From assembly GCA_029262995.1 (NCBI GenBank), contig JAJCYH010000008.1, positions 1 through 64,000 on the forward strand: a stretch of 64,000 nucleotides of DNA, in the 5' to 3' direction. The notes under the pieces are model-generated. The model saw only the letters and a program-made list of their open reading frames with translations. It searched no databases and was not told the DNA's origin. The stretch comes from Saprospiraceae bacterium. GTDB lineage: Bacteria; Bacteroidota; Bacteroidia; Chitinophagales; Saprospiraceae. Shown here piece by piece: positions 1 through 64,000 of the stretch (positions are counted from its first letter, which is position 1; every line of letters starts with the position of its first letter). The position numbers and the translations under genes were made by a program.

Positions 1-174
1 GCAACAACGCCTTTCACCATATCTTTTTGTTGTGCAGTAATTAGTGTAGCCGCAATATCTGCACGAAAAGCCATTAGGCCATTTCATTGCTACAAGAGTA
101 TCCACACAAGATTTGTCATCTCCAAATTGCTTTTGGAAGTCATAAATGCTTAGTCCTTTGAACAATTTATTCAT
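1..174 (-). CDS. IS1595-type transposase, N-terminal part (cut by window edge)
   Basis: The reverse strand reads 58 uninterrupted codons from an ATG at 174 down to the window edge. The protein starts MNKLFKGLSIYDFQKQFGDD and contains a zinc-ribbon pattern (CRYCGY, then Cys residues at the edge) after a KWPNGF stretch. A short helical lead followed by a W..GF.C..CG ribbon is the N-terminal layout of IS1595-family transposases. The DDE catalytic domain would lie outside the window, so intactness cannot be judged. No terminal inverted repeat was identified between 175 and 250. Confidence 0.72.
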   Translation of the reverse strand, partial: MNKLFKGLSIYDFQKQFGDDKSCVDTLVAMKWPNGFSCRYCGYTNYCTTKRYGERRCC

Positions 175-520
175 AATTATATGATTTGATTCAATCATAT
201 ATGAGTTTTACAGTGAAAGGTAAATGCGCAATTCAATTTTTTTATTAAACATATTTTGTTTTTTTATAATATGTTCTTATATTTGGAATACGAATATACC
301 TACCTGTCCGAATAGGACCTATTAATTACCGAGATAGAGCTATACATTATTGTAGTTACTAATATTCTTTTAAAGGATATGAAATAGAGCAAACAGTAAC
401 TACCAAACGAATTTAATGATCGGTAATTAGATACAAATATTTAAACGAATAGAGTTTTTCATTGCTATTGAAGTCAGCATTGGAGAACGACAATTTAATT
501 GCTAACGAATAAGGATTAAA
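175..520. other. Intergenic region upstream of the first HYR-type gene
   Basis: There is no coding sequence here. It holds the flank of the IS1595-type element and, at 255-285, a strong Bacteroidota-type promoter. The remaining 235 bases up to the start codon at 521 would be a long leader; no clear stem-loop or riboswitch was recognised. The start codon is preceded by an AAGGATT stretch that can serve as a weak ribosome binding site. Confidence 0.6.
255..285 (+). promoter_or_regulatory. Bacteroidota-type promoter upstream of the 1334-residue gene
   Basis: TTTG at 255-258 is followed after exactly 19 bases by TATATTTG at 278-285. This matches the Bacteroidota consensus TTTG-N19-TAnnTTTG at every position. 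It lies about 235 bases before the start codon at 521. A run including TTTTTTATAATATG between the boxes is also found at 6450-6463, upstream of the paralogous gene. Confidence 0.6.
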
Positions 521-3500
521 ATGAAGTGGACTATCAGGCTTATAAAAGGCTTTAGCTTTTTATGTATAATGGCCTTCTCACCAATTAATGCACAAAACAA
601 TTGCGACACAAACTGTTCGATTCAGTGCATTGGACAAATTAATGTTTCTCTTGATCAAAATTGTTCAACCGAAATCACTCCTGCGATGGGAGCAGTCGGA
701 GTTGAGTATTATTGTAATTCCTATTACTCAGTGAGCCTTTATGATGAATATGGCACTTTATTACCTAATGCGTTTGTTGGGATAGAGTACCATGATAAAC
801 TATTAACCTACAAGGTAACAGAGAATACTTGTGGCAATTCCTGTTGGGGAAAAGTATTCATTGAGTATAAGTATCCTCCACTCATTGAATGCCCAGGTGA
901 TTTGACACTGACGTGTGGTGCAGCACAGTTGCTGGCTGTCCCACCTGCATCGGGAGGTTGTGCAGACTTTGATGTGGTTCTTCATGAACAGATTAAACAG
1001 GATCTTAATTGTGATGATGAATATTCTTCAATAATAACCCGTACTTATAGGGCATATGACAGTTATGGTAATACATCTTACTGTAGTCATGATATATATA
1101 TCAGAAGGTTAAATGTTGAGAATATTGTTTTTCCAGGACCTGCGGTCATTTCTTGCACTGATACATTAATGCGATTTGATAGCAATGGTATACCAATTCC
1201 GTGGTACACTATACCTTTATCAGGTTCAGGTATGGGAGATGGGATACCAATAATATGTGATCCTGAAATTACAGATGGTCTCTATTGTCCATTAAATGAT
1301 GATCTCTCAGGTGTTCCATTAATTCCAAACAGTGGAGGAATAGCGATTATTGAAAATCCGGACATTTATGGTCCTAAATATATTGTTGAACATGTAGGAG
1401 AAACGAATAGTGCTGCAATATGTAATGCTATTCTAACCTATACTGATATGGAGATTCCAAATGTTGCTTGCAAACGTATGATTTTACGACAATGGAATAT
1501 CTTGGAGTGGTGGTGTTATGGAGAATTATCACAAGGTGCTGCTCAATTAATTACTATTATTGATGATGAGGCTCCAAGTTTTATTTGCCCAAGTGACTTT
1601 ACAGTATCTACGGATAGCGATTGCGGAGGTAATGTATATTTACAGCCAATTGAGGCTTATGATGAATGTGCAGGCAATATTGATGTAATGGTCCAACATT
1701 CTAATGGAACGCTTCATTCTAATGGTGGTTATGTAGATTTAAATTTGGGACACAATCAACTGACTTATATAGTATCAGATGGATGTTACAATCAAAGTAC
1801 TTGTAATGTTGAAGTTACAGTGGAGGACAGGCGCGCACCAGTGACAATTTGCGAAACCTATAAAGTTATATCAATAAGTACAAGTGCCCATACTCTTGTA
1901 TTTGCTGAACCCTTTGATAATGGTTCTTGGGATGAATGCGGCTTGGATCGTTTTGAAGTAAGAAGGATGGATAGTCTTTGTGTAGCTGCGGACACATTGT
2001 TTGATGCAAGTGTTAATTTCTGTTGTTCTGATGTTGGTAATGAAGTTATGGTTGTTTTCAGAGCTTATGACTGGAATGGTAATTATAATGACTGTATGGT
2101 TACAGTTGAAGTACAGGATAAAATCGCACCATCAATACAGTGCCCTCCCGATAGAACAATTCAATGTCAGGATGGTTATGATATCAATAATTTATCATTG
2201 ACCTTTGGTGAAGCTATAATTACTGATAATTGTTCTAATACTCAAATCGTTAAAGAAACTCCTGTCTCTGATGTAAATCAGTGCGGCGTAGGAACCATAA
2301 CAAGGTTTATAGACATAGTTGATACGGACAGTTTTACTATTGCACATTGTAAGCAATTAATTTCAATAGAAAATTATCAACCATTTGTTGGTGCCAACAT
2401 TCAATGGCCCTTGGATTATATTACTGAAGTTGTATGTGATGTCAGCAGTGTAGATCCACAGGATTTGCCAGAATTTTATAATTTCCCAAGTTTTGGATTT
2501 CATGATGAATGTACACTTTTAGGATATCAATATGAGGATAAGCGATTTGAATCAGGAAATGGTTGTGTACATATAAAGAGGACATGGAGAGTAATTAATT
2601 GGTGCGGTTCAAGTAATGGTGAATTTGATATATGGACTAACCCTGAGCCACAGATTATTGAAATAATAAATACGACTGCTCCAGTAATTGATGATCAAGA
2701 GGATTTACAATTTGAGTCGCAAGATGTTAATTGCGAGGGTGATTCTATCCAAGTCATTAGAACTGCTTCAGATGATTGTGAATTTTTAGGATGGTATCAT
2801 ACTGTAAGGAATGAATCAGGAGATACAATCAGGAATGGGTTATCTGATACATTGACAATGTATTTACCCGTTGGAACCTACACCGTTGAATGGGTAGTGC
2901 GTGATGGTTGCGGTAATTTTGACGTGGACTTTCAACAACTGACCATGATCAATACCAAGGCCCCAACACCTGTTTGCATCAATGGATTGTCTGTTAGTTT
3001 GGTCGCCATGGATTTAGATACGAATGGCATTTTGGATGCAGAAATAGTTGAATTATGGGCTTCCGATTTTGACATTGGGTCTACATATTCCTGTGGAAAT
3101 CCAATAGTTCTTAGTTTGTCTAGCGACATCAATATTAAGAATATTACATTCGATTGTGATGATATTGGCAGAAATGAAGTAAGGTTATATGCTACAGATG
3201 TCGTGACAGGATATCAAGATTTTTGTGTAAGTTTTGTTGATGTTCAGGATAATAATTCAATAGATATTTGTTCTGACACATTGGGAAGATCTACTTTATC
3301 TGGAGAAATATATACCGAGGAACTCGAATTAATTAGTGATGTGAAAATTAGCATAGGCGACAATTTGCCTATAGAAGTTACAGATACGTACGGGCAATAT
3401 GCTTTTGAAGATATGCCACTTGGAGGCAATTATGAAGTAATGCCAGAGAAAGACGATGATTATCTTAACGGTGTCACAACATTGGATTTAATACTTGTAC

Positions 3501-4525
3501 AAAGGCACATACTTGGAATGGAAAGTTTAATTAGTCCATATAAGTTATTGGCAGCTGACATTAATAATGACGGGAATATTTCTTCAACTGATTTAATTGA
3601 ATTGCGAAAACTTATTTTAGGAATTTACGATGACCTGCCATATAATAAGAGTTGGAGATTTGTAGATTCAGAATATCAGTTTATCGATAGTTGGAATCCA
3701 TGGATAAATGTTTTCCCAGAATCTCATGTTATTGATAATCTATCCTCTGATATGAAAATTGATTTTGTCGGATTGAAAGTAGGTGATGTAAATGCAACTG
3801 CTGCTGCGTCAAATAGTATTGGCAGTTCAGGAGCAAATCTTGTATCTAAGTCATTGGATCTAATTTTTGAGGAATCAAGTATTGAACAAGGAACAATCTT
3901 AAGCATTCCGATTTATGGCAAAGGATATAATGAAATTTTGGGATGGCAATTAGCATTGCAAAATGATCCTTCAATTGGGAAAGTAATAGAAATTGTACCT
4001 GGAAGTGTAGGTTTGAATATTGATGAGCATATTAATTTTGCCAAAAGTAATGCTGGAGAAATAAAAATAAGCTTTAGTAACACTGAGGCATTGACTTATA
4101 ATGAAGATGAAGTATTGTTTGAAATTGTTTTTGAAGCTTATCGCAAAACTAATGTTAATGAATTGTTTTCAGTCTCTGGTTTTGAAACGATGAATTCTGA
4201 GGCTTATAATAATGATATGGAAGTTATAGGCATCAACATTTTAGGCAAGAAGTCTAAAATGGAAAAGGCATCGATCTTGTCAGTAGCACCTAATCCTTGG
4301 TCAGATTTCGCAGCTTTAAATTATGAATTGCCAATAGCTGGTAAAGTTAATTTTCAGTTCTTTGATATGTCGGGCAGCTTATTGATGCAGCAGGAATTCG
4401 ATAGGTCATCTGGCAAACATGTATATAAGATCAGAAAGGAGATGTTAGACGCCAAAGGTATGATCTACGTGAGGATGACTACAGAATATTCGTCTTCCGA
4501 ATTTAAAATGGTAATTATAGAGTAA
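521..4525 (+). CDS. Giant exported HYR-like protein with dockerin-like, cohesin-like and T9SS type A sorting domains
   Basis: 1,334 residues. A signal peptide covers residues 1-25 (ends INAQ). The bulk is Cys-rich beta-sandwich modules of HYR/Ig-like style, seen in repeated phrases such as DDEAPSFICP, TYIVSDGC and VVFRAYDWNGN. Near 920-980 is a carboxypeptidase-regulatory-like segment (SGEIYTEELEL, YAFEDMPLGGNY). A dockerin-like pair follows (about 980-1040; TLDLILVQRHILG and DINNDGNISSTDLIELRKL). Next are a cohesin-like stretch (about 1107-1210, LGWQLALQNDPS) and a C-terminal sorting domain from about 1252 (APNPWSDF, FFDMSGSLL, ending KMVIIE). The protein is expected to be secreted by T9SS and anchored at or released from the cell surface; no enzymatic motif was recognised. 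It is closely related in sequence and order to the gene at 6717-10823, so the two are paralogs. Confidence 0.88.
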   Translation: MKWTIRLIKGFSFLCIMAFSPINAQNNCDTNCSIQCIGQINVSLDQNCSTEITPAMGAVGVEYYCNSYYSVSLYDEYGTLLPNAFVGIEYHDKLLTYKVTENTCGNSCWGKVFIEYKYPPLIECPGDLTLTCGAAQLLAVPPASGGCADFDVVLHEQIKQDLNCDDEYSSIITRTYRAYDSYGNTSYCSHDIYIRRLNVENIVFPGPAVISCTDTLMRFDSNGIPIPWYTIPLSGSGMGDGIPIICDPEITDGLYCPLNDDLSGVPLIPNSGGIAIIENPDIYGPKYIVEHVGETNSAAICNAILTYTDMEIPNVACKRMILRQWNILEWWCYGELSQGAAQLITIIDDEAPSFICPSDFTVSTDSDCGGNVYLQPIEAYDECAGNIDVMVQHSNGTLHSNGGYVDLNLGHNQLTYIVSDGCYNQSTCNVEVTVEDRRAPVTICETYKVISISTSAHTLVFAEPFDNGSWDECGLDRFEVRRMDSLCVAADTLFDASVNFCCSDVGNEVMVVFRAYDWNGNYNDCMVTVEVQDKIAPSIQCPPDRTIQCQDGYDINNLSLTFGEAIITDNCSNTQIVKETPVSDVNQCGVGTITRFIDIVDTDSFTIAHCKQLISIENYQPFVGANIQWPLDYITEVVCDVSSVDPQDLPEFYNFPSFGFHDECTLLGYQYEDKRFESGNGCVHIKRTWRVINWCGSSNGEFDIWTNPEPQIIEIINTTAPVIDDQEDLQFESQDVNCEGDSIQVIRTASDDCEFLGWYHTVRNESGDTIRNGLSDTLTMYLPVGTYTVEWVVRDGCGNFDVDFQQLTMINTKAPTPVCINGLSVSLVAMDLDTNGILDAEIVELWASDFDIGSTYSCGNPIVLSLSSDINIKNITFDCDDIGRNEVRLYATDVVTGYQDFCVSFVDVQDNNSIDICSDTLGRSTLSGEIYTEELELISDVKISIGDNLPIEVTDTYGQYAFEDMPLGGNYEVMPEKDDDYLNGVTTLDLILVQRHILGMESLISPYKLLAADINNDGNISSTDLIELRKLILGIYDDLPYNKSWRFVDSEYQFIDSWNPWINVFPESHVIDNLSSDMKIDFVGLKVGDVNATAAASNSIGSSGANLVSKSLDLIFEESSIEQGTILSIPIYGKGYNEILGWQLALQNDPSIGKVIEIVPGSVGLNIDEHINFAKSNAGEIKISFSNTEALTYNEDEVLFEIVFEAYRKTNVNELFSVSGFETMNSEAYNNDMEVIGINILGKKSKMEKASILSVAPNPWSDFAALNYELPIAGKVNFQFFDMSGSLLMQQEFDRSSGKHVYKIRKEMLDAKGMIYVRMTTEYSSSEFKMVIIE

Positions 4526-4656
4526 TATTATTTACTGATTTCGATTAGCAAAGCTCATAAAGTGGTCGATGTATAGACAATCCAAATAGCTTACACTTTA
4601 AATCAGTGATAAATTGCTTATAAAGAGCAATTGTAAGCTAGAACAATGTAAGTGTA

Positions 4657-5790
4657 ATGAATCAAAGAAAGATTTATTAAGAAGCAGGAGCATAATACTT
4701 ACACAGTTTCACTTTGTGATAACTTTAATATCGCCAGAACTTCTTGGTATATGCTCATCAAAAATCATTTACAATTTGGAAATGACTGCTTTTCACTCGG
4801 GTCAAAAGTTCCTAGAAGTATTTCGAACAAAACAGATTCTAAAATTGAAAATGAAATAATATGTTTAAGAAATAAACATCCAAATAGTGGTGCCAGGAAA
4901 TTAAGAAAATTACTTGAGTTAAATTTTTCCATTCAATATATTCCATCCGATACTACTGTCAATGCCATTTTAAAAAGAAGCGACTTAAATTCTGCAAGAA
5001 TATGAAGGGATTCCTTCAGCAGGATAATTAAACGCTTAATTCGGCACACAAGAATGCAACAAAATATGAAGTTCTGACTACAGAGGTAAACTTAAGATAG
5101 GTAATGGAAGGTATTGTAACTCTTTAACTGTATGTGATTATAACAGGTGAATGATTTTTAGGAATCAATTGTCGCTACAAAGCTTTTTGCTCAACTGTAA
5201 AACAAACATATATTATTATCTTTATCAATTAGGATATGACCGAATATTTTCATTCTGACCAAGATTGCCCCCTTGGTAGTATCTCAACACTTAGAAATTT
5301 TTCTAAACTGTGCTATTGGCTTATTGACCTTGATAGTGTTCCTGTTTTTTCCAATTCAGGATGCCCCAGTAAAATGGAAGATATGAAAGAATCTTTAAAG
5401 ATTTAAAGGCTTACTTTTAGATCAGAATTTAAAATACTCTTACTAAGCAACAAGATGTTATGAATTCTTTCAAAAGGGAATACATTAATATAGGACCTCA
5501 TGAATCTGTAAATATTGAGAATCCTTATAATTATTCATGAAAAATCAATTAGACAATTCCGTGAAAGAAAAACAGGCTATGATAACCCTATTGATTTCAA
5601 AATCATAAAGGTGACTAAGATTGGAGCTGCTAGATGGCGAAGCGTTCATTGGCTATGTACTTTTAGTGCTACTATCAATAGGCATGTCGCAGCTCAGGGA
5701 ATTGGAATTGATATATTACGACATGAAGTGTGTTCCTCAATATCTTCAATGTCAGTCAATGGATATATATACAGAAACACAGGATATGGT
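4657..5790 (+). pseudogene. Decayed IS481-type transposase
   Basis: Three-frame reading recovers an IS481-style transposase in pieces. The pieces are an HTH part (FNIARTSWYMLIKN near 4711), a linker (RNKHPNSGARKLRKLLE near 4868, then PSDTTVNAILKRSDL), a first core strand (KLKIGNGRYCNSLTVCDYN near 5091), and a second core segment (FHSDQDCPLGSISTLRNFSK near 5250, then CYWLIDLDSVPV and SGCPSKMEDMKESLK). The tail reads QQDVMNSFKREYINIGPHES near 5450, then a segment near 5590-5640 (DFKIIKVTKIGAARWR). Stops and frameshifts separate the pieces, so the element is dead. No terminal repeats were recognised. It sits between the first HYR-type gene and the remnant of a third paralog. Confidence 0.72.
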
Positions 5791-6425
5791 AAATCAAGTT
5801 TTAGTTGGGTTAAGGGGTAGTATTTTATCTGGCAACATTGATAAAGAAGAGTATCGACCCTCAAAAAATGGAATTACTTGGTGTAAGAAGTGGTGAGCTA
5901 AACTTTATTGAATGAGAAAATCCTAGCCTAATTGGTAAGGACAAAGGGATAATAATATTTAGCTATAATAATATGATAGATGAGAGTATTGATAAATCAA
6001 TTGCGCTATTTACACTAGTGGTAGTACCAAAGCAAAGTATAAATAGTTCAGAAGTTTTAAATGTAAGTTTTAAGATTACCAAACTTGAAGTATATTCTAA
6101 AGATGAAATTATTCAATTGTAGTTAGGTGTAGACGATAGAGAAAAGGGTAAAATCATTCATGTAATACCAATCCGTGGGTTGTTAATGTAAGTATTGAGC
6201 TATTCTTTAATGAATCAAGTCCAGTTGAATTACAGTTTATGATGTAAATGGTAGACTGATATTTATTGATTCTAAGGAATATAAAAAGGGCATTGCTAGC
6301 TATTCTATTGATAGATCAAAACTGGTTGAGTCTGGAATTATCTATGTAAAGTTGCTAAGTAGTGGTGAATTTTCAGAGTATAAGAGGATTATTATCAAAT
6401 ATTGGATACTATTTTTAATAAAATG
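5790..6425 (+). pseudogene. C-terminal remnant of a third HYR-type paralog (cohesin-like part plus T9SS tail)
   Basis: Read across frames, this stretch aligns with the C-terminus of the protein encoded at 6717-10823. DPQKMELLGVRSGELNFIE (near 5855) matches DPQMVEVIGIQNAGMTLVD. IALFTLVVVPKQSINSSEVL (near 6007) matches LLRIELIAKRDINSNEIF. VSIELFFNESSPVELQF, then YDVNGRLIF and SGIIYVKLLSSGEFSEYKRI, match the sorting domain. At least three frame changes and several stop codons break it. No N-terminal portion is present, and the IS481 remnant lies directly upstream. Insertion of the IS followed by deletion and decay would explain this (inference). Confidence 0.75.
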
Positions 6426-6716
6426 AAGAAAAAAAACTACATATTATTATTTTTTATAATATGTAATTAATATATTTGCCTTATGAATTCATTTATCCAG
6501 TGAATTCATATATCCCCTCTAACAGTAAATGATGTCCTAAATCATTAGGATAGCCTTGTATGTATTATTACTTGATTGGTAAAAGTAAGCATGTAAAGAC
6601 TATTCTAAACCTGACTTGTTGATTTGAACCTAACGTTGACTCGTAATGACTTAATGATTAAGTAATTATTGTATTCAATGAATTAAGAGCAGTATTAGAC
6701 TTCAAACTTTACAAAT
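6426..6716 (+). other. Intergenic leader of the second HYR-type gene
   Basis: No gene is visible. The stretch contains a -7-like TATATTTG at 6471-6478 within a context shared with the region upstream of 521. The rest is AT-rich with no recognised structure. Confidence 0.4.
6471..6478 (+). promoter_or_regulatory. Possible -7 promoter element (TATATTTG)
   Basis: TATATTTG matches the TAnnTTTG -7 box. Just upstream, 6450-6463 shares TTTTTTATAATATG with the promoter at 255-285. The -33 TTTG expected at about 6448 is not conserved, so strength is uncertain. The distance to the downstream start (about 245-330 bases) is similar to that of the first paralog. Confidence 0.35.
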
Positions 6717-9700
6717 ATGAGAATTAGTAATTCTACAACAGCTAACGACTTGACAATAGTGTCAAGGATGTCATTTAAAAACATGATATTAAAAAAAATG
6801 AGTAAACGAAAAATGAGCGTTATTAACATTATGTTAATATGCTTTTTAGGTGTTTCTGGGTATTCTCAGGGCCCTTGTGATGGTATGAAATGCATTACCA
6901 ATGTTAATTTGAGCCTCGATGAAAACTGCTCTTCAACTATTACGCCTGGTATGTTTGTACAGAACTTGAATTTTCCTCCTGAAGATTATGTCATTGAGGT
7001 ATATGATGCGCATGGGAATCAAGTAGATTCGATTTTTGGAATTGAAGATGTAAATGAGACTTTTGAAGTAAAAGTTTTTTTACCTGCTTGTGGAAATAAT
7101 TTTTGTTGGTCATATATGACTGTTGAATACAAACTTCCTCCAGCATTGGATTGTCCAGATGATCTTACTATTTCTTGTGGTGGATTAGACGTATTAGGAT
7201 TGCCAACTGCTGTTGAAGCGTGTGGAGGTCTGAATTTTACAGTTACACTGCACAATGAAATTAGAGAGCGATTGGATTGCGATCCTGATTACACACATAG
7301 AATTGAAAGAACCTATAGAGCTACTGACGAGATGGGTAATTTTGACGAGTGTAGTCATGAAATATTTCTTGAAAGAATATCATTAGATGATATTATGTTT
7401 CCTGAAAACAGAAGTGTTGGTGGATTAAATCCAATTTCATGTAATGATCCAGCATATTTATATAATGAAGATGGTATTCCTTTGCCTTGGTTATTTTCAG
7501 AAGTAGTGCCGGATATGGGTGGTGGATTTACTGGTTCTGGAACTAACATGGGTGGTGGATTTACTGGTTCTGGAACTTCCGGTGTTCCATTTATTTGTGA
7601 TAATAGTATTGTAAATGGTGTTTATTGTCCTTTGACTGGTTCTGGATCAGGTGCACCAATTATTCCAATGGGTGGTGCAACAAGCATCGGTCCTGATGGA
7701 TTGCCATTTATTGTACCGGGTGAAGTTAATCAAGTGTGTAATTCTGCTGTTACCTATTCTGATATTGAATTGCCTCAAGCGGGTTGTGTCAGAAAAATCA
7801 TGCGTACTTGGGAAGTGAGGGAATGGTGGTGTAATGGAGAGAATAGCAGAAGCTCTGTCCAGCTGATTGAGATTATTGATGATGAAGCACCAGTTTTTGA
7901 ATGTCCTCCAAGTCTTACCATTACAACAAATGATTATTGTGCTGCTTCTGTTGAACTTCCACCTGTTGATGCAGAAGATGCATGTGATAACGGAATAAGA
8001 GTTGCAATTGATTATCCAAATGGATACTTAAATGCAAACGGTGGATTGGTAGATCTTGAAGTTGGTGATAATATAGTAGATTATATAGTAAGCGATGATT
8101 GTTATAATAGCAGTAGTTGCAGAGTCTCTGTTCTAGTAAGAGATGATACTGAACCGGTATCTATTTGTGAACAAAGTACTGTAGTAGCAATTAGTCAATC
8201 TGGAACTACATTAGTATTTGCAGAAACTTTTGATGATGGAAGTTGGGATGAATGTGGTTTGGATAGATTTGAAGTCCGTAGAATGGATACTATATGTATT
8301 GCAGCTGATACTCTATTTGATTCGAGTATTAGTTTCTGCTGTTCAGATGTAGGAACTGAAGTTATGATAGTCTTCAGAGCATATGATCTCGGAGGAAATT
8401 ATAACGAATGTATGGTCAGAGTTGAAGTGCAGGATAAAGATATTCCTTTAATGACTTGTCCTCAAGATGTTACTATTGATTGTAGAGTACCTTTCGATTT
8501 AGAAAATCTAGATTTGGTGTTTGGAGATGAAGATGTAATAGATAACTGCGCTGCTCAACAGGTAGTCGTTGAAATTGTAACTTCTAATGTCAATACCTGC
8601 GGTATAGGTGAGATTATAAGAGAGTTCCAGTTAAGAAGTCTTGATAGCACACAAGTTTTAAGGTCATGTAAACAACGAATAAGTGTTGAAAATTTCACTC
8701 CTTTTGTTGAAGTTAATATTCAATGGCCACTAAATTACGATACTTTAGGACCATGTAATTATGACTTAGGACCTGATGAATTACCAGAACTTTATGCTTA
8801 TCCTAAATTTCTTGCAGGAGACGACGAATGCAGTTTATTAGGTTGGGATTTTGAAGACAGATTATTTGAATCAAGAGATGGTTTTGGAGCTTGTGCTCAT
8901 ATTGAAAGAACATGGTCCGTTATTAATTGGTGTAGTCAGATTAACGGTTCGTTCGAAGTGTTTACAATGAATCCACCTCAGATTATTGAGATTTTTAATG
9001 ATGTTTATCCATCAATTGATCCAGCTGATGATGTAACAGTTGAATCTTTAAATATTGATTGCGAAAGTGGTTTGATTGAAGTATCTCGCACAGCAACAGA
9101 TGATTGTGAAGAATTTTACTGGAGTTATGAAGTAAGAGACGATCAGATGAACTTGGTTGCAGTTGGTGATTCAAGCAGCTATATTGATACAATAATAAAT
9201 GGTGAATATGTAATTACATGGGTTGTTACTGATAGATGTGGTAATATTAATACTGATGAGCAAGCCTTGACCGTCATTAATAAGAAAGCACCGATTCCAA
9301 TTTGTATAAACGGATTTACAGTAAGTCTTGAGGAAGAAGTTCAGATGGGAGATACAACATATGTGGCTACCCTATGGGCAAATGATTTTGATGGAGGATC
9401 TTATCATCCGTGTGGTAACCCAATAACATTTAGTTTGGATTCTGACACTATGATTAATAACAGAGTATTTGATTGTAGTGATATAGGACCACAAGGTGTA
9501 CGAATGTGGGTGACAGATGTTGTTACAGGTGTCCAGGATTTTTGTTCTACAACGATTGAAGTTTTAGATAATCCTGATTGCCCCGATATGAATAGAGCAG
9601 ATGTTGCAGGTGAAATTTACACAGAAGAACTTGAAGAGGTTGAAGGTGTAAGTGTTGAACTTGACGGTGGTGACTTATTTGATATGACTACCAATAGCGG

Positions 9701-10823
9701 TCGCTATGCTTTTAATAATATGCCATTAGGAGGTAACTATACGGTTATACCTAAGAAAGATGGCGATGATTTGAATGGGGTAAGTACTCTGGATTTAATT
9801 TTAATTCAAAGACATATTTTAGGTATACAAAGCCTTAATAGTCCGTACAAGTTGATTGCAGCTGATATTGATAAGAACGACAAAATCTCTGCTTTGGATC
9901 TTATTGAGTTAAGAAAACTGGTACTTGGTATTTATGAAGAAATTCCAAATAACTCAAGTTGGAGATTTATAGACGCTGCCGCCACTTTCGTAGACCCACA
10001 AGATCCTTGGGCATTTAATATTCCGGAAGAATATGAGATATGGAATTTAGAACAAAATATGGATCTAGATTTCGTAGGCGTTAAAATTGGAGATGTTAAT
10101 AATACTGTCATTGCTAATGAAAAATCGATTAGCGAAGGTGATCTAAATGAAGAAGAAAGTATTGTTCTAGACTTTCCTAAGCTTTCCGCAAAAGCAGGAG
10201 AATATAAAGTTGTTGAATTATACTCCAGCAATTATAAGAATATCGCAGGGTGGCAAGGAACGATCGCATTTGATCCTCAGATGGTAGAAGTTATAGGTAT
10301 CCAAAATGCAGGAATGACCTTGGTGGATAATGAAAATGTAAATTTAAATTCAGCAGATCAAGGATGGATTACCTTGAGTTATTCAAATGCTATAGCTGAG
10401 AGTTTTGAGAATGATGAGACTTTATTAAGAATTGAGCTTATCGCAAAACGTGATATAAACTCTAATGAAATATTTGAATTAAATTCTCAGGTTACAAAAG
10501 CAGAAGCTTACTTAAAGGATAATAAAGTAGTTCCAATTAAGATATCTGTTGAAGAGACTGGTGAGTTGGTAATTACTAAAGTAATGCCTAATCCATGGGT
10601 TGATAATGCAACTATTCATTTTGATTTACCTTATCAGGATAATATACGATTTGAATTTTATGATGTAAATGGACGTTTGCTACATGTAAAGGAAAGACAT
10701 TATAATTCAGGTTCAAATATGTTGGTAATTCAGAAGTCTGAACTACAAACCAGCGGTGTCATTTATATGCGTATGTCTAACAATTATGGGCATTCTGAAT
10801 ATAAAATGCTGGTTATTGAATAA
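6717..10823 (+). CDS. Giant exported HYR-like protein with dockerin-like, cohesin-like and T9SS type A sorting domains (paralog)
   Basis: Up to 1,368 residues. The first ATG is at 6717, but the signal peptide core (SVINIMLICFLGVSGYSQ) suggests the functional start is Met28 (6798) or Met33 (6813). Module order is as in the gene at 521-4525: Cys-rich HYR-like units, a carboxypeptidase-regulatory-like segment (about 961, AGEIYTEELEEVEGV), a dockerin-like pair (about 1019-1078, DIDKNDKISALDLIELRKL), a cohesin-like segment (about 1144-1245, AGWQGTIAFDPQ) and a T9SS tail (from about 1285, MPNPWVDNATIHF, ending KMLVIE). A 33-bp tandem duplication at 7515-7580 gives a doubled MGGGFTGSGT. A rho-independent terminator follows at 10852. 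The role is probably structural or adhesive at the cell surface; no catalytic site was found. Confidence 0.88.
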   Translation: MRISNSTTANDLTIVSRMSFKNMILKKMSKRKMSVINIMLICFLGVSGYSQGPCDGMKCITNVNLSLDENCSSTITPGMFVQNLNFPPEDYVIEVYDAHGNQVDSIFGIEDVNETFEVKVFLPACGNNFCWSYMTVEYKLPPALDCPDDLTISCGGLDVLGLPTAVEACGGLNFTVTLHNEIRERLDCDPDYTHRIERTYRATDEMGNFDECSHEIFLERISLDDIMFPENRSVGGLNPISCNDPAYLYNEDGIPLPWLFSEVVPDMGGGFTGSGTNMGGGFTGSGTSGVPFICDNSIVNGVYCPLTGSGSGAPIIPMGGATSIGPDGLPFIVPGEVNQVCNSAVTYSDIELPQAGCVRKIMRTWEVREWWCNGENSRSSVQLIEIIDDEAPVFECPPSLTITTNDYCAASVELPPVDAEDACDNGIRVAIDYPNGYLNANGGLVDLEVGDNIVDYIVSDDCYNSSSCRVSVLVRDDTEPVSICEQSTVVAISQSGTTLVFAETFDDGSWDECGLDRFEVRRMDTICIAADTLFDSSISFCCSDVGTEVMIVFRAYDLGGNYNECMVRVEVQDKDIPLMTCPQDVTIDCRVPFDLENLDLVFGDEDVIDNCAAQQVVVEIVTSNVNTCGIGEIIREFQLRSLDSTQVLRSCKQRISVENFTPFVEVNIQWPLNYDTLGPCNYDLGPDELPELYAYPKFLAGDDECSLLGWDFEDRLFESRDGFGACAHIERTWSVINWCSQINGSFEVFTMNPPQIIEIFNDVYPSIDPADDVTVESLNIDCESGLIEVSRTATDDCEEFYWSYEVRDDQMNLVAVGDSSSYIDTIINGEYVITWVVTDRCGNINTDEQALTVINKKAPIPICINGFTVSLEEEVQMGDTTYVATLWANDFDGGSYHPCGNPITFSLDSDTMINNRVFDCSDIGPQGVRMWVTDVVTGVQDFCSTTIEVLDNPDCPDMNRADVAGEIYTEELEEVEGVSVELDGGDLFDMTTNSGRYAFNNMPLGGNYTVIPKKDGDDLNGVSTLDLILIQRHILGIQSLNSPYKLIAADIDKNDKISALDLIELRKLVLGIYEEIPNNSSWRFIDAAATFVDPQDPWAFNIPEEYEIWNLEQNMDLDFVGVKIGDVNNTVIANEKSISEGDLNEEESIVLDFPKLSAKAGEYKVVELYSSNYKNIAGWQGTIAFDPQMVEVIGIQNAGMTLVDNENVNLNSADQGWITLSYSNAIAESFENDETLLRIELIAKRDINSNEIFELNSQVTKAEAYLKDNKVVPIKISVEETGELVITKVMPNPWVDNATIHFDLPYQDNIRFEFYDVNGRLLHVKERHYNSGSNMLVIQKSELQTSGVIYMRMSNNYGHSEYKMLVIE
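7515..7580 (+). repeat. 33-bp tandem duplication inside the coding sequence
   Basis: Two adjacent 33-base copies start ATGGGTGGTGGATTTACTGG at 7515 and 7548 and differ only in the last codon. The translation is MGGGFTGSGT twice, followed by N or S. The related gene at 521-4525 has only a short GSGMGDG here, so this is a recent in-frame slippage duplication in a loop. Confidence 0.85.
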
Positions 10824-10851
10824 ATAATTCGTTAGCTCTAAATATTTGTAC

Positions 10852-10890
10852 AGGAAGTCATGTTTTCATGACTTCCTTTTTTTTTATGTC
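10852..10890 (+). terminator. Rho-independent terminator
   Basis: An 11-bp perfect stem (AGGAAGTCATG with CATGACTTCCT) closes a TTTT loop and is followed by a run of nine T. It terminates the 1368-residue gene. Confidence 0.92.
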
Positions 10891-11037
10891 AAACAAGTTA
10901 TTTTTGCGTTGATTTTGATTTAACTCTTAAACTTGATAACGTTGACCGTTAAACATTAGTTAAATCAAATTAAGGGGGAATGATGAGTATAGGTTTTGAC
11001 ATTGTTATAGTATAAATTGCAAATAAATAAATAAACT

Positions 11038-11559
11038 ATGTTTAGAAAATTATCATTGATTGTAGGTGTAATGTTGGTAATTGGGTCAACTATATCTGCC
11101 CAAAGAGTCGCTATCGTGAATGTTTCAGGCATCCTTGAAGATTTACCATCGTTCAAAGAAGCGCAAACAGAAATTGACCAGTTGTCTGCTAAATGGAGAC
11201 AAGACATTTCTCAGGAATATGACAAAATTAAAAGTCTGTATAATAAATACCAGGCAGAACAAGTGCTATTGAGTGATGAAGTGAGGGCTGAAAGGGAGGA
11301 AGAAATTATGAATAAAGAAAAAGAAGTTCGTGATTTACAAAAGAGAAGATTTGGCCCTGAAGGCGATTTGTTCCAAAGAAGACAAGAATTGGTAAGCCCT
11401 TTGCAAGATGAAGTGTTCTCTGCTATTGAAGATTACGCCAAATTAAAAGGTTTTGACTTGATATTTGATAAATCAGGAGCTGCTGGCTTACTATATGCTA
11501 GCCCAGAATTTGATAAAACGGATGATATCAGAAGAGAGTTGGGTGTTCGATCAAAATAA
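11038..11559 (+). CDS. OmpH/Skp-like periplasmic chaperone (first copy)
   Basis: 173 residues with a signal peptide (about residues 1-21, ends ISAQ). The mature start is RVAIVNVSGILEDLPSFKEA, the usual opening of OmpH/Skp proteins. A long charged helical region (about 45-120) follows, rich in K, E and Q and likely coiled coil. The chain ends in the small beta/alpha part (LKGFDLIFDKSGAAGLLYA). Skp-family proteins bind unfolded outer-membrane proteins in the periplasm. The gene lies 25 bp upstream of a second OmpH-like gene, and the two probably form an operon. Paired OmpH genes are common in Bacteroidota, usually near bamA, which is not seen here. Confidence 0.88.
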   Translation: MFRKLSLIVGVMLVIGSTISAQRVAIVNVSGILEDLPSFKEAQTEIDQLSAKWRQDISQEYDKIKSLYNKYQAEQVLLSDEVRAEREEEIMNKEKEVRDLQKRRFGPEGDLFQRRQELVSPLQDEVFSAIEDYAKLKGFDLIFDKSGAAGLLYASPEFDKTDDIRRELGVRSK

Positions 11560-11584
11560 TTTAAACATATAATTTATTAGGAAA

Positions 11585-12094
11585 ATGAAAAATCTATTAA
11601 TCTTATTTACACTGTTTTGCAGTATGTCAATTTCAACGAATTTGCTTGCGCAAAACTTTGGGTATGTCGATTCTCAGGAAATTATTGAATTGATTCCTGA
11701 GGTAAAGGAAGCTAATTCGAACATTGAAACATTCAAAACCCAACTACAGAAAAGGGGTCAAGAGATGCTTAAAGCTTTACAAGCAAAGTATCAAGACCTT
11801 GAAAGACGTGAGGGTCAAGGCGAAATCGCTCCTAAGCAGCTTGAAATTGAAGTACAAAAACTAAAGACAGAGGAAAATCAAATTTTAGCCTTTGAACAAG
11901 AGAGTCAACAAAAGATAGTTAAAAAGAGTGAAGATTTGTTATCTCCAATTAGAGATAGAATTCAAAATGCTATCAATGATGTTGCTGCAGAAAATGCTTA
12001 TGATTATGTATTTGATTACAGTACTGGTTTTGTATTGTATGCAAATCAATCAACAAACATAAACAATTTGGTAAAAGCTAAATTGGGTTTGTAA
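11585..12094 (+). CDS. OmpH/Skp-like periplasmic chaperone (second copy)
   Basis: 169 residues. A signal peptide covers about residues 1-22 (ends LLAQ). The mature part opens NFGYVDSQEIIELIPEVKEA. A central coiled-coil region follows (about 45-120; QLQKRGQEMLKALQAKYQDL), and the chain ends AYDYVFDYSTGFVLYA, matching the fold of the upstream copy although identity is low. It is expected to act with the first copy as a periplasmic holdase for outer-membrane proteins. It is followed by a terminator shared with convergent carB. Confidence 0.88.
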   Translation: MKNLLILFTLFCSMSISTNLLAQNFGYVDSQEIIELIPEVKEANSNIETFKTQLQKRGQEMLKALQAKYQDLERREGQGEIAPKQLEIEVQKLKTEENQILAFEQESQQKIVKKSEDLLSPIRDRIQNAINDVAAENAYDYVFDYSTGFVLYANQSTNINNLVKAKLGL

Positions 12095-12111
12095 TTATCA
12101 AAATCGATATT

Positions 12112-12150
12112 TAAAAAGGGCTGTTTGATTTTAAACGGTCCTTTTTTTTA
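12112..12150. terminator. Terminator between ompH-like genes and carB
   Basis: An imperfect stem (AGGGCTGTTT with AAACGGTCCT; one mismatch and one G-T pair) is followed on the plus strand by a T8 run. It ends the ompH-like operon and overlaps the carB stop region. Confidence 0.7.
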
Positions 12151-14964
12151 CCTACTTAAGTACATACTTCTTTCTTTATCTAGTTTCCTAAAGAATGGAT
12201 CCTTGAGGTCTTTGATGAAATGTATGGCTTCTCCTGTAGACTTCATTTCAGGTCCCAATTGCTTGTCAACATTGGGAAATTTGTCAAATGAAAATATGGG
12301 AACTTTAATGGCATACCCTTCTAATTTCTTTTCAAATTTAAAGTCCTTAATCTTTTTGGTTCCCATCATAACATGAGTCGCAATATTTAGGAATGGTACT
12401 TGATAAGCTTTGGCAATAAATGGCGTTGTCCTAGAAGCTCTTGGGTTGGCCTCTATTACATATACTTTTTCTCCTTTAATAGCAAATTGTATATTTATTA
12501 ATCCTCTGATATTTAAAGCTTTAGCAATTTTTTCAGAGTATAATTTCATGGTTTCTATCACTTGATCAGATAGTGAATATGTAGGTAACATTGCAGAACT
12601 ATCTCCTGAGTGTATTCCTGCTGGCTCAATATGCTCCATTATACCCATAATCAAAATTTCATCTCCATCATAAATAGCATCGACTTCAGCTTCCTTAGCT
12701 CTCTCAAGAAACTGATCAATCAAAACTCTATTGTCAGGCATATGTTTGAAGATATTAAGAACATGTCTTTCAATTTCTTCGTCATTAATGACGATCCTCA
12801 TCCTTTGTCCACCCAATACATAAGATGGTCTAACCAATACCGGGTAACTTACTTCTTTTGCTATAGCAATAGCTTCATCTACATCTTTCGCAACACCGTA
12901 TCGAGGATAAGGAATATCTAGTTCTTTCAAAAGGTCTGAAAATCGGCCCCTGTCTTCAGCAAGATCCATACTTTCGAAATTTGTTCCTATTATCTTATAA
13001 CCATTTTTTTCAATGGTCTCGGCAAGCTTTAGGGCCGTTTGACCTCCTAATTGTACAATGACGCCTTCTGGCTTTTCTAATTCAAGAATTTCTTCCAAAT
13101 GCTCCCAATAAATCGGTTCAAAATATAGCTTATCTGAAATGTCAAAATCTGTTGATACAGTTTCAGGATTGCAGTTGATCATTATTGATTCATATCCTGC
13201 TTCTTTGATTGCCAATACACCATGAACGCAACAGTAGTCAAATTCAATGCCTTGACCTATTCTATTTGGTCCTGAACCAAGAACAATAATTTTTTTCTTA
13301 TCGCTCGGAATACTTTCGTTTTCAGTATCAAAAGTAGAGTAGAAGTAAGGTGTCTTGGCTTCAAATTCTGCGGCACAAGTATCTACCATTTTATAAGTCC
13401 TGCGTACATCCAAGTTCTTTCTCCGTTTGGTGACGTCAATTTCTTTGACTCTCATGAGCCATGCTATTTGAGCATCAGAGTATCCATTAACTTTCAGCTC
13501 TCTCATAAATTCTTCTGGAATATCTTCAGGTATGTTAAACACCATTAATTTGTTTTCCAGATTTACCAAATGCTTGATTTGCTTTAAGTACCAAGGGTCA
13601 ATTTTGGTTAACTTATGCACAGACTTAAGTGGAACCCCTAATCTGATAGCATCTTTTACTCTAAAAATCCTGTCATCGCTAGCTTTTTCAAGTCTCTCAA
13701 GAATATCTTCCGTTCTTATCCATTCTTTTTTATCTGCTCCCAAACCAGCTCTATTATTTTCCTGACTTTGACAAGCTTTTTGGAGAGCTTCCAAAAATGT
13801 TCTTCCAATTGCCATCACCTCACCAACACTTTTCATTTGTAATCCAAGTGTATGATCAGAGCCGTAGAATTTTTCAAAATTCCATCTTGGCATTTTGACA
13901 ATTACATAGTCTAAGGTAGGCTCAAAAAAGGCAGATGTTGTTTTTGTAATCTGATTTTTTAATTCATCAAGATTATAACCGATAGCAAGTTTTGCAGCAA
14001 TTTTAGCAATTGGATACCCTGTAGCCTTACTTGCTAAAGCAGAAGATCTTGAAACCCGAGGGTTGATTTCAATGCAAATTAATTCTTCATTTTCAGGATT
14101 AATTGCAAATTGAACATTACACCCTCCTGCAAAATTCCCCATGGAACGCATCAAAGTAATAGCTTGATTACGCATTTCCTGATATGCCGTATCGGAAAGT
14201 GTCATAGCTGGGGCTACAGTTATACTATCACCTGTATGAATACCCATTGGATCAAGGTTTTCAACTGTACAGATAATAACAACATTATTGTTTGAGTCGC
14301 GTAGCAACTCAAGTTCATATTCTTTCCAACCTAAAACAGCTTTTTCAACGAGAACCTCATGAGTAGGAGATGAATTCAAACCATGCCTTAGAGCATCATC
14401 GAACTCTTTTTCTTCCATAACAAAACCACCACCTGTTCCACCTAAAGTGTATGAGGGTCGAATCACAAGAGGAAAACCAATTTTTTGAGATGCTTCTTTC
14501 CCTTCCAAAAAGGAATTGGCAATAAATGAAGGAGCTTTCTTTAGACCAATGGTTTCTAGGTGGTTTTTGAAGGCTTCTCTGTTTTCTGCAACTTCGATTG
14601 CTTCTAGATCAACACCAATTAACTTAACATCGAACTCTTCCCATACACCCTGTTTTCCAGCTTCTATAGCAAGATTTAAAGCTGTTTGTCCGCCCATTGT
14701 CGCTAATGCAGCATCTATTTTTCTCTCTTCTAGTATTTGTCTAATGCTTTCTACTGTCAAAGGAAGCAAGTATATATGATCTGCGGTTATAGGGTCGGTC
14801 ATTATAGTTGCTGGATTAGAATTGATCAAACTGACTTCAATTCCTTCTTCCATTAGGGATCTAGATGCTTGAGTTCCTGAATAATCAAATTCGCATGCTT
14901 GACCAATAATTATAGGTCCACTTCCAATTATAAGTACCGATTTAATAGATGTATCTCGAGGCAT
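12148..14964 (-). CDS. carB: Carbamoyl-phosphate synthase large subunit, short form
   Basis: 938 residues. CarB makes carbamoyl phosphate from ammonia (delivered by CarA), bicarbonate and two ATP, for arginine and pyrimidine synthesis in the cytoplasm. Two homologous ATP-grasp halves are clear. The first opens SVLIIGSGPIIIGQACEFDY with VEKAVLGWKEYELE and EINPRVSRSSALASKATGYP. The second opens at about residue 556 with IIVLGSGPNRIGQGIEFDYC and has EANPRASRTTPFIAKA. The chain stops right after the second synthetase half (FDKFPNVDKQLGPEMKSTGE, then a short tail). It therefore lacks most of the C-terminal MGS-type allosteric domain that takes enzymes such as E. coli CarB to about 1,070 residues. 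No carA is in the window. Confidence 0.96.
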   Translation of the reverse strand: MPRDTSIKSVLIIGSGPIIIGQACEFDYSGTQASRSLMEEGIEVSLINSNPATIMTDPITADHIYLLPLTVESIRQILEERKIDAALATMGGQTALNLAIEAGKQGVWEEFDVKLIGVDLEAIEVAENREAFKNHLETIGLKKAPSFIANSFLEGKEASQKIGFPLVIRPSYTLGGTGGGFVMEEKEFDDALRHGLNSSPTHEVLVEKAVLGWKEYELELLRDSNNNVVIICTVENLDPMGIHTGDSITVAPAMTLSDTAYQEMRNQAITLMRSMGNFAGGCNVQFAINPENEELICIEINPRVSRSSALASKATGYPIAKIAAKLAIGYNLDELKNQITKTTSAFFEPTLDYVIVKMPRWNFEKFYGSDHTLGLQMKSVGEVMAIGRTFLEALQKACQSQENNRAGLGADKKEWIRTEDILERLEKASDDRIFRVKDAIRLGVPLKSVHKLTKIDPWYLKQIKHLVNLENKLMVFNIPEDIPEEFMRELKVNGYSDAQIAWLMRVKEIDVTKRRKNLDVRRTYKMVDTCAAEFEAKTPYFYSTFDTENESIPSDKKKIIVLGSGPNRIGQGIEFDYCCVHGVLAIKEAGYESIMINCNPETVSTDFDISDKLYFEPIYWEHLEEILELEKPEGVIVQLGGQTALKLAETIEKNGYKIIGTNFESMDLAEDRGRFSDLLKELDIPYPRYGVAKDVDEAIAIAKEVSYPVLVRPSYVLGGQRMRIVINDEEIERHVLNIFKHMPDNRVLIDQFLERAKEAEVDAIYDGDEILIMGIMEHIEPAGIHSGDSSAMLPTYSLSDQVIETMKLYSEKIAKALNIRGLINIQFAIKGEKVYVIEANPRASRTTPFIAKAYQVPFLNIATHVMMGTKKIKDFKFEKKLEGYAIKVPIFSFDKFPNVDKQLGPEMKSTGEAIHFIKDLKDPFFRKLDKERSMYLSR

Positions 14965-15277
14965 AAGTGTAGAGCTTGGTTTAAATCGTGTGCAAATATA
15001 AGTAAAACTTAAATATGTGTTTGATCGCTTCCAAAATTAGAAAGTTTATAGTTTAATAATCAAAACGCCTAAGCGTTTTGGCTTGCTCAGATTTATTTGT
15101 AAAGCAATACCAAAGCTCTAATGGTGTACTTTTATGAAAGAATTTTTGTATACCAATAATGAATAGGTCTAGTTGTGAATAATTTCCAAACATTAAATAC
15201 CTGAATGCCTTTTTGCTCAAGCTAAAGAAGATTAAATATTAGTATTATTATGTACTATTTAAATAATATATGCAATT
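14965..15277. other. Intergenic region between carB and the amidohydrolase gene
   Basis: A divergent promoter region without genes. It contains a minus-strand -7-like box at 14993-15000 and a perfect hairpin at 15061-15080 (CAAAACGC with GCGTTTTG, AAGC-type centre) that has no T-run and so is not a typical terminator. The rest is AT-rich. Confidence 0.5.
14993..15000 (-). promoter_or_regulatory. Possible carB -7 promoter element
   Basis: On the minus strand this reads TATATTTG, matching TAnnTTTG. It lies 28 bases before the carB start codon. A -33 TTTG at the ideal 19-base spacing was not found, so only half of the promoter is supported. Confidence 0.4.
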
Positions 15278-16891
15278 ATGAAGTATTTCACTTTTGTCTT
15301 TTTGTTTTTGCTATCACAATTATCATTTGGACAAGTTAAAGATGCACCTCTTGTAAATGAAGGAGAGGGGCCATTTTCTCATCTGATCATTCGAGGGGCT
15401 ACAATGATAAGTGGTACGGGTTCTCCTCCGAGAGGTCCTGTAGATATTATTATTGAAAATAATTTAATTAAAGATATTGTTGTAGTTGGTTACCCAGGAG
15501 TAGAAATTGATGAGAGTTCCAGACCTGAACTATCAGATGAGGGTAAAGAACTTAACGCTTTGGGTATGTATGTACTTCCTGGCTTTGTAGATATGCATGG
15601 ACATATTGGAGGAAAGGCCCAAGGTGCAGATGCAGAATATGTATTTAAACTTTGGATGGCACATGGCATAACGACAATCAGAGAGCCTGCGTGTTCTAAT
15701 GGATTGGATTGGGTAATGAAACATAAAAAATGGAGTAATGAAAATAAGATAACTGCTCCTAGAATTAAGGCTTACACCGTTTTTGGTCAAGGCTCTGATT
15801 CGCCGATATCAACACCTGAACAATCTCGACAATGGGTAAATGAAAATGCAAAGAAAGGTGCTGATGGGATTAAATTTTTTGGTTTACCACCAAAAATCTT
15901 TGATGCTGCATTAAGAGAAAATAAAAAATTAGGTTTGAGGTCTGCTTGTCATCATGCACAACTGGATGTTGCAAGGTGGAATGTATTAAATTCAGCAGAA
16001 GCGGGATTGACAAGTATGGAGCATTGGTATGGATTGCCAGAAGCACTATTTGAAAATCAGACAATTCAAGACTATCCTTTGGACTATAATTATCAAAACG
16101 AACAGCACCGATTCGCAGAAGCTGGAAGATTATGGAAGCAGGCGGCCAAGCCATATTCTGAAAAGTGGAATGCTGTTATGAATCAATTACTGGATTTAGA
16201 TTTCACTTTGGATCCTACATTTAATATTTATGAAGCTAGTCGTGATTTACAAAGGGCAAGACGAGAGGAGTGGCATGAAATATATACTTTGCCTAGTTTG
16301 TGGAGGTTTTTTATGCCATCTAAAATATCACATGGATCATATTGGCATTATTGGGGGACTGAACAAGAAGTTGAATGGAAGAATAATTATCAGCTTTGGA
16401 TGACTTTTGTAAATGAATACAAGAATCGTGGAGGTCGAGTGACTGCTGGTAGTGACTCAGGGTTTATTTTTAAACTTTACGGATTTGGATATATAAGAGA
16501 ATTGGAATTGCTTAGAGAAGCAGGATTTCATCCCCTTGAAGTACTCAGATCTGCAAGTTTGTCTGGTGCAGAAGCACTCGGCATGGAAGATGAAATTGGC
16601 ACGATCGAAATTGGAAAAAAAGCAGACTTAATACTCGTTGAAGAAAATCCAATAGAAAACCTCAAAGTTCTTTATGGTACAGGGGCAATCAAATTGACAG
16701 AAGAAAATGAGGTAGTTCGAGTAGGAGGCATAAAGTACACCATCAAGGATGGAATTATTTATAATGCGCAGGAAATGTTGGAAGATGTTGCCAGAATGGT
16801 TTTGAAAGCGAAAGCAGAAGAAGGATTTAAACTAAATCAACCTGGTTTAGATGAATTTTTTAGAAAATTCGAAAAAGAAATAAAGAAATAA
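15278..16891 (+). CDS. Exported amidohydrolase-family metal-dependent hydrolase
   Basis: 537 residues. The signal peptide covers about residues 1-19 (ends SFGQ). The composite amidohydrolase fold is recognisable. It begins with a beta-sandwich part (IIRGATMISGTGSPPRGPVD), then GMYVLPGFVDMHGHIGG with the metal-binding HxH at about residues 104-106. Further metal-site candidates are HH in SACHHAQL (about 222) and GSDSGF (about 391). The end of the barrel and return to the sandwich show as LSGAEALGMEDEIGTIEIGK and KADLILVEENP. Members hydrolyse cyclic amides, imides or dipeptides; the substrate cannot be inferred. It is a single gene followed by its own terminator. Confidence 0.9.
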   Translation: MKYFTFVFLFLLSQLSFGQVKDAPLVNEGEGPFSHLIIRGATMISGTGSPPRGPVDIIIENNLIKDIVVVGYPGVEIDESSRPELSDEGKELNALGMYVLPGFVDMHGHIGGKAQGADAEYVFKLWMAHGITTIREPACSNGLDWVMKHKKWSNENKITAPRIKAYTVFGQGSDSPISTPEQSRQWVNENAKKGADGIKFFGLPPKIFDAALRENKKLGLRSACHHAQLDVARWNVLNSAEAGLTSMEHWYGLPEALFENQTIQDYPLDYNYQNEQHRFAEAGRLWKQAAKPYSEKWNAVMNQLLDLDFTLDPTFNIYEASRDLQRARREEWHEIYTLPSLWRFFMPSKISHGSYWHYWGTEQEVEWKNNYQLWMTFVNEYKNRGGRVTAGSDSGFIFKLYGFGYIRELELLREAGFHPLEVLRSASLSGAEALGMEDEIGTIEIGKKADLILVEENPIENLKVLYGTGAIKLTEENEVVRVGGIKYTIKDGIIYNAQEMLEDVARMVLKAKAEEGFKLNQPGLDEFFRKFEKEIKK

Positions 16892-16893
16892 AA

Positions 16894-16930
16894 AATCCCA
16901 CCTGAAATAGTGGGATTCCAATTTTGGTTT
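16894..16930 (+). terminator. Rho-independent terminator after the amidohydrolase gene
   Basis: An 8-bp stem AATCCCAC with GTGGGATT (loop CTGAAATA) is followed by a weak T-rich stretch (CCAATTTTGG). It is immediately downstream of the stop codon. Confidence 0.65.
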
Positions 16931-17085
16931 ATGAAATTTTATAAACCGGAATATGGGATATTAAATGGGTTGGAATGAAAAATCTGTTTTCGAAATTAAA
17001 ACGTCTTGAAGGAATGAAGTGCGGCTTTTATTCAAATAAATATTTTTATTCTGAGTAAATTGGAAGCTCTTAGCCTTTTTAAACT

Positions 17086-19548
17086 ATGATAATTACTAGA
17101 ATATTTTGTATTATTATTCTTGGTGTATTATTTAATTCTTGCACCACAAATGATAAATTTAATCCTGTTTATTACCCTTCTGACTATCTGTTTGCTCAAA
17201 GATCATATCCTTATGGGACGGTAGACAAGAAAGCTTATGGAGAGGCACTCAGTTGGAAGGAAAAACTAGCTATAGATCATCTTAAGTATTCTGAAGATTG
17301 GCAATCTTTAGGCCCTATCAATTTTAATGGCAGAATAACTGATATTGAATTACATCCAGGTGATGATCAACTTGTCTATGCTGGTTCTGCTTCTGGAGGA
17401 ATTTATAAAAGTGAAAACGGAGGTACTAATTGGTTTCCAATTTTTGATGAAGCAAGAAGTCTTTCTATTGGCGATTTAGCGATATCGACGAATAATCCAG
17501 ATATTATTTACGCCGGCACTGGGGAATCAAATGCTGGAGGAGGCTCAATTGCCTATGATGGTACAGGTGTTTACAAGTCTGTTAATGGAGGAGTACTATG
17601 GCAGTCAATTGGGCTGGAGGATGTGGGTTCAATTGGAAAAATTGCTATCTCTCCAGAAAACGATTCAGTTGTTTTTGTGGCTGCAATGGGAGAATTATTT
17701 AAAAATAATTCAGAAAGAGGTGTTTACAGAACCAAGGACAGGGGATCAAGTTGGGAACAAATACTTTTTGTTTCTGACTCTACTGGTGCAATTGATTTAG
17801 CAATACATCCTCAGAATGGGAATATTATTTACGCTGCTATGTGGGAGCGAATTCGAAGACCATATAATAGGCAATATGGTGGAGAAAGTTCTGGAATATA
17901 TCTATCAGAAGATGGAGGAAATTCATGGATTGAATTAACCAATGGACTTCCAACAAATCCAAGTGCAAAGGGGAGGATAGGTTTGGCAATATCAGAATCA
18001 GATCCCAATATTCTATATGCTTATTATGCAAAAAAGGATGGTTCTCTAGAAGGGATTTTTAAAACAGAAAATGGAGGGAAACTATGGACGCGAATGTCAA
18101 TTGAGGGAATAAATTCAGTGTCATTTATGTGGTGGTTTGGAAAAATATTTGTTGATTATAAGAATCCCAATAAAGTGTATGCCACCAGTTTGAACATGTT
18201 TGCTTCCAGTGATGGAGCTGAGAGCTGGAATCAGATTTTTCCTTTTGTACATGTCGATCATCATGCACTGGCATTTTCAAGGCAAGACTCTTCAATCCTT
18301 TTCAATGGAAATGATGGGGGTGTTTATTTCAGCAATTCACTTGGCAATGCCCCTATTTCTTATATGAATGGAATGAGCAATATACAATTTTACACATGTA
18401 CTATTGATCCTACGGACGCTAATGTAGTTTATGGAGGAGCCCAAGACAATGGAACTTTTAGAATGATTGATAAATCTGGAACAGCTGAAAAAATATTTGG
18501 AGGTGATGGCTTTCGGGTTATGGTTGACCCAAATAACCCACAACAAATATATTATGAAGCTCAGAATGGATCTATTTACGGTTCTTCTAACGGTGGTGAT
18601 AACAGCTATTTTGCAGCAGCATTTATTCAGGGTACTTTTAATTGGAATGCGCCTTTAGCAATGGACCCTTTTAATACCTCTACAATTTATACGGGAACTC
18701 AGAAATTGTATAAATCAGTGGATATGGGTCGAAATTGGGCTGCAATATCTATTTCATTGGTGAATAGTAATAACCCAATAGGAATAATACCTTTTGGTAC
18801 ACTTAGCTATATTGAGACTTCTGTTTTGGATGCAGAAGTGATTTATGTTGGCACCGATGACGGAAATGTCTGGGTTACAAAAGACGGTGGTAATTCATTT
18901 ATCAATATTTCGGCTAACTTGCCTAATAGGTGGGTTACGTCTATAGAAGTTGACCCTTGGAATGAATCTGGAGTTTATGTGGCATTCTCTGGATTTAGAT
19001 TTGGTGAATCGGAGTCACAGATATTTTATTCTAATGATTATGGTGAAAGCTGGGAATCTAAAGCTGGGAATCTGCCAGATATACCTGTTAACGATATTAT
19101 AGCAGACGATAAGATAATCGGACAATTATATGTTGCTACCGATATAGGTGTTTATGGTTCAGATGATCAAGGTCTTAACTGGGATGCAATAGCTTCAGAA
19201 CTCCCCAATGTACCTATTCTAGATATTGACATACACTCAGAAGCGCGTTGGTTAGTTGCTGCTAGTTATGGAAGAGGAATGTATGGTGTACAACTTCCTA
19301 CAATATCTTCTAATGAGAGTTTAGTGCAAGAGGAAATTCAAGTTTACCCCAATCCAGCTAGCGAATTTGTATTCATAGAATCCAAGAGTGAAATAGAGCA
19401 ATTAATAATGTTTGATTTACAAGGGAGGGTAGTGAAAAATAAATTTAAGGATAATAGGATAGAAGTAAGTGATCTTATTTCAGGTATTTATTTTATTCAA
19501 ATAAAGTCCAAAACGGGTATTAGTTTGGTTAAGTGCCTGATTAATTAA
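17086..19548 (+). CDS. BNR/sortilin-like repeat protein with lipobox and T9SS type A sorting domain
   Basis: 820 residues. The N-terminus has a hydrophobic stretch ending LFNSC with Cys19 followed by TTN, a lipoprotein-type signal. About ten Asp-box (BNR) units mark a beta-propeller of the sortilin/VPS10 or exo-sialidase type. Examples are SENGGTNWFPI, SVNGGVLWQSI, TKDRGSSWEQI, SEDGGNSWIEL, TENGGKLWTRM and SNDYGESWESK. The last 70 residues, from about 753 (YPNPASEFVFIESK, FDLQGRVVKN, SGIYFIQIKSKTG), form a T9SS type A sorting domain. Proteins of this kind are exported; a glycosidase function is possible, but no catalytic residues were assigned. Having both a lipobox and a sorting domain is unusual, since sorted proteins normally enter the periplasm with a type I signal. 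Confidence 0.87.
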   Translation: MIITRIFCIIILGVLFNSCTTNDKFNPVYYPSDYLFAQRSYPYGTVDKKAYGEALSWKEKLAIDHLKYSEDWQSLGPINFNGRITDIELHPGDDQLVYAGSASGGIYKSENGGTNWFPIFDEARSLSIGDLAISTNNPDIIYAGTGESNAGGGSIAYDGTGVYKSVNGGVLWQSIGLEDVGSIGKIAISPENDSVVFVAAMGELFKNNSERGVYRTKDRGSSWEQILFVSDSTGAIDLAIHPQNGNIIYAAMWERIRRPYNRQYGGESSGIYLSEDGGNSWIELTNGLPTNPSAKGRIGLAISESDPNILYAYYAKKDGSLEGIFKTENGGKLWTRMSIEGINSVSFMWWFGKIFVDYKNPNKVYATSLNMFASSDGAESWNQIFPFVHVDHHALAFSRQDSSILFNGNDGGVYFSNSLGNAPISYMNGMSNIQFYTCTIDPTDANVVYGGAQDNGTFRMIDKSGTAEKIFGGDGFRVMVDPNNPQQIYYEAQNGSIYGSSNGGDNSYFAAAFIQGTFNWNAPLAMDPFNTSTIYTGTQKLYKSVDMGRNWAAISISLVNSNNPIGIIPFGTLSYIETSVLDAEVIYVGTDDGNVWVTKDGGNSFINISANLPNRWVTSIEVDPWNESGVYVAFSGFRFGESESQIFYSNDYGESWESKAGNLPDIPVNDIIADDKIIGQLYVATDIGVYGSDDQGLNWDAIASELPNVPILDIDIHSEARWLVAASYGRGMYGVQLPTISSNESLVQEEIQVYPNPASEFVFIESKSEIEQLIMFDLQGRVVKNKFKDNRIEVSDLISGIYFIQIKSKTGISLVKCLIN

Positions 19549-19643
19549 CTTAAGCTCAGGCAACGAAAAACCTTATTCTGGTATTATATAAAAAGGACTC
19601 AATGTTTAAAAAATCCCAATTGTTTTTTGTGATTGAGTAACAT

Positions 19644-19680
19644 AGGAAAGGTGGCTTTTAGCTCCTTTCCTTTTTTTTGA
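19644..19680. terminator. Terminator between the BNR gene and the TMEM220-like gene
   Basis: A stem of AGGAAAGG with CCTTTCCT, extended by GC/GC around a TTTTA loop, is followed by T8 on the plus strand. The stop codon of the convergent minus-strand gene falls inside the hairpin. Confidence 0.85.
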
Positions 19681-20032
19681 TAAAAATCAAATAAATAATA
19701 CTGGTTATAAAGGCAATGACTAGTCCAAGAAATTCTCGTATTCCTTCAACAACATCAATAGTAGTTGGCTCATAATCAATGAAATCAGGTTTTCCTGCTG
19801 CTAGCCAATCGGTCAAAGAAGAGAAATTTAATAGTAGAATTATTGCCAATGAAATGCATAGCAGTGTTGTGTAAGTCTTAATTTCATAATTCAAAAGATA
19901 GAGAAGCGGGAGGATTGCGATACTCAAATATATCAGGATCCATTTCCAAGCGTCTGAGTCATTAAATTGAACATAGGCACAATAAAGAAAAAGTGTAAGG
20001 ACAAGTATGTTTATAGTTCTAGTTATAATCAT
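19658..20032 (-). CDS. TMEM220-like small membrane protein
   Basis: 124 residues with four predicted membrane helices (about 6-20, 30-48, 55-72, 97-118). The motif YVQFNDSDAWKWILIY after the first helix and EGIREFLGLVIAF before the last are typical of the transmembrane 220 family in Bacteroidota; its function is unknown. The start codon follows the stop codon of the upstream helicase gene without a gap (TAG then ATG), so the two genes are translationally coupled. Confidence 0.75.
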   Translation of the reverse strand: MIITRTINILVLTLFLYCAYVQFNDSDAWKWILIYLSIAILPLLYLLNYEIKTYTTLLCISLAIILLLNFSSLTDWLAAGKPDFIDYEPTTIDVVEGIREFLGLVIAFITSIIYLIFIKKKERS

Positions 20033-23000
20033 CTATTGAGAGTCAATAAGTTCATTGCGATGGGCAAAACTACACCAATTACAATCTTCTTCTCCACAAC
20101 CGATTTCAAATTCGTGATTCAATATTTTTTGGTAGCTGGATTTGATTTGATCTTTAACAATTGATATGTCTTCAGGACTTACTGAATATATCCAATTGGT
20201 AAATTGCTGTGTTTTTCTATCAGGTTCCAAAAAATCAATTTCAGCACTTTGCATATTCCAACTGTGTTTTTTATCACTATCAAGTAATATTTTGTAGAAT
20301 ACTAACTGTCTCCAATAGTCTCCTCCGGTTTCGTTCTTTTCTGAAGGTCTAACCGTTTTTTTCTTTCCATTTTGGGCATTACCTGTCTTGTAATCAATAA
20401 CATGTACATGATTATCGAAGATATCAACCTTATCCAAGAACCCTTTCAAAGGAATTCCATCTGATTCTGCATTTGAAACTTCTTCCTCTAGAGCAAACTT
20501 TGGAACATTAAGCCATCGATCCATCCTGTCGTCATAGACAAGATTAAGTGTGTTTTCACCCGTTGAAAGATAAGCTTCGAATTCATCCTTTGTGAAATGA
20601 GACTTATGTTTGTTCATGCTATCCTTAAAAAAGTAAAGTAAGTGAGACTTATCCTTAAGGTCTTTTGCCTTATAGTTTTCAAAGAACGCTCGCAGTGCAT
20701 CATGCATCGCTGTACCAAATCCAGTAGATGCATTACGAGCTGAAGGAACTTTAAGTATGATCTCAAAGTAAAAGGTAAGAGGGCACCTCAAGTATTTATT
20801 CAAATGTGTAACGCTAAGCTTATAGTCTTTTAACCAATCTTTGATAATTTCACTTTCAATTAGGCTTATCTTTGGTTCATTTTTTCGTAGAATATCATAA
20901 TAGAATTCAACCAGCGTTTCTTCGTTAACCTGAGGATTCTCTAATTTGATCGTTTCACTATCTGAAATTTCATCAATAAATTGCGAGGCACCGAGATCTT
21001 TGCCTTCTTCATCTCTAATTGAATAACTTATTTGCAGATTGGTTTTCGCCCTTGTCATAGCTACATAAAAAAGTCTTCGGTCGTCTTCTATGGTCAGTTC
21101 ACTTGAAGTGTTTACGCCATCTGGATATTTGTAATTGCCTCTTGTATTTCCTTTTTTATCCCACACTTTTTTAGTGCATGAAATCATAAACACATTTTTA
21201 AATTCTAATCCTTTTGCGGAATGGGCCGTTATAAAGTTTACACCAATTTCTGAAGTAATAGATTTATTTACAGGCAACTCAATTTTATTGTCTATCATCT
21301 GATTTATAAGTTTGATGATTTCCATCAAATTCAGATCAGGATTTTTAACTGTTTCATTTTTTATAAAATCAAAAAGGCTGGAAACGATTTGAAGCAGCCA
21401 TGCCTTATCATGTCTATTGATAATGTATGAAAGTATATTGCCGTCATTTAGAATATTTTCAAAAAGGCTTTGAACAGTCATATTGGCAATATCAGAAATC
21501 CACTTTTCCAGATTATCAGATAGCTTAAGAATTGAATCGATATCATTTAAATTAAAGCTTTCGAGGATGTCTCTATTGGCAATTACATCTCTCAGTTTTG
21601 TTTCTTTAAGTTCTGACCTTCTTACATTAGAGTAGTGGCTTATTTTAGCGATATCATGAGCATTAAGTTCAAAGTAGCTATAATGCATTAGCTCAAATAA
21701 TCTGGCTGATGCAGAGTAGTTCTTATCATATTCTTCTGATATGTATTTTAATAGGTTTATAATGTTTTTAATAAATGGGAGTTGTAGAACATTTACTTTC
21801 TTTTTGACATTATATGGGATGCCTCTTTTTTCACAGATGCTAATTAAGTCATTAATCTGAGCGTGATTTCTGTAGATAACTGCAGTGTCTGTCAGTTCAT
21901 GAATGTCTCTCTTGTATAAAGTTTCAATTTCCTTCGCTATGTAGGCGTATTCTTCAGATTGTTTTTGAAAGCACAGTACTGAAGGCATGCACTCGTTAGT
22001 TTTATATTCTCCTACAGCAATTATTTCTTTTGATAGACTGGGATCTTCGACGATTATTCTTTCCTTATTAAAACCGATTAACTGTTTGGATGCATCTAAT
22101 ATTGGTTGATTAGATCTGTAATTTTGGATAAGCACAATTGTAGTTGGATCGTATCTATTTTTAAAATCCACTAAATTCCGAAGATTGGCTCCTTGAAATT
22201 TAAAAATAGCCTGATCATCATCTCCTACAACAAATACATTTGGTTGATCCCAATAGGAGATGAGTTCACTTAAGATTGCATTTTGAGCTCCATTGGTATC
22301 CTGATATTCATCAATCAAAAAATAATGATATCTTTCTTGGTATTGCAGTAATAAGTATTCATTTTCCTGAAACGCTTTAAGTACCCATAGAATCATATCA
22401 TCATAATCATATCTTTCATTTGCAAGCATGATTTTTTCGAAATTCTCATATTGTTCGATAGCCGCTTTTGTTTCTTCAAATTTGGTAGCGTATTCCTCAA
22501 AGTGATCATACCTGAAGTCTCCTTTCTTAAAGCTTACACCTTTTTTTGTGCTGGCTCGTTTGGCAATGTATTTTTCGTTTTCTTTTTCTTCTTCAAGATG
22601 TTTGTTTATTGTTTCAATAAATTCTAGAGGTTTAATGTTTTCCTTTTTCATCAGACTAAAAAGGTTTGACATTCTTCCTTTCTCAAAATATCTATCTTGC
22701 TTGTACCTCTTTAGTATGTTTCCATTAGGTAAGTTGTCGATTAATTCTTTGTAAATATCTATTGATTCGAGATCGGTAATTGGTTCAAGTTGACGATACC
22801 CTCCAAAGTAATCAAGGTTTTCCTGAATGACTTGATTGCAAAACCCATGAAAGGTAAAAATATGAATTTGATGCGCTGTTGGTCCAATAATTTCTACAAG
22901 CCTTTTCCTCATTGCAATTGTAGCAGCATCGGTATAAGTTAGGCAAAGTATATTATGTGGTGCTGTATCTGTTTCGTAAAGAATTTTTCCTATCCTGGTT

Positions 23001-23167
23001 GCTAATATCTGTGTCTTGCCAGTTCCGGGACCAGCATTTACCAATACTGGTCCTTCTATGTTAACGACAGCTTCTAGCTGCTCTTTATTTAATTTGTTTA
23101 GACTTTCTTTAAACAGTCTATCATATTTGCCCTTTGCTGCAAATGAAGTGGAAGAAGAATTATCCAT
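20033..23167 (-). CDS. UvrD/Rep-type ATP-dependent helicase with C-terminal RecB-like nuclease
   Basis: 1,044 residues. Superfamily 1A helicase motifs in order are NKEQLEAV (Q motif), NAGPGTGKT (Walker A, about 44-52), LTYTDAAT (Ia), DEYQDTNGAQ (II, about 283), GDDDQAIFKFQGAN (III), NYRSNQPIL (IV), TAHSAKGLEFKNVFM (V) and RRLFYVAMTRAK (VI). From about 780 a PD-(D/E)XK domain follows: SVTHLNKYLRCPLTFYFE, FGTAMHDALR, GFLDKVDIF and VIDYKTGN (about 922). Cysteines in YLRC and the C-terminal CGEEDCNWC suggest an iron-sulphur cluster as in AddB/Cas4-type nucleases. It is likely a DNA repair helicase-nuclease. The typical AddA/AddB partner is not present. Confidence 0.92.
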   Translation of the reverse strand: MDNSSSTSFAAKGKYDRLFKESLNKLNKEQLEAVVNIEGPVLVNAGPGTGKTQILATRIGKILYETDTAPHNILCLTYTDAATIAMRKRLVEIIGPTAHQIHIFTFHGFCNQVIQENLDYFGGYRQLEPITDLESIDIYKELIDNLPNGNILKRYKQDRYFEKGRMSNLFSLMKKENIKPLEFIETINKHLEEEKENEKYIAKRASTKKGVSFKKGDFRYDHFEEYATKFEETKAAIEQYENFEKIMLANERYDYDDMILWVLKAFQENEYLLLQYQERYHYFLIDEYQDTNGAQNAILSELISYWDQPNVFVVGDDDQAIFKFQGANLRNLVDFKNRYDPTTIVLIQNYRSNQPILDASKQLIGFNKERIIVEDPSLSKEIIAVGEYKTNECMPSVLCFQKQSEEYAYIAKEIETLYKRDIHELTDTAVIYRNHAQINDLISICEKRGIPYNVKKKVNVLQLPFIKNIINLLKYISEEYDKNYSASARLFELMHYSYFELNAHDIAKISHYSNVRRSELKETKLRDVIANRDILESFNLNDIDSILKLSDNLEKWISDIANMTVQSLFENILNDGNILSYIINRHDKAWLLQIVSSLFDFIKNETVKNPDLNLMEIIKLINQMIDNKIELPVNKSITSEIGVNFITAHSAKGLEFKNVFMISCTKKVWDKKGNTRGNYKYPDGVNTSSELTIEDDRRLFYVAMTRAKTNLQISYSIRDEEGKDLGASQFIDEISDSETIKLENPQVNEETLVEFYYDILRKNEPKISLIESEIIKDWLKDYKLSVTHLNKYLRCPLTFYFEIILKVPSARNASTGFGTAMHDALRAFFENYKAKDLKDKSHLLYFFKDSMNKHKSHFTKDEFEAYLSTGENTLNLVYDDRMDRWLNVPKFALEEEVSNAESDGIPLKGFLDKVDIFDNHVHVIDYKTGNAQNGKKKTVRPSEKNETGGDYWRQLVFYKILLDSDKKHSWNMQSAEIDFLEPDRKTQQFTNWIYSVSPEDISIVKDQIKSSYQKILNHEFEIGCGEEDCNWCSFAHRNELIDSQ

Positions 23168-23432
23168 TTATTAATAAATTATTGAGTTAAGTTAATTTAA
23201 GAAATGTATTGAGAATATTGTAAAATATGTTGAATACATCTTGTTAAAATGTTAAAATCAAAATAGTTAGAAACTAAATTTTAAGTTTATTTTTTAAAAA
23301 ATATTAAATAGGTTAAATCAAAGTTAAGATGCTTTCATCCCGTTTACATTACTTATAAATTGACGTCTAAGATATAAATTGAAAAGTGAAGCTACTCATT
23401 GGATGTCATTATTAAACTTAAATCGTATTGCT

Positions 23433-23804
23433 ATGAAAACTTTAATTATTATCTTGTTATCAGGTGTTTTTGCATTTTCATTAAATGCCCAATTCTACAG
23501 TGACTATGATGTTCGTCATAACACTAGGTACAATTATCGTTCATATGATTCAAACAGTCAATATTGGAGAACTAATAATGCCAATAGTAATTATGGTTAT
23601 TTGCCAATCAAAGTTAGGAAGAAAGTACATAAGCTAGAACGTAGAATTGCTGAAAAAAGAAGATGTGCTCTAGAAGATGGATATCTCAGCAGGAGAGAAG
23701 CTAGAAGGATATATGAATTGGAAAGGGATCTGAACAGCTTATTATATGAATATGGATCCATAAGGGGATATAGGTCTCAAAGAAATAATCGTATTTGTAG
23801 GTAA
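23433..23804 (+). CDS. Small secreted basic protein of unknown function
   Basis: An upstream ATG in frame exists at 23379, but the signal peptide begins at Met 23433 (MKTLIIILLSGVFAFSLNAQ). The mature part has a Tyr/Asn/Arg-rich stretch (residues about 22-55), then a basic helical part (IKVRKKVHKLERRIAEKRRC, then SRREARRIYELERDLNSLLYEY), about 123 residues in all. It is probably periplasmic or extracellular. No family was recognised. A clear terminator follows. Confidence 0.75.
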   Translation: MKTLIIILLSGVFAFSLNAQFYSDYDVRHNTRYNYRSYDSNSQYWRTNNANSNYGYLPIKVRKKVHKLERRIAEKRRCALEDGYLSRREARRIYELERDLNSLLYEYGSIRGYRSQRNNRICR

Positions 23805-23821
23805 TAGATGCTCATTAGTGT

Positions 23822-23862
23822 TTTCCGGCCATAAATTGACTTTATGGTCGGATTTTTTAATG
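23822..23862 (+). terminator. Rho-independent terminator
   Basis: A stem of CCGGCCATAAA with TTTATGGTCGG (one G-T pair, loop TTGAC) is followed by T6. It ends the small secreted protein gene and faces the convergent permease gene. Confidence 0.85.
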
Positions 23863-23863
23863 A

Positions 23864-24631
23864 TTAAAAAAGTTTCCAGAGCTCAAAGTTTTTGATGATA
23901 ACTATAACTACAATGGTAATTATGAGATAATAAGCATATTTGTTTGCCGACTCAACTCTTGAAGCATACCTTGCTGCTAGGTATCCTCCAAAGGCTTGAC
24001 CTATAGCAATAAGAAGTCCCGCTTCCCAGCGAATCCAACCTCTATAATTGAAGATAAAAATTGCAACCAGAGTGTAACAAGCAATTACTAAAACCTTCAA
24101 TGCATTGGCCTTGATCAAATCATATTTGTCCAACATAACAATGACTAGGAGAAATATTACGCCAAAGCCTACTTGGATGAAGCCAGCATAAATTCCCATA
24201 AGGAAATAGATAGGAATTGTTATCCATTTAGATTTCACCTTAGTCGTTTGATCTGGATTGATAAATTTCTGAGGTTTGATAAGCAAGATAAATAGGATTG
24301 GAATGAGGATATATTTATAGGCAGTTCTGAATTGTTGATCGTCTAATTCAAGAGCCATTAAAATACCTATCACAGCTCCGGCAACTACGGTTAAAATTAT
24401 CCATTTTCCCAAGTTAAAACCAAGAAGACCATTCCGTTGGAATGTAAGGGCACTAACGGAGCTGCTGGCTAAAACATTAACTCTATTGGTAGCATTGGCA
24501 ATTTGTCCAGGGATATTCATGATATCCATATAGATAGCAAGAGTTATTACCGAGCCAAAACCAGCCAAGGAATTTAGAAACCCTGCACAAAACCCACCTG
24601 TTAATGATATTAAAATATCTAGAAGCTCCAA
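23864..24631 (-). CDS. TSUP (TauE/SafE) family membrane permease
   Basis: 255 residues with about eight membrane segments. The first helix GGFCAGFLNSLAGFGSVITL and the repeat-half motif GIYAGFIQVGFGVIFLL correspond to the paired Gly-rich signatures of the sulfite exporter TauE/SafE (TSUP) family. Members move sulphur-containing or organic anions across the inner membrane; the substrate is not predictable. Transcribed alone, towards a shared terminator. Confidence 0.9.
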   Translation of the reverse strand: MELLDILISLTGGFCAGFLNSLAGFGSVITLAIYMDIMNIPGQIANATNRVNVLASSSVSALTFQRNGLLGFNLGKWIILTVVAGAVIGILMALELDDQQFRTAYKYILIPILFILLIKPQKFINPDQTTKVKSKWITIPIYFLMGIYAGFIQVGFGVIFLLVIVMLDKYDLIKANALKVLVIACYTLVAIFIFNYRGWIRWEAGLLIAIGQAFGGYLAARYASRVESANKYAYYLIITIVVIVIIKNFELWKLF

Positions 24632-24792
24632 TATAATAGTTGTTATACAATGCGAAGTAAAGTATTTTATAACTATTGGTACTTAGTAATTATGGAAAAA
24701 CTAATAATTCAGAGAGTATTGTATCTATTTAATGTTGAAATCCAAGAAAACTGCTTGAAGAAACACTAATTTTGTTGGCTTAATAAGATGAT

Positions 24793-25824
24793 GTGGACGT
24801 ATTTAAAAAGATTCAGGAATTACTGGAAGATATCGAGCAGACTATGGTAGAAAATGCTGATGAGCTAGAGAAGTTTAGAATTCTCTATTTGGGTACAAAA
24901 AATTGTATCAAGCCATTGTTTGCAGAAATGCGAAATGTCGCTAATGAGCAGAAGAAAGATTTTGGACAAAAGTTGAATCATCTTAAAACTTCTGCTGAAG
25001 CAAGGTATAAACTGCTAAAAGAAGGTCTGACAGAATCTCAAGGAGGCGAAGAAAAGAAGCAGATTGATCTTACCAGACCAGTAAAGACACAAGCACTAGG
25101 CAGTAGACATCCGGTTTCAATTGTGATGAATCAGATGATTACAATATTTGAAAGAATTGGTTTTGTGGTTGAAGAGGATCGTGAAATAGAGGAAGACTGG
25201 TATAATTTTACGGCTATGAATACACCTGAGGATCATCCAGCAAGAGATATGCAGGACACTTTCTATCTGAAAGATTCCACGAAGTACCTTTTAAGAACAC
25301 ATACTTCATCTGTTCAGGCTAGAGTGATGATGAATCAGAAGCCTCCGATCAGGATAATAGCACCTGGTCGTGTCTATAGAAATGAGACCATCTCGGCACG
25401 TTCTCATTGTCAGTTTCATCAGATTGAAGGACTTTATATTGACAAAGGAGTATCCTTCGCTGATATGAAGCAAACCTTGCACTATTTTGCTAAGGAGATG
25501 TATGGTCATGAGACAAAGATAAGGCTAAGGCCTAGTTTCTTCCCATTTACTGAGCCTAGTGCTGAAATGGATGTTTGGATGGGAACAGATACGGATACAA
25601 CCTATAGGTTAACAAAAGGAACTGGGTGGTTGGAGGTTCTTGGTTGTGGAATGGTTGACCCAAATGTTCTTGAAAACTGTGGAATTGACTCAGAGGTTTA
25701 TACTGGATTTGCATTTGGTATTGGAATAGAAAGATCTGCTATGCAAAGATTTGATATAAGTGATATTCGTTTGCTATTCGAAAACGATGTGCGATTTCTT
25801 AATCAATTTAGATCTGTACTTTAA
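24793..25824 (+). CDS. pheS: Phenylalanyl-tRNA synthetase alpha subunit
   Basis: 343 residues. PheS forms the catalytic core with PheT and charges tRNA-Phe. The N-terminal coiled-coil arm (about 1-90) leads to the class II core. The core shows SRHPVSIVMNQM, GRVYRNETISARSHCQFHQ (motif 2), LRPSFFPFTEPSAEMDV and GFAFGIGIERSAMQRFDI (motif 3). The start is GTG at 24793: an in-frame TAA lies nine bases upstream, and the ATGs just before are out of frame. The stop codon shares one base with the hisS start (TAATG), indicating coupling. pheT is not in the window. Confidence 0.95.
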   Translation: MDVFKKIQELLEDIEQTMVENADELEKFRILYLGTKNCIKPLFAEMRNVANEQKKDFGQKLNHLKTSAEARYKLLKEGLTESQGGEEKKQIDLTRPVKTQALGSRHPVSIVMNQMITIFERIGFVVEEDREIEEDWYNFTAMNTPEDHPARDMQDTFYLKDSTKYLLRTHTSSVQARVMMNQKPPIRIIAPGRVYRNETISARSHCQFHQIEGLYIDKGVSFADMKQTLHYFAKEMYGHETKIRLRPSFFPFTEPSAEMDVWMGTDTDTTYRLTKGTGWLEVLGCGMVDPNVLENCGIDSEVYTGFAFGIGIERSAMQRFDISDIRLLFENDVRFLNQFRSVL

Positions 25825-27167
25825 TGAAACCGAGTATTCCAAAAGGTACCAGAGATTTTTTGCCTGGCCAGGTTGCAAAAAGGCAATATATATTTGAGAC
25901 AATAAAAAAGGTTTTCGAGAATTATGGGTATTTACCTATTGAAACGCCTGTAATGGAAAACCTAAGCACCTTAACGGGTAATTATGGGGATGAAGGTGAT
26001 CAACTTCTGTTTAAGGTATTAAATAATGGAGATTTTCTATCGAATGCTGATCAGAAGATTTTAAATGATAAAGACTCTAAGGCCTTAATCCCAGCTATTG
26101 CAAAAAGAGGATTGCGTTATGACTTGACTGTTCCTTTTGCAAGATTTGTGACGATGCATCAAAACGATCTAGCATTTCCTTTTAAAAGATATCAAATTCA
26201 ACAAGTTTGGAGAGGTGATCGACCACAGAAAGGTCGTTATCAAGAATTTTATCAGTGTGATGCAGATGTAGTAGGTTCCGAAAGTTTGATGTATGAAGCC
26301 GAGTTGATTAAGATTTATGATGATGTCTTTCATCAATTGGGTATATCGTCTGTAATAAAGATAAATAACAGAAAGATTTTGTTTGGGATTGCTGAGTCAT
26401 TGGGAATTGAAGACAAGTTTGTTGATATGACTATTGCTCTAGATAAACTGGATAAGATTGGTGAAGGAAAAGTTGTCAAAGATATGATGACCAGAGGTAT
26501 TGATAACAATAAAGCAAAAAAGGCTATTGATTTTTTATCTATCAATAATCTCGATGACTTGGAGCTAAAATTTGCGCAGACAGAAACAGGAAAAAAGGGG
26601 ATAGCAGAATTAAGGACGTTCCATCAATATCTGGATCAGGCGGAATGTTATAATGAAGTAAGGTTTGATATCAGTTTGGCAAGGGGATTAAGCTATTATA
26701 CGGGCTGTATTTTTGAAGTCTCTGCAATAGGTGTTGAGATGGGAAGCATTGGAGGTGGAGGCAGATACGATGATTTAACAGGAAGCTTTGGTCTATCTGG
26801 TGTCTCAGGGGTTGGTATATCTTTTGGGGCTGAAAGAATCTATGATGTCATGGAGGAATTGGAATTATTCCCAAGTGAAATTGAGCAAATGTTGAAGGTT
26901 TTGCTTATCGCATTTGATGATTCTTCTCATCTATTTGCTTTTGACATATTGATGAAATTAAGATTGAAAGGTATTTCAGCAGATTTATACCCAGAGCCTG
27001 CAAAAATGAAAAAGCAGATGAAATATGCTGATAAGATACGAGTCCCTTACGTTATTCTGGTTGGAGATGAAGAAATGAAAACAGGAATGTATAGTTTGAA
27101 AAACATGAAGACTGGAGAGCAGAATAGTGTCTCTTTGGAAGAGATCGCCAATATTTTGAAAGATTAA
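25824..27167 (+). CDS. hisS: Histidyl-tRNA synthetase
   Basis: 447 residues. It charges tRNA-His in the cytoplasm. Class II signatures are visible: KGTRDFLPGQVAKRQYI (motif 1 region), YDLTVPFARFV, VWRGDRPQKGRYQEFYQCD (motif 2), the HisRS signature RGLSYYTGCIFEV, and GVGISFGAERIYDVMEEL (motif 3). The C-terminal anticodon-binding domain starts near 355 (LKVLLIAFDDSSHLFAFDIL). The start overlaps the pheS stop by one base, so the two synthetases are co-translated. Confidence 0.96.
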   Translation: MKPSIPKGTRDFLPGQVAKRQYIFETIKKVFENYGYLPIETPVMENLSTLTGNYGDEGDQLLFKVLNNGDFLSNADQKILNDKDSKALIPAIAKRGLRYDLTVPFARFVTMHQNDLAFPFKRYQIQQVWRGDRPQKGRYQEFYQCDADVVGSESLMYEAELIKIYDDVFHQLGISSVIKINNRKILFGIAESLGIEDKFVDMTIALDKLDKIGEGKVVKDMMTRGIDNNKAKKAIDFLSINNLDDLELKFAQTETGKKGIAELRTFHQYLDQAECYNEVRFDISLARGLSYYTGCIFEVSAIGVEMGSIGGGGRYDDLTGSFGLSGVSGVGISFGAERIYDVMEELELFPSEIEQMLKVLLIAFDDSSHLFAFDILMKLRLKGISADLYPEPAKMKKQMKYADKIRVPYVILVGDEEMKTGMYSLKNMKTGEQNSVSLEEIANILKD

Positions 27168-27587
27168 CTATAGTTTAACACAAAAACCCTCGATTTAATC
27201 ACGACTTATTCACTTTCAAAGTGTTATTGTAGTTCTAAATGACGATTTAGTAAAGCTATTGACTATTAAATGAGTAATTGTATGACTATTTATAAGAAAT
27301 AGTGAGCAATACACTTCAAATCAAGGTATAAATAAGAGATTTTTAAATAGTATTTGGACAAACGCCTTTGGCATGATCCTTGTGTATCAGCAAGATATAC
27401 ATTTAGGTATTTCCTAATATATGAATAGTTGACTTTTTCGAAAAGTCCGCATATCTTTGCGCTCCCATTTATATATGAGGTCTTGGCTTAATATATAATA
27501 AAATAGGATGGAGGGTTTTATAAGAAAATCCGAACATTATTTTGAATAATGTGAAGCCCATTAACTGATATTGCAAATTATTTGATT
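27168..27587 (+). other. Intergenic region with promoter, upstream of the lytic transglycosylase gene
   Basis: No gene is visible in about 420 bases. The promoter at 27429-27459 is the only convincing signal, giving a leader of about 120 bases. The GACTTTTTCGAAAAGTC near-palindrome at 27431-27447 lies between its boxes. Confidence 0.5.
27429..27459 (+). promoter_or_regulatory. Bacteroidota-type promoter for the transglycosylase gene
   Basis: TTG at 27429 and TATCTTTG at 27452-27459 (TAnnTTTG) are 20 bases apart. The spacer is a near-palindrome (GACTTTTTCGAAAAGTC) that could be an operator. Confidence 0.55.
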
Positions 27588-28700
27588 ATGAACAAATTAA
27601 TAATTGTTGCCAGACAAATGGCAATAGTTACATTTCTAAGTTTTCTGGTTGTGCCTCAGGCATTTAGCCATACGACAAACCGCTCAGAAAAAGCGTACGA
27701 GCCATCTGTGCCTCATTTTTCTGAACAAGATATCAAAGATCGCTTGGATAATCTATCTAGTGTAATTGATATAAACTATACTTCCGAAGTTGGTCGTCGA
27801 ATTCATGAGTATACTGTTAGTTATAGACAGTCAGGTGAAAAGATACTTGGAAGAGTAGACTTGTTTTTTCCTTTATTTGAAAAAGAAATCCATGCACGTA
27901 AGCTTCCGGATGAATTAAAGTATATAGCTGTGGTTGAGTCAAACCTTAAGCCAACAGCAACTTCAAGTACTGGGGCTACTGGTTTATGGCAATTTATTAG
28001 CTCTACAGGAAGGATGAAAGGTTTAACCATTAACAGTACTGTTGATGAGCGAAGAGATCCCATAAAATCAACTAAGGCTGCATTGGATTATCTGAATGAC
28101 CTTTATTGTGAGTTTGATGATTGGACTTTAGCAATTGCGGCTTATAATTGTGGTCCTGGCGGCGTTAGGAAAGCCATTCGAAGAGGTAGTAGTTATAACT
28201 ATTGGGATATTAGGAGCTACTTACCAAAGGAAACGCAAAAATATGTGCCTAGAATTATTGCAGCAATGTATTTAATGCAATACTACCATGCGCATAATTT
28301 AACACCAGACATCGTTGACAAAGATTTAAAGTATACGGTTGCTATTACAGACGGAAAGAAGCATAATTTTTATCAATTGTCTCAGGAATTAGATTTGTCT
28401 TACAGAACTTTAAAGGCTTTAAACCCTCAGTTCAAGTCTAATTATATTCCTAAAAATAATGGCCATTTTGCACTTGTTGTTCCTAAGTCAAAGCATGAGG
28501 CTTATCTGCAAGTTCACGATCAAGATGCTCATCATAAGCTATTGGAAAAAAGACGTGAGCAGAGGCTATCAAGATTGTCTGAGATTCAGAAAATGATGGA
28601 AAAAGATAGGGTAGAACCACTCAATAATCTTGAAGTTATACCTCCCCAAAAAGTGTATTCGCAAATTGTAATGAGAGAAAGTTCGAGCAAGCAACTTTAA
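27588..28700 (+). CDS. Membrane-bound-type lytic murein transglycosylase with LysM-like end (MltD-like)
   Basis: About 370 residues from ATG 27588 (a TTG two codons earlier is also in frame). It has an export signal (about 1-27, ending AFSH). The SLT domain covers about residues 95-230. KYIAVVESNLKPTATSSTGA contains the catalytic Glu, and GLWQFISSTGR, DERRDPIKSTKAALDYL and AIAAYNCGPGGV are family motifs. A LysM-like unit follows (about 248-305, YQLSQELDLSYRTLKALNPQ). It cleaves peptidoglycan glycan strands in the periplasm. A strong bidirectional terminator follows. Confidence 0.9.
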   Translation: MNKLIIVARQMAIVTFLSFLVVPQAFSHTTNRSEKAYEPSVPHFSEQDIKDRLDNLSSVIDINYTSEVGRRIHEYTVSYRQSGEKILGRVDLFFPLFEKEIHARKLPDELKYIAVVESNLKPTATSSTGATGLWQFISSTGRMKGLTINSTVDERRDPIKSTKAALDYLNDLYCEFDDWTLAIAAYNCGPGGVRKAIRRGSSYNYWDIRSYLPKETQKYVPRIIAAMYLMQYYHAHNLTPDIVDKDLKYTVAITDGKKHNFYQLSQELDLSYRTLKALNPQFKSNYIPKNNGHFALVVPKSKHEAYLQVHDQDAHHKLLEKRREQRLSRLSEIQKMMEKDRVEPLNNLEVIPPQKVYSQIVMRESSSKQL

Positions 28701-28721
28701 AAGCAAATTGACATAAAAAAA

Positions 28722-28760
28722 CAAAGGGCTGCATGATTTCATGCAGCCCTTTTTGTTAAT
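28722..28760. terminator. Bidirectional terminator
   Basis: A 14-bp perfect stem (AAAGGGCTGCATGA with TCATGCAGCCCTTT, TT loop) has a T-run after it and an A-run before it. It serves the transglycosylase gene and the convergent hsp20 gene. Confidence 0.93.
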
Positions 28761-28781
28761 ACACTCAAAAAAAACTCAACA

Positions 28782-29228
28782 TTATTTAATTTCAACAGTT
28801 CTAGGCTCTTTTGGTTTCGCTTCTTCTTTCTTCTCAAGATCAATATAAAGAACCCCATCTTTGTACTGTGCATTGATTTTGTCAGAATCAATTTTTTCGT
28901 TTAAGTAAAAGCTTTTTCGGAAAGCACTGAAATTAAATTGCCTCATCTTATAATTGTTGTCATCATCACTTTCTACATTTTCAGAGCTTTGCTTTGCTTC
29001 AACAATCAATTGATCTTTTTCTACCCTGATGTCTACTTTGCTTTTGTCAATGCCAGGAACAGCCATTTCAATGGTATAACCATCTTCTGTTTCTTTAATG
29101 TTGGTAGAAGGCGTATTCCAGTTAAAATCGGTATTAATGGGATCAGGAAAACTTTGGTTAAAGAATTCATCAAGAATGCCACTAAAAGTTTTCACTGGTG
29201 CTGGTCTGTTAAATTTAATTAAGTTCAT
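28782..29228 (-). CDS. Small heat shock protein, Hsp20/alpha-crystallin family
   Basis: 148 residues. The N-terminal part FNRPAPVKTFSGILDEFFNQ is typical of Bacteroidota Hsp20. The alpha-crystallin domain covers about residues 40-135 (YTIEMAVPGIDKSKVDIRVE, FNFSAFRKSFYLNEKID, AQYKDGVLYIDLEKK). The C-terminal VEI is the I/V-x-I anchor motif for oligomerisation. It is an ATP-independent cytoplasmic holdase. No heat-shock promoter was recognised upstream. Confidence 0.93.
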   Translation of the reverse strand: MNLIKFNRPAPVKTFSGILDEFFNQSFPDPINTDFNWNTPSTNIKETEDGYTIEMAVPGIDKSKVDIRVEKDQLIVEAKQSSENVESDDDNNYKMRQFNFSAFRKSFYLNEKIDSDKINAQYKDGVLYIDLEKKEEAKPKEPRTVEIK

Positions 29229-29976
29229 AGCTATTATGTTTTTGTTATTTGAAAAATTGATTTACATGTTAACTATGATCAATTGCAATGCCAAGCCATA
29301 ATTCAAGTCATTTTTGCAGGATTTTTGACTTCAAGTATGCCAAAATGGCACAAACATTGAATTTGAACTGACAAAAAGGCAGTGACAGTATTGGTGTGAT
29401 AGCAAATAAAAAAAAGTCCCTACGAATAAATAATAGGCTTTTAGTGCCATTGTTTTTCCATCTTTATCATCATAAGGTGCGAATTGAAATGTTAGTATTC
29501 CAGCAGTGGAACTTACCAATTACGCTAATAATGTAATGGCAAATAATCGATAATTGAGTTATTCAAATTGAACAATTGACTGAACAATCACAAACGATTA
29601 AATTCAGGATAGTAATTATAAAGAAATGAGTGCAAGAGATTTTAAGGTGTTAAAATACTCTATTGAAAGCTATTGTAGTTTAAATAAAAATAATGAAGTA
29701 CAAGATTATATAATATATAAGTTATTGATTTTAAATATATACCATAGAAAATAATTCATTTAAGAATTAAATATCATAATTATTGTTTTTATTGGAGATT
29801 TTAAACCATATTTTTAAGAAATAGGGATTCTGATTGAAGAACTTTCTGTTGGTTTTTGATTCAAAATATACTTTGAAATATATTTCTGGAAGAAATAATT
29901 ATAACTAAATCAATAGTATAGCCAACGATTTTCAACTTTTAGGGATCATTTATAATGTATTAACTCTCTTAATAGG
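29229..29976. other. Long AT-rich intergenic region
   Basis: About 750 bases between divergent hsp20 and the 1587-residue gene. A 62-codon minus-strand frame at 29331-29519 (GILTFQFAPYDDKDGKTMAL, then a hydrophobic stretch) has no recognisable family and may be a remnant of a membrane protein gene. Nothing else is supported. Confidence 0.4.
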
Positions 29977-32900
29977 ATGAAAATTCTGCTTAGATATTAT
30001 TTACTTGCTACAATGACTATGTTGATGTTTGGTCTTTGTAGTTCGAATATTATTTCGCAAAACTGTATTGAATATCCAGAAATTGAAGGACCGTTTTGTT
30101 CATCTTGTGCACCTGAAGGTTGGGTTGTTCAATCGTCTTCACCAGATCTTTTAGATCCAACAAGTTTTCCATGTATGACATCAGAATCTCCTTCCGGAGG
30201 CAATGTAATCCATTTGTTTTCTAATGGATCAACAGATATTGAATCTATAAGTTCTGAGTTTGAAATCCCTGGATTTATAGATGGTAATGAATATTACTTT
30301 GGCATGTATATGATGGCTTGTGGAGCCCACCCTGTTGTTATTTTACTTACAATAGATGGTGAAGATTATGAAATTGCTTCAGAAACGGAATGGGAATATA
30401 TTGAATTGTGCTTAACTCCAGAATCAGCAAGTATTGAAATATTCATTACAGTAGAGGATTACGCTGATGGAATGATAACCAATACACTGATTGATTCCGG
30501 CGTATGTGATGAAACATATTGTTGCAGCCTAACTGCAGAACTTGAAGAAGAATTTATTGCATTATGTCCTGGCGAAGAGCAGATTATTGAAGGCGAATAT
30601 TCAGGTGAAACCGGAAGTGTAAATATTGAATGGACATCAGAACCTAGTTATGGCGTAAATTACCTTGATAATCCTGAAAGTATGAATCCAACAATAAGTA
30701 TTCCTGAGAATAATGATTTTGAAGGCGAGACCATTATTTATACTGTTACTATTGAAGATTCAGACTGTGATATTACTAGAGAATTTGAGCTGGAAATTTT
30801 AACTTCTGAAAAACCGGAATTTGAAATATTATTATGCGAATTATATGAAGATTATGAATTACCACTTGTTTCACTAAATGGATACAGTGGAACATGGGAA
30901 GGAGATTTTGATTTTGATGAACTTGTAAATGAAGTTCATGAATACACTTTTACTTTAGATTCTGGTCAAGATAATTGCATTCAAGAATGGACCTTTGAAT
31001 ACTTAATACATCCAGAAGAATTAATAACTTTTGATTATCAAACCATTTATTGTGTTAATGATGACGATACTTATCATTTTCCTGAGCGTACTGAAGAAAG
31101 AGTAGAAGGCGTGTGGGATGAAGATAAATTTACGCCCGATGAATTAGGAGTAGGAACGCATAAATTCACCTTCTATCCCAATAGAAATGAGTATTGTACT
31201 AGAGATTACGTTATGATAATAGAGGTTATCGGAGAGCAAGGAATAAATTTTGATATTGACAGTTCTTTTTGCGTTCAAGCGGATACACTGTATCTTCCAG
31301 ATACTTCGATTGAGGGAATCATGGGCGTCTGGAATGAAAGTTTTATTGATTTGAACATTGAAACAGAAAGTCAGACAGTAATATTTTCCAGTTTGGACGA
31401 TGAAGATTGTTATGAAGATTATCAACATAGTTATTCTGTGTTGAGTAAATTGGAAAATACTTTCGATATTCCAGATACCATATGTAGGTCAATGGAGTAC
31501 ATAGAATTTGATTCAATGAGTAATGAAGGGAACTTGGGGTTTTGGACGCCTCTGGCTGTATCTATGGACACAATATTAGAAGATAATTTTCAAGTATACT
31601 GGACGCCTTTGGATTTTGATGAAGAATGCATCTCAGGATCTAGTTTTGTCATCCAATTGGTAGATGAGATTACTGTAGAATTCAATTTGCCTAATTTGAT
31701 TTGTACTAACTCTGGAGTTTTACAATTACCAGTTGTTAGTGACAACAATATTAGTGGTGCTTGGAATATTTCTGAAATAAATACTGACATAGAAGGAGCT
31801 GGAATAATTGATCTAATATTTACGCCTGAAGATGAAAGATGCTTTATTAATTTCACTCATAGTGTGGAGATTATTGATGCAGATTTATCTATCATTGAAT
31901 TTGATATACAGACTGTGTTTTGTGCAATGGAATCAGAATTTGTGTTACCAAAGGTAAGTACGAATGGAGTAATCGGTAGCTGGTCTCAAGAATCTTTGAA
32001 TCCTAATGATATTCAAGATTCATTAGTACTTGTTTTTTATCCAGAGATTTCTGATTTAAGTTGCTTCCAGGCGACTGAAGTAACATTCTATATTGAGCCT
32101 TTGATTAACTTGACCTTCGATCTTCCTGATTCATTTTGTTCAACTTCTGGATCATTTTTATTTCCCGTTGAATCAAATGATGGTGTATCAGGAACTTGGT
32201 TAATCGAAGAGTTTGACCCTGAAATACATGGACAATCCAATACCTTCCAAAATCATTTTATTCCCGACGAAGGGGATTGTTACATGGATTTCAATATAGA
32301 AGTTGATGTGTATACTCTATCTGAAATTGGGTTAAATACCTCGGACGCTACTTCATGCGCCATAAACAATGGCTCATATGAGCTTGTCAATGCTTTAGGA
32401 GATCTTGAACTTTCTATAGACGGTGGATTAAATTGGAGTCAGGAATTCTTTAGAAATAACTTAAGCTCAGGAATATATGAACTTCAGGTAAGATATATAG
32501 GTACAGATTGCATAGAGTATCTTGAATTCGAAATTTTTGCGCCAAGCTCAGTGAATATAATTGAATTACAAATTGATTCAATTAAAGACTGCAGTAAATT
32601 TACATCTGATCTGACATGTATAGTAGATAATACCAATTCAGAATACAGTATTGATGATGGGAATACGTGGCAATCTAACAATCTATTTACAGATTTATCT
32701 CCAGGAGATTATACTTTGATTATTAGATCTACGGAAGCGGAAGACTGTAGTGATACAACTTCATTTACGATATTTGATTTTGAGCAAACAATAATATCAG
32801 ACATCCAATTTGCTGATGTATCTGATTGTAATAGTATCGATGGAGAAATTGTTATCGAAGCGTCAGGAGTGAATCTTGAATATTCTATTGATGGCGGTCT

Positions 32901-34740
32901 GAACTGGCAACAATCAAATGAATTCATCAATTTAGAAGGTGGGACATTTAGTGTTCATGTAAGATCCCAAGTTGCAAATGATTGTATTGACACAGATGAA
33001 ATAGAAATCACAAGTCCTGAGTTTCCAGAAATTACAATGCTTATAGTTGATAATTTGACAAGTTGTAACGAAAGTAATGGTAGGATTGAAATACAAGCTA
33101 CAAATTTGGAAATCGAATACTCGATTGATGGTGGGCAAACTTGGCAGTTGTCTAATCAATTTGATGGCTTGGTTCAAGGACAATATGATGTTAGAATACG
33201 TATGCTTAATGCCTTGAATTGTGAAGATTCAGAAACAGTGAGAATATCTTCTCCTGAAGCTCCAATAATTGAAATGCTAGATGTTTCTGATGTATCCAGT
33301 TGTGTTGAAGATAATGGCAGGGTTGAAATACTTTCTACAGGAATAGATTTGGAGTTTTCAATTGATGGTGGACAGACATGGTCAATGATAAATCTATTTG
33401 ATAACCTCCCAGCGGGAGAATACACTGTAATAGTAAGGGCGTCTAGAGCATTAGATTGTATTGTATCTGAAGAGATTGAAATAAAAGCACCTGAAGAATT
33501 AGAAATAGTGGATGGAATCTTTTATGATGCAAGTTCATGTAATACTTCAGATGCCTCCATTGAGTTAATCCTTAATTCGCTTGATGTAGAATATTCAATT
33601 GACGGAGGTCAGGAATGGCAGGCTAATGGAATATTTACTGATTTAGCAGAAGGTGCTTATTCAGTTATTGTCAGGAAAATATCTATGCCGGATTGTGAAT
33701 TGATTTATAAGTTTGATATATTCGATCCTCCATGCCCATGTAGACAGTTGGTGATAGTATTTGAGGTGGAGCCGGTGGATTGTTTGAATCCACTTTCTGG
33801 ATCAATTACAATAGAGAGTATTGAAGGAAATATTATTCAAGGAGATTATCAAGTGATTTGGGAAAATGGAACAAATGATTTACATATAGAAAATCTTTCA
33901 GAAGGATGGCAAAATTATACTATTGAGTATGACAGGAATTGTCAGATGAATGATTCTGTCTATATTGATTCTTTTGACCCAATAAGTTTTAACTTATTGA
34001 GTTTTGATCAAAATTGTTCTGAGTTAGGAAGTATAGAGGTGATTAATTTTATGGGTGGGGCAGGAGAAGCAAGGTATTCCATAGATGGTCTAAACTTCCA
34101 AGACAACGCAATTTTTACCAACTTAACGGCACAGGAATATCAGGTTTTGGTTGAAGATTTATTCAATTGTAATGGTAAGGAAACTACAGAGGTAAATGAT
34201 GCCTCGGACCTTCAGCTTGATATCCTAGGAATTGATCCAATTGAATTTGGGGAATCTACTTTCTTAAATCCTTTGATCAATGAAATGACAATTGATTCAT
34301 TTGTTTGGTATCCTTCAAATGGAATTCTTAATCTTGGCGAATTGATAGCACATGTTTCTCCGTTAGAAACAATTAGTTATACGCTTACAATCTATTTTGG
34401 TGATTGCGTTGAAACACGTTCTGTAACTGTTGAAGTGATAGAAAAGCCGAATGTTTATTTAGGAGATATATTCACACCTAATGATGATGGAAACAATGAT
34501 TTTTTTAAGGTCCAGAGTAAAGAGGATTTGGATATAGCGATCCATTCATTTCGAGTTTTTGATAGATGGGGAAATAAGGTATTCGAAAATTTAAATTTTA
34601 AGGCTAATGATGACACTGAGGCTTGGGATGGAAGGTACAATGAGAAGGAGGTTATACAAGGCGTATATGTTTATGTCTTATCCTATTCATACAGGGGAGA
34701 GGAAAAAAGCAAATCAGGAACGGTAACGGTATTGCGTTAA
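29977..34740 (+). CDS. Giant surface protein with Ig-like repeats and T9SS type B (gliding-motility type) C-terminal domain
   Basis: 1,587 residues. The signal peptide covers about 1-28 (ends IISQ). Acidic Ig/PKD-like repeats occupy about 180-800, with a recurring GxWxx(E/D) and F(C/D)...P pattern (for example GVWDEDKFTPDELGVGTHKF). From about 807 to 1241 there are six units with the core (E/L)YSIDGGxxWQ, then F.(D/N)L..G.Y...(V/I)R, ending in DC; a seventh weaker copy follows near 1370. The last 95 residues (about 1491-1587: DIFTPNDDGNNDFFKV, FRVFDRWGNKVFEN, GVYVYVLSY) are a T9SS type B sorting domain. It is exported to the surface, perhaps as an adhesin; no catalytic motif was seen. Confidence 0.9.
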   Translation: MKILLRYYLLATMTMLMFGLCSSNIISQNCIEYPEIEGPFCSSCAPEGWVVQSSSPDLLDPTSFPCMTSESPSGGNVIHLFSNGSTDIESISSEFEIPGFIDGNEYYFGMYMMACGAHPVVILLTIDGEDYEIASETEWEYIELCLTPESASIEIFITVEDYADGMITNTLIDSGVCDETYCCSLTAELEEEFIALCPGEEQIIEGEYSGETGSVNIEWTSEPSYGVNYLDNPESMNPTISIPENNDFEGETIIYTVTIEDSDCDITREFELEILTSEKPEFEILLCELYEDYELPLVSLNGYSGTWEGDFDFDELVNEVHEYTFTLDSGQDNCIQEWTFEYLIHPEELITFDYQTIYCVNDDDTYHFPERTEERVEGVWDEDKFTPDELGVGTHKFTFYPNRNEYCTRDYVMIIEVIGEQGINFDIDSSFCVQADTLYLPDTSIEGIMGVWNESFIDLNIETESQTVIFSSLDDEDCYEDYQHSYSVLSKLENTFDIPDTICRSMEYIEFDSMSNEGNLGFWTPLAVSMDTILEDNFQVYWTPLDFDEECISGSSFVIQLVDEITVEFNLPNLICTNSGVLQLPVVSDNNISGAWNISEINTDIEGAGIIDLIFTPEDERCFINFTHSVEIIDADLSIIEFDIQTVFCAMESEFVLPKVSTNGVIGSWSQESLNPNDIQDSLVLVFYPEISDLSCFQATEVTFYIEPLINLTFDLPDSFCSTSGSFLFPVESNDGVSGTWLIEEFDPEIHGQSNTFQNHFIPDEGDCYMDFNIEVDVYTLSEIGLNTSDATSCAINNGSYELVNALGDLELSIDGGLNWSQEFFRNNLSSGIYELQVRYIGTDCIEYLEFEIFAPSSVNIIELQIDSIKDCSKFTSDLTCIVDNTNSEYSIDDGNTWQSNNLFTDLSPGDYTLIIRSTEAEDCSDTTSFTIFDFEQTIISDIQFADVSDCNSIDGEIVIEASGVNLEYSIDGGLNWQQSNEFINLEGGTFSVHVRSQVANDCIDTDEIEITSPEFPEITMLIVDNLTSCNESNGRIEIQATNLEIEYSIDGGQTWQLSNQFDGLVQGQYDVRIRMLNALNCEDSETVRISSPEAPIIEMLDVSDVSSCVEDNGRVEILSTGIDLEFSIDGGQTWSMINLFDNLPAGEYTVIVRASRALDCIVSEEIEIKAPEELEIVDGIFYDASSCNTSDASIELILNSLDVEYSIDGGQEWQANGIFTDLAEGAYSVIVRKISMPDCELIYKFDIFDPPCPCRQLVIVFEVEPVDCLNPLSGSITIESIEGNIIQGDYQVIWENGTNDLHIENLSEGWQNYTIEYDRNCQMNDSVYIDSFDPISFNLLSFDQNCSELGSIEVINFMGGAGEARYSIDGLNFQDNAIFTNLTAQEYQVLVEDLFNCNGKETTEVNDASDLQLDILGIDPIEFGESTFLNPLINEMTIDSFVWYPSNGILNLGELIAHVSPLETISYTLTIYFGDCVETRSVTVEVIEKPNVYLGDIFTPNDDGNNDFFKVQSKEDLDIAIHSFRVFDRWGNKVFENLNFKANDDTEAWDGRYNEKEVIQGVYVYVLSYSYRGEEKSKSGTVTVLR
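32380..33720 (+). repeat. Six tandem SIDGG repeat units inside the coding sequence
   Basis: Each unit is about 75 residues (about 225 bases). It contains a SIDGG core followed by a Trp, an NLxxGxY turn and a C-terminal cysteine. Units are diverged at DNA level, so this is an old duplication. Confidence 0.75.
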
Positions 34741-35294
34741 TGCTATTAATTAATTAAGGCTGGTAATTTATAAAACCAATTAGGTGCTATCAAATCAAGT
34801 AAGACACCTAGCTATAACACATTTTGGAATTGTATAATTATTGGATTATATTATATAATAGTTTAATCCTGTGCTGAAGTGCTGGTGTTCGAAAAAATCA
34901 ATTCTGTTAAAGAGTCAAACCAAATCGTATAATGCCGTCATTAATTTATAATAAATATCAATTATTGGTTGAAGATTGGGGGTTAGTTAGAATAGAATCA
35001 AAAATAGGATGTAGCTTTTAACTTAGTTTAAAAGTTGCTCTAACCAATCAATATATAGATTAGTAGTGTCTTTTTTCCACAATGCTTCCAATTGGAAATC
35101 GATACCATTCATTGGTCTAAATTTGGCATGAGCTAGCATATATTTAATGCAATAAACTTCAAGTATAGATTATATTTTTAAATTATTAACATATCAGATG
35201 TTTACAACACGATAGTATGGCTAAATAAATAAAAGTATCAATGGATTTAAGTATAATAATATTTTGAAGAATATTATTCTAGAATATTCGTACA
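34741..35294. other. Intergenic region with a possible gene remnant
   Basis: About 550 AT-rich bases between convergent genes. Apart from the minus-strand fragment at 35023-35157 nothing is recognised. No strong terminator is seen after either gene. Confidence 0.4.
35023..35157 (-). pseudogene. Possible 3' remnant of an unidentified gene
   Basis: The minus strand reads LEVYCIKYMLAHAKFRPMNG, continues with an amphipathic FQLEALWKKD and YIDWLEQLLN, and then a stop. The composition is protein-like and unlike the AT-rich surroundings, but the frame is closed upstream. A family was not recognised. It may equally be a short chance frame. Confidence 0.25.
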
Positions 35295-38200
35295 CTATTC
35301 TTTGCCGTAACGCCAAAATTCTAATTCTTTACTATTGGCTAATATGACAAGATGTGGTTTATTCAAAATGCGAATGAGCTTTACATCCCTAGTATCAGAG
35401 TGAAGAGCGATTCCAGATTTTATAGGCTCTAAACACTCAAAGTTTCCATTTGCAACTCCTGTGAGGCAGACTCCTCTACCTGCGTCATATCTGACTGTTT
35501 CTATCTCTGTTTGATACATGTTACCCACGCCAAAGAAATCAGGGATGCTATCAGAATTGAAATCATCAGATATCATATTCAATAGAGGAGCAAACTGTAC
35601 TTCATTTGGTAGAGGAGCAATATTAAAGTTTCCTTTTCCATCATTTATAAAAACACTAGATAATAAAGTTCGTGCCTGTAATGGCTTATTGGCTTTTAAT
35701 TTATCTCCAAATATATCTTCCATTGATGCTTGCGCAAAACCAACAAAGCTTTCAAATTTAGTTTTAATAAACGGCATTTGTTCTGATGAACAATCTCTTC
35801 CTCTAATCGGATAATTTATCGTATCCTGGTAGTTACTTAATACAATATCTAGCGATCCATTATCGTCAAAGTCATCAGCGAAAATTTGAAATGGTTTATC
35901 AAGGCTAGCTTTGAATTTTGTGTTTTTCCCTAGGTTTCCACCAATAAAATCAATATCTCCATCTCCTTCAATATCACAGGGGGTCAAACTGTACCACATA
36001 CCTTCAGAACCTATAGGAGTATCTTGCTTGATAAAAATACCATCCGCTTGTAAGAATACTGAAAATGGCATCCATTCCCCCAGTAGAATTAAATCAATAT
36101 TTTGATCATTGTTAATATCTTCAAAAATGGCAGATGTTATCATACCGGCATACTTTAATCCAGGACAGAGATCATCAGTGGCGTCAATAAAATGGGTTTT
36201 TTCGTTTCTTAAGAGGAAGCTTTCTGGTGCTTTTGGAAACAGACCTGGACTTATCCTTCCTCCTACAAACAAATCAAGATCACCGTCATTATCAAAATCT
36301 ACAGACTGGATTTCCTTAGTGCTGCTTAGCATTTTGGGTAAAACGTTTTTGGTTTTTATGAATTGTCCGTTTCCATCGTTGACATACAATCTGTCTTGTA
36401 AAAGAGAATCACCTGCTTCACATTCATTACTACCACTTGCAATATAAAGGTCTGGGTAACCATCTGAGTTAAAGTCAAAAAATAAAGATCCTACATCTTC
36501 ATATATTGAATCACTAGCCAAGTCTGGGCATTTAAATAATTCGAATTCGCCTTTATTATTTTGGAGAAATAAAGAATTGACATAGCCTTTGGATCCACCA
36601 ATAAAGATATCGTCCAAATTATCATTATTTACATCAGCTACACTCATACATGGTCCCAGGCTAGAGTATTTATGCGGCAATAGTAGTTCTCTTTTAAAAT
36701 CATCGTATTTACTTTCTTGGTGCTTGAATTCTATAGCTATTTCTACTTTTGAAAAAAGGGTATTTGGAGGCGTTTTTTTAATTTCATCTTCATGCTCAAT
36801 ATCGTTATAGTTTATTCTAATAAATTGATTTGCCTTAATATTTTTAAGGGTGGTAATTTGCTGATTTGGCCATCGTATTTCAATTTTATCTACTTCTAGC
36901 AAATTAGCAAGACCAAAATGCAAACGTGTGTCCACGCTGGATTGGAATCCTCTTACGGGATAGACCTCCTTCATTTGCATGCCCTCGGTTGTATATAGAG
37001 TTACACGGCTTCCAATTGCAGATGTGTTATTTTCAAAATCTTTCAATTCAATATTGAGAAAGTTGTTTGCGCCAGGGTTTTTGTTTTCATAAATACTGCT
37101 TTCTACATTTGTATTGTTAATAACCAAATCAAGGTCGCCATCGTTATCGAGGTCAGCGTATGCTATCCCACTGGAGTTTACGGTTTCTTCAAATCCCCAT
37201 TTTTTAGAGACTTCCGTAAAAGTCAAATCTTTGTTGTTTTGAAAAAGCATATTCATTACGCTGTCTTTAGGAAAGTTACTAAGGTAATCCGCACTTCTCT
37301 TATCCAAACCTTTAATCGATACGTCTCTATTATGAATTGCGCGATCTATTCCATTGGTAATTACAATGTCGTTCCAGCTATCATTATTAAAATCAGCGAA
37401 TAACACAGCCCAACTCCAATCGCTTTTTGCAACGCCTGCAAGCTGTGCTATTTCACTGAAATAAGCATTACCATTATTGAGCTGCAAAGTATTTTGCATG
37501 TATTGAAAATGTTGACCATTATCAACCAACTGCCAAAATTTGTTGGGACTCATTGGTTGCATATTGACCTTCGATTTAATATGGCTATTATAACCCATAT
37601 CCAGAACTAAAATATCTAAAAGCCCATCATTGTTGATATCAGCTATGTCGGAACCCATAGAATAAAATGAGGTGTGGTTGGTTCTTAATTTGACTTCTTC
37701 TTGAAAAGCATCCACATTATTTATATATACATAATCTCGACTATTAAAGTCATTAGCGATATATAAATCAGTCGTTCCATTATTATCGATATCCCCTGCA
37801 GAAATGCCAAGGCCATAGGCTTCATTATTAATTAGCTTTTCTTTTGTTTTATTGTAATATATATCAATGATGTTTTCGAAAAAATAATCCGACTGATTGA
37901 GGCCTTTTTCAAATATAGAATCACGGTCACCATAGAGGGTTTTTTCTTCTCCAATAATGGAATTAAGGACATAAGCGTCTAAATCTCCGTCTAAATCCTG
38001 ATCAAAAAACAAAGTCTGAAAAGTTTCTGATGCTATGTCTAGGCCATAGTCTGCTGCTGATTCAATAAATGTTTCATTGCCTTGATTAATGTACAAGAGA
38101 TTGGGAGCACCTTTCGTGCTTAGACTTCTCCTTGATACATAAATGTCCAGAAATCCATCATGATTAATATCAACCATTGACACACCGGTATGCCAAGCTT

Positions 38201-38534
38201 CAGTGTCTGATTTAAAAGCAAAATCAGTTATATCCTTAAAGCGGAAATTACCTTTATTGATAAAGAGTTTATCTTTTACATGGTTACCTACAAGGTAGAT
38301 ATCCATAAGCCCATCATTATTAATATCTCCTATCCCGACTCCCCCACCAGCATAAAGATAATTGTCTGAGTCTTCATCATTGACGAATTCTAGTTTGTCA
38401 GATAAAGTATTAACAAAGGATACTCCAGTATCTTTTGAATCTAGTTTTTGAAAAAGTACTTGAGTGAATACAGGCGCATCATTTATCATGATTAAAACAG
38501 AAATTAGGCTTGCCAGTAGAATGAAGTTTTTCAA
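35295..38534 (-). CDS. Exported FG-GAP/VCBS repeat protein with ASPIC/UnbV domain
   Basis: 1,079 residues. The signal peptide covers about 1-25 (ends PVFTQ). Multiple FG-GAP/VCBS repeats of the form DINNDGLMDIYLVGN, DQDLDGDLDAYV, DIDNNGTTDLYIAND and DLDNDGDLDLVINN bind calcium and build a beta-propeller. A central ASPIC/UnbV domain lies at about 505-578 (SRVTLYTTEGMQMKEV, GFQSSVDTRLHFGL, IEIRWPNQQ). More FG-GAP repeats follow, to the end. No sorting domain is visible at the C-terminus (ends EFWRYGKE). Many Bacteroidota carry such proteins near SusC/SusD genes, but none is here. The function is unknown, probably carbohydrate or adhesion related. Confidence 0.9.
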   Translation of the reverse strand: MKNFILLASLISVLIMINDAPVFTQVLFQKLDSKDTGVSFVNTLSDKLEFVNDEDSDNYLYAGGGVGIGDINNDGLMDIYLVGNHVKDKLFINKGNFRFKDITDFAFKSDTEAWHTGVSMVDINHDGFLDIYVSRRSLSTKGAPNLLYINQGNETFIESAADYGLDIASETFQTLFFDQDLDGDLDAYVLNSIIGEEKTLYGDRDSIFEKGLNQSDYFFENIIDIYYNKTKEKLINNEAYGLGISAGDIDNNGTTDLYIANDFNSRDYVYINNVDAFQEEVKLRTNHTSFYSMGSDIADINNDGLLDILVLDMGYNSHIKSKVNMQPMSPNKFWQLVDNGQHFQYMQNTLQLNNGNAYFSEIAQLAGVAKSDWSWAVLFADFNNDSWNDIVITNGIDRAIHNRDVSIKGLDKRSADYLSNFPKDSVMNMLFQNNKDLTFTEVSKKWGFEETVNSSGIAYADLDNDGDLDLVINNTNVESSIYENKNPGANNFLNIELKDFENNTSAIGSRVTLYTTEGMQMKEVYPVRGFQSSVDTRLHFGLANLLEVDKIEIRWPNQQITTLKNIKANQFIRINYNDIEHEDEIKKTPPNTLFSKVEIAIEFKHQESKYDDFKRELLLPHKYSSLGPCMSVADVNNDNLDDIFIGGSKGYVNSLFLQNNKGEFELFKCPDLASDSIYEDVGSLFFDFNSDGYPDLYIASGSNECEAGDSLLQDRLYVNDGNGQFIKTKNVLPKMLSSTKEIQSVDFDNDGDLDLFVGGRISPGLFPKAPESFLLRNEKTHFIDATDDLCPGLKYAGMITSAIFEDINNDQNIDLILLGEWMPFSVFLQADGIFIKQDTPIGSEGMWYSLTPCDIEGDGDIDFIGGNLGKNTKFKASLDKPFQIFADDFDDNGSLDIVLSNYQDTINYPIRGRDCSSEQMPFIKTKFESFVGFAQASMEDIFGDKLKANKPLQARTLLSSVFINDGKGNFNIAPLPNEVQFAPLLNMISDDFNSDSIPDFFGVGNMYQTEIETVRYDAGRGVCLTGVANGNFECLEPIKSGIALHSDTRDVKLIRILNKPHLVILANSKELEFWRYGKE

Positions 38535-38870
38535 TTGTGGTTCAATTATCTTAAGTATGAATATGAAAAATAATGTAAATGAAATTAATAAAACAAGCTA
38601 ATACTTACACGATTAAATTAGTTTAAAAATAACTTAGATGATGGCAGTTCCCACCAGCTTTTAGCATGTTAACACCAAATAATCCTAAAAATCATTTTTT
38701 TTTCTTCACTTTGATGCTAAGAGTTTATTAAAGTTTGCTCCACAAGGACCTAATTCTCTATTCATTTCAAAAGGAGTAATTTTTTGACTTGCTTGGGCTT
38801 ACTCATATTTTTTAAAATGAATAAAAGGACATATAATTTCTGAAATATTTTACCACATAATTCACTTCCG
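38535..38870. other. Divergent intergenic region
   Basis: 336 bases between the FG-GAP gene (minus) and the 2504-residue gene (plus). It should contain both promoters, but no TTTG-N19-TAnnTTTG match was found. No other feature was seen. Confidence 0.4.
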
Positions 38871-41800
38871 ATGAAAAAAATAATACTTCTCTCCATTCTA
38901 TTTCTAGGTATTTGCTTAGGAAATGTATCATCAATTCAGGGTCAGACAAATTTATTATACGTAACGCCTCAAGGAACAGGAACAGGTACAAGTAATAATC
39001 CTGCCAATATCTATTCAGCAATAGTTTTGGCGACGCCAGGAACTACGGTAAGGATAGGAAAAGGTATTTATACTCTTGATAACCCTATTGCGAATATTCC
39101 GAATGGTGTGACACTTGAAGGGGGATTTGATCAAAATTCCAATTGGGCAAAACTCAACACAGCCGATGAAACTATTCTATACCGATCTGAGTTAAATCCT
39201 GAAGATTCAGGTACCAACCCAAGATTGGTGGCACTTTATGTTAATGGCGCTTCTAATTTCAATGTTAAAGATATTACGATACAAACAGCAGATGCTCCAC
39301 AATTACCAGCTCCTAAGGGGGGGTCTACCTATGGAGTACATCTTACAGGTTGCTCCGATTATTATTTTACAAGAGTACATATAATACCAGGTAATGCTGA
39401 AAAAGGTGAAGATGGGATTGATGGCATAAATGGCCTACCAGGACAAAACGGATTTAATGGTACAGCAGGAGATAATGATGGCGGAAATTTTGGAAGAGGT
39501 GGCAATGGTGGAATGGGTGGAGGAACTAATGGGGGTGCTAGTGGAATTGGAGCGACTACTCTTGGTACATCAGGTACAGATGGAGCAATCGCATCCTCAA
39601 TATATGGTACCGGCGGTGGCGGTGGCGGTTCTGGAGGTAACTTAGCACCTAGTTTAGGAAGTGGCGGAAATGGTGGTTCTGGAGGTTCTGAATCAAACTT
39701 TGGAGCTGGTGGTATAAGTGAATCCTGTATAGGTAATAATGGGATGATTGGAATGAGTGGATCAAATGGACAAAATGGACAGAACGGATCAGATGGACCG
39801 TCATGGTCATATGGAACAGGGTTTTTTATAGCTGGAAATATTGCCTCTCTAGGTCAGGATGGTGTTGGTGGCACTGGCGGCGGCGGTGGTGGCGGTGGTA
39901 GTGGACAATATGATGAGGATACACCACTTTTTGGATGCGTTGTGGATGATGGCACTGGCGGCGGTGGCGGCGGTGGCGGTGGCGGTGGCCAGGCTGGTAC
40001 TGGTGGAACGCCAGGATATGGTGGTGGCGCTTCTTTTGGCGTATTTATAGTAAATAATGGAATGAATGGAAATTTTGATAATTGTCTGGTCGTATCAGGA
40101 GATTTAGGAGCAGGAGGCAAAGGTGGAAATGGCGGCACAGGCGGTGATGGCGGTATAAGAGGAGGAGTTAATAATTCTCAATGCGGAACGAATGAACCTG
40201 GTTGCGGTGCAAATGGTGGAAATGGCGGCAAAGGTGGAAATGGCGGCAAAGGTGGAAATGCTTCTGATGGCATATCAGAAAATCTATATCTAGATAGTGG
40301 CTCCCCATTATTGAATGAAGATACAGACTATGATCTTCTTTCGCCAACTCAAGGCACTGGTGCAGAAACACAAGCTACATTCTTCTATGTCACACCGGAG
40401 GGTACCGGATCTGGAGCGAAAAATGATCCTGCAGGCTTTTTGGATGCCTTATCGGTTGCTATTGCTGGAACCATAATAAAGATGGGACATGGTATTTACG
40501 TATTAGACAATCCGATTAACAACTTTCCTTCAGGAGTAACCCTAGAAGGCGGATACGATCAGACTGATGAGTGGAAGAAATCCAGTTTGACTGGAGCTAC
40601 AACGATATTTCGATCTGCAATGAATCCTGAAGATGAAGGCAGCAACCCAAGACTTGTTGCCATTTATGGGGATGGTGCCTCTAATTTTAGGTTTCAGGAT
40701 GTCACTATCGAAACAGCTGATGCGCCTGAATTACCTGCATCAAAAGGAGGATCTACCTATGGTGTTCATCTTACAGGTTGTTCTGATTATTATTTTACAA
40801 GGGTTCATGTGATTCCAGGTAAAGCAGAAAATGGTGAGGATGGGCTTGACGGTATTAATGGAGAGCAAGGACTAAATGGGTTTATTGGCACACCAGGTGA
40901 TATTGATGGCGGAATTTTTGGTCGAGGTGGCAACGGTGGAATGGGAGGAGGAACCAGTGGAGGAGCTGGCGGAATTGGAGCTACAATCGTTGGAAGAGCA
41001 GGGGCAAATGGCTCTCCTGCATCTTCAATATATGGTACCGGTGGTGGCGGTGGCGGTGCTGGAGGTAACCTAGCTCCTTCATTTGGAAGTGGAGGAAAAG
41101 GAGGAAACGGTGGTTTGGATTCTAATTTCGGAGCAGGGGGAATAGGAGAAACATGTATAGGAAATAATGGAACAAATGGTTCGGTTGGAACAAATGGCGC
41201 GTTTGGTCAGGATGGTTCAGTTGGACCACAATGGACATATGGATCTGGGTTTTTTATTCCTGGGAATATAGCCTTTCCAGGTCAGGATGGTATAGGTGGC
41301 AAAGGTGGCGGCGGCGGTGGCGGCGGTAGTGGACAATATGATGACGATGCACCATTATTTTCATGTATTGTTGATGATGGCACCGGTGGTGGTGGTGGCG
41401 GCGGTGGTGGCGGCGGTCAAGCAGGTACTGGCGGAAATCCAGGATTTGGTGGTGGTGCTTCATTTGGTATATTTTTAGTCAATAATGGCAGCAACGGAAC
41501 GATAAATCAAAGTTTGATTAATGCAGGAGACTATGGAACTGGAGGAATTGGAGGAATTGGTGGAACTGGAGGAGATGGTGGAATAAGAGGAAATGCTGGC
41601 GGAGGATGTGGAAGCCAAGAGACTGGCTGTGGTGCACCTGGAGGCAAAGGAGGCAGAGGTGGTGACGGAGGTAGAGGTGGCGACGGCGTTGATGGCGTAT
41701 CCATTGATGTTTTTCTTGATAGTGGGGATGCCTTAATTGGAGAAGAAATTAATTTCGATTTATTTGCTCAACCAGTCATTACTGCTGAGGACATCAATTG

Positions 41801-44800
41801 TACAAATACGCCAATAGTCTTTTTTGGAGGACCTCTTACATTACAGTGGGATTTGGGTGGAAATTCTTCACCTCAGAATGTTAATGGTGTATCTGCAGTA
41901 ACAGAGTACTCTAGCTCTGGAAGGAAAACAATTGGATTTGGAAGCGATACTTATGAAGACTTTGTTTATATGTTGGATGGTACTTCCAATGCAAATGCTG
42001 GAACGGATCAAATCGTTTGTGGTGGCTCAACCAATCTTAATGCTGTGAACCCAAGCTTCGGAAATGGGACATGGTCTATTGTTCTGGGAGATGGTAATGC
42101 CAGTTTTGGCGATATCAATACAGCCAATACCAACTTTAGTGGTTCCCAAGGTGTCAGATATCTTTTGAAATGGACGATTGCTAGTGGTGACGGTGAATGT
42201 GGAAGCAACGAAGATTTAGTAGAAATAGAATTTAAACAGCAATTCACATGGTATGAGGATGCTGACAAAGATGATTTTGGAAATAATAGTATCTCAATTA
42301 TTGATTGTAATCAACCGGAAGGTTATGTATTGGACAATACGGATTGTAATGATAATAACAGAAACAGCTTTCCAAACTTTACAGAAGTATGTGATGGCAT
42401 TGACAATGATTGTAATGGCTTAGTAGATGAAGGTTTTGATCAGGATGGTGATGGCGTTACAGTTTGCCAAGGCGATTGCGATGATAATGACCCTAATAAT
42501 TATCCAGGGAATGTAGAGGTATGTGATGGACAAGACAACAATTGCAGCTGCGATGGTGAAGCAGACGAAGATTTTGACTTAGATGGTGACGGTGTGACGA
42601 CATGCGCAGGAGACTGTGATGATAATGATGCAAACAATTATCCAGGTAATGTAGAAATTTGCGATGGAAAAGACAATAATTGTGATGGTGTTGTTGATGA
42701 AGGCTTTGATCTAGATGGTGATGGTGTAACTACATGTGAAGGCGATTGCTTTGATGATGATCCAAACAATTACCCAGGCAATGTGGAAATTTGCGATGGA
42801 CAAGATAATAATAGCAATGGCTTAATAGATGAGGGTTTCGATGTCGATGGTGATGGCGTGACTACATGTGCAGGCGATTGCGATGACAATGATTCCAATA
42901 ATTATCCAGGAAGCTTTGAAATCTGTGATGGTCAGGACAATAATTGTAATGGGCTTATAGATGAAGGCTATGATTTGGATGGTGACGGTGTGACGATTTG
43001 CCAAGGCGATTGCAATGATAGCGATGCAAACATCTACTCGGGCAATACAGAAATCTGCGATGGAAAAGACAATGATTGCAATGGCTTAATAGATGAAGGT
43101 TTTGATCTTGACGGTGATGGATTTTCCACTTGCGAAGGAGATTGCGATGACAATGATTCCAGTAATTATCCAGGGAGTTTTGAAATTTGTGATGGTCAGG
43201 ACAACAACTGTAATGGACTGGTAGATGAAGGCTTTGATTTGGATGGTGACGGTGTGACGGTTTGTCAAGGAGATTGCAATGACAACGATGCAAACATTTA
43301 CCCTGGCAATGCAGAAATCTGCGATGGAAAGGACAATGATTGCAATGGCATTATAGACGAAGGCTTTGATCTTGACGGTGATGGTGTAACTTCTTGTGGT
43401 GGAGATTGTGATGATAATGACGCTAACAATTACCCTGGATCTGCTGAACTTTGTGATGGGCAAGACAATAATTGCAATGGATTGATAGATGAAGGTTATA
43501 TCAATACAGATGGAGATTTCATGGCAGATTGCGTGGACCCGGATGATGATAATGATGGCATATCCGATCAGGATGAAATTTCATGTGGTAGTAACCCATT
43601 AAATGCAGCATCAACATGTGAAATCTGTGATGGTTACGATAACGATTTGAATGAAGGTGTTGATGAAGGCTTCTTGAATACTGATGGAGACGAACAAGCT
43701 AACTGTGTTGACCTTGACGATGACAATGATGGTGTTCCTGATACTGAAGACAACAAACCATATAATCGTTTTCAGTGCAGAGATTTGGATGGTGACGGTT
43801 GTGATGATTGTGCTAGTGGAAGGGATGATGTCAATAACGATGGACTCGATACTGACGGTGATGGCTTGTGTGACAACGGAGACCCAGATGATGATAATGA
43901 TGGTATCGAAGATGTTTTTGATATTGAACCTCTCAATCCAAGCATTTGCGGTGACGTTGATGGCGACGGTTGTGATGATTGCAGTGTATTGCTCGATGGT
44001 TATGGTCCTTTGTCAGATAGCGATCCTAATAATGATGGGTTTGATACAGACAGTGATGGATTATGTGACAATGGAGATCTAGATGACGACGATGACGGCG
44101 TTTCAGATCTTGATGAAATAGCATGTGGAAGTAATCCTTTGAACGATACTTCTATATGTGAAACATGTGATGGCATTGATAACAATCAGTTTGGAGGCAT
44201 TGACGAAGGATTTGTTAATACCGATGGTGACTCTATGGCAGATTGCGTAGACCCAGATGATGATAATGATGGTATCGAAGATGTTTTTGATATTGAGCCA
44301 CTAAACCCAACCATTTGTGGCGATGCTGATGGTGATGGTTGTGATGACTGCAGTACATGGGTAGATGGTTATGGGCCATTATCGGATAGTGATCCTTCAA
44401 ATGATGGTCTCGACACAGATTCTGATGGCTTGTGTAATGATGGAGATCCAGATGATGATAACGACGGAATCTCTGATCTTGACGAGATATCCTGTGGCAG
44501 TAATCCTCTGAATGCATCTTCAACATGTGAAGTGTGTGATGGCATAGACAATGACTTGAATGAAGGCATCGATGAAGGCTTTTTGGATACAGATGGTGAT
44601 GGTTTAGCAGATTGTGTAGACCCAGATGATGATAATGATGGTGTAATCGATACAGAAGACTCTCATCCTTTAGAAAATTGTTTGTGCAGAGATTTGGATG
44701 GCGATGGATGTGATGATTGTTCAAGTGGTACTGATAATGTAAATGCAGATGGTCCTGATTCTGATGGTGATGGCTTGTGTGATGAAGGAGACCTTGATGA

Positions 44801-46385
44801 TGATAATGATGGCATATCTGATCTTGATGAGGTTTCCTGTGGCAGTAATCCTTTGAACGCATCTTCAACATGTGAAGTGTGTGATGGCATAGACAATGAT
44901 TTGAATGAAGGCATAGATGAAGGCTTTTTGGATACTGATGGTGATGGTTTAGCAGATTGTGTAGACCCTGATGACGATAATGATGGGGCTTCAGATCTAG
45001 ATGAACTTAACTGCGGAAGCGACCCATTAAATGCATTGTCTACTTGCGAGATTTGTGATGGACTGGATAATGACCTCAATGGTACTGTTGATGATGGTTT
45101 TACGGATACAGATAGTGATGGTTTGGCGGATTGTATAGACCCTGATGACGATGGCGATAATGTATTGGATGCAGCAGATTCTGATCCTTTGGACAAATTT
45201 TTATGTAGAGACTTAGATGGCGATGGATGTGATGACTGTTCCAGTGGAACAGATAACCCTGACGCTGACGGTGTAGATACTGATGGTGATGGATTATGCG
45301 ATAGCGGAGATAATTGTCCAGCAGTATTTAATCCGGATCAGACTGATAATAACAATAATGGCATTGGAGATGTTTGCGATTTTGCTTCCAGTTGTGCTTA
45401 CACAGCTATTGGAAAAGAAGAAGTACACCTTGAAGAGACTGTAGTCATATCAGGAGGAATAGGAGTTTATAATGTTTCTAAAAAAGCAAAAATTCACAAA
45501 ATGTCATTGGTACAGGGTTCAGCTACATTTGTTAATGCTGGTGTACTTGATTTAGATGCGAACTCAGTTGTTGATAATCATCTTAATCCTTTTGTTCCAT
45601 TCACCTTGCCTGCATTTCAGTATTATGTAAATAATAATGCTAGTGATTATACGGTTGATGACAATGATACAGATGTTCTAATTAGCTCTGATTACAAAAA
45701 ATTGGATATTGGTAAAAATGCAACCGTAACTTTTTCAGGGAATTCTACTGTATATATCAAAGAACTGAAACTGGGTGAAGGAGCGCAATTGTATTTTAAC
45801 CAGTGTACCAATATCATTACTGAAAAGAAAATCGATGTGGATAAGAATGTATCAATAAACTCTGATGAGAGCTATGTGGCATCATTTTATACTGAGAAAC
45901 AAACGGATATAAAAGAAGGTGTCACAATTAATGCAAATGTTCATGCGCTTGAAGACATTAAAATATCAGGAAAGCTAGACTCTCCAGTTTATGCAAAAGG
46001 TCTTTTTCTTTCTGAGAAAAAATTCAATAGCGACAAATATGTAACACTTGAATATGCAGATAACTGTGGATCAACATGTTTGCCAATTGTATTGTTTAAT
46101 CCAGGAAATTTAAATACCAATAAATCAGCAAAAAGCGATTTGTTTGATTTTGAAATGTTTCCGAATCCAGTCATTGATGAATTAAATATTCAGCTATCTG
46201 GCATGGGTGTAACTAGCACAGAACTATCAATATCAAACAGCTTGAATCAAAAGGTGTATTCTTCTGTGTTGAAGAATCAAACGGTTAAGTTGAGTATAGC
46301 TGGGGAAAAATTTGTTTCAGGGATTTACATGGTAACAGTTAAACAGGATGGTATTGAAATAACCAAACAGCTTATTGTGGAATAA
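38871..46385 (+). CDS. 2504-residue surface protein: duplicated glycine-rich domain, MopE-like repeats, TSP3-like calcium repeats, T9SS type A tail
   Basis: The signal peptide covers about residues 1-25 (ends IQGQ). Two tandem copies of a domain of about 475 residues follow (about 27-500 and 505-972). Each has a beta-helix-like lead (LYVTPQGTGTG or FYVTPEGTGSG, then GIYTLDNPI) and a long Gly-rich section full of GGxGGx triplets and G8-G11 runs. At about 1171-1543 are eight MopE-like units of about 43 residues (DGxDNNCNGxxDEG, DxDGDGVTxCxGDCDDND, NYPGNxEIC). From about 1543 to 2170 are thrombospondin-3-type repeats (DTDGDGLADCVDPDDDNDG). A beta-rich segment precedes the sorting domain (from about 2425, MFPNPVIDELNIQLS, ending QLIVE). 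It is probably a Ca-binding, metal-binding or adhesive surface fibre. Confidence 0.9.
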   Translation: MKKIILLSILFLGICLGNVSSIQGQTNLLYVTPQGTGTGTSNNPANIYSAIVLATPGTTVRIGKGIYTLDNPIANIPNGVTLEGGFDQNSNWAKLNTADETILYRSELNPEDSGTNPRLVALYVNGASNFNVKDITIQTADAPQLPAPKGGSTYGVHLTGCSDYYFTRVHIIPGNAEKGEDGIDGINGLPGQNGFNGTAGDNDGGNFGRGGNGGMGGGTNGGASGIGATTLGTSGTDGAIASSIYGTGGGGGGSGGNLAPSLGSGGNGGSGGSESNFGAGGISESCIGNNGMIGMSGSNGQNGQNGSDGPSWSYGTGFFIAGNIASLGQDGVGGTGGGGGGGGSGQYDEDTPLFGCVVDDGTGGGGGGGGGGGQAGTGGTPGYGGGASFGVFIVNNGMNGNFDNCLVVSGDLGAGGKGGNGGTGGDGGIRGGVNNSQCGTNEPGCGANGGNGGKGGNGGKGGNASDGISENLYLDSGSPLLNEDTDYDLLSPTQGTGAETQATFFYVTPEGTGSGAKNDPAGFLDALSVAIAGTIIKMGHGIYVLDNPINNFPSGVTLEGGYDQTDEWKKSSLTGATTIFRSAMNPEDEGSNPRLVAIYGDGASNFRFQDVTIETADAPELPASKGGSTYGVHLTGCSDYYFTRVHVIPGKAENGEDGLDGINGEQGLNGFIGTPGDIDGGIFGRGGNGGMGGGTSGGAGGIGATIVGRAGANGSPASSIYGTGGGGGGAGGNLAPSFGSGGKGGNGGLDSNFGAGGIGETCIGNNGTNGSVGTNGAFGQDGSVGPQWTYGSGFFIPGNIAFPGQDGIGGKGGGGGGGGSGQYDDDAPLFSCIVDDGTGGGGGGGGGGGQAGTGGNPGFGGGASFGIFLVNNGSNGTINQSLINAGDYGTGGIGGIGGTGGDGGIRGNAGGGCGSQETGCGAPGGKGGRGGDGGRGGDGVDGVSIDVFLDSGDALIGEEINFDLFAQPVITAEDINCTNTPIVFFGGPLTLQWDLGGNSSPQNVNGVSAVTEYSSSGRKTIGFGSDTYEDFVYMLDGTSNANAGTDQIVCGGSTNLNAVNPSFGNGTWSIVLGDGNASFGDINTANTNFSGSQGVRYLLKWTIASGDGECGSNEDLVEIEFKQQFTWYEDADKDDFGNNSISIIDCNQPEGYVLDNTDCNDNNRNSFPNFTEVCDGIDNDCNGLVDEGFDQDGDGVTVCQGDCDDNDPNNYPGNVEVCDGQDNNCSCDGEADEDFDLDGDGVTTCAGDCDDNDANNYPGNVEICDGKDNNCDGVVDEGFDLDGDGVTTCEGDCFDDDPNNYPGNVEICDGQDNNSNGLIDEGFDVDGDGVTTCAGDCDDNDSNNYPGSFEICDGQDNNCNGLIDEGYDLDGDGVTICQGDCNDSDANIYSGNTEICDGKDNDCNGLIDEGFDLDGDGFSTCEGDCDDNDSSNYPGSFEICDGQDNNCNGLVDEGFDLDGDGVTVCQGDCNDNDANIYPGNAEICDGKDNDCNGIIDEGFDLDGDGVTSCGGDCDDNDANNYPGSAELCDGQDNNCNGLIDEGYINTDGDFMADCVDPDDDNDGISDQDEISCGSNPLNAASTCEICDGYDNDLNEGVDEGFLNTDGDEQANCVDLDDDNDGVPDTEDNKPYNRFQCRDLDGDGCDDCASGRDDVNNDGLDTDGDGLCDNGDPDDDNDGIEDVFDIEPLNPSICGDVDGDGCDDCSVLLDGYGPLSDSDPNNDGFDTDSDGLCDNGDLDDDDDGVSDLDEIACGSNPLNDTSICETCDGIDNNQFGGIDEGFVNTDGDSMADCVDPDDDNDGIEDVFDIEPLNPTICGDADGDGCDDCSTWVDGYGPLSDSDPSNDGLDTDSDGLCNDGDPDDDNDGISDLDEISCGSNPLNASSTCEVCDGIDNDLNEGIDEGFLDTDGDGLADCVDPDDDNDGVIDTEDSHPLENCLCRDLDGDGCDDCSSGTDNVNADGPDSDGDGLCDEGDLDDDNDGISDLDEVSCGSNPLNASSTCEVCDGIDNDLNEGIDEGFLDTDGDGLADCVDPDDDNDGASDLDELNCGSDPLNALSTCEICDGLDNDLNGTVDDGFTDTDSDGLADCIDPDDDGDNVLDAADSDPLDKFLCRDLDGDGCDDCSSGTDNPDADGVDTDGDGLCDSGDNCPAVFNPDQTDNNNNGIGDVCDFASSCAYTAIGKEEVHLEETVVISGGIGVYNVSKKAKIHKMSLVQGSATFVNAGVLDLDANSVVDNHLNPFVPFTLPAFQYYVNNNASDYTVDDNDTDVLISSDYKKLDIGKNATVTFSGNSTVYIKELKLGEGAQLYFNQCTNIITEKKIDVDKNVSINSDESYVASFYTEKQTDIKEGVTINANVHALEDIKISGKLDSPVYAKGLFLSEKKFNSDKYVTLEYADNCGSTCLPIVLFNPGNLNTNKSAKSDLFDFEMFPNPVIDELNIQLSGMGVTSTELSISNSLNQKVYSSVLKNQTVKLSIAGEKFVSGIYMVTVKQDGIEITKQLIVE
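38940..41760 (+). repeat. About 1.4-kb tandem duplication encoding the glycine-rich domain twice
   Basis: Copy 1 spans about 38950-40335 and copy 2 about 40382-41745. They share long near-identical stretches (for example the segment translating to GGSTYGVHLTGCSDYYFTRV in both) and the same order of Gly runs. Divergence is moderate, so this is a duplication older than simple slippage. Confidence 0.85.
42385..43500 (+). repeat. Eight tandem 129-bp units encoding MopE-like motifs
   Basis: Units of about 43 codons repeat the order DG(Q/K/I)DN(N/D)CNG, DEGFDLDGDGVT, C.GDC.D.D, NYPGN.E(I/V)C. One unit (near 42800-42830) reads DNNSNG, with Ser in place of the conserved Cys. The second unit has a diverged DNNCSCDGEAD. 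Confidence 0.85.
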
Positions 46386-46412
46386 AACAGCAATACGAAA
46401 AATTTCTAACTC

Positions 46413-46450
46413 GAAAATCCTGATCTGCAGATGTAGTTCAGGATTTTCTA
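46413..46450. terminator. Hairpin terminator between convergent genes
   Basis: An 11-bp perfect stem GAAAATCCTGA with TCAGGATTTTC lies 30 bases after the stop codon. The following TATTTC is only weakly T-rich, but the preceding A-rich strand favours use in both directions. Confidence 0.6.
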
Positions 46451-46510
46451 TTTCAATTAGTGATTCATTCATAAAACGATATTCGATGCGAATAAGGTTA
46501 TAAAAGATTA

Positions 46511-47971
46511 TTAGTACTTCAGCTTCATAGCGTTTCTTTCGTATTCTTCCAATGTATTGATGTCAATTTTTTGTGCAGTATTCTTGAATGGTAATATAAA
46601 TTTGGCAGGCTTGAAATTAGAGTAAGGATAATCAGCTAAATTAATTGTGGAATCAATTAGCAATTGATAAGGTCTGCCGTTGAGTTGACGCCAGAGGACA
46701 ACATATACTTCAGCTTTTTTAATCTCTGAGTTCTTCTCGACTTCTTCACTTATAAACTTGGCCAATCGGTTAAAAGTTTTAGGCTGTCTTGGCATTCTTA
46801 AAAATTGATTGACATTGATATACTGTGGTAATTCAACTTGACCGACAATGCCTTTTCCGGGAATACCCAGTTTTACCTTTATGGCATCAGCTCTGTCTAC
46901 CAGCATCATTCGCCAGGCAAAATACTGTCCTTGTCCATGCCATGAGGTATTGCCTTTATAAAGGAATTGTCGAAAAGGAATTAATAATTGCAAACTAAAA
47001 TGTACGATCAGAACAGCTATGACCCACTTGGGCGTTCCGGTTAATTTTTTTGATGTTTTTTTAATTGGCTTGTCTTTTGACTTTTTCTTTTTCCAAATTA
47101 TTGAAACTAATCGATGTGGTAAATCAGGATCGAAAAAGATAAAAGTTGCTCCAAGCATAAACCAGGGAAAGGTGCCTATATTCCAGAGAAAATGATTTGA
47201 AACATGAAATAAAGCTAAAGGGATTAAGGCCCAGTACCTGGTTTTTTTAAATAATAAAAGAAACCCAATACTTAGATCGAAGATCAATCCAGACCAGCTT
47301 AAAAAGTAAGTGCTTATATCACTGGTAAGTAAGGATTCTTTGCTGGGATTATCTTGGTTAATATACATCCAAATTCGCATGGGGTAAGCATGCAACCAGT
47401 CATATTCTAATTTGGCTAATCCACCATAGAAATAAACGATAAACAGTTGAAATCGGATAATAAATATTTGCCAAAATGGAGCTGTGCCTTTAAGCGTTCG
47501 ATTCCATACTTTTCTAATACTAAACCATCGATCTGCATCAAGGAATATCATTAAGAAAAGAATGATACAATACAAATAATAATGATTGTTGTAATGACCT
47601 GAATCAAGAAGAAATATGTAGCTCCATCCAATAAAAAGTATCGTGATTGCCAACCTGTAAAAGATGCCTATACTGACTAGCAAACAAGCAATCTTAAGGA
47701 AGAAGAAAAGATATGCCATTGATTCTCTGGACAAGATTTTGATCCAATGGAAAAAGTCATATGTAAGAAAGAACTTCGACCGTGTAAGTTCCTTAACGAT
47801 ATAAGGTTCTATTCTGGCTAATTGCCAAAATATCATAATACCGATAAAAATGCGGAATAGTCCAATGCTAGACGCAGATACTTGTTTTGATAATAGTGAA
47901 AAGATGTTTGCTCTGTTTAACAATGGGCGATTATTTTGCCTGTGAAAATACGGAGTGTTAAAGTTAGACAA
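46511..47971 (-). CDS. HTTM / vitamin K-dependent gamma-carboxylase-like membrane protein
   Basis: 486 residues. The N-terminal half holds several membrane helices of the HTTM (horizontally transferred transmembrane) type (SSIGLFRIFIGIMIFWQLAR, FYRLAITILFIGWSYIFLLD, FQLFIVYFYGGLAKLEYDWL). The C-terminal part has LIPFRQFLYKGNTSWHGQGQ, FAWRMMLVDR and a soluble tail (LFRMPRQPK-like, VYVVLWRQLNGRPYQLLID). This layout is that of bacterial gamma-carboxylase homologs. Epoxidation/carboxylation of glutamate is known for the animal enzyme; activity of the bacterial forms is mostly undetermined. It is a single gene, convergent with the 2504-residue gene. Confidence 0.82.
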   Translation of the reverse strand: MSNFNTPYFHRQNNRPLLNRANIFSLLSKQVSASSIGLFRIFIGIMIFWQLARIEPYIVKELTRSKFFLTYDFFHWIKILSRESMAYLFFFLKIACLLVSIGIFYRLAITILFIGWSYIFLLDSGHYNNHYYLYCIILFLMIFLDADRWFSIRKVWNRTLKGTAPFWQIFIIRFQLFIVYFYGGLAKLEYDWLHAYPMRIWMYINQDNPSKESLLTSDISTYFLSWSGLIFDLSIGFLLLFKKTRYWALIPLALFHVSNHFLWNIGTFPWFMLGATFIFFDPDLPHRLVSIIWKKKKSKDKPIKKTSKKLTGTPKWVIAVLIVHFSLQLLIPFRQFLYKGNTSWHGQGQYFAWRMMLVDRADAIKVKLGIPGKGIVGQVELPQYINVNQFLRMPRQPKTFNRLAKFISEEVEKNSEIKKAEVYVVLWRQLNGRPYQLLIDSTINLADYPYSNFKPAKFILPFKNTAQKIDINTLEEYERNAMKLKY

Positions 47972-48049
47972 TAATTAATTTGGAAATAGGGAATAGTTAA
48001 AACTATAATTGATTTCTCATTTGAAAAAAAAATACGTCGCAGAATAGGT

Positions 48050-49462
48050 TTAAGCTCTGATTAGATTTAATAGGTATTTATAAATTTCCACCATAGCTAG
48101 TGTATCTAGTTTGCAATATTCCAACAAGTGTTTTTTAATTTGATCTTTCGGATATTCGGCATCTTGATCTACAAAGGCTTTCTTCCAGCGGTAGGATGCC
48201 AATTGACCGTTACCAATATCTAGGGCATCATAACTCAGTTCGGGAAGCAGAACGGGCAGCACATACTTAAGACTTGATTTGCCTTTAAATCTATAATCCA
48301 AGTAATATTTTTTGCTGAAAAAGTCTTCTAGGTCAAACAGTCTATTATTTATCCCCGCCAGAAACGCTGAGTATTCGGGAAACTTATCTGCTAAGGTATT
48401 GTTACACCTCGCTTCAAATCCAGCATTCCATGCAATAACATGTCCCTTGTCACCAATATCCTGCTTAAGTTTTTTAACAAGTTGCAATTGTTGAGAAGCA
48501 TCATCCAATAAAAATGCTTCATGACCTAATTGTTCACCTGGTTTTTCAAGAATATGCAAGGAATACTGGAAGGGTATTTTTTCATGAGGACTGTATGATT
48601 GAATGATAGGAACGCTGGGAGCGTAGGTTTCGTAGTCGAGGAAATACAACGGAAAATGGAGTGTTTTCAATAGATTTTCAATTTCCTTAAGATCGATTTG
48701 TTTCTCTTTATTGGTATAGGCCTCATAATATTTCATTTGATTTGACGAAAGTATGCCTAGGTCAATTAATTCATCAAGACCTATAATTTCTTTATCAAAT
48801 TGATTCCAGAATTTATCTCCGTTTAAGTAGGGTATAGTGCCGATATGATATTCCGGCCATTCCACTATGCTGGACAGGTATGCGCATTTGTGTTTTAGGG
48901 AGCACTGATGTTTTTCTTGCGGTTTTATCGCTTTTGATTTGATCAGATAAGCTTGTTCAGCTAATACCTTTATTTCCTCTTCAATGTCTTTGAGATCATC
49001 ATCTAGATTTACGATTTCAAATAATGCCGAAGTATGCATTTCTCCATCGTACCTGTATGTATCGCTGGCGAGAATAAGAAATGCGCTAACGATGGTATAC
49101 CCAGCTTCTTCGGCAACCATTTTTTGGAATGCCAAGTCAAATATATATTTAGAGTCGATCTTTACTCCTTCTTTATATTTTGATGATTTTATTTCATAGA
49201 GCTCTACCTGCTTGTTTCCTAAATAGCGCACACAATCGGTTCGTGAGTAATATTCCTCTGTCTCGAATACTTGTTCGGACTTGTAGCTATCATCCAGAAG
49301 ACTGTTGACGACATCTTGAAAATGCATACCATTTTCTATGGTAAGAAGGTCTGATTCGCTAGTTGCAGGACGTTGATCTGGATTGGTGCAGAAGTAGTAG
49401 AACTGGTAAGGGCACTCTAGGTAGGAGAGGAAATTGGATTTGCTTAATAGACCGTTTTTCAT
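48050..49462 (-). CDS. DUF2779 nuclease-like protein (RecB/Cas4-like plus DEDD-like parts)
   Basis: 470 residues from Met at 49462 (MKNGLLSKSNFLSYLECPYQ); a Met six codons earlier (49480) is also in frame. The N-terminal part resembles RecB/Cas4-type PD-(D/E)XK nucleases: SKSNFLSYLECPYQFYYFC, GMHFQDVVNSLL and VELYEIKSSKY. Cysteines in ECP and HQCSLKHKC could hold an iron-sulphur cluster. The C-terminal part is DUF2779 with ribonuclease H-like DEDD features: FLDYETYAPSVP (about 280), HVIAWNAGFEARC (about 352) and LEYCKLDTLAMVEIYK (about 460). This suggests a nuclease of unknown role. It is divergent from fic across an operator-rich region, and a decayed copy of the same gene lies on the other side of fic. 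Confidence 0.82.
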   Translation of the reverse strand: MKNGLLSKSNFLSYLECPYQFYYFCTNPDQRPATSESDLLTIENGMHFQDVVNSLLDDSYKSEQVFETEEYYSRTDCVRYLGNKQVELYEIKSSKYKEGVKIDSKYIFDLAFQKMVAEEAGYTIVSAFLILASDTYRYDGEMHTSALFEIVNLDDDLKDIEEEIKVLAEQAYLIKSKAIKPQEKHQCSLKHKCAYLSSIVEWPEYHIGTIPYLNGDKFWNQFDKEIIGLDELIDLGILSSNQMKYYEAYTNKEKQIDLKEIENLLKTLHFPLYFLDYETYAPSVPIIQSYSPHEKIPFQYSLHILEKPGEQLGHEAFLLDDASQQLQLVKKLKQDIGDKGHVIAWNAGFEARCNNTLADKFPEYSAFLAGINNRLFDLEDFFSKKYYLDYRFKGKSSLKYVLPVLLPELSYDALDIGNGQLASYRWKKAFVDQDAEYPKDQIKKHLLEYCKLDTLAMVEIYKYLLNLIRA

Positions 49463-49564
49463 ACAGCTTAAAATTAGCAATTTTGTCTAGTTGATTTATT
49501 ACGTTGGTTGAGTTCAAGATTTAGGGTGGACGATATTTAGCAATAGCATATTAATCGATCATTA

Positions 49565-49716
49565 AGCTCAACATTTGTATAAATCAAGCTCAATTTTGTT
49601 CAGTTATGAGCTTTAACGTGCATTTAATGAGCTTTATTTGTTATGTGGCTCAAATTGTTTATATTTGTAGCTCAAATAGCATTAATAATGAGCTTGTCCA
49701 AACGCTAAATTGAGCT
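49565..49716 (+). promoter_or_regulatory. Eight-site operator array in the fic promoter (AGCTCA / TGAGCT)
   Basis: Sites at 49565 AGCTCA, 49587 AGCTCA, 49607 TGAGCT, 49628 TGAGCT, 49647 GGCTCA (one mismatch), 49669 AGCTCA, 49689 TGAGCT and 49711 TGAGCT. The AGCT cores are 22, 22, 21, 17, 22, 22 and 22 bases apart, and the orientation order + + - - occurs twice. The wider consensus is AAGCTCAA or its complement. Spacing of about two helical turns places all sites of a set on one DNA face. The array overlaps the -33/-7 promoter and ends 5 bases before the fic start codon. The natural candidate ligand is the N-terminal HTH of Fic (inference). Confidence 0.8.
49637..49667 (+). promoter_or_regulatory. 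Bacteroidota-type promoter of fic
   Basis: TTTG at 49637-49640 is followed after 19 bases by TATATTTG at 49660-49667, a perfect TTTG-N19-TAnnTTTG. The operator site at 49647 lies between the two boxes and the site at 49669 straddles the likely start of transcription, so protein binding here should block the polymerase. Confidence 0.7.
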
Positions 49717-49720
49717 TAAA

Positions 49721-50758
49721 ATGGAAAATAATGACAAACAAGCCTTAGATTATATCTCAAATAATCCATTAAGATCTTCAAAGGAAATACACGAAGGGAG
49801 TAATCTTGAAGTTGGATATGCCACTCTAAAACGAATTCTAAGCAGATTACACGAAAACAATTATCTTGATATCGAAGGCCGGGGTAGAGCTACGAAATAC
49901 AAAATAAGTCTCGCCTACTTTATTACCAAACCGATCGACACCGATGAGTATTTCAAACAGGAGATTGATGATAGAGAAATAAAAGAAAAATTCGATTTAG
50001 AATTGATCCCGAATGTTCTAAGTCAAATTGAATTATTTACTCAAGAAGAACTGCAAAAACTCGAAAAATTACAGAATAGATATGAGCAGAAAATTAAGAG
50101 TCTATCAAATTCACAATATCAAAGAGAACTTGAAAGATTAGCAATAGATTTAAGTTGGAAATCCTCTCAAATTGAAGGGAATACCTATTCACTGTTAGAA
50201 ACAGAGAGATTACTGAAAGAACAAGTAACAGCAGAAGGAAAAAATAAAGATGAGGCTACTATGTTGCTCAATCACAAAGACGCGATAGACTTTATAATAG
50301 AAAACTCTGATTACATAGATCTGGTGGAAATTAGGAGAATTGAGGATATCCATAGTATACTTATTAAAGATTTGGGGGTTGATAGAAACATCAGAACCAG
50401 AAGTGTTGGTATAACTGGTACTAACTATAAACCTTTAGATAATGAATACCAAATTCGAGAAGCACTGCAACACACATGTAATTTGGTTAATTCAAAAAAG
50501 AAAGTGTTTGAAAAATCCTTGTTACTGTTAGTTCTTTTGTCCTACATTCAAGCATTTAATGATGGTAACAAACGAACTGCGAGAATTGTAAGTAATGCAA
50601 GCCTAATAAATAACAAACATTGTCCAATATCATTTAGAACAATAGATTCAATAGAATACAAAAAAGCTATGCTTCTTTTCTATGAGCAAAACAATATATC
50701 AGCAATTAAAAATATATTTATTGATCAATTTGAATTTGCAGTAAAGACTTACTTTTAA
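49721..50758 (+). CDS. HTH-Fic domain protein with substituted catalytic histidine
   Basis: 345 residues. The N-terminal winged HTH is at about 1-60 (ISNNPLRSSKEIHEG, VGYATLKRILSRLHENNYL), followed by a linker helix region. The inhibitory motif SSQIEGN lies at about 148-154, upstream of the Fic core as in class II Fic proteins ((S/T)xxxE(G/N)). The core motif at about 272-284 reads IQAFNDGNKRTAR. The family motif is HxFx(D/E)GNxRxxR; here the catalytic His is Gln (codon CAA), while the Phe, Asp, Gly-Asn and Arg residues are kept. Fic proteins normally transfer AMP or related groups to target hydroxyls; the substitution puts classical AMPylation in doubt. It is likely autoregulated through the operator array directly upstream. 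Confidence 0.88.
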   Translation: MENNDKQALDYISNNPLRSSKEIHEGSNLEVGYATLKRILSRLHENNYLDIEGRGRATKYKISLAYFITKPIDTDEYFKQEIDDREIKEKFDLELIPNVLSQIELFTQEELQKLEKLQNRYEQKIKSLSNSQYQRELERLAIDLSWKSSQIEGNTYSLLETERLLKEQVTAEGKNKDEATMLLNHKDAIDFIIENSDYIDLVEIRRIEDIHSILIKDLGVDRNIRTRSVGITGTNYKPLDNEYQIREALQHTCNLVNSKKKVFEKSLLLLVLLSYIQAFNDGNKRTARIVSNASLINNKHCPISFRTIDSIEYKKAMLLFYEQNNISAIKNIFIDQFEFAVKTYF

Positions 50759-50824
50759 TTAGATGGCAATGACAATATAGCCATAGACAATGACAGCATA
50801 TCCTCCTGTGTAGAGTGAGGCTAT

Positions 50825-50960
50825 GTGACATTTACGTTAGCGATATGGAGTACATCATAACTCATCTCGGAAAGCAAAATCGGGAGTACGTTTTTTATTC
50901 TTAAGCTATTTTTGAATCTAAAATCGCGGAAGAATCATTTATTAAACACATCGTAAATCC
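50825..50960 (-). pseudogene. Remnant of a second DUF2779 gene
   Basis: Reading the minus strand with frame changes gives FNK-stop-FFRDFRF, then RFKNSLRIKNVLPILLSEMS and YDVLHIANVNVT. This aligns with FSKKYYLDYRF, RFKGKSSLKYVLPVLLPELS and YDALDIGNGQLA of the intact DUF2779 protein. DNA similarity is visible (for example CATCATAACTCA in both). Only about 45 codons of the C-terminal part survive, with stops. It lies in the same orientation as the intact copy at 48050-49462, so fic is flanked by two DUF2779 copies. Confidence 0.7.
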
Positions 50961-51027
50961 ACTAGAAAGATTATCCTCAAAATAGTTGAAATCATGGTTG
51001 TTAAAGAAGTTAAAAATGTTGAGATGC

Positions 51028-52989
51028 CTAATCATTTTTACGATTGAAATGTGCTTCTGAATCTGCAGCTATGTTTAGTTTGCGATCTGAAATATATCCT
51101 ACTCTGGAGCCAATTATTGATTTCACATACCTCCTCAACGCCTCATCACAAAAATATACATAACACCCCTTCATCCCCCTTGTCATCAATACCCGGTATG
51201 TATTTAAGATGAGCCTTCTTGCTAAAGCTAAAGCTTCTTCAGGTTGTTCTTTTATCATCTTCTTGATGCCTCTGATGGATTGATCCATTTTGGATCTTTC
51301 GAATACATCCGTAATGATTTCACCATTTTCGTATTTCAGGTCTAACCCTATAATTACGCCTACATAATCTAGTTCTAGGCCTTGGCAGGTATGGATGCAT
51401 CCGATTTCGTCTATGGAGTTTTCTGCGATGATCCAGTTGCTACCATCTTTGGTAAGATTCCATGTCATTTCGAAATCGTACTCTGGAATGATCACATCCT
51501 TTGCAATAGGATTCTTTTTACTTATCCAGTCCCAACAATACCCTGCAACCATCCTAGATTTGTTGTTAAGCTTATTTTTTTCTTCGATTTCATTCCGTAA
51601 TTGATTTGGGTCATCGAAGACTTTAAAATCATAATCATCTTTACTCAGCGTCTGGTTGGCTGTGTTACGTATTCCTAATAGATTGTCTAGCCAAGCAAGG
51701 TACCCATTAGAACCATTGCACCTGAATTGAGATTCTAACTTTAGAAAGTTGACTTCAGCTCCTTCTTGTTTTGCCCACTGTTTAATTTTAGATACTTCAC
51801 CTATATCTTTTAAATGTATTTGTTGATGATCATCTACAAAGAAGATGCTGAATTTGGATGCATGCATAATTTCCAGAACTTGGTTGTGCCCTAGATTACC
51901 ATATAGGCCACTTTTGAGATTTAACCTATGGGCTTCATCCACAATGAGTGTATCAAAAGCTCCATTCTCTGCATCGATAAATCCACCCGAACTTCTGAAT
52001 AAATTATTGAATTCTGTTTTCTTAATTGTTCCAGTAAGTCTACTAGCGTATACAGCCCTTGGTGCAGCATTCTTAGTAACATATTGAGCCACTAGTCCGA
52101 TTTTGGTCAGGTCAACAAGCAAATTAATGGCAACTACGCTTTTGCCTGTACCTGGGCCTCCTTCGATAATTAATACATTTTTATTTTTTGTAGAAGATTT
52201 TCGAGCGAGTTGCTTTGCTGTTTCATATACTAATTTTTGGTCATCAATTAATGTAAATTCCTCATTACCTTTTAACATTGAGGATAAAGCATCTGCCAAT
52301 TGTTTGGACGGTTTTAATTTTCCATTGTCAATGCGATAGAGAATGTTTGAATCATCACCGTATTTAATATATTTTTTAATAAAATTTCTGAGTTTAATAG
52401 CATCAGACTTCAGGAACAGAGGGGCCTTTTCAATATAATCGCTGTAAAATTCGTTGTCAATCACACCATCAGAAGTATAATTATGCAAGTAAGCGCATGG
52501 AGTAAGATTAATATCTTCTTCTTGGACGGTTTGGTTGAATCCCTTTAGCAATTGTACGTATGACCAGGCCTGGTAAGATGGATGTGATGTTTCAACCTCC
52601 CTTCCTTGGAAACAGGTAGATACTATAGCGTCTTTTGAGCTAAGGTTTGCGTTTTGCCATTGCTTTAATTCAATGACGATGACATTTTCTTTTTTATCAT
52701 GATCTTTACCTGTAATAATAAAGTCAACTCTTTTGGATGTTAATGGAATTTGGAATTCTATAGATATCATGGCATCAGAAGGAATATCCTTATCCAGGAT
52801 AATATTATTCATGTACATCATAGAGTTTTTCCAAGATTCTATTTCAGATTGAGACGTACTCCTTCCAAGATTTTTTTTAAATGCCTCATAGATAACTTCA
52901 TCTATCCTATTGGATATGACATCTTCAGTGAATTCAGACTTGTTTCCTTGATATACTATCATTCTATAATTGGTCGTATTTAGTTGCAA
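51028..52989 (-). CDS. Nuclease-helicase of the DUF2075 type
   Basis: 653 residues. The N-terminal region (about 1-130) shows a PD-(D/E)XK-like site: KRVDFIITGKD, then NVIVIELKQW (about 100-110). The helicase part has LIIEGGPGTGKSVVAINLL (Walker A, about 272-284), TLIVDEAHRLN (Walker B, about 348), FFVDDHQQI, LKLESQFRCNGSNGYL, IHTCQGLELDYVGVIIG and LNTYRVLMTRGMKGCYVYF. This is the DUF2075/Schlafen-like superfamily 1 helicase pattern. Its start lies inside the end of the MazG-like gene (26-base overlap), so the two are one transcription unit. Such nuclease-helicases often sit in defence islands; the role here is inferred. Confidence 0.87.
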   Translation of the reverse strand: MQLNTTNYRMIVYQGNKSEFTEDVISNRIDEVIYEAFKKNLGRSTSQSEIESWKNSMMYMNNIILDKDIPSDAMISIEFQIPLTSKRVDFIITGKDHDKKENVIVIELKQWQNANLSSKDAIVSTCFQGREVETSHPSYQAWSYVQLLKGFNQTVQEEDINLTPCAYLHNYTSDGVIDNEFYSDYIEKAPLFLKSDAIKLRNFIKKYIKYGDDSNILYRIDNGKLKPSKQLADALSSMLKGNEEFTLIDDQKLVYETAKQLARKSSTKNKNVLIIEGGPGTGKSVVAINLLVDLTKIGLVAQYVTKNAAPRAVYASRLTGTIKKTEFNNLFRSSGGFIDAENGAFDTLIVDEAHRLNLKSGLYGNLGHNQVLEIMHASKFSIFFVDDHQQIHLKDIGEVSKIKQWAKQEGAEVNFLKLESQFRCNGSNGYLAWLDNLLGIRNTANQTLSKDDYDFKVFDDPNQLRNEIEEKNKLNNKSRMVAGYCWDWISKKNPIAKDVIIPEYDFEMTWNLTKDGSNWIIAENSIDEIGCIHTCQGLELDYVGVIIGLDLKYENGEIITDVFERSKMDQSIRGIKKMIKEQPEEALALARRLILNTYRVLMTRGMKGCYVYFCDEALRRYVKSIIGSRVGYISDRKLNIAADSEAHFNRKND

Positions 52990-53302
52990 CCCCTTTTGAT
53001 TTGTCGATAGAGTATTTTCCTTCGTTTGCTTTTAATTTTTCGAATATAATTTCCTTCACATCAAATCCATTTTTTTCAGCTAAAAGAAAAGCGAAAGCAA
53101 ATACATCAGCCAACTCTTCCTTTATCCTTTGCGGATCTACCTTTTCAGATTCCGCTATCGATTTCCAAAGGAAAAGTTCATTTAATTCGGCGGCTTCTAT
53201 TGAAATAGCTGTAGCAAGGTTTTTGGAGTCATGAAATTGTTTCCAGTCGCGAGCATCTCGGAACTCAATGAGGTGTTTTATGATTTCTTGAATATCAGTC
53301 AT
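52964..53302 (-). CDS. MazG-like nucleotide pyrophosphohydrolase (dCTPase/RS21-C6 type)
   Basis: 112 residues of all-alpha NTP pyrophosphohydrolase type. RDWKQFHDSKNLATAISIEA is followed by AELNELFLW (first E of the EExxE site), and EELADVFAFAFLLAEK carries the ExxD metal site. NEGKYSIDKSKGVATKYDQL is the usual C-terminus of small dCTP/NTP pyrophosphatases. It hydrolyses (d)NTPs to monophosphates. The gene overlaps the start of the downstream nuclease-helicase gene by 26 bases. Confidence 0.9.
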   Translation of the reverse strand: MTDIQEIIKHLIEFRDARDWKQFHDSKNLATAISIEAAELNELFLWKSIAESEKVDPQRIKEELADVFAFAFLLAEKNGFDVKEIIFEKLKANEGKYSIDKSKGVATKYDQL

Positions 53303-53548
53303 GAAAGATATTTATTGAAATTAATATGAATATACCAACAAATGCACTATTTCTTAATTAGAAGGAATTTATAATAGGATGTGATTTGATTAATTTTTCG
53401 AGTATGCTCGAATCGATAATTATCGGTTCGGTCCACCCGGACTGCCATCAGGCGGACGCGGCACTCATGGATAAAAATATATAGGTGAGTAATCGCTTTT
53501 GACTCCCTTTAAGCGGGATAAACTTCTCGCTCTTCTATAGATTTTGGC

Positions 53549-53586
53549 ATAAAAAGACCCTTACATCAAAAGTGACGTAAAGGTCT
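53549..53586 (-). terminator. Second copy of the tRNA-type terminator
   Basis: On the minus strand the stem AGACCTTTAC with GTAAGGGTCT (one mismatch) is followed by T5. It is a near-identical copy of the hairpin at 53775-53812. Confidence 0.7.
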
Positions 53587-53774
53587 AATTTACAAGTGGT
53601 TCTCCGCCCGGCTTGATACCGTACGGACGGGTCCGCCCGGACTCATTAAAGATTAAGAAACAAGGTCGGACGGGGCACCTACCGTCACTTTGTTCTGGTA
53701 GGCAAGCAAGGGCTTTCCGCTGCTCACTTTGTTCGAGCGGGATAAACTTCTCGCCCTTCTATTGATTTTTAGCA

Positions 53775-53812
53775 TAAAAAAGACCCTTACATCAAAAGTG
53801 ACGTAAAGGTCT
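53775..53812 (-). terminator. Rho-independent terminator of the tRNA gene
   Basis: The minus-strand stem AGACCTTTAC with GTAAGGGTCT (one mismatch, loop GTCACTTTTGAT) is followed by T6. It lies 11 bases after the tRNA 3' end. Confidence 0.82.
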
Positions 53813-53822
53813 GTACTTAGTG

Positions 53823-53896
53823 TGGTTCCACAAGGACTCGAACCTTGGACCCTCTGATTATGAGTCAGATGCTCTAACCAGCTGAGCTATGGAACC
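53823..53896 (-). tRNA. tRNA with anticodon CAU (elongator Met, or Ile2)
   Basis: 74 nucleotides with a complete cloverleaf: acceptor GGTTCCA/TGGAACC plus discriminator A, D arm GCTC AGCTGGTTA GAGC, anticodon stem TCTGA/TCAGA with loop CTCATAA (anticodon CAT), T arm CAAGG TTCGAGT CCTTG. CCA is not encoded. CAU can be elongator Met or, with lysidine at position 34, Ile2; the sequence alone does not settle which. It is not an initiator, judging by the standard acceptor pair G1-C72. Upstream on the minus strand lie four decayed tRNA-like units. Confidence 0.93.
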
Positions 53897-54155
53897 TAAT
53901 TATATTAGGCAGTACTCAGATCAACTGAGCTATGCCTGCCTGCCATACTGCAAGGTAGGCAGGGAACCTAATTATATTAGGCAGTACTCAGATCAACTGA
54001 GCTATGCCTGCCTGCCATACCGCAAGGTAGGCAGGGAACCTAATAATTAAAAGCTCAAACCAACTGAGCTATGCTTGCCTGCCGTACTGCTATGCAGGTA
54101 GGTAGGGAACCAGTTTATTTTTCTGGCTGCCTTACCGCTAGGTAGGCAGGGAACC
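53897..54155 (-). repeat. Array of split tRNA 5'-half repeats (72-bp period) carrying a GC palindrome
   Basis: The marker GGTTCC (GGAACC on plus) recurs at 53896, 53968, 54040, 54111 and 54155, so periods are 72, 72, 71 and 44 bases. On the minus strand each unit reads GGTTCC, then a 29-base palindromic insert (CTGCCTACC ... GGCAGG), then ATAGCTCAGTTG, TGAGTACTGCC and an AT tail. GGTTCC...ATAGCTCAG is the 5' end of the intact tRNA (GGTTCCATAGCTCAG), split after base 6. Units 1 and 2 are nearly identical (one difference), unit 3 is diverged, and unit 4 is truncated. Confidence 0.85.
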
Positions 54156-54174
54156 GATTTCTTTAATCGGAGTG

Positions 54175-54182
54175 CAAATATA
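54175..54182 (-). promoter_or_regulatory. -7-like promoter element for the tRNA array
   Basis: The minus strand reads TATATTTG (TAnnTTTG) about 20 bases before the first GGTTCC. No -33 TTTG was found at 19 bases, although a short hairpin (CCGATT/AATCGG) follows. It is a plausible promoter for a transcript running through the repeats into the intact tRNA. Confidence 0.45.
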
Positions 54183-54221
54183 AAGTATTCGAATTAAACA
54201 GATTGGAATTTTTTAACAAAT

Positions 54222-55010
54222 TTAAGAACCTAACTTCTGTTGTAATGTCTGTCTCAGTAGTTCAGCAAATATGATGCTTCGATGAGATTCTCTATTTGCT
54301 TCAACAAGCTCAACCTTATCTTTATACTTAAGCCATAGCCTTTTTGAAAAGTCAAAATCTACAATTCGATCATTAGTACCATGAATAATGGTTATTGGAC
54401 ATCTTATATTTTGAATATGCCCGGAAACAGCCAGTTTGAATTTCAATAGGAAATCAGGAAAGAACCATAGATATTTATTTTTTATATCAGCCAACGAAGT
54501 AAAAGGCGCAATCATCAATAATTGAGATGGATTGTTTTCAGCAGCCAAATAGCTTGCCATTCCTGTTCCCAATGAATAGCCTACCAGAACAATTTGATCT
54601 TCATTATATCCCTGCTTTAGATAATCATAAACTTTTTGAACATCTCCGTAAAGCTGCTTCTCCGAATTGATTTTTCCTTCTGTTTTTCCAAAGGATCTAT
54701 AGTCAGGAATAATGATATCATAGCCTAGATCCAACATATGTCTGATCTGATAGATACCAAACCGAATACTCCCACGATTGCCATGCAAGTATAAGATGAC
54801 ACCTTTTGACTTACCCAAATCACTCTGCTTTACCATCAAAGCATTCATCGATATCTTATCATCCAACGAAATCTCCACCTCAGTTCCCATGCGATAGGTA
54901 TAGTCTTCTGAAATGAATTCAGGATTAAAAATGAACCTATCTTGTACAAAATATAAGGTACAGCAAGCTATAAGATATAGGACAACAATTATTTTCAGCA
55001 ACTTGACCAT
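54222..55010 (-). CDS. Alpha/beta hydrolase, BEM46/ABHD13-like, with N-terminal membrane anchor
   Basis: 262 residues. A hydrophobic N-terminus (about 5-22) suggests a membrane anchor. The fold motifs are GVILYLHGNRGSIRF (oxyanion strand), IIPDYRSFGKTEG, VLVGYSLGTGMASYLA with nucleophile Ser at about 144, ITIIHGTNDRIVDF (acid Asp) and NRESHRSII (catalytic His). The substrate is unknown; family members are esterase or lipase-like. Transcribed alone towards the tRNA cluster. Confidence 0.88.
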   Translation of the reverse strand: MVKLLKIIVVLYLIACCTLYFVQDRFIFNPEFISEDYTYRMGTEVEISLDDKISMNALMVKQSDLGKSKGVILYLHGNRGSIRFGIYQIRHMLDLGYDIIIPDYRSFGKTEGKINSEKQLYGDVQKVYDYLKQGYNEDQIVLVGYSLGTGMASYLAAENNPSQLLMIAPFTSLADIKNKYLWFFPDFLLKFKLAVSGHIQNIRCPITIIHGTNDRIVDFDFSKRLWLKYKDKVELVEANRESHRSIIFAELLRQTLQQKLGS

Positions 55011-55367
55011 TAAAGTGATTTATACTCCATTATCAAATAGCTTTGCTATAGGTTTTGTTGTCATTTATTGCGGATTTTACGTTTTTTTATCAATATCCCC
55101 CCCAATTAAATCCCAGAGTACAATAATCAAGAATATTGAGGCACTTGCAATGATAAATATTGTCGATGCAGACATGTTAATTTCTTATAATAGTGAAGAT
55201 AATACCATTCTACAAATTTCAGATTATCTGGATTATTATTGGTCGATAGATTTTAGGAAGAACATATATTGGGAATTGTCATTAAACAAATTTAATCAAT
55301 TGTTTCACTGTAACTTTTGTTCATATTTAATATTATTCATGACTATATTTGTCATCCATAAATTTAG
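55011..55367. other. Intergenic region between alpha/beta hydrolase and M1 peptidase genes
   Basis: About 357 bases. A plus-strand frame runs through it (from inside the hydrolase gene to 55389) with two hydrophobic stretches (FAIGFVVIYCGFYVFL, CSYLILFMTIFVIH), but it has no recognisable family and overlaps genes at both ends. No promoter match was found. Confidence 0.35.
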
Positions 55368-57356
55368 ATGCAAAGTAGAAAACTATTAATATCATTAATT
55401 TGCCTTTTGGTAATTTGTCAATACAACGATACCATTGCTCAGACTAAACAACTGTCTAGCAAGATAGCAAACTACGATATGGATATTTTGCTTGACGCAA
55501 AAACTAAGACATTAAAAGGAAAGACTACCTTAAGATGGAAAAACATTTCTGATCAACCCATCGATGAGCTTTATTTTCATATGTATTATAATGCCTTTAA
55601 AAATGCTCGATCCACCTTTTTTAAAGAAAGAGGAGTTCCCGAGTTTCTAACCACGGATATTGACGATACCTGTGGATGGGGATGGACGCATATAAGTTCA
55701 TTTAAGGATAATTACGGAAATGAATTATCGGATAGAATGAATTATGTGCAAACTGATGACGATAACATATATGACCAAAGCGTTCTAAAGATTGACTTGA
55801 TAGAACCCGTGCTGGCTGATTCTATGCATATTTTTTATTTTGAATGGGAAGCTAAAATTCCTAAAACCATGCCACGTACAGGTTACAATAAGGACTTTTA
55901 TTTTTTAGCACAATGGTTTCCAAAGCTTGGAGTACTTGAACCTAAGGGGATGCGATTTGCAAAAGAAACACAATGGAATTGTCATCAATACCATTCCAAT
56001 GGTGAGTATTATTCAGACTTTGGAGACTATGATGTAACACTTACCGTGCCTTCAGATTTTATTGTTGCTTCAAGTGGTGAATTGAATTCAAAAGTGGAAA
56101 ATGAAAGTACTTCAAGCTGGAACTTTAAAGCCATTGATGTAATAGATTTTACCTGGACTTGTTCTCCTCATTATGAATTATACACAGAGAAGTACAAGAA
56201 CACCGAATTAAAATTCTATTGTTATCCATACAAACGCCATGTCAAAGAAAGATACTTTAAGGCGATTAAATTTGCAATGAAATTTTTAGATGATCGCCTG
56301 ATGGATTATCCATACAGTACATTATCTATTGTAGATCCACCAATCCATGGCATGTTTACTGGAGGAATGGAATACCCTACATTAATAACATCTCTTAGTT
56401 TTTGCTTTTTCCCGAAAGGGTTTAAAACGCCAGAAACCTTAGTAGTTCATGAATATATCCATCAGTACTTCATGCAAATGGTAGCCACTCATGAAGTAGA
56501 GGAGACCTGGATGGACGAAGGTATTACCAGTTATTATGAATCAAGAATTTTGGATTCACTCATGGGTACAAACGAATCAACAATAGACTTTCTTGGTTTT
56601 AAGACAGGCAATAAGACTTTTAATAGAGTAGAGTACTTCGGAATGGATCACCCATCAATAGAATCCAACGACGCCAAGAGCTGGGAATATAAGCATGGAG
56701 GATATGGTGAGATTGCCTATAACAAGACTGCACTTTGGTTGCAAACACTTGAAGGAATTATCGGTCAAGAATCCATGGATTTAATCATGAAAGAGTATTT
56801 CATGAAGTGGAAATTTAAGCATCCTTCACGCTATGATTTTATTCAAATTGTCAATGATTGGGTAATGATTAACATAGCCGAAAAATTCCCCGATGGCATG
56901 GATTGGTTCTTTGAACAGGTGTTGTACGGTACAGGAACATGTGATTATAGTGTAGCGTCTATTCGTAATATTGAGACAATAGCAGATAAGGGAATCTTTG
57001 ATCATCAGAAGGGCTGTGAGGTGAAGGATGTTAACAAACCAAAGTATAATTCCAGAGTTGTATTTTATAGATTGGACGAAATGTATTTTCCTCTAGATAT
57101 CAAAGTCTTCTTTGAAGATGGTAGCGAAGAGCATTTTAAGTGGGATGGAAAAGCCAGATCTCACGATATAACTATCGAATCTGATTTAAAAATTGTCAAA
57201 GCCATAATAGATCCTGAATTGAAAATTTACATAGATAAAAATTTTATCAACAATTCATTATCTATTGAACCTAATAAGTCTGCATTGAATAAATTGAGTG
57301 CCAACCTCTTTTTAAAAGTTCAGTCTATTGTTGAATTCATAAGCTTCTTGTTATGA
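55368..57356 (+). CDS. Exported M1-family zinc metallopeptidase
   Basis: 662 residues. The signal peptide is at about 1-25 (ends TIAQ). The N-terminal beta-saddle reads YDMDILLDAKTKTLKGKTTLRW. The catalytic zinc site is VVHEYIHQYF (HExxH, about 360), with the third ligand Glu in EETWMDEGITSYY. GGMEYPTLIT is the substrate-binding GxMEN-like loop (here GGMEY). Family members are aminopeptidases; here it is probably periplasmic or outer-membrane associated. The stop codon overlaps the start of the next gene (ATGA). Confidence 0.9.
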   Translation: MQSRKLLISLICLLVICQYNDTIAQTKQLSSKIANYDMDILLDAKTKTLKGKTTLRWKNISDQPIDELYFHMYYNAFKNARSTFFKERGVPEFLTTDIDDTCGWGWTHISSFKDNYGNELSDRMNYVQTDDDNIYDQSVLKIDLIEPVLADSMHIFYFEWEAKIPKTMPRTGYNKDFYFLAQWFPKLGVLEPKGMRFAKETQWNCHQYHSNGEYYSDFGDYDVTLTVPSDFIVASSGELNSKVENESTSSWNFKAIDVIDFTWTCSPHYELYTEKYKNTELKFYCYPYKRHVKERYFKAIKFAMKFLDDRLMDYPYSTLSIVDPPIHGMFTGGMEYPTLITSLSFCFFPKGFKTPETLVVHEYIHQYFMQMVATHEVEETWMDEGITSYYESRILDSLMGTNESTIDFLGFKTGNKTFNRVEYFGMDHPSIESNDAKSWEYKHGGYGEIAYNKTALWLQTLEGIIGQESMDLIMKEYFMKWKFKHPSRYDFIQIVNDWVMINIAEKFPDGMDWFFEQVLYGTGTCDYSVASIRNIETIADKGIFDHQKGCEVKDVNKPKYNSRVVFYRLDEMYFPLDIKVFFEDGSEEHFKWDGKARSHDITIESDLKIVKAIIDPELKIYIDKNFINNSLSIEPNKSALNKLSANLFLKVQSIVEFISFLL

Positions 57357-58192
57357 CAAAAATTGTGCAGTCATATAAACGAGCTATTCTTTATTCAACT
57401 CAACATTGGAAGTTGATACTGATCTTATTTTGTGCGAATCTGGGGTTTTCAATGGTATTGATCTATCCAGTACAATCTTGGTTAAATGATGTATTATCAA
57501 AGAGTGAGTCAATTTATAGTGTTGCAAATTCATTTGATCTAAATGTGATCATGGATGTTTTACACTCGAATAAAAACATTACTTCTCTGTTATTGCCATT
57601 GGTATTGATTGTCTCCATATTTTATTTCTTCTGGTTGAACTTTGCATTAGGTGGAATTGTCGGCAGTGTGAAAAAGAGTAGTTTTAAATTGGTAGATTTC
57701 TTCAGTAGTGGCTCTCTGTATTTTTTTAAGAACATAAGAATTTCATTGTACACGATATTGATATATTTAATACTGATTGGATTATCGTTTGCTTATTTTA
57801 CCAAAGACGGTCTCAACGTATTAAAAATTGATTCTGAAGTGTTTCTGATCAACAGGTTTTATGGACTGATGGTGCTCCTTCTCATTTTATTTTTTCTTGT
57901 TGGAATTTTTAGGGATCTCTGTAGAGTCAATTGTTTGTCATCAGACAATAACTACCTGTGGCAGAGTAATATATTGGCCTTTAGAAAAAGTTTCACACTC
58001 TCTGCTATATTATTAGCCTTACTCAATATTTTTGTCTTAGCAGTAATTGTGATAATACACTTCTATATCACTCAATATAAAATTTACGATTTGAACTTTC
58101 TTGTAAGTTTGCTCCTTGGACAAGTCTTTATTGTATCTAGAATGATCTTGATGGTTACTAGACTTTCCAGTTTTTATTATTTGGAGAATTAG
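57353..58192 (+). CDS. Integral membrane protein of unknown function
   Basis: 279 residues. Overlaps the M1 peptidase gene by four bases, so they are co-translated. About six hydrophobic segments are visible (WKLILILFCANLGFSMVLI, LLLPLVLIVSIFYFFWLNFA, ISLYTILIYLILIGLSFAYF, LMVLLLILFFLVGIF, SAILLALLNIFVLAVIVIIH, and the C-terminal region). It resembles DUF-type inner-membrane proteins, but no family is assigned. The 3' end overlaps the convergent fatty acid hydroxylase gene by four bases. Confidence 0.8.
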   Translation: MTKIVQSYKRAILYSTQHWKLILILFCANLGFSMVLIYPVQSWLNDVLSKSESIYSVANSFDLNVIMDVLHSNKNITSLLLPLVLIVSIFYFFWLNFALGGIVGSVKKSSFKLVDFFSSGSLYFFKNIRISLYTILIYLILIGLSFAYFTKDGLNVLKIDSEVFLINRFYGLMVLLLILFFLVGIFRDLCRVNCLSSDNNYLWQSNILAFRKSFTLSAILLALLNIFVLAVIVIIHFYITQYKIYDLNFLVSLLLGQVFIVSRMILMVTRLSSFYYLEN

Positions 58193-59034
58193 AGCTCTTC
58201 CTTTTCATCATACGTTATGCTTTTGCGATAAGGCTGAAATGGAATTTTTAACATTTGCCAGATATTGTCATAGTCATTGGCTTCATAATAGGTATCGACA
58301 CCATAAATTAATTTCTTATTATCAACACTGGAATACGTTGAAAATAACCTATCCCAAAAGGAAAATATATTGCCGTAATTCATATCTGAATAGGGCATTT
58401 TATAATGATGATGAATACGATGCATATTAGGCGTACAAAACACCAATACCAGTGTTTTATTCAACCAACTCGGTATTGTAACATTGGCATGGTTAAATTG
58501 ACTTAAGACAACAGACAAACTCTGATACAAGAATACGAGCCACATTGGTGCACCAACAATTATTGTGGCTAGAATGGCAAATATAAATCTGATTATACTT
58601 TCACCTGGATGATGTCTGTTGGCAGTCGTTGTATCTACATGTTGGTCCGTATGGTGTATGACGTGAAATTTCCACATCCATACGACATGATGTTGAACCC
58701 AATGTGGTAACCAAGCCCCTAAGAAGTCTAATAACAGCAAGCCGGCAAGTAAAAAGATAATCGTTGGCAAGTGTGTCCATTGCAAAATTCCAAAGGAATT
58801 TTCAATTGCCCAATCAGAACTTTTGACCAAAACAAAAGCTAAAAGGAAGTTTACTACAATAGTCGTAACAGTGAAGAAAATATTGATATAAGCATGTTTA
58901 ATACGGTTGTAGCTAAGGGACATTAATGGTTTGGCACTTTCAATAAGTGAAAACAATGTCAAGCCCCCTACTAGAATAGCTGTCCTGTGACTGGATGGTA
59001 TATTTGCAAAGTAGTCGATAATATTTTCTAACAT
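58189..59034 (-). CDS. Fatty acid hydroxylase / sterol desaturase family membrane enzyme
   Basis: 281 residues. Several membrane helices precede the conserved histidine clusters WLPHWVQHHVVWMWKFHVIH, HHTDQHVD, NRHHPGES and NMHRIHHHY, the eight-His di-iron signature of fatty acid hydroxylase proteins. It uses oxygen to hydroxylate or desaturate a lipid substrate; the substrate is unknown. Convergent with the membrane protein gene and overlapping it by four bases. Confidence 0.9.
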   Translation of the reverse strand: MLENIIDYFANIPSSHRTAILVGGLTLFSLIESAKPLMSLSYNRIKHAYINIFFTVTTIVVNFLLAFVLVKSSDWAIENSFGILQWTHLPTIIFLLAGLLLLDFLGAWLPHWVQHHVVWMWKFHVIHHTDQHVDTTTANRHHPGESIIRFIFAILATIIVGAPMWLVFLYQSLSVVLSQFNHANVTIPSWLNKTLVLVFCTPNMHRIHHHYKMPYSDMNYGNIFSFWDRLFSTYSSVDNKKLIYGVDTYYEANDYDNIWQMLKIPFQPYRKSITYDEKEEL

Positions 59035-59138
59035 CTACCAATCATTTATTATATTAAGGCTTAGTAATTGATGGTCATTACCAAACTATGAAATTTTATT
59101 TTATTTTTTAAAAATTTAAAGTAACAATAATTCTTATC

Positions 59139-59540
59139 ATGTTCGATATACTACACGACCTTGAAATAAATGCTAAGCCTAATAAAATTTTTCGAATGGT
59201 TTCTACACCAGAAGGATTAAATGCCTGGTGGACGAAAAAGTCTAAAGGGATGGCGGCATTTAATCAAGAGTATCAGTTTTACTTTAGCGAGGCATTTGAT
59301 TGGAAAGCAAAGGTGATTGATATCCAAATAGACAAACGTATAACATACCAAATGACCTCAGCAGATGAAGATTGGACGGATACAATTGTTTCATTTGAGA
59401 TTATTCCACTAGAGTCGGGTAACAATATTTTGAGATTTGAACATCGCAACTGGAAAGAAGCCAATAATCATTTTAGAAAGAGTAGTCTTTGCTGGGCTGA
59501 ATATTTAATGCTGATGAAAAAAATACTTGAAAATGATTAG
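59139..59540 (+). CDS. SRPBCC / AHSA1-like domain protein
   Basis: 133 residues with the START-like fold. The opening LEINAKPNKIFRMVSTPEGL and NAWWTKKSKG are typical of the AHSA1 subgroup. The strands FEIIPLESGNNILRFEHRNW and the C-terminal helix WAEYLMLMKKILEND complete the fold. A ligand-binding pocket is expected; the ligand is unknown. Confidence 0.86.
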   Translation: MFDILHDLEINAKPNKIFRMVSTPEGLNAWWTKKSKGMAAFNQEYQFYFSEAFDWKAKVIDIQIDKRITYQMTSADEDWTDTIVSFEIIPLESGNNILRFEHRNWKEANNHFRKSSLCWAEYLMLMKKILEND

Positions 59541-59608
59541 AAAGTTTGCTGTACCTTTTTTATAATTATATTATAGATACATTTCTTATGTGCCAAATAA
59601 ATAAAATC

Positions 59609-60526
59609 ATGTCTAAAGCTAAAAAACTACTTATTCTATTAGTCATTTTAAACTTAGGAACATCTGCTTATTCTCAAGGGTTTCTAAAAAAGCTTGGTGA
59701 TAAAACCATGAACAAAATCCAAAAGAAAGCTGAGGACAAATTGGTAGATGAACTTTCTGAAAAAATAGCCAATCAGGCCGTAAAACCAATCAATTCATTC
59801 ATGGATTCCTTGTTTGCTGAATCCTATGAAGAAAGCACTGGAGAGAAGTATGACCCACAAAACAGTGAAAAAATGGCAGAAGCATTAAGCCAATTTATGG
59901 GCAGCGCAAATGTGCCTGATTCTTATTCATTCAATTACTTAGTAGAAGTAGAACTTAAAGACTTTGGTTCTAAGAATACTAATACAATGATAATGCTGAT
60001 CAATACTGATAAACAGGTATTTGGCATTGAACAAGAAGACTACGGAAAAAAAATGATGATGATATTCGATAATGAGAATGAAGCTGTGGTGAGTTACAAT
60101 CAGGAATCAATGGAAATGTTTGCTTTCCCTTTAAATGGATCTATGATGACCGCCTATTCAAACAGGGCCGTGCAAAAGGAAATGGATAAATATGAATTGA
60201 ATATTGAAAAGACTGGCAAGACTAGAAATATATTGGGATATAAATCTGAAGAATATAAGATATGGTCTGAAAAGAATACATCTGTAACTTATATATCAAA
60301 TAAACTTCCTTTTTCATGGGAAGATAGCTTTGGTCAAATGATGACGCAGTTTGCGCCAAATTTCTATAAAGAAAATGAAGAATACCAAATGGACGGTATG
60401 CTAATGGAGGCAAAAACAGAACGACTAAGCGATGGCAAAAAGTCAGAATGGAAAACCAAAAAAATAGATAAATCTGATATATTGATCAACAATTCTGATT
60501 ATAAAAGAATGTCCTATGGCTCGTAA
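59609..60526 (+). CDS. Exported DUF4412-like protein
   Basis: About 305 residues from Met 59609 (MSKAKKLLILLVILNLGTSA, signal peptide ending AYSQ); an in-frame Met 63 bases earlier lacks a signal. After a charged helical lead (residues about 25-65), the central part (DSYSFNYLVEVELKDFGSKN, IMLINTDKQVFGIE) and NILGYKSEEYKIWSEKNTSV match the pattern of DUF4412 proteins in Bacteroidota. Function unknown, probably periplasmic. Confidence 0.78.
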   Translation: MSKAKKLLILLVILNLGTSAYSQGFLKKLGDKTMNKIQKKAEDKLVDELSEKIANQAVKPINSFMDSLFAESYEESTGEKYDPQNSEKMAEALSQFMGSANVPDSYSFNYLVEVELKDFGSKNTNTMIMLINTDKQVFGIEQEDYGKKMMMIFDNENEAVVSYNQESMEMFAFPLNGSMMTAYSNRAVQKEMDKYELNIEKTGKTRNILGYKSEEYKIWSEKNTSVTYISNKLPFSWEDSFGQMMTQFAPNFYKENEEYQMDGMLMEAKTERLSDGKKSEWKTKKIDKSDILINNSDYKRMSYGS

Positions 60527-60532
60527 TTGATG

Positions 60533-61909
60533 CTATGAAGATTTTAATTTTTCGATTCCCTCAATATCATAGACCAGAGGATCGCCAAGTAGTTCAGCTC
60601 CACCTTCTCTAATGATATAGTCATTTTCAATTCGGATGCCTCCAAAATTCTTTATCTTATCAAGCTCTTCGTAATTGATAAATTCGGCATGCTTATTTTC
60701 TGACTTCCATAAATCTATAAGATGTGGAATAATATAAATTCCAGGCTCAATAGTAATGGCAAATCCCGCTTCCAATGGTCTTGCCAATCGTAATGATTTA
60801 AGACCAAAATCATCACTCTTTCTTATCGTTTGGTCATATCCGACAAAAGTTTCTCCCAAATTTTCCATGTCATGCACGTCTAATCCAATCATATGTCCAA
60901 GGCCATGAGGAAAAAAAATAGCATGTGCTCCTTCATCTACGATTTCTTCAGGATCACCATTCATAAACCCAAGTTCAGTCATTCCTTTGGCGATTTCAAA
61001 TGCTGCCATCAAATGCACATCCTTGTAATAGGTTTTTGGTTTGCTTGCATCTCTGGCAACATCATGAGCAGCTTTTACAATATTATATAGGCTCTTTTGA
61101 ATATCGCTGTATTTGGAGTTTATCGGAAAAGTTCTTGTCATATCTCCGGCATATCCACTAGAATGCTCAATACCGCCATCAAATAATATAAGATCTCCAT
61201 CAGCTAATTTATTATGATAATTATGATTGTGGAGGATTTGTCCATCTCTTGTTAAGATTGGCGTAAATGACCATGTTGCATTGTTGTCCCAAGCATATTT
61301 GTTGGCATGACCAATCAGTTCATATTCTGTCATTCCAGGCTTTGCATTTTTGATTACCTCAGCATGCATACCAGCGGTCAAACTGGTAGCCTTGTGTAGT
61401 AGAGAAATTTCATTCTCTGACTTAGTATTTCTTTGTGATATTATAGATAGAATAAGTTTTAGCGAAGGCTTGATTTCTGGAATCTCAAGATAATTTTCCA
61501 ATTGAATAGTATGCACCGAACGATATGGAGGTAGGTAGTGACATTCCTTGTCGACGTAATCAAATATTGAAGTAGTTGACAGCACTCTTTCTATTCCCGC
61601 AAGACTGGCCTGATCGGATAGTTTGGCCTGATTTCCCATCCATATGATGTGGTCTATTGAAATATCATCACCAAATAGGATTGTTTCCCCCTTATCCACA
61701 TCAATGATGGCATTCAAATTGGGTTCATTAATGCCTATGTAGTATAAAAAATTACTGTCCTGGCGGAAGTTGTAATAATTGTCCTCAAAATTGATACTGG
61801 CATTACAGTTTCCTAATAATAGGATTTTACCACTTTCCATATTTGACATTAATGTCTTTCTTCTATCAGTATATTCAGCTGCACTAAAAGGTAGTTTGGA
61901 TGATTTCAT
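60533..61909 (-). CDS. M24-family aminopeptidase P-like metallopeptidase
   Basis: 458 residues. The N-terminal AMP_N domain reads FSAAEYTDRRKTLMSNMESG and FLYYIGINEPN. The catalytic pita-bread domain carries the dinuclear metal ligands DGGIEHSSGYAGDMTRTF (Asp pair), HGLGHMIGLDVHD (His), ITIEPGIYI (Glu) and IRIENDYII (Glu). It removes N-terminal residues before proline in the cytoplasm. It is the last gene of a minus-strand operon, five bases after aroB. Confidence 0.93.
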   Translation of the reverse strand: MKSSKLPFSAAEYTDRRKTLMSNMESGKILLLGNCNASINFEDNYYNFRQDSNFLYYIGINEPNLNAIIDVDKGETILFGDDISIDHIIWMGNQAKLSDQASLAGIERVLSTTSIFDYVDKECHYLPPYRSVHTIQLENYLEIPEIKPSLKLILSIISQRNTKSENEISLLHKATSLTAGMHAEVIKNAKPGMTEYELIGHANKYAWDNNATWSFTPILTRDGQILHNHNYHNKLADGDLILFDGGIEHSSGYAGDMTRTFPINSKYSDIQKSLYNIVKAAHDVARDASKPKTYYKDVHLMAAFEIAKGMTELGFMNGDPEEIVDEGAHAIFFPHGLGHMIGLDVHDMENLGETFVGYDQTIRKSDDFGLKSLRLARPLEAGFAITIEPGIYIIPHLIDLWKSENKHAEFINYEELDKIKNFGGIRIENDYIIREGGAELLGDPLVYDIEGIEKLKSS

Positions 61910-61914
61910 GTTTT

Positions 61915-62979
61915 TTAGTTAAAACTATTTTCATAATAAGCAAAAGATTTCATTATTGCATCACGATTGCAAAAATGATTAAAACTGCAATCTCCGATTC
62001 CATTCAATAATGAAAATGAAATTTTCTGATCAAAGTTCTTCTTGTCCTTTTTCATCAATTCATAGATATCGTCAAAGTTGTTGACTAAGTTTTTACGAAT
62101 AGGGAATATTTTGTGAATAAACAGACTGACTTCTTTTAGTTGGGCATCATTTATTAAACTGCATTGATAACTAAGATGAGCTTCACATATCATACCGATA
62201 GCAACACTCTCACCGTGCAATAATCTTTTGTCGGTTTTTAGATAAAAACTTTCAATGGCATGTCCAATGGTATGACCAAAGTTCAGTATTTTTCTTATGC
62301 CTTTTTCATAGGGATCCTGACGTGTAATTTCATTTTTTATATGAACGGATTGTTGAATAATATCATGCCAATTATCTAAAGATAAATTTCCTGGTGCAGA
62401 TGTTATTTTTTTCCAATATTCTTCAGATTTGATCAAAGCATGTTTGATGACTTCAGCAAATCCACTTTTGATTTCCCTAAATGGTAAGGTGGATAGAAAA
62501 TCGGTATTTATCCAAACCAATTCAGGATTGCTGAAAGCACCAATCATATTTTTATAATCTAAAAAGTCAATGCCCACTTTGCCGCCTGCTGACGCATCAA
62601 CCTGTGACAAGAGGGTCGTGGGAAGTTGAATGAACCTGACTCCCCTCATAAAGCAAGATGCTGCAAAACCACCCATATCACCTATAACTCCTCCTCCTAA
62701 ATTTATTAACAGACAATTCCTGTCTGCTTGATTCGATACCAATGCTTGCCAAATGCCCGAACATGTCTGAAGATTTTTATATTTTTCTCCAGCAGGCACT
62801 TGAATGGCAGTGAAGTTCAGTTTTAATTTTTCTTCGATATAAGGAAGACAATGTTTCTTTGAATTTTCATCAACGAGAATGAAGACTTTAGTAGGATTTA
62901 ATTGCTCAATGCTTGACTTGAGTACGGCGATGTCCTCATTGATAAGTATGTTATAATGATTGCTTTTTATAACAGACAT
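61915..62979 (-). CDS. aroB: 3-dehydroquinate synthase
   Basis: 354 residues. AroB makes 3-dehydroquinate from DAHP, the second step of the shikimate pathway, using NAD and a divalent metal. Motifs are GGGVIGDMGGFAASCFMRG (NAD binding), PTTLLSQVDASAGGKVGIDF, FAEVIKHALI (metal Glu), ILNFGHTIGHAIE (metal His) and LLHGESVAIGM (metal His). The start ATG shares one base with the stop of the ABM-domain gene upstream. Confidence 0.96.
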   Translation of the reverse strand: MSVIKSNHYNILINEDIAVLKSSIEQLNPTKVFILVDENSKKHCLPYIEEKLKLNFTAIQVPAGEKYKNLQTCSGIWQALVSNQADRNCLLINLGGGVIGDMGGFAASCFMRGVRFIQLPTTLLSQVDASAGGKVGIDFLDYKNMIGAFSNPELVWINTDFLSTLPFREIKSGFAEVIKHALIKSEEYWKKITSAPGNLSLDNWHDIIQQSVHIKNEITRQDPYEKGIRKILNFGHTIGHAIESFYLKTDKRLLHGESVAIGMICEAHLSYQCSLINDAQLKEVSLFIHKIFPIRKNLVNNFDDIYELMKKDKKNFDQKISFSLLNGIGDCSFNHFCNRDAIMKSFAYYENSFN

Positions 62980-63278
62980 TACTCTAATGTATGAAGTTTG
63001 GTAAAACTGGTAGCTTCTGCTTTAGAAGCAAACATCGCTTTGGTTTCTTCCCAAGTTTCAGCAAATAATTCTGAATACCTATAATCGTTAAGCTCTTGTT
63101 CTGATTCCCAATGACTATAGGTCATAAAAACATTACTCTTGGCTTCTGTCCCTTGGAGCAATTCAAGATGAAGACATCCAGGAAATGATCTTATGAGATG
63201 TTTTTTCGAATCAAACATTCTTTTGAAATTTTCAACTTCTTCCTTACGAAATTCCATTTTAACAATTCTTACAATCAT
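62979..63278 (-). CDS. ABM (antibiotic biosynthesis monooxygenase)-domain protein
   Basis: 99 residues with a ferredoxin-like fold: IVRIVKMEFRKEEVENFKRM, HLIRSFPGCLHLELLQG and NVFMTYSHWESEQELNDYRY. ABM-fold proteins act as cofactor-free monooxygenases or haem or quinone-binding proteins; the role is not predictable. It overlaps the upstream gene by four bases (ATGA) and abuts aroB, so it is part of the operon. Confidence 0.85.
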   Translation of the reverse strand: MIVRIVKMEFRKEEVENFKRMFDSKKHLIRSFPGCLHLELLQGTEAKSNVFMTYSHWESEQELNDYRYSELFAETWEETKAMFASKAEATSFTKLHTLE

Positions 63279-64000
63279 TCGTCAAGAAATTTGATTTGTA
63301 TTGTTTCATCTTTCATCAAATCCAATTGACTGGCTGCAGCACCCATATTGATTGCAATTTCAAGGTAATTGGCAGTATTGAATAAACAAACAGCTTCCCC
63401 CTCTGGTACGTCACTATAAATCTTGCTGATTTCCTTGATGGGGTTATAAAATTTAAAAAATAGCTCAAAATCACGACCCATTCTTGCATGTTCAAAAAAT
63501 TCTCTATGAACGTTAAGAATTACATTGTCAAATCTGTCAATATGTATTATCGTTGCCCTGATTTCATTATTGGTTATTACAGGTTGTACTTCGAGCTTTT
63601 TAACATAGCGATTAAGTGGTACACCGACTTCGGTAATTGCCATGTCCTGTGAGATAAGACTAATGGCATGAGCCACAAGGTCGAATAACTGACAATCATC
63701 CTCATCAAGAACTATTTTATATATCTCGTCTTCATTTACAGAATCAAAAGCCAAAGAGAAAACACCATTGTTAGGACCGACATAGAAATGATCTTTATAT
63801 TCAAAAATGATAAACTCAAAGTTTGGTTCATAATAATTATTGACAGCTACTACATGAATACTACCTTTAGGAAACTTCTTGGCCGTAGCATTTAGGACAT
63901 AAGCGGCTTGACGAATATCATGTGTATCGATCTCGTGAGTAATATCGATAATTTGAATATTCGAATCGAGACTAAGAATACTTCCTTTGAGCAAGGCAGC
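63275..64000 (-). CDS. S-adenosyl-L-methionine hydroxide adenosyltransferase family protein (5' end cut off)
   Basis: About 242 codons are visible, running off the right edge of the window. Motifs are ILSLDSNIQIIDITHEIDTH, DIRQAAYVLNATAKKFPKGS, FYVGPNNGVFSLAF, VQPVITNNEIRATIIHIDRF and DNVILN, then the C-terminal barrel (LEIAINMGAAASQLDL). These are the DUF62/SAM hydroxide adenosyltransferase motifs. It hydrolyses SAM to adenosine and methionine. The usual N-terminal start lies outside the window; the internal Met at 63994 is not the true start. Confidence 0.88.
   Translation of the reverse strand, partial: AALLKGSILSLDSNIQIIDITHEIDTHDIRQAAYVLNATAKKFPKGSIHVVAVNNYYEPNFEFIIFEYKDHFYVGPNNGVFSLAFDSVNEDEIYKIVLDEDDCQLFDLVAHAISLISQDMAITEVGVPLNRYVKKLEVQPVITNNEIRATIIHIDRFDNVILNVHREFFEHARMGRDFELFFKFYNPIKEISKIYSDVPEGEAVCLFNTANYLEIAINMGAAASQLDLMKDETIQIKFLDE

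What the first reader, a model, noticed from the sequence alone, without database searches (positions are those of the whole stretch)
49565..49716. Two sets of four phased AGCTCA sites over the fic promoter
The 150 bases upstream of fic hold eight copies of AGCTCA/TGAGCT (one with a mismatch). AGCT cores are spaced 22, 22, 21, 17, 22, 22 and 22 bases, and the orientation + + - - is repeated twice. The copies overlap a perfect TTTG-N19-TAnnTTTG promoter. In AT-rich DNA this many 6-mers in register is far beyond chance. Two helical turns per step suggests cooperative binding along one DNA face. The N-terminal winged HTH of Fic is the obvious ligand (inference); the divergent DUF2779 gene would be controlled from the same stretch.
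Basis: partly seen in the sequence, partly recalled or inferred. Interest (0 to 1): 0.78.

Follow-up and report, generated by a model that had tools for sequence, protein, structure and literature searches.

The report
Phased operator of a self-regulating Fic
Upstream of a bacterial Fic gene lies a strictly spaced set of short DNA words that is kept, in spacing if not always in wording, in front of its relatives across many bacteria, and it is most likely the docking site through which the Fic protein switches its own gene down.

Summary
Seven exact AGCTCA/TGAGCT sites and one GGCTCA lie at 49565-49716, as two quartets oriented → → ← ←, over a perfect Bacteroidota-type promoter directly before fic. 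It is not local. Of 109 upstream regions of fic and its relatives (37-80% identity), 93 hold an identical non-AT 6-mer pair exactly 22 bp apart, against 4 of 327 coding control windows. The quartet geometry (about 22/20/22 bp) survives where the word has changed to GGACA, CGGTC or ATCCTATCA. No neighbouring gene is widely shared. AlphaFold gives a confident N-terminal winged helix. In an unguided scan of alignment columns, the one best associated with operator base -1 is residue 33, first of the recognition helix. Best reading: an autorepressor operator read by Fic's own winged helix. Binding and repression are inferred. The Fic domain lacks the catalytic histidine (Gln in 109 of 110), so it may be a non-AMPylating sensor or scaffold. 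Closest precedent: CccR of Yersinia, with C-terminal HTH, active Fic domain and one inverted repeat. The suggested control of the divergent DUF2779 gene is not supported.

The parts
49565..49570 (+). operator half-site 1 (AGCTCA), distal quartet
49587..49592 (+). operator half-site 2 (AGCTCA), distal quartet
49607..49612 (-). operator half-site 3 (TGAGCT on +), distal quartet
49628..49633 (-). operator half-site 4 (TGAGCT on +), distal quartet
49647..49652 (+). operator half-site 5 (GGCTCA), proximal quartet; G at -1 is a common natural variant
49669..49674 (+). operator half-site 6 (AGCTCA), proximal quartet, just after the -7 box
49689..49694 (-). operator half-site 7 (TGAGCT on +), proximal quartet
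49711..49716 (-). operator half-site 8 (TGAGCT on +), proximal quartet, 4 bases before the fic start
49637..49667 (+). predicted fic promoter TTTG-N19-TATATTTG (Bacteroidota -33/-7 type; promoter type recalled from general knowledge)
   Evidence: position in relatives
49721..50758 (+). fic, 345 aa: N-terminal winged helix plus Fic domain with Gln in place of the catalytic His
49721..49906 (+). winged helix-turn-helix of Fic (residues 1-62; recognition helix 33-45, wing strands 49-52 and 59-62)
   Evidence: AlphaFold2 model; columns 33 and 55 associate with operator bases
50549..50584 (+). degenerate FIC motif QAFNDGNKRTAR (residues 277-288)

Best explanation
The array is the operator of an autoregulated, self-contained fic gene. 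The N-terminal winged helix of the Fic protein reads a half-site of about nine bases with GCTCA core. Four half-sites, → → ← ← with centres at 0, 22, 42 and 64 bp (about two helical turns per step), bind one Fic tetramer or pair of dimers on one DNA face. The quartet lies on the TAnnTTTG promoter, so the bound protein keeps RNA polymerase off and holds Fic low. In this window a second quartet further upstream adds cooperative occupancy. The Fic domain lacks the AMPylation histidine and probably serves as an oligomerising or ligand-sensing part that sets when repression is lifted. Shown here: the sites, their conservation, geometry and promoter overlap, and a statistical link between recognition-helix residue and operator base. 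Inferred: binding, repression, oligomeric state, ligand.
For: Word-free geometry score: 110 of 110 upstream regions (the window's and 109 relatives') exceed the largest of 110 shuffles. Identical non-AT 6-mer pair at exactly 22 bp in 93 of 109 upstream regions versus 4 of 327 windows inside the genes. Loci divergent in word but not geometry: GGACA in L005, CGGTC in L084/L169, AGGTCA in L004, ATCCTATCA in L180/L181. In 578,808 bases of 68 loci (both strands) a matrix made from such sites gives 172 scan positions above 36 bits within 260 bp upstream of fic and none elsewhere; 65 of the 68 have one or more. The own 3.77-Mb genome has no other quartet of this spacing at up to 3 mismatches and no other exact three-site run with looser spacing. 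No conserved neighbour in 68 loci; next best cluster 6 loci. An exact TAnnTTTG ends flush with site 4 in 40 cases and 2 bp further in 10, over 102 loci with a canonical quartet. Winged helix predicted with confidence (mean pLDDT 87.8). Column 33 ranks first for base -1 in 102 loci (adjusted R2 0.56), first in 44 representatives and second in 29 and in 13; 2 of 5000 permutations reach it at n=29. Experimental precedent: CccR, a Fic-HTH protein, represses its own promoter through an inverted repeat (PMC9755527).
Against: No binding or expression data. Global co-divergence does not single out the HTH: partial r of word with HTH given Fic domain is 0.23, but with Fic domain given HTH it is 0.29. 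After collapsing to 44, 29 or 13 representatives other columns, some in the Fic domain, score close to or above column 33. A first guess that an Arg in the wing goes with a pyrimidine at -1 was broken by L175. Two orphan quartets have no fic nearby (L136/L184, L117). One control Fic gene of another type reached a quartet score of 44.4, inside the family's range (min 39.8), and 3 of 20 such controls have a 22-bp pair. L179 was left out; it scored barely above its shuffles (32.6 versus 32.2).
Confidence: 0.85

Rival explanations
1. A different, host-encoded transcription factor binds the array and controls fic; Fic itself does not bind.
For: No binding data exist for this Fic. Two orphan quartets (L136/L184, L117) lie away from any fic. 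Partial correlations do not separate HTH from Fic domain.
Against: The array travels with fic across Bacteroidota and into records named as Proteobacteria (L034-L037, L053) with no other gene widely in common. The word follows the residue at the start of Fic's recognition helix. The own genome has no second quartet of this spacing.
Confidence: 0.08
2. The inverted words act in the RNA as hairpins (attenuator or riboregulator) in the fic leader.
For: Sites 2 and 3 are inverted with a 14-nt gap, and words change together in both arms, as an RNA stem would also require.
Against: In many single-quartet loci the TAnnTTTG box ends flush with site 4, so sites 1-3 would not be transcribed (transcription start inferred). 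Direct-repeat identity at 22 bp is not needed for a stem. Several remote relatives have direct repeats near 20 bp instead.
Confidence: 0.03
3. The protein binds the array but activates, or both activates and represses, its own promoter.
For: Position alone cannot tell sign; a second quartet is called in 19 of 102 loci by the threshold used.
Against: The Fic-HTH protein with a tested operator that I found, CccR, represses (PMC9755527), and the quartet covers the promoter.
Confidence: 0.1
4. The array is a recombination or partition site of a mobile element that carries fic.
For: Several remote plasmid-borne relatives lie next to integrases or recombinases; family members are scattered across phyla.
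Against: No conserved mobile gene near the close relatives; strict tie to the fic promoter.
Confidence: 0.02

Closest known systems
CccR of Yersinia pseudotuberculosis (Fic domain plus C-terminal HTH; PMC9755527)
   Same: Fic protein with a DNA-binding HTH that binds its own promoter near the promoter boxes and represses itself; inverted half-sites; dimer needed (section 10, part 1, read).
   Different: HTH is C-terminal; catalytic His192 is present and needed for AMPylation (passage); operator is one inverted repeat of 10-bp boxes with a 26-bp spacer, not a → → ← ← quartet; T6SS effector.
CbFic2 of Coxiella burnetii and SoFic (3eqx) of Shewanella oneidensis
   Same: Fic proteins with a winged HTH; CbFic2 binds DNA and is stimulated by it (passages of PMC10628234). 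Both appear among the fold matches (8cil, 3eqx).
   Different: wHTH is C-terminal with N-terminal DUF4172; CbFic2 was tested with random DNA, no specific operator in the passages read; DNA binding of SoFic not shown according to that paper.
BT_2513 (3cuc), Fic protein of Bacteroides thetaiotaomicron
   Same: Fic fold; fold match with TM 0.73-0.74 normalised to the target.
   Different: 262-268 residues in the chains, 17% identity; no operator known to me.
Fic-HTH fusions listed by Kinch et al. 2009 (PMC2686095)
   Same: They proposed that HTH domains fused to Fic may regulate expression of fic (passages read).
   Different: A proposal; no operators in the passages read.
Phd-Doc type toxin-antitoxin autoregulation
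   Same: A Fic-fold protein tied to repression of its own promoter.
   Different: In Phd-Doc a separate antitoxin binds DNA (noted in the passage); here the DNA-binding part is in the same chain and no partner gene of 100 aa or more is conserved.

Membership tests
Fic/Doc (Fido) fold proteins | Fic domain by profile and fold | tested here: met
   PF02661 E 5e-13; FICD, BT_2513 and SoFic are fold matches
Fic/Doc (Fido) fold proteins | Catalytic motif HPFx[D/E]GN[G/K]R of AMPylating members | tested here: not met
   QAFNDGNKR; Gln in 109 of 110 aligned members, the exception L175 (Asp) being a broken gene; His in 20 of 20 non-family Fic controls
Class II Fic (inhibitory helix before the Fic core) | (S/T)xxxE(G/N) motif N-terminal to the core (class definition recalled) | tested here: met
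   SSQIEGN; Ser148, Glu152 and Gly153 invariant in 110 of 110
Fic-HTH autorepressors (CccR type) | HTH/wHTH domain in the Fic chain | tested here: met
   but at the N-terminus, not the C-terminus
Fic-HTH autorepressors (CccR type) | Dyad-symmetric operator over own promoter | tested here: met
   by sequence only:
Fic-HTH autorepressors (CccR type) | Protein binds operator and represses | not testable with these tools
   needs gel shift, footprint, reporter
Fic-HTH autorepressors (CccR type) | AMPylation activity | not testable with these tools
   His to Gln makes it unlikely by the usual mechanism (inference)
Two-gene Fic toxin-antitoxin (FicTA, Phd-Doc) | Conserved adjacent antitoxin gene | tested here: not met
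   no conserved neighbour of 100 aa or more in 68 loci; shorter ORFs, the size of many antitoxins, were not clustered

The most novel reading that the evidence does not exclude
N-terminal winged-helix Fic proteins with Gln for the catalytic His form a widespread class of pseudoenzyme transcription regulators. They read phased arrays (→ → ← ← at 22/20/22 bp in the family of this window, direct repeats near 20 bp in several remote, mostly Proteobacterial, relatives). The array geometry is fixed by the protein assembly while the word drifts with the recognition helix, and the His-less Fic pocket senses a nucleotide or AMPylated ligand to lift repression.
Probability: 0.35. Interest if true: 0.78.

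Novelty: new variant of a known kind. Interest (0 to 1): 0.62.

Why it matters
It turns a large, unexplained branch of Fic proteins into a testable class: regulators whose operators can be read straight from the DNA. The fixed geometry with drifting words gives a natural set of protein-DNA specificity pairs, and the conserved but His-less Fic pocket raises the question of what it senses.

Tried and rejected
Chance clustering: rejected. Divergent control of DUF2779: not supported, neighbour not conserved. Wing-Arg with pyrimidine at -1: proposed, then broken by L175 (wing RR with G at -1). Mantel test as proof of HTH specificity: inconclusive. RNA hairpin: disfavoured. Viral origin: no relative found in viral contigs by the six peptide patterns used; 4 phage records with partial matches, none covering 80%. 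Defence assignment: only the Fic domain matches PADLOC SoFic and PDC-S04 models. NCBIfam gives no family above cut-off for this protein.

Rows dropped: of 131 loci held with a start codon, one search scored 110 (window and L100 included). Left out were the duplicates L143, L146, L158, L166, L169; the 5'-truncated L171; the remote relatives L172-L174 and L186-L195; L179 (one internal stop in the search row); and L067 (14 bp of upstream DNA). Fragments L007, L008, L094, L095, L102, L104-L109 were never scored. One search used 109 (L048 has 147 bp); the 16 without a 22-bp pair are L032, L034, L036, L060, L072, L077, L080, L082, L083, L090, L004, L100, L145, L157, L152, L153. The 110 loci include near-identical pairs; collapsing the 102 canonical-word loci at Fic-domain distance 0.2 leaves 44. 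Control windows are coding DNA. The matrix was made from loci it scans; of 68, L067, L077 and L084 have no hit. L005 was unscored by the GCTCA matrix but scored by the word-free method.

Full report
WHAT IS THERE. The 152 bases at 49565-49716, just before fic, hold seven exact AGCTCA/TGAGCT sites and one GGCTCA, in the order + + - - + + - -, with core spacings 22, 22, 21, 17, 22, 22, 22. A perfect TTTG-N19-TATATTTG lies at 49637-49667, over site 5 and up to 1 bp before site 6. Seven exact copies in 152 bp has a Poisson probability near 2e-12. The gene that follows encodes 345 residues with a Fic domain (PF02661, E 5e-13).

IS IT CONSERVED? Relatives were collected from species genomes (79 loci) and from whole-genome searches. 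A first look for the exact 6-mer in 69 loci already showed the same array near the start codon in many; L031 has all eight sites exact, and about a third have none or one. A weight matrix then gave the half-site: [AT][AT][TA][CAT][AG]GCTCA, with geometry 22/20/22 in most. Because a matrix can find what it is built from, I also scored geometry without any word. 110 of 110 upstream regions, the window's and those of 109 relatives with 37-80% identity, exceed the maximum of 110 shuffles. That score mildly favours 22-bp steps. With no such preference, an identical non-AT 6-mer pair exactly 22 bp apart occurs in 93 of 109 regions and in 4 of 327 windows inside the genes; among spacings of 5-109 bp no other occurs in more than 19 regions. 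The loci are not independent: the 102 canonical-word loci collapse to 44 at Fic-domain distance 0.2.

THE WORD CHANGES, THE GEOMETRY DOES NOT. L005 (59% identical) uses GGACA, L084/L169 CGGTC, L004 AGGTCA, L177 TTTCG[CT]TCA, L178 TTTCTGCT, and L180 and L181 ATCCTATCA, all as → → ← ← quartets with 21-22 bp steps, though one of the four sites is poor in L004 and L181. L182 is weak (39.2 against a shuffle maximum of 36.6), L002 too (38.0 against 36.4), and L179 is barely above its shuffles (32.6 against 32.2). A group of rumen loci (L072, L073, L077, L098, L101, L103) has a poor third site.

WHERE IT SITS. An exact TAnnTTTG lies within 170 bp upstream in 86 of 110 loci. Over 102 loci with a canonical quartet, such a box ends flush with site 4 in 40 cases, 2 bp further on in 10, and at +44 in 14. 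In this window it lies between sites 1 and 2 of the proximal quartet. In these cases the quartet covers the promoter. A second quartet is called in 19 of 102.

SPECIFICITY. Over 578,808 bases of 68 loci, the 172 scan positions above 36 bits all lie within 260 bp upstream of fic; 65 of 68 loci have at least one. The matrix was trained on such loci, so the absence elsewhere is the informative part. A pattern-only search of 395 genomes of the phylum, blind to the protein, gave nine genomes with at most two mismatches. Five lie before an intact fic (G000, G208, G099, G103, G157), one before a decayed fic (G353), two have none nearby (G167, G212), and one (G240) was not examined. In the same 395 genomes a protein search finds close relatives (59% identity or more) in seven, the five above plus G019 and G341, whose sites depart from the pattern. 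Hits at three mismatches are mostly chance: the pattern read backwards also matched in ten of the listed genomes. The own genome has no other quartet of this exact spacing; the distal quartet of the window itself escapes that pattern by one base, so a variant elsewhere could too.

WHO BINDS? No neighbouring gene is widely shared by the loci (68 loci, 427 ORFs of 100 aa or more; next best cluster 6 loci), so the array and fic are the conserved unit. The AlphaFold model has helices 3-14, 20-26 and 33-45 and strands 49-52 and 59-62, a winged helix with recognition helix 33-45. Testing each variable alignment column against operator base -1, the best column is residue 33 (adjusted R2 0.56, 102 loci; 273 of 345 columns have three or more residue types in the 110-row alignment). 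It stays first with 44 representatives and second with 29 and 13; 2 of 5000 permutations reach the observed value at n=29. Tyr goes mostly with A (163 of 224 sites), Leu with G (90 of 124), Asp/Glu with T (15 of 16). For base -3 the best column in the full set is residue 55 in the wing, but this weakens after collapsing; for base -2 the best is residue 47, with 33 second, and this is lost after collapsing. The overall Mantel test does not separate HTH from Fic domain.

THE FIC DOMAIN. The catalytic histidine is Gln in 109 of 110 aligned members; the exception is a broken gene. Glu152 of the inhibitory motif and the DGNKR residues are invariant. Twenty of 20 non-family Fic genes from related genomes have HPF; 3 of 20 have a 22-bp pair and their quartet scores run 27 to 44. 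I infer that this family does not AMPylate by the usual mechanism and that the pocket may sense a ligand.

REMOTE RELATIVES. 23 remote relatives (13 from plasmids, 10 from genomes; 27-41% identical) were inspected. The motif could be read in 22, and all 22 have Gln. Seven show clear repeats near 20 bp by eye: L191 has five copies at exactly 20 bp, and L192, L193, L194, L196, L200 and L202 have steps of 19-21 bp (L193 also one of 40). Others, such as L174, L190, L187 and L195, do not show it or carry unrelated short tandem repeats. This extension is suggestive, not tested.

LITERATURE. CccR (PMC9755527; outline with abstract, first part of section 10, and passages) is a Fic protein with C-terminal HTH that represses itself through a 10-N26-10 inverted repeat. 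CbFic2 (PMC10628234, passages) binds DNA and has a C-terminal wHTH. Kinch et al. (PMC2686095, passages) proposed that HTH domains fused to Fic may regulate fic. Other papers were seen only in search listings. In the listings of my eight searches I saw nothing on this operator or family.

VERDICT. A real, conserved array that is best read as the operator of a self-regulating Fic protein: known in principle from CccR, new in architecture, in domain order and in its His-less Fic domain.

Noticed in passing
L136 1501-1568 (= L184 2683-2750) and L117 1501-1568: Orphan quartets with no fic or fic trace nearby, one before a small 174-aa gene, one (two mismatches) between clpX-like and serB-like genes; remnants of lost fic or targets in trans.
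   Followed up: partly
L118 1092-1500: Quartet (one mismatch to the pattern) followed by a decayed fic fragment with matches in pieces: gene loss with operator left behind.
   Followed up: partly
L072, L073, L077, L098, L101, L103 upstream of fic: Third half-site degenerate at the expected place; by eye a TGCGCCGA-like word lies about 10 bp (one helical turn) nearer to site 2.
   Followed up: no
window 53822-54090: tRNA-Met (53822-53896, minus strand) followed by a 72-bp tandem array (53891-54090, 2.8 copies) of what look like tRNA fragments; it and the tRNA hold most AGCTCA matches at 53883-54070.
   Followed up: partly
window 51028-53302: Schlafen group 3-type helicase gene (weak PADLOC hits to PDC-S41, Nhi, AbiO) next to a MazG-like gene, downstream of fic on the other strand; possible defence genes.
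   Followed up: no
window 46511-47971: HTTM / vitamin K-dependent gamma-carboxylase-like gene.
   Followed up: no
L198, L199, L201, L203, L205: Remote plasmid-borne HTH-Fic genes beside integrase or recombinase genes, each with upstream repeats of a short G+C-containing word.
   Followed up: no
L034-L037, L053: Records named Thiomargarita, Proteobacteria, Parabeggiatoa, Halobeggiatoa and Lysobacterales hold the same fic and quartet, suggesting transfer between phyla (four of the five are labelled MAG, so misbinning is possible).
   Followed up: no
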